A stretch of 64,000 nucleotides of DNA. It comes from Tubiluchus corallicola (lineage: Eukaryota > Priapulida > Priapulimorpha > Priapulimorphida > Tubiluchidae). This document shows, piece after piece, positions 1 to 64,000 of the stretch; the first letter of the stretch is position 1; every line of letters begins with the position of its first letter. A program made the position numbers and the translations under genes. Below the pieces are notes generated by a model. It was not told where the DNA came from. It did no database searches and saw only the letters and a list, made by a program, of their open reading frames with translations. The DNA lies in assembly GCA_030141605.1 (NCBI GenBank), contig JAQGDQ010000188.1, positions 1 to 64,000 on the forward strand. The letters run 5' to 3'.

Positions 1-3000
1 AGGAATGCGCCAACTATAAATGACTTCTGGAGTCGATGGAATATTCCCGTCCATCAGTTTGCTCTACGACACGTGTTTCGGCCGATGTTGAAGCGCGGCT
101 ACAGCAAACGTTGGGCAGCCGTAGCCGTTTTCGTAATGTCGGCATTTTTTCACGAGGTACCAGAGTTTGTAATCTACCATCGGGTCATACCGGAAACTGT
201 GACCGTTGCAGTTTGACCTTTCATGTTTTAACGAGGGTTTTAATTATAAATGTTCTAATTTTCTTATTTTGTTTTAAAGAGAGAGCCATGTTGCATGTTG
301 TTTGTTTATTACTCAGTAAGTAAGTAAGAAGTGGTTTTCATTGTTAGTTTAGTTTAAACATAATTTATTTAGGATTGGATCAGACAGTTTGTAGAACATG
401 ATTTAAGATCTTCACCACAACAGAATTTATACACTATTTACAAGAACATTTACAGTAAGAATAGACTATACTTAGTTTTTAGTATACTTTAGTATACTAA
501 AGTTTTACTACAGTGATACATTAGACATTAGTAGAAAATGACGGTTAGTAAATATTAATGTACGATTATTTAAGAATGATGCATTTTATATCAGATAGAA
601 ACTACTGGAAGCGTTTAGTACATAATATAAAGTCATGTATACATTGGAATATTTTACAGTTAGTAACATAGTTAAATTCATCTTTACCGAATAATAACAA
701 CTTCAACAGATCATTATTTTCATTGTTATCACTTAATATCAGATTGAGAACATTTTTACAAATGCTGTGAAGTTAAGCATAATTAGCATAGTTCATTAAA
801 AATGGGTGACTTGGTTGCTTTGTTAAAGTCATTCAAGCTTTGCATCAAACTTGTGTTCGACTGACATGAGCAATTTTGCAAGACATGCGACTTTCAGATT
901 TTGACCGCTCCTGACAACTAGACCAGTGGCCGCATTTACTGGGTTATAAAAACATTTTCTTTGTTTTCTAAGATTTCTATGACGCTAGTGATAGAAGTAT
1001 TATGACAAATCTCAATATTAGATACTTCAATGTTATCAGTAGAAAGTGTGTACTTAGTTTTTGTCATAGAGTTGCTATGAGTGAGATTTTAAGCATTTAA
1101 GTGAATGTGATGCGTTAGTTACTTCCTCCATGATGCGTTAGTTACTTCCTCCAAGATGCGTTAGTTACTTCCTCCATGATGCGTTAGTTACTTCCTCCAT
1201 GATGCGTTAGTTACTTCCTCCATGATGCGTTAGTTACTTCCTCCATGATGCGTTAGTTACTTCCTCCATGATGCGTTAGTTACTTCCTCCATGATGCGTT
1301 AGTTACTTCCTCCATGATGCGTTAGTTACTTCCTCCATGATGCGTTAGTTACTTCCTCCATGATGCGTTAGTTACTTCCTCCATGATGCGTTAGTTACTT
1401 CATCCAAGATGCGTTAGTTACTTCCTCCAAGATGCGTTAGTTACTTCCTCCATGATGCGTTAGTTACTTCCTCCATGATGCGTTAGTTACTTCCTCCATG
1501 ATGCGTTAGTTACTTCCTCCATGATGCGTTAGTTACTTCCTCCATGATGCGTTAGTTACTTCCTCCATGATGCGTTAGTTACTTCCTCCATGATGCGTTA
1601 GTTACTTCCTCCATGATGCGTTAGTTACTTCCTCCAAGATGCGTTAGTTACTTCCTCCATGATGCGTTAGTTACTTCCTCCAAGATGCGTTAGTTACTTC
1701 CTCCATGATGCGTTAGTTACTTCCTCCATGATGCGTTAGTTACTTCCTCCATGATGCGTTAGTTACTTCCTCCATGATGCGTTAGTTACTTCCTCCATTA
1801 GAAAGAAATGGAGGATAGAACTTCTTTATTGTTTTCTGTAGATGCTTTGCCAATGTGATTTTTTATAGTTTATTCATTCATTTACTTTGTGTGTCACTAA
1901 TTAAGTTATTGTAATTGCATATATTTATACCTGTTGTATGTAACTTCTGTCCTGAATGTATTTTTGTATATATGAACCTAGAGTTTGCAATGAAGACTTA
2001 AATTAATTTAAACTTTCATTTATTTCAGTTTCTTGTTTCTGTGCCTTTAAACATGTTCCGAATTTGGGCGTTTTTGGCCATGATATTACAGGTAATTTTT
2101 GCTTCTCATTTATATATCATGTGATAGTTTAAAATGTGATTTAGATCTTTTTAGATTTAATATTTTATTTCAAACTTCACAAAGTTCATATAAACATCAC
2201 AAATTAATACAAACAATACAATAAATCAAGACACACAACAATAACACAAATAACAATTAACAATATAACAAACTTCGCCAATGACGTCTAATTACAGAAG
2301 AAAAGTTTACATCACTGTTTAAAATGTTCTTGTATATAAAATTTTCACTGTTATTCAGCCTCATGTATAAACTGTATGCAGATTTTCTGTGCATCACATC
2401 AAAATAAATAAGATTAAGTCTAGTAGAAATATATCTAGCGCTCGTATCATATGAAAAGTTAAACAGCTTCCGTGTTGATACATTCTATACAACCTTGAGT
2501 TTGCTAAGATTGTAAGAATAAAAATGTCTCCAAGTGGACATACAATAAAAAGTAGTGCAGTAAGCATTAAACAATTGTCTCTTCACGTTAACTGAACTGT
2601 GAGTAAATTTCATGAGTAATTTATTTGCTCTACCATAGTAAATTGAACATTGTGAAACTAATTGTCACATTATTGCTGCTCAACAAAAATGTTTAGGCGT
2701 GGTTATCATCGTTTAAATGTTGATTTAAGTGTCCACATGTTCTAGATATAAGACAATCATATGCAGGTTAAACTGATGTAGTTAAATGTTAAGACAGTTT
2801 TGCAATAATTTGGCTGGTTTAAAATAGCAAATTAATGTTGGGTGTTTGCTAAATTTGTTAGCTGGTCATTGGTGCGTTTTTGATGCCGATATGACTCAAA
2901 GTTGATCTATGTAAGAAAAGTGTCGCATTTCTTTTAGTTTTATTCTGTAAAATCAAAATTTACTCATCTTTACGGTGAGAAAACAAAGACTTACCGTGAG

Positions 3001-3812
3001 TCCGTAAGAATTGAATTAAACCCGTGAGACTCGCAGTAAAACTGTAAGAGTTGAAAGGTCCAGACTGTAAAAATTATTAAAGGGAAACTGAACGATTGTG
3101 TAAACATTAGTTTAAAATGAAGTATGCTCTAAAATATTTAAAACTGCAACAGCTTGTTTTAAATCAAAGTTTAGATTAAATAATAATTACCTTCAATAAG
3201 TAAATTTTGTTAAACTTTCAAAGCTGTGCGTAGCTTAGCAAATCCAATAAGACTGGCAATGGCGCCTTTTTGTCACATTCACCTGGCCGACAAATAGGTG
3301 AGGTACCATGATAAGCTTGACCATGAACTGCAGTGTTCGTCTGTGACATCAGTGTGATGTAAAGCTCATTTTCTTCGCATCACATCAGTGTCTTATAGCA
3401 ATCTTCGCTTACACAAATGTGCTTGACTTTCAGGAAAGATGTCTACTATTGCACAAACTGTGGTTAGTTTGTGATGTAGGTGATAGCTGTGTTTGATTGC
3501 CATTATTTAACTTTCTAAGGTAATTATTCGAATATTAGTAACAATTGCCAACTTTTATAGGCAAAAACATGTATATTCTGGAGAGTAAATTAAAATGAGA
3601 TTGAGTCTAAATAATCATCCGGTTTTCTTTTAAATAAGTTCTATGATTCTTTGTTTTAGATTCCATTTTCGCTGATTGTTTCAAAAATCAGCAAAATCGA
3701 CTGGAAATATGGCAATGCCGCCGTGTGGCTGTCTCTCATCATTGGTCAACCCATTGCTATTCTAATGTATGTACACGATTATTATGTGAACACAATGGGA
3801 AATGTGATTTAA
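1..3812 (+). CDS. DGAT1: Diacylglycerol O-acyltransferase 1, C-terminal part (three exons, 5' end outside window)
   Basis: DGAT1 is an ER-membrane MBOAT enzyme that makes triacylglycerol from diacylglycerol and acyl-CoA. Three exons join in frame: 3-156 (position 1-2 'ag' looks like the acceptor), 2029-2091 and 3660-3812, ending in TAA. Each boundary is GT-AG with matching phase. Exon A reads [17 protein letters not shown], then SAFFHE, which carries the conserved MBOAT catalytic histidine. Exon B reads [14 protein letters not shown]. Exon C reads [18 protein letters not shown] and MYVHDYYV, all hallmark DGAT1 C-terminal motifs. About 122 residues are visible of a protein usually near 490-500 aa. 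The tail after the HDYY motif is short (VNTMGNVI), like other DGAT1s. Intron 1 holds a 23-bp minisatellite and intron 2 a LINE remnant. The DGAT1 call rather than SOAT/ACAT rests on these motifs, and I am confident of it. Confidence 0.93.
1107..1798. repeat. 23-bp minisatellite in DGAT1 intron 1, about 30 copies
   Basis: About 30 head-to-tail copies of a 23-bp unit containing GATGCGTTAGTTACTTCC. Most copies are identical; the few variants have CCAAG in place of CCATG or a single change (CATCC). Such homogeneity suggests recent expansion or ongoing homogenisation. It lies wholly inside the intron between the DGAT1 exons at 3-156 and 2029-2091. Confidence 0.95.
2150..2670 (-). mobile_element. 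Decayed 3' fragment of a non-LTR retrotransposon in DGAT1 intron 2
   Basis: On the - strand this stretch still reads, with breaks, the same C-terminal protein as the LINE at 44383-45592. Shared pieces on the + strand include TGTATAAACTGTATGCAG (near 2365 and 44676) and TTTGCTRAGA (near 2502 and 44811). The reverse translation gives TWRHFY, LSKLKV, KLFN and FDVMHRK-like segments matching the other copy. No intact ORF remains. It is an old, 5'-truncated insertion lying antisense to DGAT1. The boundaries are approximate. Confidence 0.75.
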
Positions 3813-4788
3813 GTCGGTTAAACATTGTTTTAAATAGGAGATTTTTTTCCTAAAATTACGCAACAATTGTTTATAAATGTTTTACGGTTATTTACGTGAC
3901 GTTACGAACGTTTTAGAAAGAGAATGGAAATGATTGTTTTATCTACCTCACTCGGGATTTAGGTAGAGCTTGTTAAAATTTTTATGAAGATTACCGCTAT
4001 TGCTTGAAATGTAAATCAAAATTGTAAGTTTATGTAGGCCTTACTGTCGACCGCAAACTGTACTTTTTCACTATTTGTTTCATTTTTAATCATCGGGTAC
4101 TAGTTTGCTTTCGTACTTTTTGTGTATTTAATAGTAAACAGAAGTTTTGAAGTCAATTTTGTTGAAGTTTGTTACGTTTAGACTGAAGAAATTGTTCAGT
4201 GCGCTGAGAACGCCTTGTTTTTGTGCTGCTTTCATGCTTCAGTGGCCTAACAATATAGCTGTCTGTACACGTTAAGTTGTTTTTACAATGTTGATTAGAA
4301 CAGTGTTGCTTCTGGCAGCTGCTTTAGTAAATGTGCTACATTTGTACTTAACCGCTACAGCACATGTTAAACTGTTTGTGTAGAGTCGATTAAGACTGAC
4401 TGCTTTGAGATTCACAACTCAGTTTTTTCACAAGATTGCCAGCCTGTGAATGGGCTTTTAGTCTTTTACAGAATAAATATGTATGTATTAATTATACAGT
4501 GCGGGCAAGTATCTGGTTTTATGCTGTTTCGTCAAAGTTCTTTAGAGATTAGTCGAACTTTTGTTTGTTCCCACGTTTCATTCTAAAATCATAACATGTA
4601 ATCAACACGCTTTAATGGCAGACACATATAGTTTTGCCAAGTTGTCAGTTCATCTCTAGTGTTTGCTGATACAGAACAGTTTAAAAGTGCCATTTGCATA
4701 ATTCTGGTCTCTGTATTACTTATCTAACTTTTCAAATTTAAAATAGTTTTTTTTTGTAATGGAAGGTTTTGTTTTGTGACTCTCTGTA
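3813..4788 (+). other. DGAT1: DGAT1 3' UTR and flank
   Basis: AT-rich sequence after the DGAT1 stop. I see no ORF or repeat in it. The first canonical AATAAA is about 660 nt after the stop, so most of this stretch is probably 3' UTR. Confidence 0.5.
4472..4477 (+). terminator. DGAT1: Candidate poly(A) signal AATAAA for DGAT1
   Basis: First canonical AATAAA downstream of the DGAT1 stop at 3812. It is followed by a T-rich stretch with GT steps, as expected of a cleavage region. Position alone supports it. Confidence 0.45.
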
Positions 4789-5232
4789 AATGCTTAATTG
4801 ACAATGATTGTCCAACTCTCATAGCTTCTGAGTGCTTGATTGACGATGATTGTCTAACTGTCATAGCTTTTGAGTACTTGATTGACGATGATTGTCCAAC
4901 TCTCATAGCTTTTGAGTACTTGATTGACAATGATTGTCCAACTCTCATAACTTTTGAGTACTTGATTGACAATGATTGTCTAACTCTCATAGCTTTTGAG
5001 TACTTGATTGACAATGATTGTCCAACTCTCATAGCTTTTGAGTGCTTGATTGACGATGATTGTCTAACTCTCATAGCTTTAGAATGCTTGATTAACAATG
5101 ATTGTCTAACTCTCATAACATTTGAGTACTTAATTGACAATGATTGTCCAACTCTCATAGTTTTTGAGTACTTGATTGACAATGATTGTCCAGCTCTCAT
5201 AGCTTTTGAGTGCTTGATTGTCCAACTCTTAT
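4789..5232. repeat. 42-bp minisatellite, about 10.5 copies
   Basis: Units of 42 bp built around TTGATTGACAATGATTGTCC and AACTCTCATAGCTTTTGAG. The unit length is a multiple of three, so long reading frames stay open on both strands (+ frame repeating LIDNDCPTLIAFEY). I read it as a non-coding minisatellite: no start context, no splice partner, and the openness is explained by the unit length. Confidence 0.9.
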
Positions 5233-5827
5233 CTACAGTTGATAACTGTCGTGTCAAAAAATTCTCACATTCTCATTGCGTTATAGTTTAATATATGACC
5301 AATGAACTTTTTGTGAGTTAAAACAGCTTATATTGTCACATTTTTAATCCATTGTAACTGGTTCTATATGCGGTGCAAACCGCAGCAGTACTTTATTGTC
5401 TAAACTCTAGTTTAGACTTTAGAACTTTAGAAGTTATACTTTAGAATACAGCAGTACTTTGTGGTTTAGATAACTGTGCAAACTAGAGAGATAGATTGTT
5501 GGCATTTAAATGTGTGTAGGGAATTTCCACTACCATTCATATAGGTTTGTATATTAGGTATCTGTGACACCAACCATAAATTTATGTTGATAGCACTAAA
5601 GTTATCTTTCAAGAGTGTTTTTATCTGTAATTTACATGTTTGTATGTTTTTCTTGATCATGGCAATAAATTTGATTTATATAAAACAGCATATATGTCAT
5701 GTCTGCATTATTAGTCATGCACGTTTGTTTTTGGAAATGACCAGGTAACGTTGTTGTAGTGGTGCTGATGTTTCACGTTTTTGTCTTGTTGTGATTCAAA
5801 TGAGAGTGCAAGCTTTCAGATGTCATG

Positions 5828-7331
5828 TAATTAATCAGTTAAAGGTGTGTGGTGTACACTGTAATTAATCAGTTAAAGGTGTGTGGTGTGCACTCTAATT
5901 AATCAGTTAAAGTTATGTGTGTGATGTACACTCTAATTAATCAGTTAAAGGTGTGTGGTGTGCACTCTAATTAATCAGTTAAAGTTATGTGTGTGGTGTG
6001 CACTCTAATTAATCAGTTAAAGTTATGTGTGTGGTGTGCACTCTGATTAATCAGTTAAAGTTATGTGTGTGGTGTGCACTCTGATTAACCAGTTAAAGGT
6101 GTGTGTGTGGTGTGCACTCTGATTAACCAGTTAAAGGTGTGTGTGTGGTGTGCACTTTGATTAACCAGTTAAAGGTGTGTGTGTGGTGTGCACTTTGATT
6201 AACCAGTTAAAGGTATGTGTGTGGTGTGCACTCTGATTAACCAGTTAAAGGTGTGTGTGTGGTGTGCACTCTGATTAACCAGTTAAAGGTGTGTGGTGTG
6301 GTGTGCACTCTGATTAACCAGTTAAAGGTGTGTGTGTGTGGTGTGCACTCTGATTAACCAGTTAAAGGTGTGTGTGGTGTGCACTTTGATTAACCAGTTA
6401 AAGGTATGTGTGTGGTAACCAGTTAAAGGTATGTGTGTGGTGTGTACTCTGATTAACCAGCTAAAGGTGTGTGTGTGTGGTGTGTACTCTGATTAATCAG
6501 TTAAAGGTATGTGTGTGTGGTGTGCACTCTAATTAATCAGTTAAAGGTGTGTGTGGTGTGCACTCTGATTAATCAGTTAAAGGTGTGTGTGGTGTGCACT
6601 CTGATTAATCAGTTAAAGGTATGTATGTGGTGTGCACTTTGATTAACCAGTTAAAGATATGTGTGTGGTGTGCACTCTGATTAACCAGTTAAAGGTGTGT
6701 GTGTGGTATGCACTCTGATTAACCAGTTAAAAGTGTGTGTGTGGTGTGCACTTTGATTAACCAGTTAAAGGTATGTGTGTGGTGTGCACTCTGATTAACC
6801 AGTTAAAGGTATGTGTGGTGTGCACTCTGATTAACCAGTTAAAGGTATGTGTGTGGTGTGCACTCTGATTAATCAGTAAAGGTGTGTGTGTGGTGTGCAC
6901 TCTGATTAACCAGTTAAAGGTATGTGTGTGGTGTGTACTCTGATTAACCAGTTAAAGGTGTGTGTGTGTGGTGTGTACTCTGATTAATCAGTTAAAGGTG
7001 TGTGTGTGGTGTGCACTCTGATTAATCAGTTAAAGGTATGTATGTGGTGTGCACTTTGATTAACCAGTTAAAGATATGTGTGTGGTGTGCACTCTGATTA
7101 ACCAGTTAAAGGTATGTGTGTGTGGTGTGCACTCTGATTAACCAGTTAAAGGTGTGTGTGTGGTGTGCACTTTGATTAACCAGTTAAAGGTGTGTGTGTG
7201 GTGTGCACTTTGATTAACCAGTTAAAGGTATGTGTGTGGTGTGCACTTTGATTAACCAGTTAAAGGTGTGTGTGTGATGTGCACTCTAATTAATCAGTTA
7301 AAGGTGTGTGTGTGATGTGCACTCTGATTAA
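5828..7331. repeat. ~38-bp GT-rich minisatellite, about 40 copies
   Basis: About 1.5 kb of imperfect units containing TGATTAACCAGTTAAAGG followed by a variable (GT)n run and GGTGTGCACTC. Unit length varies between about 32 and 42 bp because of the GT run. Two sub-families (ATTAATCAG and ATTAACCAG) are arranged in blocks. The array lies between the convergent DGAT1 and KCTD genes. Confidence 0.93.
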
Positions 7332-7587
7332 ATGTTTCAATCACTGAATGACATGACACATAAATAGAAAACACGAAATGACAAAATTTAAATTTAATAA
7401 ACGACTCACTACTATACGACGTAGATACAAGCACTAATCATAATTTACAAAATAAATTAACATCATTAGCTATTTATAAATTTAATCGATGATAGTATTT
7501 CGCCTGTTCAATAGTTTTTTAGCTGTTAATATTTTGTTTGTTCTAGCTGTTAACAACTAGAGGTAACAAAACTGAATGCTTGACAAG

Positions 7588-8082
7588 TAGGGGTGCACGG
7601 AATGCACATTTTCATCAACCGAACTGTAACTGAATACTTTATTCTTGAGCGCCACCGAACCGAAGTATAACCGAACTGTAAATGAATACTTTATTCTTGG
7701 GCACCACCGAACCGAACTGTAACTGAATACTTTATTCTTGGGCGCCACCGAACCGAACTGTAACTGAATACTTTATTCTTGGGCGCCACCGAACCGAACT
7801 GTAACTGAATACTTTATTCTTGGGCGCCACCGAACCGAAGCATAACCGAATGATCACGTGTGCTGCTAGACCCAATTCCAAATAAAATACCAAGTTAAAT
7901 CAGAATACAGGACCGGAAACAATCCGATTTTTTTTACCAAAACTAAACCAAACTTTTTTGTACCGAAGGTTCACCAAACTTTTAGAGATTACAAACGAAC
8001 TTCACCAGACCGGATTTCTATACTGATATTCAGGAAAAGAATTCGGTGATCCGAATATTCAGTGCATCTCTAATGTGAAGTT
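7588..8082. mobile_element. Candidate non-autonomous hAT-like element with internal 41-bp repeats
   Basis: The left end reads TAGGGGTGCACGGAAT and the right end, reverse-complemented, TAGAGATGCACTGAATATTC. These are imperfect inverted ends of the GTGCACYGAATATTCGG type seen in many hAT elements. The flanking octamers TTGACAAG and ATGTGAAG agree at only 5 of 8 positions, so the target duplication is doubtful. The interior is dominated by CCGAAC-type motifs. It sits just beyond the likely KCTD cleavage site. Confidence 0.5.
7618..7849. repeat. 41-bp tandem repeat, about 5 copies
   Basis: Copies of a 41-bp unit containing CCGAACTGTAACTGAATAC then TTTATTCTTGGGCGCCACC, inside the hAT-like element at 7588-8082. 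The first copies are more diverged than the last three, which are nearly identical. Confidence 0.88.
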
Positions 8083-8116
8083 TAAGCTCTTGAAATATTA
8101 CACTAGTATTCGTCAT

Positions 8117-8122
8117 TTTATT
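8117..8122 (-). terminator. Candidate poly(A) signal (AATAAA on - strand) for the KCTD gene
   Basis: TTTATT on the + strand reads AATAAA on the - strand, about 275 nt after the KCTD stop codon at 8398-8400. It is supported only by position. Confidence 0.4.
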
Positions 8123-8397
8123 CTTCAGTCTAATGCACTGGTTCCTCACTCATTCATGACATCATCTGCTACCAATTTTGTACATGTGAACACAGAAAGC
8201 TAAATGAAAATTCAAAAATGATTTCACGTTCACTAGAGAATGAAACTTTAACTCGAGACTTTCAACTACAATGCCATTAACACATCCTGTACACTAAAGC
8301 TGTCACCATTTCAACTTTTGATGCTTACAGCCTCACATTTCATAAGTATTTTGTACAAACACTTGACTATAATTTTATCTCTGATGAGTCAAAATTT

Positions 8398-11300
8398 TCA
8401 AGACGGTACCAGCTGCTTACACAAAATGTATTCACAGAACTGCTGGCCTTCCACTCCGCCACCTGTTGATGCTACTATTTTAAATCCACCACTAAACAAT
8501 CTTTGGAAAACCTGCAAAACACCAGAAACTTTATTCAAATGTCAATAAACAAAGTGTTAGTATCTATGTACTGCCATTACTCCAGACTAATTCAGTTCTA
8601 ATTGTTTCCATGGCTACTAAGACAGTGCAATAAGCAGTGGCAGCTCGTGGCTAAAATTAGTGGGGTGCTGCTTCAGAAAATTTTAGCTGTTGTTTTAATA
8701 CTGTGTAAAATGAAACAAACATATGCAGTTTTAATGCTGTAATTGTAATTTTAAACAAAGAAACATACAAAAATTTATACATAAACTTGGTAAAATCCTA
8801 AATATATAATATTTTTTGTTTACGAATAGCCCAAGTTGTCGCAGCCTAAATGGTACACAGTTTTTAAACTCGTGACAACTGACGACACAGACTGTGTGAG
8901 TGACAGTGCTTTCTCTACCTGGAGTGCAGCATCTTATTTCAGACATGGCCGCATGCGCACAACAGCCAAACACCATGTTGTTGGACCTGTGAAGTGCACA
9001 GTTCTGTCATGTGCTGTATTGGTTGACATCCTTCTGTCTCGGAAGACAATGGAGTGTGCGTCAAGAGAGTCAGTTATTGATCACATTGATGGAGCTGCAG
9101 CGTCGACTGTGGCTGAGCAGTGCGATCCTTGAACGTCTCCAGGGCGCACGCCTGGGCAAGGTGTATGGAGATCCTGAGTTGCCCAGACAACAGGAACCCC
9201 CTCTCTTCCTCCCTGGTGTAATCCAAAGGAAAGTGGAGCAATACGTTTGGCACCAGGTTGCCTGCAGGAGCTGCCGGATTCAGTGAGCATGCTGCACTGG
9301 TCCACCTTCGGGGCTCCACTCCTGATTTGGAAGGTGTACTCCTCTACACATGACCGTTGGGTCACTTGACCTCCTCCGCCCTCTAGCCGTTGGCTGCTTG
9401 TGCAGCTCCTCCGCCTAGTGTCGAGATACAGTGTGGGCATCCCGCAAGCCCACAGCACCTGGTATTCCTAGGCGGTCACCCATCCAAGTACTAACCAGGC
9501 TCTACGTTGCTTAACTTTGGTGATCAGACAAGAACTGGTGTTTTCAACGTGATTTGACCGTAGTCATGTGAGCTGTATAGCACATGTATAAAGCAACAAA
9601 GAAAAAACTCATTATATTGAATATTATCGATGATATTGAGTGAAAATGAGGGGTGGTGCTGTTCCACATTGCCTATACACCAACCGCCACTGACAATAAG
9701 TATTGTGTAACAATGAAGTTATGCATAAGACATTTAAATTGTCGTTAACAAAATACTATTGCAAGGTATGTATGAACAAGATTTTCACTCACCTGTATAG
9801 AATTCAGTTTACAATAACCGTTGATAGGAAAACGAATGACGTAGTACGGATCTTGATTCCAGCCGGTGTTTCGGCCATCCATCAGCGACTGTCCAGTCTC
9901 CGGGAATAACTCCTCGATCGTGTTCCGGTCCCCACTGAGTGTGATTCTCTCTCCGAGATCGGGCGACACGTGCATTGATATGCACTCGTAATCAGCCTTT
10001 TCACTGTGTGTGATAGTCTAGAAAATAATCATCAATGAGATCTGTTTCACAAACTTGAAATAGCAAATATGAAATCACCGCTGTTCAAGGAAAATGCGTG
10101 ATTTTTCAGCTCCGATCATAAAGCTCAGCAAAAAATATAGATTTTATCAACTATAATAATGAATTATGAATTTATTCCACAGCAACTCAAACATACATAT
10201 AAATTTATATAACATTGAAAAAAATAAACTATGCGAGTTACTGTGAGGAGGAGGAAGGAGCATTGAGCTTTCGAGTCCTCCTCCAGATAAGTGAAACAAT
10301 TGACAATTAACATTACATTTTCATCAGTCGTAACGTACATTAGAACAAAATAAGTTTTGTTAGTAACTTAAGATCAGAATTAGTAAAATTTTGAGTTAAT
10401 TATACCGTTGTAGTAGGTAATTCGTTGATGCTTTTTTAAATTGATAAAGATTAAGAGTTATCTCATGATTAAGAGATTCATTTCACGCGGAATTGATGAC
10501 CATATTTTAATAGGATTATATTTTGATGACTGTTTCATTATATTTGTTTTTGGAAGAGGGAGTACATAGTTTCCGACTGAACATCTCGTGTAATGATCAT
10601 GTTGATTTGAAACTGGACTAAAGTATGACTGAAAAGCTGGTGGAAGTAGTGAATTATGATACTGATACATGAAATGAAGACAATACATGTCATATATTTC
10701 TTTCACTTTAAGAGTTTTAACAGACAAGTAAATTATATTTGTGGGATGGTCATACCTTACATGATATATCAGTTTGAGAATTTTGTTCTGGGTAATTTGT
10801 AAAGCTATAATGCCAAGGTGTTTCTGATAATTAAATATTCACCTGAAAACTTAATTAACCACAAAGCTTAACCCTTTCACTATGGAAGGCGGCACACTGC
10901 TGCCTATGTTTCTCACGGAAGGGACCGAAGGCAGTCCCCAACCTCAGCACTAAGTGCAGTCACTCAAGTCTGTTTATTTCACTGATATGGCCATGCAAAA
11001 ACATTGCAGAAAAATCTAACGTCCATGGGATTTGGTTTGCTTTACAACACTGAAGCCAGGTGCATTCCACAATACTGTACTGTATGGTATGTTCCCATGC
11101 AAAATAATTTGTGCATTGTTGATGCGACAGGTGTTTAGTTGATAGTTCTGCATTCTTATAAAATGATTGTATATTATGGATTAGTAATGTGTCTTTTGTG
11201 AAAACTGGTTTCTAAATATAAAATACATGCTTATTTATGATTGTATGCACGTGCGTGCGTGTGTGTGTGTGCACGTGTTAGTGCATGTATGTGTGCTCAT

Positions 11301-14300
11301 ATGTGTGTGCATGTGGAGAAATAAAGCTAATATTTAATATTAGTATTCAATAACAAACAACTATGTGTTTATTTACAAGATTCTGATTTAGTAACACACC
11401 GCAAGAAGTTATTGTCAAATGTGCAAAAGTCAATGTGGCCCAGTTAATAAGCAACAATGTAGTGAAAGGGTTAAGCACAACTAGTGATGACGTCACAACT
11501 GCACATAATTCTTAAATCAACGAGCGTGTTGCTCTTGTTCACACAACTGAAAATTGAAATATGCAGTGCTACTGTCAGCATTTACTATGATTTTTACCAA
11601 TTCGGGAGAGTTTAAGTGAAAAAATTAAAATCCAGCCTCACCGCTGGAACAATTCATGGTTTCAACACAAGTGTATGCTACATTCGAACTAAACTGAGAG
11701 GTACAGCATCTATTTTTTGTGAAACACGTAATAATGCATAACAATAATAATAAGGCAATGCTTTAATAATTCTTACACATTAATCATTCTTGAAGAAACA
11801 CCTTTTTTCAATATTTTACACTCACAATAATTTTTGCTATGGTTTAACATTGGGTTTGTTTTTTCTGTAATTGCTTCTTATATTTTTACTCTGGTAATTC
11901 TTAGATGCAGAATGTCCCGTAAAATTTGTTTTTTTCACTCGGGTCTCATACCCGTGGAATTCCCTACTTAAAAATTGTTTCCTTGTTAGCTACTCATGTT
12001 TCATTATCTGTATTCATATTCAAACTGGTTTTGTTTGATCGATTTGTGTCAAAAAAACCTTTGCACCTAGTTGCTACTTGAACAGTCACTTTATCAGAGC
12101 GGAAAATGATTCATACCTTTTTCTTTGTAAAATTGTTTCTTTTATATTCTTCAAGGTCACGAATCATCGGTGTAATGTCATAGTACTTGGCTTCTTCATA
12201 CAGCATGTGAAAGTGTCGGAAATTGTCCGGTAATAACAACTGCCCTGTCCGTAAGTAGGACAAGATGTATCTGAAAAAGTTACATATTTATGAAGCTTTA
12301 AACACGACAAATGAAACTGCTGATACAAATTATGATGTGATAACAAGCCTTTTCACAGTTCCAGCGATTGATGATGATTGTGAAAAGGTCAAAGGTTGTG
12401 TGCACCAGACAATGCATTACTGTGCACTTGACAACGTCTCGCAACTCGTACTGTTGTCATAGTAACAGTTTTAACAGCTAGCTAGAATCTTACCTAGTTC
12501 ATTTTTTTGTTCTCAAACAAGATCCTACTAGTAAATCACTCTGCACACAAAGTAATGCATAAGTAAAAAAGTCCACATACAACAACTGAAGTGATGCAGA
12601 AGACGGCTTTGCTTTACCCACATGCCATGTGACGGTTGTAGTCAAGATGCATTGCTGTGGTACACTTTAGCTGTGACCTACAGCAACTGCGCATGCACAC
12701 AACGAAACTGTGAAAAGGCTTAATCTCTACAATTGCAATATTCAGCATTTATAAAATGTTCTCGTATAGCAGGCAGCTTGTAATGTACGTGAATGGTATC
12801 ATCAGATCACTTGTGTACCAGATTCAAACCCTAAACGTATTTCTGTTACAAATGTAGAAGTTCAAGATCGTGGCGGGTGTTTGTGAACAAAAATTCTCTG
12901 TTTCACTGAATTTCTGGCAAAACTTGTCAAATTTGTCAGTTTTATTTTAATTTAGCTTAAATGCGTTTTACTAAAAAAGACGAAAAATACCTGGACCCAC
13001 AAAACCCGTAACTGTTTACTGAATCCGAACTGTGCCAAATTCACCGAATCTATACGTTTGATTCACCAGATTTTGTGCTTACACACCTGAACATTTCATG
13101 CTTACACACCTGAACATTTCATGCTCATGCACCTGAACATTTCATGCTTACGCACCTGAACATTTCATGCTTACGCACCTGAACATTTCATACTTACACA
13201 CCTGAACATTTCATGCTCATGCACCTGAACATTTCATGCTCACACACCTGAACATTTCATGCTTACGCACCTGAACATTTCATGCTCATGCACCTGAACA
13301 TTTCATGCTTTCACACCTGAACATTTCATGCTCATGCACCTGAACATTTCATGCTTTCACACCTGAACATTTCATGCTTACGCACCTGAACATTTCATGC
13401 TCACGCACCTGAACATTTCATACTTACACACCTGAACATTTCATGCTCATGCACCTGAACATTTCATGCTTATGCACCTGAACATTTCATGCTTACGCAC
13501 CTGAACATTTCACGCTCATGCACCTGAACATTTCACGCTCATGCACCTGAACATTTCATGCTCACACACCTGAACATTTCATGCTTACGCACCTGAACAT
13601 TTCACGCTCATGCACCTGAACATTTCATGCTTACGCACCTGAACATTTCATACTTACACACCTGAACATTTCATGCTTACACACCTGAACATTTCATGCT
13701 TACACACCTGAACATTTCATGCTTACACACCTGAACATTTCATGCTTACACACCTGAACATTTCGTCCTTACACACCAGAACATTTCATGCTCATGCACC
13801 TGAACATTTCGTGCTTACACACCTGAACATTTCATGCTCACGCACCTGAACATTTCATACTTACACACCTGAACATTTCATGCTCATGCTCATGCACCTG
13901 AACATTTCATGCTTATGCACCTGAACATTTCATGCTCATGCACCTGAACATTTCATGCTCACACACCTGAACATTTCATGCTTACGCACCTGAACATTTC
14001 ATGCTCATGCACCTGAACATTTCATACTTACACACCTGAACATTTCATGCTCATGCACCTGAACATTTCATGCTTTCACACCTGAACATTTCATGCTTAC
14101 GCACCTGAACATTTCATGCTCATGCACCTGAACATTTCATACTTACACACCTGAACATTTCATGCTCATGCACCTGAACATTTCATGCTCATGCACCTGA
14201 ACATTTCATGCTTACGCACCTGAACATTTCTTATGCACCTGCATTTCATGCTCATGCACCTGAACATTTCATGCTCACACACCTGAACATTTCATGCTTA

Positions 14301-17300
14301 CGCACCTGAACATTTCATGCTCATGCACCTGAACATTTCATACTTACACACCTGAACATTTCATGCTCATGCACCTGAACATTTCATGCTCATGCTCATG
14401 CACCTGAACATTTCATGCTTATGCACCTGAACATTTCATGCTCATGCACCTGAACATTTCATGCTTTCACACCTGAACATTTCATGCTTACGCACCTGAT
14501 CATTTCATACTTACACACCTGAACATTTCATACTTACACACCTGAACATTTCATGCTTACACACTTGAACATTTCATGCTTACACACCTGAACATTTCAT
14601 GCTTACACACCTGAACATTTCATGCTCATGCACCTGAACATTTCATGCTCATGCTCATGCACCTGAACATTTCATGCTTATGCACCTGAACATTTCATGC
14701 TCATGCACCTGAACATTTCATGGTTTCACACCTGAACATTTCATGCTTACGCACCTAAACATTTCATACTTACACACTTGAACATTTCATACTTACACAC
14801 CTGAACATTTCATGCTTACACACCTGAACATTTCATGCTTACACACTTGAACATTTCATGCTTACACACTTGAACATTTCATGCTTACACACTTGAACAT
14901 TTCATGCTTACACACCTGAACATTTCGTGCTTACACACTTGAACATTTCGTGCTTACACACTTGAACATTTCGTGCTTACACACCCGAACATTTCATGCT
15001 TACACACCTGAACATTTTTCCATCTCTGTCCAAAAAGTAGTGTTGTTTTAGACTATCCAGCACAATTGGAATGCTTCCATTGAAAAAGCGAGCCAGCCGT
15101 GACTCCGGATATCTGAAAGAAAACAAATACGATCATTCAATGTTATTTCTGCAAAGTTCTAATATTATTCTGAATGTGCAGTGTGAAATTTGCCCTCCTA
15201 GTTGCTTCTTTATTACAAATTCTCACAAACCAGGCCTGGTAATAGAAAGCTGAAAATATAAAAATTAGTCCAGAAAAACCGGATTTTTATAACTAATTTG
15301 CTTGTGGTAGGACATACATACCTGCTAATCTTCTTGAATCATACGAGGTTATATATATATATAATTTGCAGGTTTTCTTTTACTGAATTCCACAGATAAA
15401 AGGCACGAGGTAAATACTGAATTTAATAAGCATGTATTTGTTCTGCATCTGGGAATTAGGAATTCCCGGACTAATGTTATGAGAAACAGCAAAAAATGAG
15501 CTCTGCCAGTAACATGTCAGCAGTTAGAAACCCACGGAGGGATGTCCCGTGAAAGTTTCTCTCTGAGCAATTAGATTTAAATTCAGGGATTATTCATTAC
15601 CTAAGTTTAAATGCAAAACACCAAAAACTACACGTGCCTTGTTAGAGTTTCCAGGGAAGAAGTATAGAGAGTTCCACCGATGTCGATGTGTACGGGAGCC
15701 GAGTATCTGGATGCTGCAGCAACACAGGGGATCCCGGTGATTTTTGGACTATAACATTCATCCTGTAAATGACTGGAGGTAGGAGACCTGAAAAAATTCA
15801 TTGCATTGAATAAATCTGCTTTTCTTAGGGTTGCCAGATTGGAAAATTAGAAATACGGGACACTCGTCAAATCTCTCTGTATATTACTATGTATACATAA
15901 ATTTACATGTGCGTACACACCCACCCACACCAATACAATTTTTATTATAAAAGTAGACACAAGTTAAAAATATAAAGCAAGTTGCAAACAGGCAGCAAAC
16001 AAGCCAGTCTGAGAAACCATCTGCAACTTTAGTTTCCTCGTTACATTTCAGCTAAATGCATTATGCATTAGATCAGAAGAACTCGAATAGTTACTACTAA
16101 TCTGTGAATGAACTTTCCTACTTTGGCCTCTTGAAATAAAGCTTTTTTATATTTTATTTGATCTGTTGTAGTGAGTAGCCAAGTGGTTATTGTTGTAACT
16201 ACCACAGGGTGCTTTTAACTCTAAAATACTCAGTCATAGCATCCACAATAACTCACTCTTAGTAACTTTATTCACTTTAAAAATTAAAATAGGCCTACAA
16301 ACAGAAGTCTTCAACAAAATTATGATGCTACTCCATCTGGAACACAATTCAGTAACAGAAATCTTTTTGACAGCTGTTATAACTGGGCACACCTACAGTT
16401 GTATATGTTTAGCAACAAAGTTAAGCAACATCAAGTTTGTCTGTGAATGGATAGGTGACTGCATGATTCTAGGTGGCATATTTGCTAGTGCTTGCAGGTC
16501 GTTACCTCGGTGAAGAAGGATCTACGGAACATTATCTGTTGTTTGTTAACAAATAACAGCCAAAATCCTGAGATTTACATGAAACAGTGTGCGATCATTG
16601 TGCTTGCTCTTCTGCAATACAAAACTGCTGGATTTGTGAAAATATAAATGTGATACTAATATTAATATATTCATGACTGAAAATGACTCACATGGAGTGA
16701 CAGTATACTGGTGTACTTACAGGAGGATAAGAACTCCCGTTTTAATTCCCAGACTCAACAGAGTTCAACACTTCACTGTCTCCCACTCCCAGCAGTTCAG
16801 CACTTCTCAGACCCCCAGCACTTTAACATTTCCCAGACACCCAGCGATTCAATACTTTCCAGTCTCCTAGCAGTTTAGCACTGGTATTTCTCAACTTCCA
16901 TTGAATTTATGATTTCAAAAAGGTAACCTAGGTCTATAATCTCTTCGTACTTTCTTAAAGCAGATATTAAGAGCTCACCACGGTGTAACTGCAAACATGT
17001 GAGCTTTGAACGTTGTTAAATAACTATTTTTGTTCACCCCCGCAAAGTAAATTCACGCTTGTCCCTTTAGAATCACAGCTACGAAGCCCCATAGGAAAAT
17101 TTTAGCCAGTTAACATGATAACCGCCCTCTACAGGCCAGATCGCGTAGAGTACTTCACATAATGAGTAAATTCTTCACCTATTCATTATTCCAACTTTGC
17201 TTTGTGTCCTGGACGTTTAACCTTTTCAACTAGAAAGTGAAGGTTTGTTACTTTCCAGGTTTTGCTTAGACCTATCGGTGTGCCATGTTTGGTGAATTAG

Positions 17301-19791
17301 TTTCACCCGTTTTGACTGTGCGAACAAGACAGCGGTCTGGAAAACTAGCGGAATATTGCAACAACGCGTCAAATTACTTGATTAGGAGTCTCTCGAAGCT
17401 CGAAGCCCATTTAGCCGTAGGAACATTTGTAAAAACCTGACATGCCTTGTTTAATAAAGTTCAGCTACAAACTAGGGAAATAACTATGTGATTTACGGGC
17501 TTAGAGCGAGGCTAAGCTACGAGTTTCCGAAAACCGTTAAATACATTAAAATACATATGTAGTAGGCCTATTTCTTAGCACAGTGTAACTGTGAACTAGC
17601 ACTCAATACTGCCTTTCTAGTCAGTTGTGTGAACTTTAACCACGCTACCGTCTATTCAAATTCGCTGAATTAAATTCCCGTCTGAATTATTCAACGTTGC
17701 GCTAACGCTAAGATTTTCCACAATAGACTACCTTATGCAAGTAATTTGTTTTGTTTTTGCACCCCTTGCTGTACTCCGTACAAAGTTCTTTACTCTCTCA
17801 TGCTGTAGCTGCAACAAAGAACACTTATTTCACGCAAATCCTCAACGACTCTTGCAACAGCCCCGGGCTCTACTTCTGCTCACATTCTGGCCTGCAGCAA
17901 GAAAAGCCTTCAAACAAACTCTAAGCTGTCTTTTCAGCTGTGTCAGGCGGTGGTTTGCTTAAACCATTATCAGCGGGCATAGTCATAATAAAATGCGGTA
18001 CGGAAGGGCATGAATTGAATTATATTCGCCTCAGGTTCAAACTGGGAATTCTGATACTTGCTTTACCAGATCATTCAAATATATGTAAATTATAAAATTA
18101 ATGGACGCCCACTTACAATGTATATAATCTTTATTTATTTAAAATGGATTGACAAAATAGTTATAACTGATACAAGTCTTTTCACAGTGCAGACGCGAGT
18201 CAGTGCATTAAAACTCTACTTAACAGTCGACAAGATTTTCACAAAGCAAAAACATCAATTAGGTATACATATATCAATTGGGCATAATACATAACACCTT
18301 TGCACGAATCAATGCAGTAAATCAACTCAATTAAATAATATATGAATTTACATCAAAAGAAGTACAAGCTCTAATCTGCAAGAACAATAGAAATATTGTA
18401 TTCATTTTTCTGTTAGTAAAGATACTACATGCAGTATTCATTTTTACTTAAAATTTTCTAAAATTTTGAACTATGATAAATGGAAGCTCATTATTGCAAA
18501 AGTTCAATAAATTCATCGTTGAATTACGCATAAATTTATAATGTTACAACGTTATTATCCCACACAACGTTCATTATGTTCATTAGGCTATATTTTCATG
18601 TACATAACATTACTGATAATGATTCAATAGAAAATTGCTAATACGAACATGTCAATTTGTAATAACACAAATTACAATCGACATTTTGACACGTGAATTC
18701 ACGATTTTCACTGATCGCTGAACACTTTGTCAGAGCTAAACAAAGATTTTATCGAGCGTTTCTCTACTATGACACCAAAGTAAACAGACTACAACCACGT
18801 TCAAATGGTAGCTCAAATATCTTCTTAATATATTTATTGTCCCAATGAATAATAGCATGAATAAACAAACAAACAAATAAATGTCAGTGCGCTTAATAAT
18901 TCATGAGATACATTTGAAAAAACAAAACGTGAACGTTTTAGAAATTTTTGAAAGGGGTTGTTGCTAGACTGACAAACTATGTATTGATACCTTCCAGTGG
19001 CAATTTTTTCTTTTAATATAGGGCGCGTACTTAATTGGCCTATATAATCAATCAATCAGCTAATAATCGAACAACCAAATCAATCATATTTATTACGTTA
19101 GAGATGTACACACGTAGTTATCTAGTGCACAATTGGAAAATGTGGATTCATGATCGCGATGACGTCACTTAAGTGTGACTGCCGCAAACCGCAAGAATTT
19201 TTTGATGACGATGCTTAATCATCACCCCTCCACCATTCTGCAGGTCAACCCGTTTTGAATTTAATGTAACAAAAAATTAAAATGCGATAAAAACGTTTGC
19301 TACTACACGTGATGAATGCTGGGCATAATATGCGCGATAATTAGTTTTCTTATTATACGAGTACGACTTCTTTTGAAAATAGACCGGCACACTATTTAGC
19401 ACATGAATCGCGCGAAGACGCCTTCTAGGAAAACTAAGGATCGTTCATGTACCAATTTCACACGACGTCGGTTAATAGCTCCAACTTTTAAAAATAAGAG
19501 TTTATTTATGACCTGACAGAGAACGCTGCAAACAAAGCATGAATAAGTAATCAAAATTCGCAAATGAAGTTACCATATACTATGTTTTTTGCTAAAAATA
19601 TAAAACTACTGTGAAACGACATGTATTAATTTCAAGTTCGCGAATTTAATTATAGACCTAGGTCCATCGACGAATTAAGATAATAATAGAATATCACAAG
19701 GAGCGATATAACGACGTACTAAAAAACTAACTTACCCATTCAAAAGTTCACATGATAAACTTGGCTTCTCCGTTTTTACTGCGACAGCCAT
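8398..19791 (-). CDS. KCTD1/KCTD15-type BTB (T1) domain protein, six coding exons, 267 aa
   Basis: Vertebrate KCTD1/15 are nuclear BTB proteins that repress AP-2 (TFAP2) transcription factors. Exons on the - strand: 19791-19736, 15787-15638, 15112-15008, 12270-12117, 10017-9793 and 8511-8398. They sum to 804 nt with every phase matching. The start is [12 protein letters not shown]. The BTB domain runs from [13 protein letters not shown] (residue 51) through [20 protein letters not shown] and [15 protein letters not shown] to YEEAKYY. The C-terminal half reads [31 protein letters not shown] and [11 protein letters not shown]. Only KCTD1/15 share all of these. All introns are GT-AG except intron 2, which appears to be GC-AG: exon 2 ends ACAAG before GCACGT. 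A GT donor 6 nt further would insert two residues not in the family. Exon 3 ends at a donor repeated as a minisatellite in the next intron. The protein ends CKQLVPS, lacking the vertebrate IKQEPLD tail. Confidence 0.95.
9110..9445 (-). other. GC-rich segment joined to the 3' end of the 5S copy
   Basis: About 335 bp with much higher GC than the host sequence, directly downstream of the 5S copy on the - strand. Frames stay open here by composition (for example 9081-9458 on the -), but no protein family is recognisable. It could be the body of a 5S-headed (SINE3-like) SINE or 5S spacer. I cannot decide which. Confidence 0.4.
9446..9565 (-). pseudogene. Full-length 5S rRNA-derived copy (pseudogene or SINE head)
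   Basis: Exactly 120 nt on the - strand, from GACTACGG to GTGCTGTGGGCTT. Invertebrate 5S landmarks are present: CACGTTGAAAACACC, GATCACCAAAGTTAAGCAAC, and the Pol III internal promoter region TTAGTACTTGGATGGGTGAC. Compared with a generic lophotrochozoan 5S (from memory), most differences fall at CpG sites changed to TpG or CpA, for example CTTGTCTG for CTCGTCCG. No T-run terminator follows the 3' end. Decay and the lack of a terminator argue against a working gene. The intact internal box leaves transcription possible. Confidence 0.85.
10200..10841 (-). mobile_element. 3' end of a non-LTR retrotransposon (reverse-transcriptase C-terminus and 3' UTR), with a frameshift
   Basis: The - strand reads [50 protein letters not shown] and [11 protein letters not shown]. 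This series is typical of the end of the ORF in CR1/L2-like LINEs (LLP..F, HxYxTR, IWxSIP). A one-base frameshift near 10478 separates this from [14 protein letters not shown] and a stop at 10396-10398. Downstream, 10240-10290 can form a hairpin (GAGGAGGAAGGAG and TCCTCCTCC), also usual in such 3' UTRs. The 5' part is missing. It lies in KCTD intron 4, in the same orientation as the gene. Confidence 0.82.
10868..11474. mobile_element. piggyBac-like MITE with TTAA target sites
   Basis: The left end is TTAACCCTTTCACTA and the right end TAGTGAAAGGGTTAA, a perfect inverted repeat bounded by TTAA on both sides. That is the target-site signature of the piggyBac superfamily. The interior of about 600 bp has no ORF and includes a (GT)n stretch near 11240-11300. 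It lies in KCTD intron 4. The ends resemble those of the element at 28738-29138, but the interiors differ. Confidence 0.75.
12344..12722. mobile_element. Palindromic MITE, copy 1
   Basis: The left end AAGCCTTTTCACAGTTCC and the right end GAAACTGTGAAAAGGCTTA are inverted repeats. Inner inverted blocks follow, for example AAAGGTCAAAGGTT opposite TAGCTGTGACCT-type sequence. The same ~380-bp element occurs at 57166-57556, with colinear internal words such as ATAGTAACAGTTTTAACA and CTAGTAAATCACTCT. There is no coding capacity. It lies in KCTD intron 3, and its left end overlaps the region just upstream of exon 4. Confidence 0.8.
13077..15007 (-). repeat. 23-bp minisatellite made of repeated KCTD exon 3 5' splice sites, about 84 copies
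   Basis: Read on the - strand (gene sense), each 23-bp unit contains AATGTTCAG|GTGTGTAAGCA. This is the last nine bases of KCTD exon 3 followed by the donor of intron 3. The array starts at the true exon-intron border at 15008/15007 and runs about 1.93 kb into the intron. Common variants after the CAG are GTGTGTAAG, GTGCGTAAG, GTGTGTGAG, GTGCATGAG and GTGTGAAAG, so most copies keep a recognisable CAG|GT donor. Read-through from exon 3 meets an in-frame stop in the second unit. Confidence 0.95.
15788..19735 (-). other. KCTD intron 1 (3.9 kb)
   Basis: AT-rich intron between the first coding exon and the BTB exon. I see no exon or clear transposon in it. It holds a perfect CRE palindrome TGACGTCA at 19160-19167 and several short open frames without recognisable products (for example 16322-16513 and 17735-17962 on +). 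Confidence 0.6.
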
Positions 19792-20170
19792 TCTGTCTTC
19801 TTACCTCGCAGGCCTACGAGCTACGAATGCAGCAACGTTGCTTTATTACTGGGCTGTAATTAGTTTGCCCCGGGCTAAAATAATTGTGCGTCTAGCGGAT
19901 TACTAGCACAAATGTCATACCGCCACAATGCGCCAACGGTGCTGCCTTTCAACCCGCGTTTTGCCATTTGCGATATTCCGGATTTTACGCGTAGCGCGGC
20001 GGAAAAACTCCGCAAAATTGCCCGGGGGTAACTTGTTGCTTGCTATAGGGGAGGCAGATGCTTACACACGACTTTTAAAGCATTACGTTCATCTGGTATT
20101 GCTTGTGAAGCCGCGATATGGGTTAGAACAGCGTGCAGTGAATTTAACATCAGGCCTACGCAGGATTATT
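19792..20170 (-). promoter_or_regulatory. CpG-rich region immediately upstream of KCTD: likely promoter and 5' UTR
   Basis: Local GC and CpG content rise clearly above the surrounding sequence (words such as CGCGTAGCGCGGCGG near 19990 and CCCGGGG at 20023), directly upstream of the KCTD start codon at 19791. No TATA box was recognised. The assignment rests on composition and position. Confidence 0.45.
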
Positions 20171-23149
20171 ATAATGCCTCTAGGCGGACACGCTTCTTCA
20201 CGCTTAGATTATTGTTAATTTATAAGATAAATTGTAGCTCTGGAAATTTAAGTCATTAGTACACATCCTCACCATTTCATCATTTCACTTCATAGAATTC
20301 TTTCTTGCTGCAATTTTCTTACAATGTATAATAGGTTCGTGAAGCCAGGTTTATTGTGACAACTGTTGTTTCAAACATCGGTTACCTCGCCTTGCCCTTA
20401 AATACTGGAAATAAATTGTAAATTTATTTTTATAGTTAATTTCAAGCCCAAAGTCTGTAAACTCGAGTTCAGTAGTTGCATTACTATTGACATTATTACG
20501 GAAACGGAAATAATTTCCTTGTTGTTTAACGCAATGGCTTCACAATTTCTCTCTATCTCCTGTACACAAACGAATTGTATTTTTGAGTTTGTCATTAATC
20601 TGTTTCGTAGAAGTTGTTTTTTTACAAGTCTTTATGTACGTAATGAATTTATTGAGTTTTAATCAACAGCCGCTTAACAATTATAAAAAAATTAACAGGG
20701 TCATAATTCTTAATGACAATAATAGAATTAGATTGATATAACTTAAATTAATTTAGATAACTTCAGTTAAACTACAGATAACTTGAGAATAGATAGTCCA
20801 CAGTCATATCTTTTCTTTTTTTTCTTTAAGGTGGGATTTTTTACTAATAAAAAACTCAACATAAATACAAAATTAGAAGTGAATGTCCACGTGTCACTAC
20901 ATGTAAAATATTAACATTTTGTAATTACTGTACCACAGTACTAGTAAAGATATTTATAGTTACTATGCACTTAAGTAACACGAAGAACAACAGCAAGCCT
21001 CATATGTCTTAATTAGTGCTTCACCTTAAGTTAATCGAACTAGCCTTTCTGACTTGGTATGTTGCCCCATCTAGCGGCAGCGAAATAAAACTTTCCACAA
21101 AAAGTCATGACACGTTTGCATGAGCCAGACCAAATATGAACAGCAGCCAAATGATACATGGAGATATTGTGATGAAATCAGATACATAATGGAAAATTAA
21201 TCTATCTAGTTTACACATCTTTTTATGTGCGAACCATTAACGTTTTGTTTGATAGTGACTGCATGACTTTGGCTGTGCAAATTGACATGGAAGATTTTTT
21301 TTTGTTTTCAGATAATGAAAGAAAAAACATGCCGTGGAGAAAAGGTCACGTAGTTTGTTGTGATCGAGTAAAACTTGGTTAGTACTTCGGTAATATTCCA
21401 CTATTCATTAAAAAAATTCCACCCACTCATCCTTCAATCCTTCCTATGACCGGGCAAAGTCTTTTCACAAAGGCAGGAAATTACAAAATCCCGGTCTCAC
21501 CCATTTGAACACTGTATCATTTACTGTCACTACAGCTTGTTTATGTTTGTCCTTGTTTATTGAACCGTCATTACATACAAACAAAGAATGCGCCACCAAC
21601 ACCAACAAATAAATATAATAGATAAAATCGTCAGTTTACTACAGGCAAAATCCCCTTATAAAGGAATATTGTGGCTCGAGGGTACAGGACAAAATGACAA
21701 TTATTAATTCACAGCCATGTGATAAAATTAATGATCACAGCCATGTTACATAAAGGAATATTAGTAAGTCTTTATACAACTGTATCTGGACTTATATAAA
21801 CGATAAAGGCTGATTCCAAAAAATACAAAACTAAAGCATGTAAGCATAATTGTTTACTTACCAAAACATTTCTTAACTGAGATTATAGCGTTTACGGGGG
21901 AATAGTAAAATCTGTTGCTTATTTTCAATGATTATGAAATTTGTTCTCATTGTCTCATTGCCACGTTGAAAATTATAACTCTGTGAAAAAGCAATTTCCA
22001 GAGCTTATTTATTCTGGAGGAATAATTATGTTATTTCTCTCAATTTTTTCTTGTAAGCAACATCTCTCATATAATATGTTTTACTGCTTAAATATCTTTT
22101 GACTCCACTGAAATCTGTTGCAAAATCTAGTGCAGCAAATATAAATTAAAATGAAGTTATAGTTTGTTTTCATAGTCGTAAAGACGTTGACTGTTAGTAG
22201 AATTAAGTACTGCAATATTTTTTTAAATTAACAGCTGTAAATTGAGATTACACTATAATCAGTATATTGGATACAATCATTTTGAATTCCGCAGTATTAA
22301 TTATAAAACATTTATCTCAAGAGCTTTATCCTTGATAAGCATGCAGCAGGATTCCAGTACAGCCATAACTGTTGAGTGAAAACTAATAATCAGAATTAAA
22401 ATTGCGCTGCTTAATCCTAACTGACACCTAAATTTCGTTACGAAGCAACTGTCGCATCAATTTCATGCATAATTTATCGCTTCACGCACAAACCAAAGCG
22501 ATCGAGTGACAAATCAATGTTAATTTTCTGGTGTACTGTGTTCGAACCATAGATATAATTGCATAAATTACTACCCAATTCTACAGAAACTTGTATTTTA
22601 AAATAAATAACCAATTAAAAACACAAAATTTTATTAATGTTTTGCTTTCAAGTTGGTTTGAAAATTCATTTTTCGATACTTCACTGAATGGTCTTTCGTA
22701 GCCTGGGAACTATAAACTCTGGCAGTTTGTTAGGGACAGCCATTTTAATGGCTGGTAGTTTGAAGCAAGTTTAGATAACAGCGAGTGAAATTTGAAAAAA
22801 GTAGTTTAATTATTTGCAGCACACACCTCACCAATAAAGCATAAAATTATTTTATGTTGTCAATAAAATTAATAACATGTTTTCTAGTGTACCGGTGATG
22901 TCTTTTTTGGTGTTCATTTGAATCAGTGATGTTTTACCAGATATGCACAAACATTTTAAATTGCAGTTTAAGAATTTTAGTTATGTATGTCTTTCACACA
23001 TGTTACATGTAGGGGTATTGCAAAATACTATAATTTTGTGTGAAATGTTTTTTTAGACGCGCTGTAAAATTCCTTTTTTTAGAAATAAACGAAACACACG
23101 CATTTTACCCTGATTGAATGAGCCAGCATAAACCGTAAACCATATAGCA
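20171..23149. other. Intergenic region between divergent KCTD and SAFB-like genes
   Basis: About 3 kb of AT-rich sequence. I see no gene, recognisable transposon or tandem array in it. Short open frames (for example 20398-20595 on the -) have no recognisable product. Confidence 0.5.
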
Positions 23150-23260
23150 GTGAGCACGTGCGATATCGGCAGATTTCGGTGGTTTCCGTACACAACGAGG
23201 CAGAGAAGCACGTGACTAAACACACTAAAGTAGCCATTTTATTCCTGTGTGTCTGCGAAA
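23150..23260 (+). promoter_or_regulatory. Likely promoter and 5' UTR of the SAFB-like gene
   Basis: CACGTG boxes are present at 23155 and 23209. The start codon itself lies in AAAATGGCG, a YY1-type initiator-region motif often found at translation starts of housekeeping genes. No TATA box is evident. Confidence 0.35.
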
Positions 23261-26200
23261 ATGGCGTCCGAAGAAGCTTCTTCGAAAAAGAAATTAAACG
23301 AATTACTGGTAAAAGATCTTAAAATTGAATTAGAAAAACGTAAACTTGATAGTAAAGGTGTTAAGAATGTTTTGTTACAGCGATTACAAAAGGCGGTAGA
23401 AGAAGAAGGCAAAAATGTTGAAGAATATCTGTTCGATGTCCGGGCAGCTACACCAAGTAAAATTGCAAGCTTTGAAGAGAAAGTATCGGTCGAAAATGGT
23501 AGTGTGGATGCAAGTGACACTCAAGCATTATATGAGGCGGTTCTTGGCGCTGGAGATGGTGAAATAGAGGGTGATTTTGGCGAAGATTTTGACAACGTAG
23601 ATGCTTTGGAAGCTAGCATAAACGAACAAGACGAGTCTGAACTTCTCGCAGATGCTGTAAATATATTAGTAGAAGAAGGTGAAAAAGTCGATATGGAAGA
23701 GAATGAAGTAAACCAAGATAAGAACACTACCAGGAAGAGCAGCTCAACAACTGCTGAGAATGCTGAAAATAAAGGTAAAATAGATAAGCCCACCTCGTTG
23801 GAAATAAGTGATAATTGGCCTTGTTTATTTTATGTTAAATTTTCACTAATTGTGAAAAAATACTTTAGGTGGTATCTTTACATTAACACCCAAATTGCAT
23901 TAGAACTTTAGATGCTGATTAGGCTGGCCAGTCGAAAGTAAACTCTGAAGAATTATTTTCAGATTAGCACGTCTATTATAAGCCTAGCAACAGTACTTAT
24001 TTTCTTCATGAGCACCTTTGTGATTAGTCACTTTATACTTTTTGTGATTTGAGTGTGTGTTGAAGAATGAGAATATTGTATGAGTCTGTACTTGCTTCTT
24101 TAGCTTTTATAATTAGGTCAGTATAGAGAGAACAGTCTTTGAATTCATATGGTGTTGGTCCATAAAAAACATCTTTGGTATGACTAGGTAGCACTCGTAT
24201 ATTTACAAGTGCTGCATTTGGGTTTGCAGGAATTATCTCAATCAAAAGTCTAGCCATCCTATTTACCCTTTGTTTTCTAGAAAATTGGTCCTAGTAGATG
24301 CTATATTTTTAAAAACAAACAAGTGAGCAAAAATACCAATCAATTATGCTGTCTAAGATATGAATAGTGTGTTTTAAGATTTCAGGGATGTAAATGGGGC
24401 TGCTGTTGGCTGCTCATCATATCTGGTACAGCAGGTAAAAACCACAAGTACGTGAAAGTAGTGACAACCATAGGTTTTTATATGTAGACATCAGTGTAGG
24501 TCTATACATTACATTTTCTGTAAATTTATCACATTTCATTTATAACAAAATAACTAATAATAATAATAGAGAAGACTGTCTGTAGGTAGATACATCCACC
24601 ATAGCTAAAATGATAAATTAGATAAAATAAATAGTCTAACAAGAACTTTTAATATACTACCATAGCTGGGCGGGGTTCATGCCATACATTGTTATTTAAT
24701 GCCACGCGAGTTTCACAATTAATTTATATTGGTTTTTGGTGCAATAGCAAAATTTTTATATGAAATTGTTCTGCATAAAGGCTGAGAGTACAGTATTCTG
24801 TGGGAGGATGGGTGTTTTAGTTACTCAAAGCTAAAACTTAGCCTTTGCATCTGATCATCAATTGATGTTGAGCCTTTTTCATTGCCAGTAAAAGTAGTAT
24901 GATCGTGGGCATCAATTGTTATTTGATTGATGTGCTTTTACACGTAATGTTAGTTTCTGCTTTTACGTGTACGCAAAATATTTTGAGAAGGACACATTGT
25001 TAATGGCCATTCAATAGCGTATTGGTTTCATTTAAAATAGATAGGCTATAAATGTATACGTGTGTTTGTGTAAAATCTTAATCATTTGCGTCATTAATGG
25101 ATCTTGTCGCTATATCTTCAGAGAAAAAATCAAATTGTCCTAAAAGTGCTTGACAGGAAGCTGCTACATGTTGTAATAAATCTTCATGGGCTTCGAAAAT
25201 GGATAACAAAAGACGGCGTATTACTTTTCATCTTACTAATCTGCTTGGCAGAATTTCTCAAGAATTGAAGTTGCACTGTGAATGCATTCGTCATTAATAT
25301 GTTAGCATAAGATGGCAAAGTTTGAAAGATTTGGCTCACAACTCACTAAAGTATTGACTGCCAATGAATTCTTCAAGCAATGATTTCTGACAACTTTGTG
25401 GAATGAAATGGGCTGAACTAGAAATGAGATAAACACATGTCCAACCTATCAGTCATAATTGTTGTAGTGACATTCCATGTCACCTACCTGTATGTACATC
25501 TTCATCTGCACTTCATCTTTTCAAAATGGAGTCGAGTGCCTCTTCAAGATCCAAGTTAACGAATTCCAGTGATTATGGCTTTCTTATGATGAAACATGAT
25601 TATTCTTTTTCGACATAACAATAACTTTCCTCACTCTCACACACGGCATTATTTTTTCCCATCTAAATCATTTATAACCAGTATGTGATTGCATGCTTGA
25701 TGTGGAATAAGATGCATAAAGCTTGTAGCTCAAGTGTAACAAGGGTCTGCGAGGGCTGCACCGATTACATATTACACTAAAATATTTTTGGTACTTTTTC
25801 AGTTTATATTATTTCACAAAATTTATTTACAATTGTGATTAACAGTATCATTTGCTGTTTAAAACTAAGGTGAGGAACACACCACGGAAGCTGAAAGCGA
25901 AGCTACTGAAGATGACGTTGCAAAACCATATACGGATAAAGTTGTTAGTGGTGAGGATTCATCTTTCGATGTTCACATTGTGGAAAATGATGAACTAGAT
26001 GCAGATTTGCTGAAAAATAGTGGCAAGGACGTAACCACTGAAGAACAGCCACCAGCAAGTAAAACTGATGCCATTAAAGGTGAGGCTGCAACTACTTGCG
26101 AGAAACCACCACAAGTTGTAAGCAAGAAACCCGATACCAATCAGAAGAGTGATAAAGTAGTTGAAAAGAAAGAAGTTTCAAAGCCTGTTTCTTCTCAAAA

Positions 26201-28247
26201 AGGAAAGCCAGCAGTGATGAAAGATGCAAAGGGATCAAACAAAAGCGATGAAAAGGATCAGAAAACTACCCAGTCATCCGGTAAAAACTTGTGGGTTAGC
26301 AGTCTTTCTCCTTCTACAAGAGCGACAGATTTGAAAGGAGTATTTAGCAAGCATGGCAAAGTGGTAGGCGCAAAAGTAGTCACAAGTGCTCGTACACCTG
26401 GAGCTCGCTGCTATGGTTTTGTCACCATGTCAACTCCAGAGGAAGCGACGAAATGCATACAGTATTTACACAGAACAGAATTGCACGGACGAATGATTAG
26501 TGTGGAACGTGCCAAAAATGATCCGGCTCCTCCAAAACGAGCAGATGGCTCAACTGCTGTAAAATCTGATGGTAAGACAGTACGTACTGCTACCATAAGA
26601 TCTGCAGCAGTTCGAAAACATGCTGAAAAAAGAACTTCAACAGATGCTAAGAAACATGATGTAAAGAAGGATGATAAGTCAGGCGAGAAGAACAAATCAG
26701 ACGATAAACCAAAAGATGCAGAAACTAAGGGAGAGAAAGAAAAAACTCAAGAAGAGAAAGACAAAGAAAGAAAAGAAAGGGAAAGGAGACGCTATCTTAG
26801 CTTAAAAAATATACAAATACAGAGGGCACGCGAGAAGGAAAGAGAAAGAGAACGAATGCAAAGACAGAGAGAACGACGACAAAGAATTGAAGCTGAACGA
26901 GAAAGGAGACGATTAATAGAAGTCGAGCGTCGTAATCGTGAAGAAGCTCGTCGCTTGAATGAAGAGCGTGAAAGACTAAGACTGGAAAGGGAGCGATTAG
27001 AAAGAGAAAAGATGGAGGCGGAACGCTTGGAACGTGAAAGAATCCGGTTGGAACGGGAGCGTCGAGAACGAGAAAGATTGGAACGTGAAAGGGATGCTGA
27101 GCAACGTCGCATTGCACAGTTGAGAGCTGCAAAGCTCGGGGCTGATGCTGCTCAGCCACGATCAAGATACGAGGACCGTAGAGGACTGAAACGGTCACTC
27201 GATCAACGAGATTCGTTTGCCGACCGAAAGAGACCCAATTTGACTCCGGGTGGACAGATAGGTAGTGCAGGCTCCTTTCCTGTGCCAGAGGGTAGATTCA
27301 ATGATTTTGATCATCGTTCACAGGCTGCCCCCGTAGATAGCTTTGAGAGGAGAGTTGAAAGGTACGACCGAAGAGAGGGTAAAGTAACAAGCACTGGACG
27401 ACCCGAAGCTCGCAGGGACCATGTTAGAGAAGTGGTACGTCGAGACGTTTCTTCTCGTGATCGTGATGAAAGAAGAGTTGATGCTCGAAGAAATGCACCG
27501 TCTGGTACTGTTGCCTCTAGTGGGCACAGATTCGAGAGGCCCCGCGACGCTGATGCACATGGCAAAGATAGGGCGCCGCATAGAGACAGAGAACGAGCCG
27601 GCAAGGAAACCAGAGATGTTCCACGTCGTGAAGAAGTGGTTCGTTCAAGCCGCGACCATCCTCGAGAAGTTAACAGAACGGCTCATCCACGTAACGGAGC
27701 ACCATCAAGCAGAAGTGGCAAACCGAGTGCAAGAGAAGATACGCGCCGAGAGTGGAAATCTGAACGAGGTCACATTCAGTCTGCAGTGAGAAGATCTGAT
27801 CGTTATGATAGCAAACCTAGTGGAAGCTCTCGTGCCCCAGTTGATAACCGGTATGAAGCACGCACTAGTGGCAACAGTTACCGAGATTCTGGTCCAAAAC
27901 AATATGTATCAGGTTCAGGTAGCGGAGGAGGCGGTGGAGGCGTACCAGCTGTGATGAGTGGTGCCATGTCTGGACACGGAGTCAGTCGAGATCAGTTTCC
28001 GGCTGGAGGACAGCCGCAGCAGGCTGGAGGCAGATGGCCTGATAGAGGGTCTGGTCCAATCCAAGTGAATCAGGCACCAATGATGGCTCCACCTACCGGA
28101 AACGTGTATTTGCAGGCCGTTCCTGGAGCAGCTGCACCGATGGCTGGTTTTATCCCCAACATTGGACAAGCATTTGCAAACAGCCGCCGTGGACCGGACA
28201 TGTACGATGCTTACAAAACTCTAAATGCCACCAGCAGAAGGTTTTAA
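23261..28247 (+). CDS. SAFB-like scaffold attachment factor (SAP and RRM domains), two coding exons, 963 aa
   Basis: SAFB proteins are nuclear DNA- and RNA-binding factors linking chromatin, transcription and splicing. Exon 1 (23261-23774) starts [11 protein letters not shown] at an ATG in AAAATGGCG; the open frame upstream to 23249 has only a GTG. It encodes a SAP domain at about residues 12-46 ([29 protein letters not shown]) and an acidic stretch. Exon 2 (25870-28247) joins in phase and opens [11 protein letters not shown]. The RRM at about 310-386 has RNP2 LWVSSL and RNP1 RCYGFVTM, with GAKVV and [12 protein letters not shown] as in SAFB/SLTM. A long Arg/Glu-rich helical region and an Arg/Gly-rich tail with a Gly run follow. 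The length matches SAFB/SAFB2/SLTM (about 915-1034 aa). SAFB and SLTM cannot be told apart here. Confidence 0.93.
23775..25869 (+). other. Intron of the SAFB-like gene
   Basis: The donor is AAAG|GTAAAA and the acceptor CTAAG|GTGAG. The 2.1-kb interior holds a 74-codon open frame on the - strand at 24033-24257 and stretches near 25480-25640 that look like broken - strand coding sequence. I cannot name a family and suspect a decayed transposon. Confidence 0.5.
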
Positions 28248-28636
28248 ATTTTGTTTTCTACGACTGAATAGTCTGTTTGTAGGTTAGGCTCCGGCTGCTA
28301 AAACAAAATAATCTACATCTTGAATTGTCGTACATGGCAAGCATTCTTTAGTAGTTAGAGTTGTGTTGAAATTTGATTGTTGTGCTGAATTTGTTCATTT
28401 GACTATTTGAAGCTTGTGACATTTTGAAATTCTTTTTTACTTAAAACATGTTTACGTAAGTATTAGTGATTTTTAGCCTTCGTCCGCAATACGTAAGTGA
28501 CTTGTATCGACTCTTGAATAGTGAAATTGAGAATCTATGAGAACTTGTGTTTAAGTTTGGGCAATAACGCACACACGACAAACTTTACACGTTTTCGTTA
28601 CATGCTGAGAGTCTTAATTTTTATTATTCTTTGTGT

Positions 28637-28642
28637 AATAAA
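28637..28642 (+). terminator. Candidate poly(A) signal AATAAA for the SAFB-like gene
   Basis: First canonical AATAAA after the stop at 28247, about 390 nt downstream. Further AATAAA hexamers occur near 29273 and 29372, so longer 3' UTRs are possible. Confidence 0.5.
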
Positions 28643-28737
28643 CTTAAAAATGCCAAATGTACATGACAAAATGTAATTTAAATACCCAAACCAACTCATT
28701 TCAGTTTGCAGTCAGTCAATCCCTAAAATTTAAAATC

Positions 28738-29138
28738 TTAACCCTTTCATACCCGTTGTATCCCGTGGGATACGAGAATATTTTCTGCCTTCAAATATAA
28801 TAAAATTTTAAAACTGACAGTTATTTGATCTGTTAATAGTTATTTTGATTTAAGCCAATAACAATAGACTAAAAATGGTGGTAAAATGGCGAACTAGAAA
28901 ATCTACATAGCATAAAAAACTGCGCAAGGTACAGTACTTTAGAGGTGATTTAGTTGCAAAGTGAAGCACATTTTATGCTTCCATTGAATACCAATGTATC
29001 CCGTGTGATACAGGCTATATTTAGCACGCAGGCACAGGTAGAAAAAAATTATGTGTAAACAAGATGGACATTCTGAACAAAAGTACTAAATCAAAAAAAA
29101 ATTTCTTATAAAAAATAATTTGGGACTGAAAGGGTTAA
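28738..29138. mobile_element. Second piggyBac-like MITE with TTAA target sites
   Basis: The left end is TTAACCCTTTCATACCC and the right end GGGACTGAAAGGGTTAA, forming an imperfect inverted repeat bounded by TTAA. The word TGTATCCCGTGKGATAC occurs twice inside (near 28759 and 28995). No ORF. It lies about 100 bp beyond the first SAFB poly(A) signal. Confidence 0.7.
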
Positions 29139-31927
29139 AAGTTTTCATCACGTTAAATATTAAGTAATTGCAAATGATTTACCAGAATTGAGCAGAGCAT
29201 TGCAGTAAGGTGGCTGGGTAATCAAGCACATATAATATTTTATTAGATTTACAGTTTTAGAAATTTCTTTGAATAAAAATTTAACGTGTAAGACTTTATA
29301 GTGTCTCTTTCCCAGATGCATATTTATATATTGTGTTTACTGTTGTATATATTTTTGTGATACTGTTATAGTGTAATAAAGCATAGTAACATGATAACTT
29401 CACTATGCCACTCATGCCGGTGGTAGGCGTCAGGTCAAGGGCTTTTAAGGAGTTGAAAGCATGAATGAGCAGTACATTTAATCAAGTCTTAAAAGAAGTG
29501 CAACATCTGCTGTTTACAAAGTACTTGTAATTTTATGAATGTCAAATTTTGACACTGTTTTACACTGTAGCACTTAGGCTAACTGAATTCTAACGTATCG
29601 TAATTTGGAATTTTTGTAATCTGCACTTTGTGAGTCACAAAATTTTTCAAATTTAGAAATTTTCTCTTACTACGAAGTTGTAACAGGAATTGGAATAAGT
29701 TGTAGATGTTAGGAAAAATCGTTAGGCCAGCTCATGCGCATGTCACTTTGTACTTTTGTAATTTAGCTCTGATCTGTTGAAAGATTATTGAATTGGTTCA
29801 CTTTAAATTTGTTTTAAATAAGTATTGTCTATTAATTAGTGTTTACAGACTTCAAATAAATAGTTTGTCAGTGTGTAAATAGTTTTGTTTATGACTGCAC
29901 TACTTCTTGAAAATCTATAGTGTTTGACACCCTGTTTTTAATAACTAACGTCTTTCTAACCACGTAACTAAAGAAGAGCCTTACAGGGGAATCAGGATTA
30001 ATAAGTTCAGACTCCCCCTAGTTTATTAGCGTTGTTCTTAATCGCCTTAAAATGCATAAGATGGTAAAAATAGAAAAATACAATGACCCACTAATGTTGA
30101 ACTACCAAATGACTACATCTCTGGCAACAAGAATTGTCTGGAAGACGTACAGAGGGCACTATGGCATCATATTAGGCTTCGTCATGTTCATGTGTTTGTC
30201 TGGAGGAATTCATTAGATCCAGTGGATTAACGTTAGAATAATGAATAATCATCTACTGTATGTATTTGCTGTCTCGTCTTTCAAACTTATGCTTTGCACA
30301 TGTTTCTAAAACTTGGAAACTGCTGACATATACTGTTAACCATCGAAAAAAGAGACATTTTCCCGATTCAAGAAGAGATGTTCGATATCTGATGACAGGG
30401 CATGTGCATGGCTAATAAAATACTGTCCTAGGCAGAGATTCAGGTAAGGTAAGCAACGTGCAAAGTTTAGTTTAAGTTGGGTACATTGATTCTATGAATA
30501 ATGTGTGAAAGTTGCAAAAGTTTATCACAGGTAAATTTGCACGATCAGGAGAATTAGTCGTAGCTCTTTTCTCATCAGTGATGCCAAAAAGAGAGGGATA
30601 TTATCTTTGTCGTTTACGAGTTTTCTACGAGTGCATCACATGACCCGGACGCAAAGCGATGCTCATCAAAATCGATGATGTCTGGTGCGGGAGAAAATTT
30701 CAATCTTCCACAAAGATGATGTTCATTGCTGTTCGTCTTCCAAGGATGAAATGAAATTGGCTGGGCCTGCCGAAAATGGGAAGAACACATAGGTAATATG
30801 GCATAATTACTGCAAACCTAGAACATTTCATGTAGATGGATTCGAGCTTGATGTTTCAGCTTAAATGTTGTAAATTGTTTCTTTGCTGTATGTCTAGTTG
30901 CTTGCATTTCATCCTAATACACGATTATTCAAATTTATTAGGATTTGTAAAATCTAGCATACGAAGATCTGGACGTCTGATAGAGTTACTCGTCTAGTTT
31001 GCAACGAAGCACACAGGCTACAGTTTACCGAGAGACAAAGACGAAAGACGACGATGATGATGGTGGTGATGGTGACGATGCTAAACTGTATATGCAGCCA
31101 TAATACATTGGTGAGAAGTTGGACATTGGATAGTTGATGCCGCTGAAGTCTTGTAACTTTTTGTTAGCTGGTAACCTGGTATCATGGAATACCAGGTAAG
31201 TGCATCAACTGGGACTCATCATGGAAACCACCGGAGAATCAGTTGTAAGCAAAGTGATACAGACGACAAGACAGATTGGAAGTCTCGAAGCACGACTCAT
31301 CTCTCGGAGGCAACCAGCAGAGAAAGTTTGATATTCTTACATAAATTCATAGTTGCCTTGTCTCTTTTACTGACTCTTATGCTGACATCTCAAACCCATT
31401 TCTGAAATTTGACTATTGGGTTAAAAGATAGTTTGAAATCCTCGAACACGACGTGGCTGAATCATTTGATTTAGCCATATGAGTGTTTCGAAATGTTAAA
31501 GAAGCAGAGTGTAAAATACTGGAAAAGTAGTCCCCTCTGATTACCGTGTCCAGTTAGACTTGGTTATTTGTTCTGTGTTTTCCTTAGCAAGCTTGAAACT
31601 CATTCAGTTATACTTAAACCAAAATGAAAGTCTCAAACGCTTAATAATCTTAAACAGAAAGTTCTTTTTTCATTATTTAAAATGAAACTCATTTATCTGT
31701 GTCAAGCATTGTATGGAAATCTTTTATTTACCATACATATGTGTTTATATAAAGTATTTGACCTGGTTTCATCATGGATGTTGCATATGTGCATGATGAT
31801 CTTATATGTAAATAAGCATTTCCTGTTCACACTCTGCATTGTGTATTTCCTACTACTGCTGTCACTGATCCTATGACTTACTTTACAGGTTGTTTGTGTA
31901 AAAGTTTTCTAGCATCTAGATGGAGCC
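29139..31927. other. Region between the SAFB-like gene and the phosphatase gene
   Basis: 2.8 kb with no recognised protein. The 5' UTR exon(s) and promoter of the phosphatase presumably lie near its right end. A small GATGAT/GGTGAT-rich patch at 31045-31085 is the only simple repeat noticed. Open frames at 31184-31405 and 31682-31876 (+) have no recognisable product. Confidence 0.45.
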
Positions 31928-36678
<4,751 letters not shown>

Positions 36679-36788
36679 ATTGCTGGAATTTGGTGCCAGT
36701 TGTTAGAATGTTATTTAAATCATTTTAGTTGTGCAGTTAGCTGACTCAACAAGTTTTGTTAAGCGAGTTAAGCATATGAAAGTTTTAT

Positions 36789-37526
36789 AAGCAAATTGGG
36801 TACCTGAAGACTGACTACTGTAAGCTGATTGAGCAAGCATCATTAAGAAAGTTGAGTACCTAAAGATTGACTACTGTAAGCTGATTGATCAAGCGTCATT
36901 AAGAAAGTTGAGTACCTGAACATTTACTACTGTAAGCTGATTGAGCAAGCATCATTAAGAAAGTTGAATACATGAAGACTGACTACTGTAAGCTGATTGA
37001 GCAAGCATCATTAAGAAAGTTGAGTAACTGAAGATTGAGTACTGTAAGCTGATTGAACAAGCATCATTAAAAAAGTTGAGTACCTGAAGACTGACTATTT
37101 TAAGCTGATTGAGCTAGCATCATTAAGCAAGTTGAGTACCTGAAGACTGACTACTGTAAGCTGATTGAGCAAGCATCATTAAGCAAGTTGAGTACCTGAA
37201 GACTGACTACTGTAAGCTGATTGAGCAAGCATCATTAAGCAAGTTGAGTACCTGAAGACTGACTACTGTAAGCTGATTGAGCAAGCATCATTAAGAAAGT
37301 TGAGTACCTGAAGACTGACTATTTTAAGCTGATTGAGCAAGCACATTAAGAAAGTTGAATACATGAAGACTGACTACTGTAAGCTGATTGAGCAAGCATC
37401 ATTAAGCAAGTTGAGTACCTGAAGGCTGACTACTGTAAGCTGATTGAGCAAGCATCATTAAGAAAGTTGAGTACCTGAAGACTGACTACTGTAAGCTGAT
37501 TGAGCAAGCATCATTAAGAAAGTTGA
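36789..37526. repeat. 56-bp minisatellite downstream of the phosphatase, about 13 copies
   Basis: Units of 56 bp containing AAGTTGAGTACCTGAAGAC, TGACTACTGTAAGCTG and GAGCAAGCATCATTAAG. It starts about 110 bp after the last 146-bp copy and is probably transcribed as 3' UTR if the distal poly(A) signal is used. Confidence 0.93.
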
Positions 37527-39373
37527 AAATTGCTGTTATTGCTGAATATTGTTATCAGCAGGGAAACTACACTATAGCAAGTATCACTTCCATTTGACTA
37601 AACAGAAGTTTCTTTGTGTAAAGCAAGGTTAAAATCCAGATTCGTAATTGCACTAGATTGTAATTTGTCATTTTACTACATTTAACTCAGTAAGCCTGTT
37701 CATCTCGTTTTATCATCAACAGATCAGTGATTGCGTGTAATTATTTGTGTGACCTTGACTGGCTTTATTATTGTGCACATTTGTAAATTATACTTCCCAT
37801 GATAGAGTTTGTACATTTAAATTACATACATGATAGAGTTTGTATTTAAATTAAATAAGTTTACTTCAGACATATTTATAAAGACATGCAAGTGATTTTT
37901 ATTGAAATCTTAATATTTAGTCTTTGTTCTATTCTTATGGCTGTAACCGCTATAATTGTGTCATTAAAAAATGATAAGCTGTTGTAATCTTTTCAAATTA
38001 CATAAAAAATCGTACTTTATTTAACACTGTTTGAAAATGTATGAAAATATTGTTCATAGTATATAAACTGCTTATGTGAATAGTACAGTGTTCAAGAGCT
38101 ATGTGATATAAAGGCACCTGTATTATGACCACTGTGTTCAATTGCCAGGCTATTTTATGCATTGGAATAATAATATTATTATGATATTTAATAGTGCCAA
38201 GTAGGTCTAGTTATTTTAGATCTTTTTGAAATGTTGAGACTTGTTTTTTTTATTGTTACTATTAAATTGTTATTATTAGTATTACTGCAATGATTTTATT
38301 TTGGAAATTGTATGTTTCTATAATAATAAACAGTCTCTTGTCGTTTATTCTGCTTTTTGACTGGTTACTTTAATAGCTATGTTTATGGCATTATGGTGCT
38401 ACCACATATGACTTTATTATTAGAACTTTATATAGTTTTAATGAGACAGTGCGTAATGAGAGAGGAATGTAATATTGCTAATAAACTCGGACAGTCGGCT
38501 ACAAAAACAAAGGTATTTCAAAAATTTTGTAATGAATTTTTGATAAAAGACAAATGGTGTTATATTAGCTGTTTTCTACATTTTTGCTCGGAACGTTGCA
38601 AAAGTATTAAAGTTGCATTGTGGACTGTGGAGTAATCTTAAAAAATATCAGTAGTTTTCCATGTGTCTGTGGTAAAACTTTGAGAAAAAGAATAACGATG
38701 ACTACGAACAAATTCACAGCATTTGTGAATCAGAAATGAGGAATATTGGCTGCATCTTCGATGGAAGTAGAGGTAAAGAAATGGTTATAATGTAACAGCT
38801 TGAATATCAGTCGCTTTGAAACATTGCTTTTTTTTCAAAAATACCTCAAAAAATTCTAAGGCTTTCATATTGACTTGCTTGATATTAGTAGAAGTTTTAA
38901 CATTATATAAGCCTACAACCATTAGTAATAATTACACTTCCATCATAATTATAGTGAAATGACGGCAATGCTTGAAACTTTTTTGTAGCTTAACTGTCGC
39001 TTTGAACTTATGATTGCTGTGTAATTTCTTTAAAAAAAGTTAAATCAACAAAGTTTATAAAAAATTATCTGTTCTAATCTTTGATTGGGAACAATAATGA
39101 TAATTGTTAGTGAAAAAATATATTAATGCTTTGGCTAGTTGAGTAGTAGTGCCACAAGCAGTCGTTATTGCAGTCATTGAGTTCAAGTCGTGGATGCTAA
39201 CGCTTTAAAGCGGTGCGTGTTTCCGTAGAATTTCAATCTTCTATGATTTGCCGACTCTGAGAATGCGCTTATAACTTGATTTATGACTTCAATCAAAATT
39301 ATGATTCGAATTCGATTATTTTGAAGTAAATTTTGTTGTATGCTTAGTGCTCTTGTACTTAGCCAAGGGCCCA
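37527..39373 (+). other. Region between the phosphatase and EXT1
   Basis: AT-rich sequence. A 92-codon open frame at 38357-38635 (+) has no recognisable product. AATAAA at 38325-38330 is a possible distal poly(A) signal for the phosphatase. The last few hundred bases presumably contain the EXT1 promoter and 5' UTR, including an upstream ATG at 39340 that is out of frame and overlaps the EXT1 start. Confidence 0.45.
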
Positions 39374-42300
39374 ATGCAGGCCAAAAAGCGCTATATACTT
39401 GTAATCATATGTTGTGTGTTTCTGTTAATCTGTTATTTTGGCTCATATTTGTTCAAAAAAGATGGCACGGTGTTTAGTAACGTTAACAGCAGAAAACTTT
39501 CATTTATCAACTCGAAAGATCTCATACTTGAAAATCAGTCTTTTTTGTCGCCTAAGAAAAGGAGCGAGAAAGAAAACATCGTGTATAAAAACAGATACTG
39601 TAGGATGGAGACTTGCTTTAACTTTTCCAAATGTAGCAAAGGATTTAAAGTCTATACATATCCGCTGAGGACAAAAGTGTCGGAAAATTACCAAAAAGTT
39701 ATTGGTGCCATACAAGATTCCAGATATTACACCGACAATCCTGAGGAGGCTTGTGTGTTTGTTCTTGCAGTAGACACATTAGATCGTGATATACTTAGTC
39801 CAGATTATGTGAAAAAGGTGGAAGGTGCTATTTATTCAACTAAATTATGGAACAGCGGTGTAAACCACATAATATTCAATCTGTACTCAGGCACATTTCC
39901 AGACTATACAGAAGATTTAGGGTTTGATATAGGCCAAGCAATTTTAGCCAAAGCTAGCATATCACAGTCAAATTTTCGACCAAAGTTTGATATTTCTATT
40001 CCATTATTCCACAAATCTCATCCGGAAAGAGGTGAAGAAAAGAGGTACCTGTATGCAAATAACTTTCCTGTAGCAAAAAAGTATTTATTGGTGTTTAAAG
40101 GGAAGCGCTACTTATATGGCCTAGGATCTGATACGCGGAATTCGCTCTTCCATTTGCACAATGAAAAAGACATTATTCTGGTTACGACTTGCAAACATGG
40201 AAAGCAGTGGATGCAGATAAAAGATTCTCGCTGTGATTCGGATCAGGTTCAATTTGAGAAGTATGCTAGTCTTGTTCTTTAAACTCTAGATTATCGTACA
40301 ATATGCCTTGTTTAATAACTCCATTTTGGTGCAAAGATAAATAGATTTATTAAGCGGCACCAGAGTGTGAGTAGCATTTTTTTAGTTTCCACAGTAGGTA
40401 TTGTTTATTTATTTATGAAGCCAATACTCTTAGCACTTGGCAAGCTGCTACCGAAAAGTTTTTTAGTAAAGTTCAATAATTTAGTAGCGTACGTATGATC
40501 AAAGTAACTTGCATAAAGTATGTATTGTTTATCTATGATGCCAATGCTGTTTATATGTGAAAAGAGTTTGTCAAATTAAAAAAAATGCAATATATATGTA
40601 ACTTTAATATAAACAATGATTCACTACGCATTTATTTGAGTCATTGACGTTCTCACTTACAATAATTTATTAGGAAGAATTAGCACATTAGTTTAATCTA
40701 ATTAGAATACTATACCCCTCATCTTGTGCTTGACTGATACTTCTGCATTGTAACATGTAATTAAAACCAAAAAAGACAAAGAATTAAGCAGAAAAAATGC
40801 AAAAGTGTGAAACGTGTATAGAAGAAAGACGCTGATCTGGGTGATTGTTTTTAACCAAACCATTGAGATCAGTTTTCGACATGATACATCTGGTGAAAAA
40901 CTGCTTGGTTTTTGTGAAAAGATGAATACATGTTTGCCACCTTAAATTTCTGAGAATTTTGTGGTTAGTTGTTTTTTATTCTACAGCTGCACATTTTGTT
41001 CACGTTTTAACAACAAGTGTTAGAGTAATACAAGTGCTATATTTGTTAAAATATCTTAAAGTATTAAATTAATTGAAGCAAATCAAGTTTTATCACTCAG
41101 TCGGGAAGGTTCAGTTGTTGCAAAATTACACATTGACTTATTAACTCCTATATTTATTGAGTAAAAGTATCTTTAATCAGGGAAAGAAAGTGATACTGGT
41201 GCAGAATTACAAAACTCTAACCCAGTTACTCGATTTCTATATTATTTCATAATAACAGGTTGAACAAGAAAATTTGCATATAGGCATTGTCAATCCAGAT
41301 TGCTGTGCAAATCAAACCGGAGTTACCAGCACTCTGTATGTAATGTTTCATTGAGGTCAAGAACATGCCACTCAATACGTTGGGTTTATTTCACTGTTAT
41401 CATGTAAACTTAGAAAAATATAACAAGGAAATTTGCAAAAAAACCTTAGATAAAGCTTAAATTTAAAACATACTACCTCTGAATAGAATACTTCTTCGGG
41501 TGTGGTGGTTGCCGCCATTCGTTTGAAAATTGTGACGTGACTGCGAGACTTCGTGACTTTTTGTAGGCGCATCGTGGCTTTCCGTGAGCGTGCGCTGCTT
41601 ATACCATTTCAAACTTCTACAGCTTACCTAATGTTCATGCAAAGATGTTACAAAATCAGCTATCTAATGTTTCTCTGAAAACTTATCATACTTTTGACGA
41701 AGATTGACAGTGCGCTACTTTTCTTCAGAACGAATGACGTCATTGGAAGAAGAATGGGCGTTGAAAAATAGGAGCGCCCAAGCATGAAGTGATCGCAACT
41801 TTAAAGTGACTTTACTGATTACACGAGGCGCTTATTGCAGTTTTTTCACAAAATTCTGCTAAAATTTTTTGCAAACATAGAAATAAGCCTTGCCTGCTAG
41901 AAGGTTTGGCTCTTCATTTAAAGAAGACAGCGATGAGTATTTTCTCAATTTTTGGTTTCATTTAGGTACTGTATATATACAATTAGACAATACTATTGTA
42001 ACCATTAATCAAATAGTTAAACAAATCGAACGGGCTACGTGGTAATGTACATTGTATAAACTACATAAAAAAACTACATAAACACTTACACTTTATAAAT
42101 ATTGCAGGTATGACTATCAAGTGTTGATGCTGAACTCCACGTTTTGTCTGGTACCCCGAGGACGTAGACTCGGGTCATTTCGTTTCCTGGAAGCGCTACA
42201 GTACGCTTGTGTACCTGTACTACTCAGTAATGATTGGGAATTGCCATTCTCAGAGGTTATTGATTGGAATAAAGCTGTTATCTGGGCCGATGAACGGCTC

Positions 42301-43714
42301 TTGTTACAGGTATTTTTAACTTTAATTTGAGGAAGAATAATAATAATAATTTTTATTCAAAGTCAGATTTTTAGATCAACAATTAACATGGGGTTTGAAG
42401 AACTTTTGGGCTGATTACAAATGACAACCTACAACTACACAACAGAGACTATCATTACCCCCCTTTTACTCTAAATATCACGTGTCAGGACAACAGCAGG
42501 TACCATTTTTAAAGTCTTTCATATTACCCGGCCGTGGTATTGAACTCACGACCTCCCAGACTGAGACTGAAAGCATTACCACTAGACCAAACCGAAAATG
42601 TTTCTCGGCTAATAGCTTAGTACATTCTGTCATCTGCTTTGCTGTACATTTACAATGAAATTGTCATGATAGCGTTACTTTTATCACTGAAGCTGCGGTA
42701 CTAGCAGATATCTATGATGTCGATTATTTGCTGCATTCCAGTAATAAAGTTTGAATTTCTATGTAACGTTCACCGAATTGGTTACACATGTCACTTTATG
42801 TCATGTTTATATCGTTTTTCTTAAATGCCTACATGTCCAGTTTGAAGATTCTAATACCCGTGTATGCTATATGTTTTGAGTTCTTCGTAATATCAAGTGA
42901 AAATAGGCGGTGCTGCAGTTCGACGGTGCCTATATGCGAGCTGCCACTGCTAGCAAAAACAACCTGTTCTTTATTTACTATGAACTATAAATTTTATTTC
43001 ACACATCAGAAAATACAACATCAAACACGTTAATAAACTATGTACGACCATAACGGTCATTAACACACTCACCTTACTTAAATGAAAAAATGATTATAGT
43101 TATGCATGCTTCTGTAGATAACTTAATGTAAATAAGGATGAAGTAAATGATGTAATAATAGCAATGGTATAAGAGCAATAAACCTGAAAGTTGAGAAAGG
43201 AAAACATAATATGTAGTTACGAATATGAATTATGTGATTATCTGTCAATGCACCACTTTCTTGTATATATAATGATATACATTCACACATATATGTACCC
43301 AAATTTAAGTGGGGGAGAAGAGATTAAATTGTATATTATACTTGTAGTAATAACTATAATTGTATAGAACATTTAAATATAATAGATGGTAGTAATGTAG
43401 CCATCATAACCATTAAAGATGGGCTAGTGGGGGGGGGGGGGCAAAATATAAGAATATAAGTGATTCATTAGCAAAATTAATGCTATTCCCATCGGCTTGC
43501 TAGAAATTGCACACATTGAAATGTAATAGCTCTTACATTTTGTAACATTCTTTGTGCAATTTTTTTTTGCAATTCAACACGTGCTGCATTTTAGGTTCCA
43601 AACGTCGTCAGATCTGTGAGCAATTCCAAAATTTTATCTGTTCGTCAGCAAACTCAGTTCGTCTATGAAAAATATCTTTCTTCCGTGGAGAAAATCGTAG
43701 TTACAACTTTAGAG
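39374..43714 (+). CDS. EXT1: Exostosin-1 (heparan sulfate copolymerase), first three coding exons; gene continues beyond
   Basis: EXT1 with EXT2 polymerises heparan sulfate in the Golgi by adding GlcA and GlcNAc in turn. Exons 39374-40260, 42108-42309 and 43595-43714 join in phase with GT-AG borders to give 403 residues of about 745. The start MQAKKRY is the conserved EXT1 N-terminus; the frame is open upstream to 39347 but has no ATG there. Residues about 8-27 form the type II membrane anchor. The exostosin (GT47) domain follows, with [85 protein letters not shown] and LPFSEVI. Exon 3 ends [10 protein letters not shown]. The C-terminal GT64 exons were not found up to 64000. EXT2 is excluded by these motifs. 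Confidence 0.95.
40261..42107 (+). other. EXT1: EXT1 intron 1
   Basis: The donor is GAGAA|GTATGC and the acceptor ATTGCAG. No transposon or gene is recognisable in it. A CRE-like TGACGTCA at about 41734 is the only regulatory-looking word noticed. Confidence 0.5.
42335..42600 (-). mobile_element. EXT1: tRNA-derived SINE in EXT1 intron 2
   Basis: On the - strand the head reads TGGTCTAGTGGTAATGC (Pol III A box) followed by GTGAGTTCAATACC (B box; 42536-42547 on +), spaced as in a tRNA gene. The body of about 200 bp ends in an (ATT)n-like tail at 42335-42350, the usual layout of a tRNA-headed SINE mobilised by an (ATT)n-tailed LINE. It is too diverged and long to be a tRNA gene. Confidence 0.8.
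42897..42949. mobile_element. Right-end fragment of the hAT-like family of 8635-9692
   Basis: GTGAAAATAGGCGGTGCTG, GTGCCTATA and CTGCCACTG line up with GTGAAAATGAGGGGTGGTG, TTGCCTATA and CCGCCACTG at the right end of the KCTD-intron element. No matching left end was seen upstream, so it is a truncated copy. Confidence 0.6.
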
Positions 43715-44030
43715 GTGGGCAGACATACTTGTTTTTTACATGTTCAGTTAAAGGAAGCTTGTTTATTTTTAGATATGGAGTCTAATTAAGATAGTCTACC
43801 AAGAATTCATTGCCACAGGAAATGTAGCTATAAGAACATTTTACATTTCAGATTGTTCGTTTCTTATACATTTTTGACTGTTTAGATGTGATTGAGGGAT
43901 TGAATGAGTGTTTATTTGAATTCTATTATCAGCTGTTAGCTACTTTTTTCCCTCAGCAATTTTGTGAAGAGATTTTATTTCGCTAGCAATTTTGTTTTCT
44001 TTATTTAAACGAATATTGGTTTTGATTGCA

Positions 44031-45592
<1,562 letters not shown>

Positions 45593-45684
<92 letters not shown>
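45593..45684. repeat. (GA)n microsatellite, right of the LINE
   Basis: GA repeat with one GGGAG interruption. It is the same dinucleotide and phase type as 44031-44382, from which the LINE separates it. It is followed by a purine-rich stretch to about 45920. Confidence 0.95.
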
Positions 45685-45688
<4 letters not shown>

Positions 45689-48600
45689 CCCATTTTACTC
45701 GTTTGATGAATTAGCACAATTATCCCGTTTCTAGGGTAGTTATGAGTTGTAGGAGATACACAAAGAGGAAATGAAAGAATAACGAAAAGGAAAAAGGAAA
45801 AAATAGAAAGGGAAGGGGGACAGGAAACTAAAAAAACAGAGAAAAGAAACCGAGAGAAAAAGAAAAAGCGAAAAACAAGGAACGGGGAAATACTCCTCAA
45901 CGGAGAGGGAGAGACGAAGAGAAACTTGTTGTATGCTAGTAACTATTTTTCCACTATGTTCACGAGAATACTGTACTGGGTTCATAATCAACCTGATACA
46001 CAAACACTTTATTTGACTTCTTCATTAATGCACAAATGTCCCAATACACAGTCTGTGCTGACATACTCCACCGAACAAACATCTTGTAATGCCGTCTAAG
46101 TTTTCCTACAGTACGTTACATTATATACACGTGACACGAAAGGCGAATTTTGTCCACGATTATTATTTTGTCTACTTAAAAAAAGTAAATTTGGCCTACA
46201 TTATATTATTATTTAACAACATTCAATGCTAACGTCAAGTTTTATTACTAGTACAGACAGTTTAATGTAACAGCAGCTGCTGTGTCTCGTGCAAAATATT
46301 TTGATGGAATTGCCTATTTCGTTGTTATATAACACTTCAGTGAATTGTCTACAGCTTATCGTACAAACTTTATGATAATCCACAGAGGAAAACTATGACG
46401 CCTCGTGCTTACCATTGGTCTGCACGATGTTTAAAAATTAATCACAAGAACCACTTGTGAAAGGGAATAATTTCCTTACAAGAACGATATTATGAAACAA
46501 ATACAGATGAATTAACTTGAGGGAATTAGCCACCAGAGAGCCTAAATCTGTTCTCGCCATTGATCTATCCGGGAATAAGAAATTGAAGTCAGAATTTAGT
46601 TCCTTCACAAGTTCCTTTATTAGCGGTTCAGTTACGGAGTCAGTATCAACGAGTAAACGTTTGGACAGTCTCTGAAGTCGTGTAAACTACATCAGCTAAA
46701 ACTATCTAGTCTTTTCTAAATATTCCATATAATGTGTAAATTGATTTGTCATTAAAGTGACGCTTAAATTTCCCCCCAAAACCAATAATCTTCTATATAA
46801 TTTTCTGGATTGAGAAACACTAAGTTTTCCATCGTATGTTATACTGTTATACTGTCATGATTAGGGCTTAAGCGTGTACACTCATAGAAACCCCATATTT
46901 TCCCGCAAAATAATGGTATGTACCAGTTATGGTTATATTATAACAGTTATGCAATGTGAATGTTCCACGAAGAAAACGTATTCCATACATTAGCTATGCA
47001 CTGCGGCATATTGTGAATATACACGCATTTCCCCTCGTAAATGCGAGAAAAAAAACTAGGCAAAAAATGTCGACTCAACATTCCTATTCAGAGCATCAGT
47101 TCATCAGCTGATATGATGTACATAGCGAAGTAGACCAAGTGTCCCACCAGTAACACAAGTACCCTAGAAATAAAATATGGTACCCACAGCGATATCACTA
47201 TTAACTTAATGCTCGTAAACGAATTGTTCCACGTGGATCAATTATGAGCTTATAAATATTCATACACGATGATAATGGGGTTAGCTTCATTATATGACAT
47301 CTGCACAGTAATAATGTTACCGAATTACGAATATTTAATTTGCTAATTGAAATATCAGAAATTATAACTAATACTGAATGATTTTTGGGTGTAACATTTA
47401 CAGGCCTTTATTAAAAGAGTTAATAGATGGATATTATTGTGATTTCCTGAAAATTTTATTACATTTCCTTTAATACAACGAGTAGCAGTGTCATCATTTT
47501 TTCCATAGATAAGCTGTATTTGCTATATATCTTCCATTCTCGGGTCAGTCAGCAACAGCCTAGAATATTTTAAAGTTAGCCAACATTTGATGACACGTTT
47601 TCAAAACTAAGCTTTTCATTCCTAAATCTGAGTAATTTGCAAAAGTAGGGGTGTAACACCCCAATAAAAAATTATAACACATTAAGTTAACCAGGTAATA
47701 ACTCTAACAAGATATTAACATTGCTTTAATGCACATTAACCGTGCATGTAAGGATCTCTGGATTCAGGACATTAGAAATTTTAAGGACAAACAGCAAGTA
47801 GTCCAAAAACTTGATGATTGTTATTAAAGAACATGCAAAAAGTGTTTAGGTAAGAAACGATCAACACTCTTGCTAATTTTACTGCATAATTTCTATAATA
47901 GTGTCTTGCTATAAAATGTTACATGTTCTGTAACGGCGTAGATTCTAATAAATCTATTACAATGAAGGTATAGCGTTGTATATGAAGGTATGAAGGTTGT
48001 ATTTTGTATGGAAAAATCTTATAAACGTTATACTTGTAAGGTCGCATGATCTCTAAACCTATAATTATAAGATATAATATGATGCATAGGTTATTACAGA
48101 GAGGTTGCCCTCTGAAAATGATCCCCGAGCCCAAATAGCATTTTTGCTCGTTTCATATTTGTATATTAACCATATACGTAGCCATACAACATTTTTAGGG
48201 TTTCCAGCAAGTACAACCCCAGCGCCATACACTTATATACGCTTCCCACATGGTTGAAGCTGCAGTAAGATATGGACTTATGGTGGTACTCAATCAAAGC
48301 CAGAACTAGACCAGTAACAGGTGGAGATACAGCAACAGCAGATCTTCACACATTTGAAATAACAGCAGTTTTTTTCTCACTCGACCTTAACGAAGGGATC
48401 ACTAGACTTGCACAGCTCAGTCTTGCAATCCATAATTTTAACCAGACGAAAAAGACAAAAAAAATCATTATCTTAATTCAGTAATATTAGCATGTACTCA
48501 TAAAACATAAAATAGCAAACATAGTATAAAGTTGCACACATTCTCCTGCGATGTTGTTATAATCGAGGCTTCTATAGAAATAGTCGAATACATGTAGTTA

Positions 48601-49480
48601 TTTACTTAAGCGTTATATCTAAGATATTACAAGTTTGTTAAATCGTATTCTTTTGAAAAAATGTTAGATTTACTTTTCGGCCTCGAGCGCTAGAGCGGAT
48701 TAGATTATTAGTCCTAAAATTTTCGTCAAGGAGGTGTACTAATTGATTCGCAAAAATCACGACTCGAACATAACTAGGTATCATAATTATATGATTATGT
48801 AAATTATACGATAAGCACTGATCATGCTATAAATTAGGGTTAATATATAAGTGGACTATTACGCCCACTCAGTAAAAAGTAAAGCGGTATGAATGCCTCA
48901 AGCATTGCACTCTAGAAAGTTACAAAAGTCTACTTAAAGTTCCATAATACGTGCACTCAACAATATCTATCAACAATTTCTGCACAATGTACTAATGTTG
49001 TTAACAATCATACCTTAAATTCCGACTTACCTCTACCTGCCAGGTCAATACCCCATTTCAAGATGCCTTCCTTCCACCGACACAGTATTTTATTGCATTC
49101 TTTCGGCTGTTACAGCTGCTTCGGCACTCCCCCTGCAACTAGCAAGGTCAGACTCACTAAAAACACGGCTGAGTTTACACGAACTTGCAAAATGTTCAAG
49201 GGTCACATACCGGGTTCTGTAAAGGCTCAAATACGCACCAGCAAGTTTGTAATGTATTCCTCACACCAAGGGCGCTTTGAAATCAACCACGGCACTCATG
49301 TGCTTCTGTAGTTCCACAATTAAACTGGGCAGCAAGCTTCTTAATTACGCCAAGAAAAATATATGTCCAACGCGTGCGACCAAACAGTTGTAGGAATTAG
49401 AACAGGCTTGAGTGTAATAATATGCACCGTCTGACAAGTAATCTTGCACCCTCGGAAACTTGGTAGCAGCAGTCATTCCA
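45685..49480. other. No confident gene; probably EXT1 intron 3 or flank
   Basis: AT-rich with a purine-rich patch at 45760-45920. No EXT1 exon 4 (which should encode a sequence like the family's IIQDRIF and WNKHPGGLF) was seen on the + strand. A weak exon-like - strand stretch lies at 49031-49106. Open frames at 47919-48134 (-) and 48272-48484 (+) have no recognisable product. Confidence 0.4.
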
Positions 49481-49489
49481 TTGAAATCT

Positions 49490-49670
49490 ATGAGGGAACG
49501 GGAAGAAGAAAATAGAAAGAGACAGAGGGAGGAAGAGTAGGAGAGTAAGAGAGGGAGATAGCACAAGCAGGATAAAGAGAAAAAAGAGGGAGGAAGAGAG
49601 AGAGAAAAGAGTGGGAGAGAGAAAGAGAGAGAGAGGGGGAGAGAGATAAAACAAGAAAGAAGAGAAAAAA
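49490..49670. repeat. Impure GA-rich (purine) tract
   Basis: Irregular GAGAGA/GGGAGA/GAAAGA sequence on the + strand. The Ser/Leu-rich open frames on the - strand are produced by it. Confidence 0.85.
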
Positions 49671-52600
49671 GAGGATTCGGCTTGAAAAAGTGTCAGTTTT
49701 ATCTACAGGTATTTCATTATCTGTGCACTGATGTTGATTCTACAAAATACTGCATTACTGTAATACTTGTAAGTGGACCAGGACACAGGGTACGTATGTG
49801 TTGACAGTAATATTAGAAAAAGGTTGCAATACTCTAAGAATTATATACCCAGAGGAAGCCAAAGCAGACACAAAAGATTAAGGAACTACTAATTGCATTT
49901 GACAATAAAGTACTCTAGTTACTAAATTTTGTAACAGCAATGCACATAAAAGTGTTTACTAATCCAAGCCTCCAATAGCCCTGAACTGGTCCTTTTACAT
50001 TCCTGTACCTGGGCTAGGGGGACTACCCCCTCGCTTATGACTGTATTTTTCTAGGACGTGAAATCAATCAAGCACGGTGCCTGCTGGCTTCCTTCAGATC
50101 TTAGGGTCCTCATCAAATACTGGCTACAGGAGCACCATCACTTGAGCAACATGACTCGCATTTGAGCTGACTAAGAACTCAAATGCTCAAATGAACACGG
50201 GGCGAAAGAACAGCGAAAAAATCATAGGTTCTGGATGGCCAAATCCAACTGTCATTTTGCTCAAAAGGAAGTGTCTAAAGTAACCAGATGTTAGACAAGT
50301 TAGGCTTGTGACGCTAGAGCTTGTCGCTCTAGAGTCATGACTGTTTTGGTATCAGTTTCCCTCTAAATGAAATTAATGAAACAGTGAAATGAATCATAGG
50401 AACTTTACCTAAACAAAATACTCTTCCGGTAGAGTAAATCTGCTGATCATTCCGAAGTCACGAAAATGAATGGATGGCAATTTATCAGTGTTACAGCATG
50501 CTGTCTTTGGCATCAAGTCCTAAAGCATATAACAGTGTAAAATGATTTGTTAATAAGTTCTCGCCTACGTCATTACAAGATTACAATAATTATTAAATAT
50601 GCACAATGATTTGCCACTTTTACGCGGTGTTTTACGGGATTTCTTAAATTTCTTCTCCTCCGTTCTACATATCCATAGTAAAATAGGATTTAGTTGATAA
50701 ATCTATTGCTAGTTACTAATTATATCATTATTCTGACAGCTAATAGGCAGGTTTGGGTTTGCTATATGTATTTTAATAGCGATTTTTTCGACGAACCCAC
50801 CTGTAAATTTACTTCATAACAACAGGAATGTGTCAGGTCCCATTTCTTGCTAACAGCATGAATTCTAAATAATTAAAAGAAAATAATTGAAACTACTATT
50901 AATACAGAAAAGGATAAGGTATTAAGACCCAGGTTTAAATTTTGCAGAGAAACGCCAATAAAAGCTTGTAATTTATTAACTGTGATTAGAAAATGCTTAA
51001 GCCTACCATGTTTTCAGCAAACCTTTATTGCTGTTGCATTTTAGCTTCTTTCTTCTTGTTTTTCTACAATTTCTTTGACGATGTCTTTCCATTTTTTCAT
51101 ATATTCCCATTTCATATGGTTGGATTTTGGATTTGTGAGTAAACTCAAAGCTGTTCACATCAAATTGGCTGTCTGCAGGAGAAAAATAACAAGCGTTAGA
51201 CTAAAAACAGACCAGCTACTAGCTGTGCAGCGTAAAGCAAACAACTTTAGCAACTGATTAAAATAAATTAATAGGCAGTATTATGTCTATTAATAACACA
51301 CAGACACAACATGATTAAAAGACAGTTTCATTTATTTAAAGATGTTTCAATTTAATCAATCAGCCAACAGCTTCAAATCACTGACTGACCCTGCACGTGA
51401 GAGGTTCCTCAGTGTGGGAACAGGCTCTACGATGCGTGCACACTTAACGTCTCGTATATGGCGTAGGTCTAGTCGAATAATTAAGTAGATCCTCTGCATA
51501 TATAAAATTTTATGTGCTTCAAGTTTCCATAAGCAAACACTTAAGTCCTGTATGGTAAAAATCACTGATCGACTGGGCGGTGTAGGCTCTTTACTAAACG
51601 GTACATATCACGCTATATTAGCGCTAAATGTTTGGTGTTTTCCCTTGCAACAACATTGGCGCCGATTTGCTTTAAATAATAGGGAAGCAAAACACGATTA
51701 GGGCACACACGTTCAGGCAATGAATTCTAAAACACATACTCATATTATGAGCGTACCATGTATTTTTGCAGCCGCTATACATTTGTGCTGTGTGTGATGC
51801 TTTAATCGAAGCATGTCAAATTGGGAGTACCTAAATGGTATCAATTATCGGTCGACAGTAGACACAGTACCTCAGTTTTAATTGTGTAGATGATTGACAA
51901 AGCAGGAGGACATTAATATATAAGATTCTATAAAACAAATTATTCATTACAATAACTAGAAAACCAAAAACATTTACCACACCATCATACATTATATTTT
52001 ATATTTTTAGTTACCATGCACGACATTATTCTAACGAACAAAGCTAGATAGCAACGATAACAAAAGTCTTACACACTGTGGTGAAACAGCTAAGATACAG
52101 GTACAATGTTTTTAGTTAGTTTGGCTTCTGAATGCGAAGCACGTACCGTAAAAATAAAATATATATGTAAATAAAGTAGAATCCAAAAGTAGTTATGGGT
52201 AAATTTGGTCTCTTCATCTCAAATCGCCAACACGCCCGTTTGTGGCTAAGTGCTTATGATCACGAATTTATACGAATACAAATGAAGTATTAGGATGTAT
52301 TAGTTGTATTGTATAAATTTAAAGTTAGTAGCCAGTAAAGTTAAGTAACAGTTAAAACAAGTGAATATTATTGTATCATAATACTTCATTCAAAAAGTAA
52401 TGCACCTGAATGGTATTTGCATCTAATTAAATGGATTGTAAAAGCGAGCAAGTAAAAACATTAATTTATTCTCACACAGTTAATTAATGTGAACAGTTCG
52501 ATGGTCGAGAAGACCAAATAGTTGAACGTAATAACCCCATTTGTCAAAATTTGACAGCTTTTCTGCTGTCTTGTACTTTACGTTTAAAACATCTTGGAAT

Positions 52601-53949
52601 GCGGCAACTCGTACCTAGATGTCCAGAGCCTTGTACAAATTTGTCTTTCACGTTTACTGTTTTTTGCTCCGCCCACTTTGTCAAGACAAAAATGCGTCGA
52701 ATTTATAGACAGAAACTGCTTTACACTAGAAGAACGAACTACATAAGATTATTGAACTTAAAACCAGAGGCTAGAATTATGCAGGTTATAAGTGACACAA
52801 CTTACAATATCAGTGTGGCCATTTGATTTTTGCTCAGGCACCCTACTTGTGTATACTATAATATTTGGGAGCTCCCTATTTTAAATTAACTGCGGGAAAA
52901 GGTATTACAGATTGTTCGATTCCTTATTTTGAATCTTATTCACTTTCTCACTTCGTCTCTTGTAAACATTGTGGCACTAGAGTTTGACTTCTATCTGCAG
53001 CTAACAACGTTAGTTCTTGTGCTCACACATAAGGCTAGATTTAGTTGTAGCTGTTGAACACCTTCGTTTATCTGAGCTATCCAAGTTGTTTTTGGTTTGC
53101 AGGTGCCATTATACATATGTTCCCATTCTTATATTCTCATAAGGAGCAAAGATTCCATTTTCTTTTCATCATCTGAATATTTTTTTAGTTTTCCGCTACG
53201 CATGTCAGGATTTTTTAATAAACTACTGTACTTAAATGTACAGGTATGTGTTTATGGTCACAATCGCTTGTGGCGTGTTAACAGAACAGGTAAATATGTT
53301 GGAATTTTGGGCTAGCTTACAAAGACAATTCCTTGTTAAATTTACACCGCCTTAATTGGTTTCTGTTGATTTTACGGGGGAATGTTCGTACCCTTAGCCA
53401 GCTTTCCTAGATAACACACGTAAAAGGTTATCGTTTTAATTTTAGCAAAAACTTTGTACATTAACAGTAATTTTTAGATTACTAACAAAATCAGCAGTTT
53501 TTCAGGCAGATTACGCCAGTTCATTTTTGCAAATATAAGGCTGACTTTTAACTATGGTACCGCAACTATAATTTTATAATAATGGATTATTTTCTATATG
53601 GCGTCATATATGACTTTTTTATGATAAACTTTGTATTGGTATCTGAAGTTAAATAATCCATAGTTGACTGATCAATGTTATTAAAGGTGTTATATGTTTT
53701 TATTTATTTTAACAAGTGCAACTTGCCCATTTGAACTGTAGACTGAAAATGTCCTGTATAGCCATGCCACCGTATCATCAAAATAATCAGATTCCTCGAC
53801 TAAGTGCACTAAAAACAAATATTATGGCATGTCGTATATTTTTTGCACATTCCATTCTGGTAGCAATTATAGAGACAAAACTTATAAGTAAAATTTTTAC
53901 ACATAGGAAAATAAGCTCCAAAATGACACATTGTGCATACACATAAACG
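49671..53949. other. No confident gene
   Basis: AT-rich, unrecognised. A possible short terminal exon on the - strand at 50409-50519 is discussed as a finding. Other short open frames (51075-51257, 52551-52826 and 53097-53315 on +) have no recognisable product. Confidence 0.35.
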
Positions 53950-55240
53950 GTCTGAAGATAGCGGACACAGACATTTGGACATATAGGTTATTTTTCACGA
54001 GATTTGGACATTCTTAAGAGTAGGCATTTAGACGTATAGCTTATTTTTCGCTGTTCAACGTTTTGGGTCAGTTGCGTTATCCTCATTCCTCAATGATATT
54101 TTATTTTTAAGCAATTCCGTCTATAATCATTGTTTTATCATTGACAGAATCTTAGCAGAATTATAGTTTGCCAACACGGCTGAATAGGCTTATACATAAT
54201 AAACGCTGAAGGTTTCCACTAAAAGGTATTTACTTTATAAGAAATTCAAAACAACAAAACCCGTAGAGAATAACAAAATTAACACAGTGTTGCATGATTC
54301 TGTTCCTTTCACAGACGGGTATTTGTAAGCGAAAGCATTCATATCAAGTATATCAAAATGAGCTGTTTATCATATTATGATTGATTAGTGATCAAGAGTT
54401 GATTAGTTCTTAAATTGAGCAGTTATGCGAATTGTTTTTAGGGAAGCTATGCTTGCAAATTTATTTCAGTACTATGGCGACGGTAATTATGGCGACAACG
54501 CCGAAATTTATTCATACCTGTGGCGACTGCGGTTAGTCAGGCAAAATTCTTCATCACATGACAAGCTGCATGAACTAAAACGTTTTTATTGCCCATTTTA
54601 ATAATGTATTAAGAAAAATTTTCCAAGATAAATTTCTCTTCCAATGTTCGTCGTTTTTACCTTAATTAATATCAATCACAATTTAATCTGTAACGCATTT
54701 TTAATAATTTGTTAATACGCTTAGAGTTAATTGTCAGTTTTATTACTGTCAGAAAGGTGCAGCAAGAAATAGCGTCGCGTCTGTCGTAATCGCCGTACCC
54801 TACCAATCGTACTTCTCACAGTTACCCCAATCGCCGCAGCTACCATCACCGCATACGCATTTCCACATGCTATAAAACAGGCTCAATATTTACATAATTT
54901 TTGATCTGCTGACTGCAGTTACTGTTGAGGAAGTTGTGATTAAATTTTAGGACCAAATATGGCTGAAACAAAAAGAAATATGAAAAAGTCCGGATTGAAC
55001 TTGAATTTGAACAGGGCTATAAGTGACCTCCTATACGTCCAAATAACGTCCATACACTTCGACTTCCATGATGACTTATGTGTCCAAATGACCTACATGT
55101 CCAAGATATTTACTGTCCAAATGTCCTATGTGTTCAAATTACCTTGTGTCCAAATGACCTGTGTCTAAAATGCCTGTGTCCAAATTACCTTGTGTTCAAA
55201 AGAGCTATGTGTTCAAATTACCTTGTGTCCAGAACACTTG
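53950..55240. mobile_element. Candidate transposon-like unit with inverted arrays of a GGACAYA motif
   Basis: The left part (53955-54055) reads GGACACAGACATTTGGACAT, ATTTGGACATTC and CATTTAGACGTATAG. The right part (55020-55230) carries many copies of the complement, for example TGTGTCCAAATGACCTACAT and GTGTTCAAATTACC. A second inverted pair rich in GGCGAY (54478-54530) and RTCGCC (54788-54860) sits inside. No transposase frame was seen. Multiple subterminal motifs in inverted arrays suggest a non-autonomous DNA element. No clear target duplication was identified. Confidence 0.42.
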
Positions 55241-55431
55241 TAACCACGTAAACGCACATAACAGTTAATAACGGAAGTGTTTCTTTCTCTCCCTGTACAT
55301 AACTAACTCTTAGTTCTACATTATTCTGACTAAGAAACCAATTTCAAGCGTTTTCAAGAATGCAACAGTGATAATGCAAACCTGAGCAGCAGTGACATGG
55401 AAACCCGGCGCAGCAGAACAATAAAAAAGTC

Positions 55432-55672
55432 CGTATACTAATTTACAAAAACAAAATCAACGGAGAAAAATTACAAACATGGATGACACACCTTACCGCC
55501 TACGTTGACTCCGTTTAATAAAATCGTTATCACGATTGCACAAAAACGCAAGTCTGTATATGAATTCCAAAAACAAAACCAGCGGAGAAAAATATCAAAC
55601 ATGGATGACACATCTTTGCGCTTACGCTAACTACACTTAATAAAATCATATGACGATTGCTGTATGTACTGT
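55432..55672. repeat. Diverged 122-bp tandem duplication
   Basis: Two copies offset by 122 bp share AACATGGATGACACA (at 55477 and 55599), GGAGAAAAAT and TTAATAAAATC. Several substitutions and small indels separate them, so the duplication is old compared with the minisatellites elsewhere in the window. Confidence 0.8.
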
Positions 55673-57165
55673 ATGGTCCCAACGCGTACATAATCGTACA
55701 CTAGAATATGTGTTCAAGCTAAAAGCATCTGAAAAAAGTTAATTCCACTAGATATCATTATAAAAACGAACCCACAATAAACTGCTGGTTCTCCTGTAAT
55801 GCATTTTTATGAAAATTCGGTAATTTTTATACTACTACTGTAAAAAACAATAGTGTACCATGGTTACTTAACTTGCTCTATAAGGTGCCTCTGCAGATTT
55901 TTCACTCTTTTGGGGTTAATGTATTTTGTAAAGGAGCGTAGAGGCTAAACTCACTGGCCCATGACCTGCTACTATTAGCCACGAGCTAAAATAAAGCAAA
56001 AGAACGATTAGGAATGCAGGATGAGGCGAATAAGAAATAAAAATGCGTGAACTTTTTTCTCACGTGTGTACAGAACCACTCGTCCACACTAATCTCGCAG
56101 CATGGCCTACTTAATACTGTACGTTTCCTCGCTGAAGCTGTCATTAAACATTTACTAATAGCCAAGTGGTTAATGATTGCTGTTAAAAAAATGAGATGTC
56201 AGTAAGTTAGCATGTCTGTTCACATTCCACAGTTGAGAAGATGGGCAGGTTTAGTTAGAATCATTAAATGCCAGCATCATAAAATACAGCTTTGACATGT
56301 CAATACAATATCCGTAGGTTAGTCAACAGTTGCAAATAAAAATTACAAGACGAATTTTTTTTGTTGTTGATGAAAAAGTTATTGATTGGATTTTAGAGTT
56401 TAAAAGCGTAAAGTACAACTTTACAGGAAAAACAACTTCTTGTACACACTTTTCCTAGAAATTATACTTAGTTTGGTTATTCGAATATAAATCTAGCGAC
56501 TGTTTGACTGAAGTATTTCTGCTACAGCTTGCAAACCACAAACTATTGTCAAGTAGACTCAACCTCCATGATATAGTCATCAGTTTGACAGTTTTCTCTG
56601 TTTTATTGTGTTCTTACTCTAGGTATAATAGTCTAATATGATGAGACGGTGGCTGCAGCCATTGCGGCAACGAACACGGCAATAACAAAAACGCAACTTG
56701 TGAATAAAAATTTCCTTCAACTTTCATTAATTACTTACCTTGTGTGGTTTCATCTGCTAAGCTAGCCAAATCATTTTTTAACTTAGCGCCTCATCTTAAA
56801 GCATTAGCCAATGAGTGGATTTTGCTTCTGCCATAAACTACATTAAGCAGGCTTTGCGAGTGGGCGTGGGTCTCGGTTAGCAAAGTGCAAATTGCATAAG
56901 ACAAAAAAATTGAGTATGCGTAAGTGGACAGCAGGCCTACTATGGTCAGAGACCTATGTGGACGAGGGCAACCCGATCATTCAATTATGTAGTGCTTTAT
57001 CATCTGAGGAGAGCAGTGTGATCACACGATCTACTTGTTGTCCGCTGTCAGAAATATGGTCAACAATCCCAGCATCAGCAACTGCGCATGCTAGGATTAA
57101 TGCTAGAATTAATGAATAATAATTAATATCAAGTGTTGTAGAAATTCAATGTCATCCGATTACAG
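55673..57165. other. No confident gene
   Basis: AT-rich sequence. A 75-codon open frame at 56892-57119 (+) and an overlapping - strand frame look somewhat coding-like in base composition, but neither resembles a family I know. Confidence 0.35.
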
Positions 57166-57556
57166 TAAGCCTTTTCACAGTTCCAAATTGATGATGATCG
57201 GGAAAAGGTCAAAGGTTAAGTGTACCGGACAACGCATTTGTGTACACTTGACAACGCCTCTCAGCCCATGCTATTGTAATAGTAACAGTTTTAACATCTA
57301 GCTACAACCTTACCTAGTTCATTTTTCTAGTTCCTAACAAAGATCCTGCTAGTAAATCACTCTACGCACAGACTAATGCATAATTAAGTAACGTCTAAGT
57401 AAAACAACTGAAGTTACTGAACTGACGAGGCAGATGGCTTTGCTTTACCACACACTAGTATTGTACCCGCTTGTAGTTAAGAGGCGTTGCTGTGGTACAC
57501 TTAACCTTTGATCTACAGCAACTGCGCGTGCGCACAACGAAACCGTAAGAAGACTT
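57166..57556. mobile_element. Palindromic MITE, copy 2
   Basis: Colinear with 12344-12722 over its whole length. The left end is TAAGCCTTTTCACAGTTCC and the right end GAAACCGTAAGAAGACTTA. An inner perfect inverted pair is AAAGGTTAAGTGTACC (57210s) and GGTACACTTAACCTTTGA (57490s), so most of the left and right ~100 bp can pair. No coding capacity. Confidence 0.82.
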
Positions 57557-60500
57557 ATTTGAGCATCATCCACTTTTTTACGAGCACCATTAATTTTTAT
57601 AATCTAATTGAAAAATGTCCAGAGAGTCCTGCCTGTTAAGTCAAGACTGGGCATATGTGGAATCACAGGATGAAAACATTCTGCTAGTGCATGTTTAAAA
57701 TTGTGTAGATACGGTTCTTTCAAATTAACTAACAATCAGTAACGCATCTTGAGGAACACTAAGTTTTCCGATCAAATTAAATTTTTTTCTTAATGAAGTT
57801 AAGTATAAGAGGATCTTGAATATTTTTTGATGAATCATGCGATGTGTACGTGTTATATTACATTTATATCATTACAGGTTTTAAAACTGGAAACATAAAT
57901 TATTGAATACGTTCATTCACGCCAAAAGCTACCGTTAATTTTCTCATTGCATCCAATGTTTCACTAGATCGCCACCAGAGTGTCGGACGCACCATATTAT
58001 GTAAATCAGACTATATTAATGCTCTGGATAAACATGCTTATGCATTTTAACGAATTATGGATATGGGTGAATTCGTCAAAATAAAAAAAAACTGAATTTC
58101 AGTTACGGAAGTCAACTTTTTGACATACAAAATCGGAAAGTGCATGCAGGGTCTATACACCTGACTGCACATGACACGGCAAAAATGAATTAAACGCTAA
58201 AGTGCCAAAGTGTGACACTCCTTCATGTGCCTTATTTTGCTTAAAGAACCGAGTGATTTAGTTGTTTATAATAATGCCAAGGCCACGCAAAATCCATCTT
58301 TATGCATCGCTGCCGGCATTTTAGTCCGCATAACATTTTTTACATTTTTGGCTTTTGCCAACAAATTTGTTAAAATATTTGTTGAAAAATATTAAATGAA
58401 ATAAATGAATGCATAAATTAGGCGATTGTGATCGTTTTCTTGTACTTTTTTATGTCTTGTGTAATGTATCATACACGAATAATTATTATAATTATTACGA
58501 GGAAACCTCACGATATGTTCGAGGTGCAAATACTTTTCCGATGTAAAGAAAACATTTCAACATAAAAAGACGAAAGTGAAGACAACTATAACTTACTTGA
58601 AACTATTGTTAGGTACATTTGTTCTTACACTGCATTTCAGTTTATGCATACCGCCAACTTTCTAGATGCTCAATAAGCCACATACCCGCTTTAGCCCAAT
58701 TCGGTCATTTAAATATTATTAATTATTGTCTAATGCCAAGTCTTCATTATTCGTGTACTTTTCCTGCGTTATGGCGTTTAAATTATATAGAGCGGTTTGT
58801 ATAAAGTGTAAAGAATCCACTTTACACATCAAGTGTAAAGAACGGTGTGCAATTTCTTGTTATAACCTCTAGTGAACATGCACACTTTTAGATACCATTA
58901 TGGCATACAGCAGGGTCAAGCAATTAAGTGACCAATAATACTTTAAAAATACATCACATTATTGAAGGTTTTCTTACTTTCTGTAGACAAAAAAAAAACA
59001 AATATCCTTTCGCCTAAAAGACAAAAGTAAAATAGAGACGAGAAACTTGAAAGTTTTTCTCAGCCTGTCAAATATAATGCAGATTGAGAGCAAAAGTTTA
59101 AAAGGGAAAGAATCTAAAAACTAAGACAGTGACAGCTAAGCGAAGTCGCTGAGAAAAGCTGCGAAATCCAGTCTGTTTATCATTTACGAGTCGCGAAAGC
59201 AAGAATTATCGTCATTTACTGATTTACATCAATCAGCGCTGGAATACATGTGACATCAGCTAGGAGGCTCGACACCACGTACACACCAGGTCAACGTTCC
59301 ACGAAGCAACCAAAAATAACTCTCAGGCTATCTACATCGTCAGCAGGCACTATAACTGAGCTAACATCACTTAAGAAGTTTTGCACTTCAGTCTTGGACC
59401 TAAACTTACTGATAGCCAACATAATAAGAACCACGACCACGTGAAATTGTGACGTCACCCCAATAGTTAGGCTATGATAAATGACGTCACTGCCTCAGCT
59501 AAAATGGTAGACGGTCTTATTCTGGCAGGTGCCATAGTTTCAAGCATCGTGTGATTTCTACTTAGTTTTGCTAATCTAACGAGGCCACTTAGAACATTTT
59601 TGTATCTGTTCTTTCGAAAAACATAAATAGCCCCATTTACAAAGAAGCTGCACAACGTGGGTTGTTCACATTTTCGTAAATTCGTGGCTGTAATTTACCC
59701 AAGAATCTTGTTACAGAAAGTGAATAGTGATGAAGCAAAGTAAACATTATGGCAGTCATTCGAAGCCAGTCAGCCTGAAAACAAACCAGTAACTTCATTT
59801 ACACACGCAAACGAAATTTGATTTGGAAGTTAAATTCTTGTAGTTTTGAAAAAGCCAAACTCACATTACACTACCAGCGTTTGTTACCCAACGTTTAAGC
59901 TCTTCCTAGATTTCGTTGGATACTTTTTTCATTTTGCAATCTGGGCTATGATTTTCCTCAAACACGATTTGTTTTGACTGCAATTATTGGCTATCAACTG
60001 ATGATCAAAAGTTGTCATTTCGACACGTCTTGAAACATTTTAATAAAATTTAACCTGAGCAAAATGTCAGCATTTATTGATGATGGTTTTAATGCAACAT
60101 TTTCTTTATTGCGCTGTTACTCTACAGTTCTTGTTGCCGTGCTGATGTATATGCAATATGCAATATTACCAATCAAAAATAACTCATGATTGTAATGCAA
60201 GTAAAAAGTCCAGTCTACCGGGTCCCGTTCTGAATCTTTAAAGGATGGTTACTACGCACACCCGCCGCATAACCACAAACACACGCATTGAGCTCGTGCG
60301 GGCGATAAGCAATTCTAGGCAGTATGAGGAACTGCCAAAAAGACGCACTATTGGCATTGAAGGATGCCCGTCACTGCCACGAATAAATATGTCAAATTGG
60401 CAGCCATTTTTGATTCCACCTTCACTACCTATAGAAACGGTTTCTGCCTTGTTGTACAGCTTCTATGTGAGAGACAACCCTATATATATGTGTTCCGTTA

Positions 60501-61474
60501 GCGCAAAAAGAAACCCGTACTTTAGAGTGCGGTTAGATGCTGGTACAGGTACAATAAAATAGGTCTACTTAACTAGGGAATTTTTTTTGCTTCTTTGGGA
60601 TTTTTTGATTCTTTGAACGCATTAACCCTTTGGATACGTCAATGGATGTTAAAATTCCTTCATAAGCATTTTGAAAAATTAATTTTTTCTAGTCGATAAG
60701 TTTAAAATCGTCGTAAATTATTAAAAAAGCTAGTCTATCGAACAGCGTAAGTGCTTCCCAAGCTGCCGTTCTTATATAACTAAAAGCAAATGACTGTTTC
60801 ACGTGTATCAAATATTTCGTTGCATAATGCATTAACACGCACTCCGAATATTTAACCACTTTAACCAATCATCGTCTCATATGCTATTGTGACTTCAAAA
60901 GTTGTTTCTAGAATTGAGCCATTCAGTTTTACACTCATTAGAATAGACTTATCAGTTAGCCTGTAAGGAAAATTGCAACTACGTCTTTTAATTTTGCCAA
61001 GAGCCAACAAACATACAAAAAGCAATTATATCCGAACCTAGCAAGCAAAATGGATCGCAACACATGGCAAAAAGTTTCAAATCTTTCGTGCAGAGACACA
61101 TAAATATCCAGTGATCGTATGTTTATGCAACATTCCTTGCACTCGATGATGAACTAACTTTAACCCTTTTTACCTCTGCTGCAAAGTTTCAGCGTCAGAG
61201 CTCCCGTCTGTCATGAGTGAATTATTTCCTTTTGGTATACCAATAGAGAAAATTCAGCAAATATACAGTACGACTAGGATTATCTTGTTTAATACTTATT
61301 TGGTTTTCGTTTCTTTACTAATATCTTCTCTATAAAGTAACTTGCAATCTTAGTAAAAGAATAAGAAATAGCTTCGGATGCAGGCGAGAAAACTCAGTGT
61401 GAACAAGCACAGCACGGATCACAGAATGGCTAGTTAAACTGTTAAAGACAGCAATTTCAAGAAAAAATTTTTGA
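57557..61474. other. No confident gene; contains paired CRE palindromes
   Basis: AT-rich and mostly featureless. A 105-codon open frame at 60245-60562 (+) and a 60-codon - strand frame around 59270-59480 are unrecognised. Two TTAACCCTTT words (60624 and 61161) recall the piggyBac-like ends but have no inverted partners. Confidence 0.4.
59450..59489. promoter_or_regulatory. Two perfect CRE palindromes (TGACGTCA) 32 bp apart
   Basis: TGACGTCA at 59450-59457 and again at 59482-59489, with an E-box CACGTG at 59438. CREB/ATF proteins bind this octamer, and pairs near each other are typical of promoters. No confident transcription unit was found on either side, so a regulatory role is inference. 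Confidence 0.35.
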
Positions 61475-62310
61475 ATACGAAGGGATGTTCGGAGTCTGGG
61501 CCAATATGATCCCGACCCCCGAATCTCGATCTTGAATTTCTTCAAATCCAGAACCCCGTTTTCGAACTAAATTCTGTTCCCGAACATCGTTCTTGTACTT
61601 GTAATCCCGTGATTCCCGTCCCGACCCTTAACGTTAAAAGTTTAAGTTTGAAAAAAGTAAGTCTATTTTAGTTTTTCCACACATATGAAAAAATGAGCCA
61701 TTTATCAAGTTATTCGTCGCCTAAATTTTGTCATATGGCATTTTAATTAAGATTTTGTTAACCATAATGGTATCGCTTGATTGTTACCGATACAATTTGC
61801 AAAAATAGTTTGCGTTATTCTTGTTTTACAGTACTGCTCCTTGTATCTTTCCAATCTAAATATCACCCACGGATAAAAAAAAACTGTTACGTTTACTCAT
61901 CAAAATCATCTTTGTGAAGAAGTATGCAGGCTTCGAGCAAGATCTGATTGTGTAGACACTTCAGGAAAATGAGGAATATTACTTCTGCACGGCGCAAATA
62001 AACATTTTATCTTGGGGTAGGGTAACCACTGGCAAAGTAATGCTTTTTTTTGCTAGCAAGAAGCTGTGTGTGCGGATGGAATCTCTTCATAGTAAGACAA
62101 GATTTTTTCATCCAGGATTCTAGGCATCTATAAGAAATAAGCTGAAGCTAAAATTTCGGAATTTCGCTATAATTTTCTTATCTCCATTTACTATAATAAT
62201 ATTCACTATATTGATGGTTCCGGTGTTGTTGGGAATCCCGATCCCGAACATTTCGTCCCGAACACCTCGAACTCAATTTCCCAAACCCGAACTGCTAATC
62301 TCGACCCGAT
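61475..62310. mobile_element. Possible hAT-like remnant with CCCGA-rich ends
   Basis: Two patches rich in TCCCGA/CCCGAAC words (61500-61630 and 62218-62312) frame about 600 bp of ordinary AT-rich sequence. The left end begins AGGGATGTTCGGAG. Such CCCGA-rich borders occur in some hAT-like non-autonomous elements, but clear inverted ends and a target duplication were not found. Confidence 0.28.
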
Positions 62311-62534
62311 CACCACACACTCTTCATGTGCAGCGACAAAAAGATTGCGATCAATTTATAATGACAGTTATCACAAGGAAAAACCCAAACACTAGTAATT
62401 CTGAAAAAAAGTGTAGGGCTAAGACTTTGTCCGCGTATTCCTCAGTATATCTTTCGTGCGTATCAGGTTACAGTTCCGATGCACAGAATTACGCCTACAC
62501 CGAGTTTAACCTTTATCAGGGATGCTTTTTGTGA

Positions 62535-64000
62535 TAAGTTTTGATAGTATTATGTTCACTCTATAACAATTCAGAAATATTTCTGTTCTCCGTCACGATT
62601 GGTGCTCATGCTTACAAAGTCTGTCACGCGCATTTATTGGTTTATAACAGCCTGAGTACTAGATTTCAGTGAATTAGCCTAAACTGCAGCTTAGGTTTGG
62701 ACTTGAGATTGGATTAGCACAATTACCAATTTTCACACTTACCACTTGAGTTTTATTCCATTAATATCATGTTTTCTTTAAATAGGCCTACGTGCACAGT
62801 TTGCTACGCTGCAAGCCAATAATGTTATTATTTTTATTGCACAATACTTGGTAAAAAAAAATAGCGTAGCCGTGGGACAGGCCTGTACAAATGCACACCA
62901 AATTCCTCTTTTAAGAAGCGATTGCCCCTTGTCTTGAACAAGTACCAGTACCATTTGGGTCATAAATAAAGTTATACATAAGAACTTTTGACAAGTTAGG
63001 CAGTTAAACATAGCAATTCCTTGGTAAACTTATCAAATAAAAGTTAACTGTCTAATACTCGTATGTAAGCATTTGTATCTTAAGGCAAAATTGTTCCTGG
63101 CTCATCTGCAAGCTTTTCTGTGGCAGGAGCTAGTTCTTTCTACAGTATAGCATTTTAATACTGGGGTAAGGACTTAGACAAAATAAAGGTTAACCTAACT
63201 CACTATTGTATTTGTATGTTATAGGGCTTAATGATCAGGCGTTTGAGTGTCACTGTGCCTCCCAAAAGTCAGCTTTTGCTTTTCTTCTTTTTTCTCATAG
63301 ATGACTGCAACAACAACAACAGTAACACAACAACGTGATGTACAAGACCGAATGAATGTAAAATGTTAAACGAAATCGCTCGTAAGGCCAACGTATTCAA
63401 ACTTCAAAGCCATACGCGCACGAAATGCTAAAAGTTTAAGTTAAGAATAACAAAACCATCTGACTCCATTACACACAAGCAGTTTGGGAATGGTACACAA
63501 ATAGCTTCAGACTGATAGTGGCCATCCCTTTTCTTGTTCCAAATATAAAGAAAGGTCATAAATCCTAACGTGCTAAATTCTTGAGCTCACAAATTCCTAA
63601 GAAATTAAAACATGATTGGGTATGATTTCAATCAGTAATGCGTAAACACTTACTGAACTATTTAATTTCTGTATCATTAAATACAAGTATGATGTCCAAT
63701 GAATTTATTTTCTATTTAGTCTGATTTCTATTCCTTGGTCAGTTTGACAACTTACGATTACTGTATCTCTCACCACAGATTTATAGAATTATTTAAATCT
63801 GTACTAGTTGTTAAATCAATGTAGTACATATTGTAATTTTTGTTTTTATATAAAAGGTATTTTAAAAGTATATAAACTGTATAGACAAATTGTAGATTAA
63901 ACGAGCACATATAGAGAAAACTATGCGCTAGACCAATTAAACATAATGTTGCATTAACCTATGCATGTCTCCAGTAGCCTTAAAACTTAAGAGCCTTAAA
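62535..64000. other. No confident gene
   Basis: AT-rich sequence with a short (AAC)n run near 63309. The - strand frame 62778-63011 has no recognisable product. Confidence 0.4.

What the first reader, a model, noticed from the sequence alone, without database searches (positions are those of the whole stretch)
13077..15112. A minisatellite built from a 5' splice site: KCTD intron 3 begins with about 84 tandem copies of the exon 3/intron 3 junction
In gene sense (- strand) exon 3 ends ATGTTCAG and the intron starts GTGTGTAAGCATG. The next 1.9 kb repeats AATGTTCAG|GTGTGTAAGCA every 23 bp, so the array is an expansion of the junction itself, including coding bases. Most copies keep CAG|GT, many with a good donor context (GTGTGT, GTGCGT). 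The splicing machinery therefore faces one authentic donor followed by dozens of near-identical decoys. Because 23 is not a multiple of 3, and a stop appears in the second unit, use of a downstream copy would usually truncate the protein inside the BTB domain. The array could act as a U1 snRNP platform, a splicing regulator, or a copy-number-variable switch. Expansion through an exon border is unusual.
Basis: partly seen in the sequence, partly recalled or inferred. Interest (0 to 1): 0.85.

Follow-up and report, generated by a model that had tools for sequence, protein, structure and literature searches.

The report
Minisatellite seeded at a splice site
In an unidentified animal, one intron of a KCTD1/15-like gene begins with 84 tandem copies of its own exon-intron boundary; similar arrays sit at the start of introns in several other genes there, and the type is known from lancelets, so it looks like a by-product of DNA repeat expansion rather than a new splicing device.

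Summary
On the minus strand, exon 3 (15112-15008) of a KCTD1/15-like gene ends AAATGTTCAG|GTGTGTAAGCATG, and this junction is repeated 84 times in 23-bp steps (13076-15017). The spliced exons align with KCTD1 through the junction. Of 83 intronic copies, 74 keep AG|GT and 25 have the true donor's 9-mer.

It is not unusual in this genome. Triple-tandem CAGGTRAGT gives 5.7 hits per 100 single occurrences, against 0.8-1.2 for three control words. The one acceptor word tried showed no excess over its reversed control. Of 12 arrays read whose units looked non-dispersed, 7 begin on a coding-exon end: 5 with homology support, 2 on open frames.

This matches lancelet 'mirages', reported to leave splicing normal. 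Best explanation: a tandem duplication across the donor was tolerated because the exon-proximal donor stays in use, and the intronic copies then expanded as a minisatellite. Tests for selection on decoy donors were inconclusive. U1-platform or switch roles have no evidence but were not tested by RNA. The species is unidentified, so whether this lies outside cephalochordates is open.

The parts
15638..15787 (-). KCTD1/15-like coding exon 2 (150 nt); its donor reads AAG|gcacgt, a GC donor by homology
   Evidence: splice reading; BTB_2, KCTD1
15008..15112 (-). coding exon 3 (105 nt), ending ...GATGGAAAAATGTTCAG; its last 10 nt form part of the repeat unit
14999..15010 (-). authentic 5' splice site CAG|GTGTGTAAG (first intron base 15007)
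   Evidence: none of the 83 downstream copies gives an open frame through exon 4
13076..15017 (-). junction-seeded minisatellite, 84 units of (G)AAATGTTCAG|GTGTGTAAGCAT, 23 bp; 21 unit types
12271..15007 (-). intron 3 (2737 nt), about 71% of it array
12117..12270 (-). coding exon 4 (154 nt), acceptor actttttcag|ATACATC

Best explanation
It is a 'mirage'-type minisatellite. A short tandem duplication spanned the exon 3/intron 3 donor. Because the exon-proximal donor is the one that keeps the reading frame and is presumed to be used, the duplicated stretch, coding bases included, fell into the intron and was free to expand by slippage or unequal exchange to 84 copies. Shown: array anatomy, junction register, coding homology, no exact copy of the unit elsewhere in the assembly, other genes with the same anatomy, donor-word excess with none for the acceptor word tried. 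Inferred: use of the first donor, neutrality of the copies, expansion mechanism.
For: The junction is part of the unit and the exon side encodes conserved KCTD residues, so the exon is the source. All 10 exact genome matches to one 22-nt version of the unit lie in this array. Other introns show the same anatomy: PDCL3 (array starts -26 relative to the donor), dynein heavy chain (-13), MROH-like (-36), HSP60 (-17), ANKRD13 (-24). Triple-tandem hits per single occurrence: CAGGTRAGT 469/8170; controls CAGTGRAGT 71/6000, TGARGTGAC 32/4134, TGARTGGAC 34/3468. Acceptor word TTTTTCAG 161 vs reversed control 1099, not normalised to singles. Recurring unit types fit minisatellite turnover. Lancelet mirages are reported not to disturb splicing (passages).
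Against: No RNA data. The clustering of copies without AG|GT among copies 2-12 (7 of 9; nominal 2.6e-6, but neighbouring copies are not independent) could mean selection against nearby decoys. Donor positions were slightly less variable than the rest in 5 of 6 arrays (one noisy; no significance test), which could mean the opposite. Of 12 arrays read as non-dispersed, 4 showed no convincing exon (C161, C265, C30, C232) and one (C480) is only plausible. Hits cluster in arrays and are not independent. The acceptor control may be inflated by a satellite. The 5-7-fold per-occurrence excess suggests something may favour donors beyond tolerance.
Confidence: 0.75

Rival explanations
1. The array is a functional splicing element: decoy donors recruit U1 snRNP, or copy use produces truncated, NMD-targeted KCTD transcripts as a dose switch.
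For: 74 of 83 copies keep AG|GT and 25 of 83 equal the true donor's 9-mer; all 83 downstream copies would bring a stop; in 5 of 6 arrays donor positions varied slightly less than the rest (one noisy).
Against: In the KCTD array itself donor positions vary more than the rest (0.12 vs 0.074); 29 of 84 units carry CAG|GTGCAT, weak by a recalled matrix; similar arrays lie in unrelated genes; lancelet mirages are reported not to generate aberrant mRNAs.
Confidence: 0.1
2. Donors are mutational hotspots: a process tied to transcription or splicing at 5' splice sites (pausing, R-loops, breaks) actively starts tandem duplications there, rather than duplications simply being tolerated.
For: 5-7-fold more triple-tandem hits per occurrence for the donor word than for three control words; no excess for the acceptor word tried; arrays also start about 13 bases after an HSP60 donor and 54 bases after a DUSP3-like donor, both read by eye.
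Against: Selective tolerance at donors versus exons and acceptors could give the same bias; the total number of donor arrays was not counted (about 100 of 469 hits listed); no expression data.
Confidence: 0.3
3. A mobile element carrying a minisatellite inserted at the junction.
For: Dispersed donor-bearing minisatellites exist here: AAGGTGAGTCAGTGGTGCACACTGGG-like units make up 10 of the 16 arrays in the listed AAG-donor hits, and C195 and C507 share a TTTGGTAC unit by eye.
Against: All 10 exact matches to one version of the KCTD unit lie in this array, and the unit contains the exon's own coding bases.
Confidence: 0.03
4. Assembly artefact: the copy number is inflated or the array misplaced.
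For: Inverted exon-plus-array copies at two other arrays (C338, C1015) could be foldback artefacts.
Against: No N in the window, 21 distinct unit types, no inverted copy within 6 kb at KCTD, same anatomy at several loci.
Confidence: 0.04

Closest known systems
Amphioxus 'mirages' (minisatellite-like tandem duplications of exon/intron boundaries: Adh3, globins BflGb6 and BflGb9, TnC, PGBD5)
   Same: Tandem units spanning an exon/intron boundary; unit sizes 10-72 bp in Adh3; AG/GT kept in many but not all units (PMC3087553 and PMC3902484, passages read).
   Different: Another gene, and possibly another phylum; 84 copies; the bias found here is to the 5' splice site, while lancelet examples include 3' boundaries. 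Length polymorphism and RNA were not testable here.
Intron gain by tandem genomic duplication (AGGT duplication)
   Same: Duplication of an AG|GT-containing stretch.
   Different: There the duplication creates a new intron; here an existing intron lengthens (the age of this intron was not tested). Known from search listings and the starts of abstracts only (PMC4974935 and others).
Intronic minisatellites linked to alternative splicing (C. elegans CeRep25B)
   Same: Minisatellite in introns near splicing decisions.
   Different: A repeat shared between genes, not derived from the gene's own junction (PMC4039745, passages).

Membership tests
Mirage (as described for amphioxus) | Tandem repeats span an exon-intron boundary | tested here: met
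   Array starts 10 nt inside exon 3; exon identity by KCTD1 alignment
Mirage (as described for amphioxus) | Many but not all units carry splice signals | tested here: met
   74 of 83 intronic units keep AG|GT
Mirage (as described for amphioxus) | Seen at several loci of the same genome | tested here: met
   7 of 12 arrays read as non-dispersed begin on a coding exon end, 5 with homology support, one of these below its curated cut-off
Mirage (as described for amphioxus) | Length instability between haplotypes or cells | not testable with these tools
   One assembly; exact matches at one locus only
Mirage (as described for amphioxus) | Regular splicing at the authentic site | not testable with these tools
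   No RNA; 0 of 83 downstream copies would keep an open frame through exon 4
Mirage (as described for amphioxus) | Host is a cephalochordate (where the reports seen come from) | tested here: inconclusive
   No GFP match and no molluscan haemocyanin match, both with the tool's warning that this does not show absence; no COX1 match and no 18S start; the 5S-like copy looks lophotrochozoan from recall only; window GC 36.2%
Mobile-element minisatellite | Same unit at many loci with shared flanks | tested here: not met
   10 of 10 exact genome matches to one unit version lie in this array; diverged copies elsewhere were not searched for

The most novel reading that the evidence does not exclude
In an animal that is not a lancelet, 5' splice sites are genome-wide birthplaces of minisatellites, through a process tied to the donor itself rather than through tolerance alone, so introns grow from their 5' ends by copying exon-intron junctions.
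Probability: 0.25. Interest if true: 0.75.

Novelty: new member of a known kind. Interest (0 to 1): 0.5.

Why it matters
It turns something described gene by gene in lancelets into something measurable in one genome: donor-word arrays exceed three control words several-fold and the acceptor word tried shows no excess. That makes it testable whether introns lengthen preferentially from their 5' ends, how splicing ignores dozens of equal-strength decoys (a natural test of donor choice by position), and whether donors promote tandem duplication.

Tried and rejected
Mobile-element origin of the KCTD array: rejected on exact matches at one locus and exon bases in the unit. RNA hairpin: no signal in the first 181 nt. 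Selection on decoys: six arrays compared, donor positions slightly less variable in five and more variable in KCTD; inconclusive, since the SULT row is noisy (its anchor also hit outside the array), some registers are off by one or two bases and no significance was computed. An earlier profile was anchored on the donor itself and is not used. Inverted copy at KCTD: none in the 6 kb tested. Species identification by COX1, GFP, haemocyanin, 18S start and an assembly-size text search: nothing usable. Text search for recalled 5S primer strings: empty. Weak or contrary matches: the C5 exon alone gave only E 5.7 to PDCL3 before the two-exon join; the C467 exon's best PDB match was a repeat protein at 0.00077 with no single stretch passing, SULT2B1 only at 0.25; the HSP60 exon had no Cpn60 match in Pfam (best GIP1_N 0.091) although the PDB match is clear; the C195 Kunitz match is below its cut-off. 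The original mirage paper (Canestro 2002, PMC117041) is not held, so it is known here only through citing papers. The listings showed no report of such arrays outside lancelets, but most listed papers were not opened, among them the tandem-duplication intron papers. PMC12783039 (earthworm metallothionein, passages) describes intronic minisatellites and exon duplications; no junction array was seen in the passages.

Full report
Observation. The 23-bp array is real: TRF 13076-15017, 83.9 copies, score 2749; 84 units by splitting, the first being the exon end plus true donor. Twenty Markov resamples of the window gave a maximum TRF score of 64. The window has no N, and about 11% of it lies in tandem arrays with period at least 10 and score at least 100, so this stretch is minisatellite-rich. 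The contig is 419,499 bases long.

Gene. Exons 2 (15787-15638), 3 (15112-15008) and 4 (12270-12117) join in frame into a BTB_2 domain (8.5e-18) closest among solved structures to KCTD1 (6.6e-47). The alignment runs without gap through the exon 3/4 joint (DGKMFRYIL versus DGQMFRYIL), which fixes the donor as CAG|GTGTGT. The last 10 exon bases (AAATGTTCAG) are in the repeat unit. Since they encode conserved residues, the exon is the source and the intronic copies are derived (inference).

Decoys. In register, 74 of 83 intronic copies keep AG|GT. Of all 84 units 26 read CAG|GTGTGT (25 of them decoys), 14 CAG|GTGCGT and 29 the weaker CAG|GTGCAT (scores use a recalled human-like matrix). Seven of the 9 copies without AG|GT lie among copies 2-12; the nominal probability is 2.6e-6, but one change copied by duplication could explain it. 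Use of any of the 83 downstream copies would bring a stop before the end of exon 4: 82 in unit 2, one (copy 2) by frameshift. There are 21 unit types; block recurrence is only slightly above the shuffled 95% level (0.23 at lag 31 against 0.21).

Genome-wide. The window's genome is held (343,548,820 bases, 2344 contigs). Three copies of CAGGTRAGT with 3-33 bp gaps: 469 hits; reversed word 34. Single occurrences: 8170 and 3468. A composition-matched word with GT broken, CAGTGRAGT: 71 triple hits on 8 contigs, 6000 singles; its reverse 32 and 4134. Rates per 100 occurrences: 5.7 against 1.2, 0.8 and 1.0. AAGGTRAGT gave 311 against 107, much of it one dispersed unit. The acceptor word TTTTTCAG gave 161 against 1099 for its reverse; singles were not counted and it is the only acceptor word tried. 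Hits cluster in arrays and are not independent. The listed CAG hits (about 100 of 469) are 9 arrays and stop at C507, position 224 kb; the broken-GT control has no array before that point.

What the arrays sit on. I read flanks of all 9 listed CAG arrays and of 9 of the 16 listed AAG arrays. I set aside C195 and C507, which share a TTTGGTAC unit by eye, and C29a, C48, C962 and C1169, which share a 26-bp unit (three of these four also share an AT-rich flank, by eye). Twelve arrays remain whose units I did not see elsewhere in the listings (uniqueness was not searched except for KCTD). Seven start on the end of a coding exon: PDCL3 (C5; the spliced join matches solved PDCL3 at 1.8e-20), dynein heavy chain (C173; DHC_N2 2.9e-8), HSP60 (C29; 2.9e-21 to its last residue; next exon found by motif), ANKRD13 (C1015; 9.6e-11), a MROH-like HEAT exon (C338; 7.7e-5, below the curated cut-off), and, on open frames only, a sulfotransferase-like exon (C467; SULT2B1 0.25) and a 37-residue exon-like frame (C217; no family match). 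C480 is plausible (73-codon frame; Ependymin 0.049). C265, C161, C30 and C232 showed no convincing exon. The homology-supported arrays begin 13 to 36 bases inside the exon, KCTD 10, C467 7 and C217 4.

Function or not. Across six arrays, donor positions were slightly less variable than the rest in five (one noisy) and more variable in KCTD: inconclusive. The first 181 nt showed no RNA structure. For lancelets, papers state that mirages appear not to interfere with regular splicing (PMC3087553, passages; PMC3902484, passage). The simplest account is that duplications spanning a donor are tolerated because the first donor still yields the right protein, whereas those inside exons or across acceptors more often change it. 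The per-occurrence excess leaves room for a donor-coupled mutational process, which I cannot separate from tolerance with these data.

Known or new. This is the mirage phenomenon by each structural feature I could test. The species could not be named: no mitochondrial COX1, no exact 18S start, no GFP and no haemocyanin matches, the last two with the tool's warning that absence is not shown. A 5S-like copy (9447-9565) looks lophotrochozoan to me from recall only. If the genome is not cephalochordate, it widens the known range; I saw no such report in the listings, most of whose papers I did not open.

Noticed in passing
window 36093-36678 (+): A DUSP3-like gene (E 5.1e-44) ends in a 146-bp x 4 array whose first copy contains the last 124 coding bases, the stop codon (36217-36219) and 3' sequence: a second exon-seeded array in the window.
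   Followed up: partly
window 32104-32775 (+): A 26-bp x 26 array begins 54 bases after the donor of the DUSP3-like first exon, near but not across the junction.
   Followed up: partly
window 5845-7331 (+): A 38-bp x 40 array with AAG|GTGTGT in its first units; the frame before the first copy is open for only 32 codons, no homology tested. Possible junction array of an unknown gene.
   Followed up: partly
L054 2764-4009 (HSP60): A later HSP60-like exon (read by eye) is followed about 13 bases after its donor by a 22-bp x 55 array.
   Followed up: partly
L042 with L056 (C338), L048 with L055 (C1015): Exon plus array occur again nearby as inverted copies (92% over 787 bp; 96% over 209 bp): real foldback duplication or assembly artefact.
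   Followed up: partly
G000 C29, C48, C100, C101, C567, C707, C874, C916, C962, C1169: A dispersed 26-bp minisatellite like AAGGTGAGTCAGTGGTGCACACTGGG on 10 contigs of the listed hits; three of the four flanks read share an AT-rich stretch, so it may be carried by a mobile element.
   Followed up: partly
window 9447-9565 (-) and 9017-9499: A diverged 5S rRNA-like copy (95 bits) next to, and partly overlapping, a dispersed repeat also found in L039 and L054 at 92-96%: maybe a 5S-linked SINE or pseudogene.
   Followed up: partly
window 15626-15645 (-): KCTD exon 2 appears to use a GC donor (AACAAG|gcacgt) by homology.
   Followed up: no
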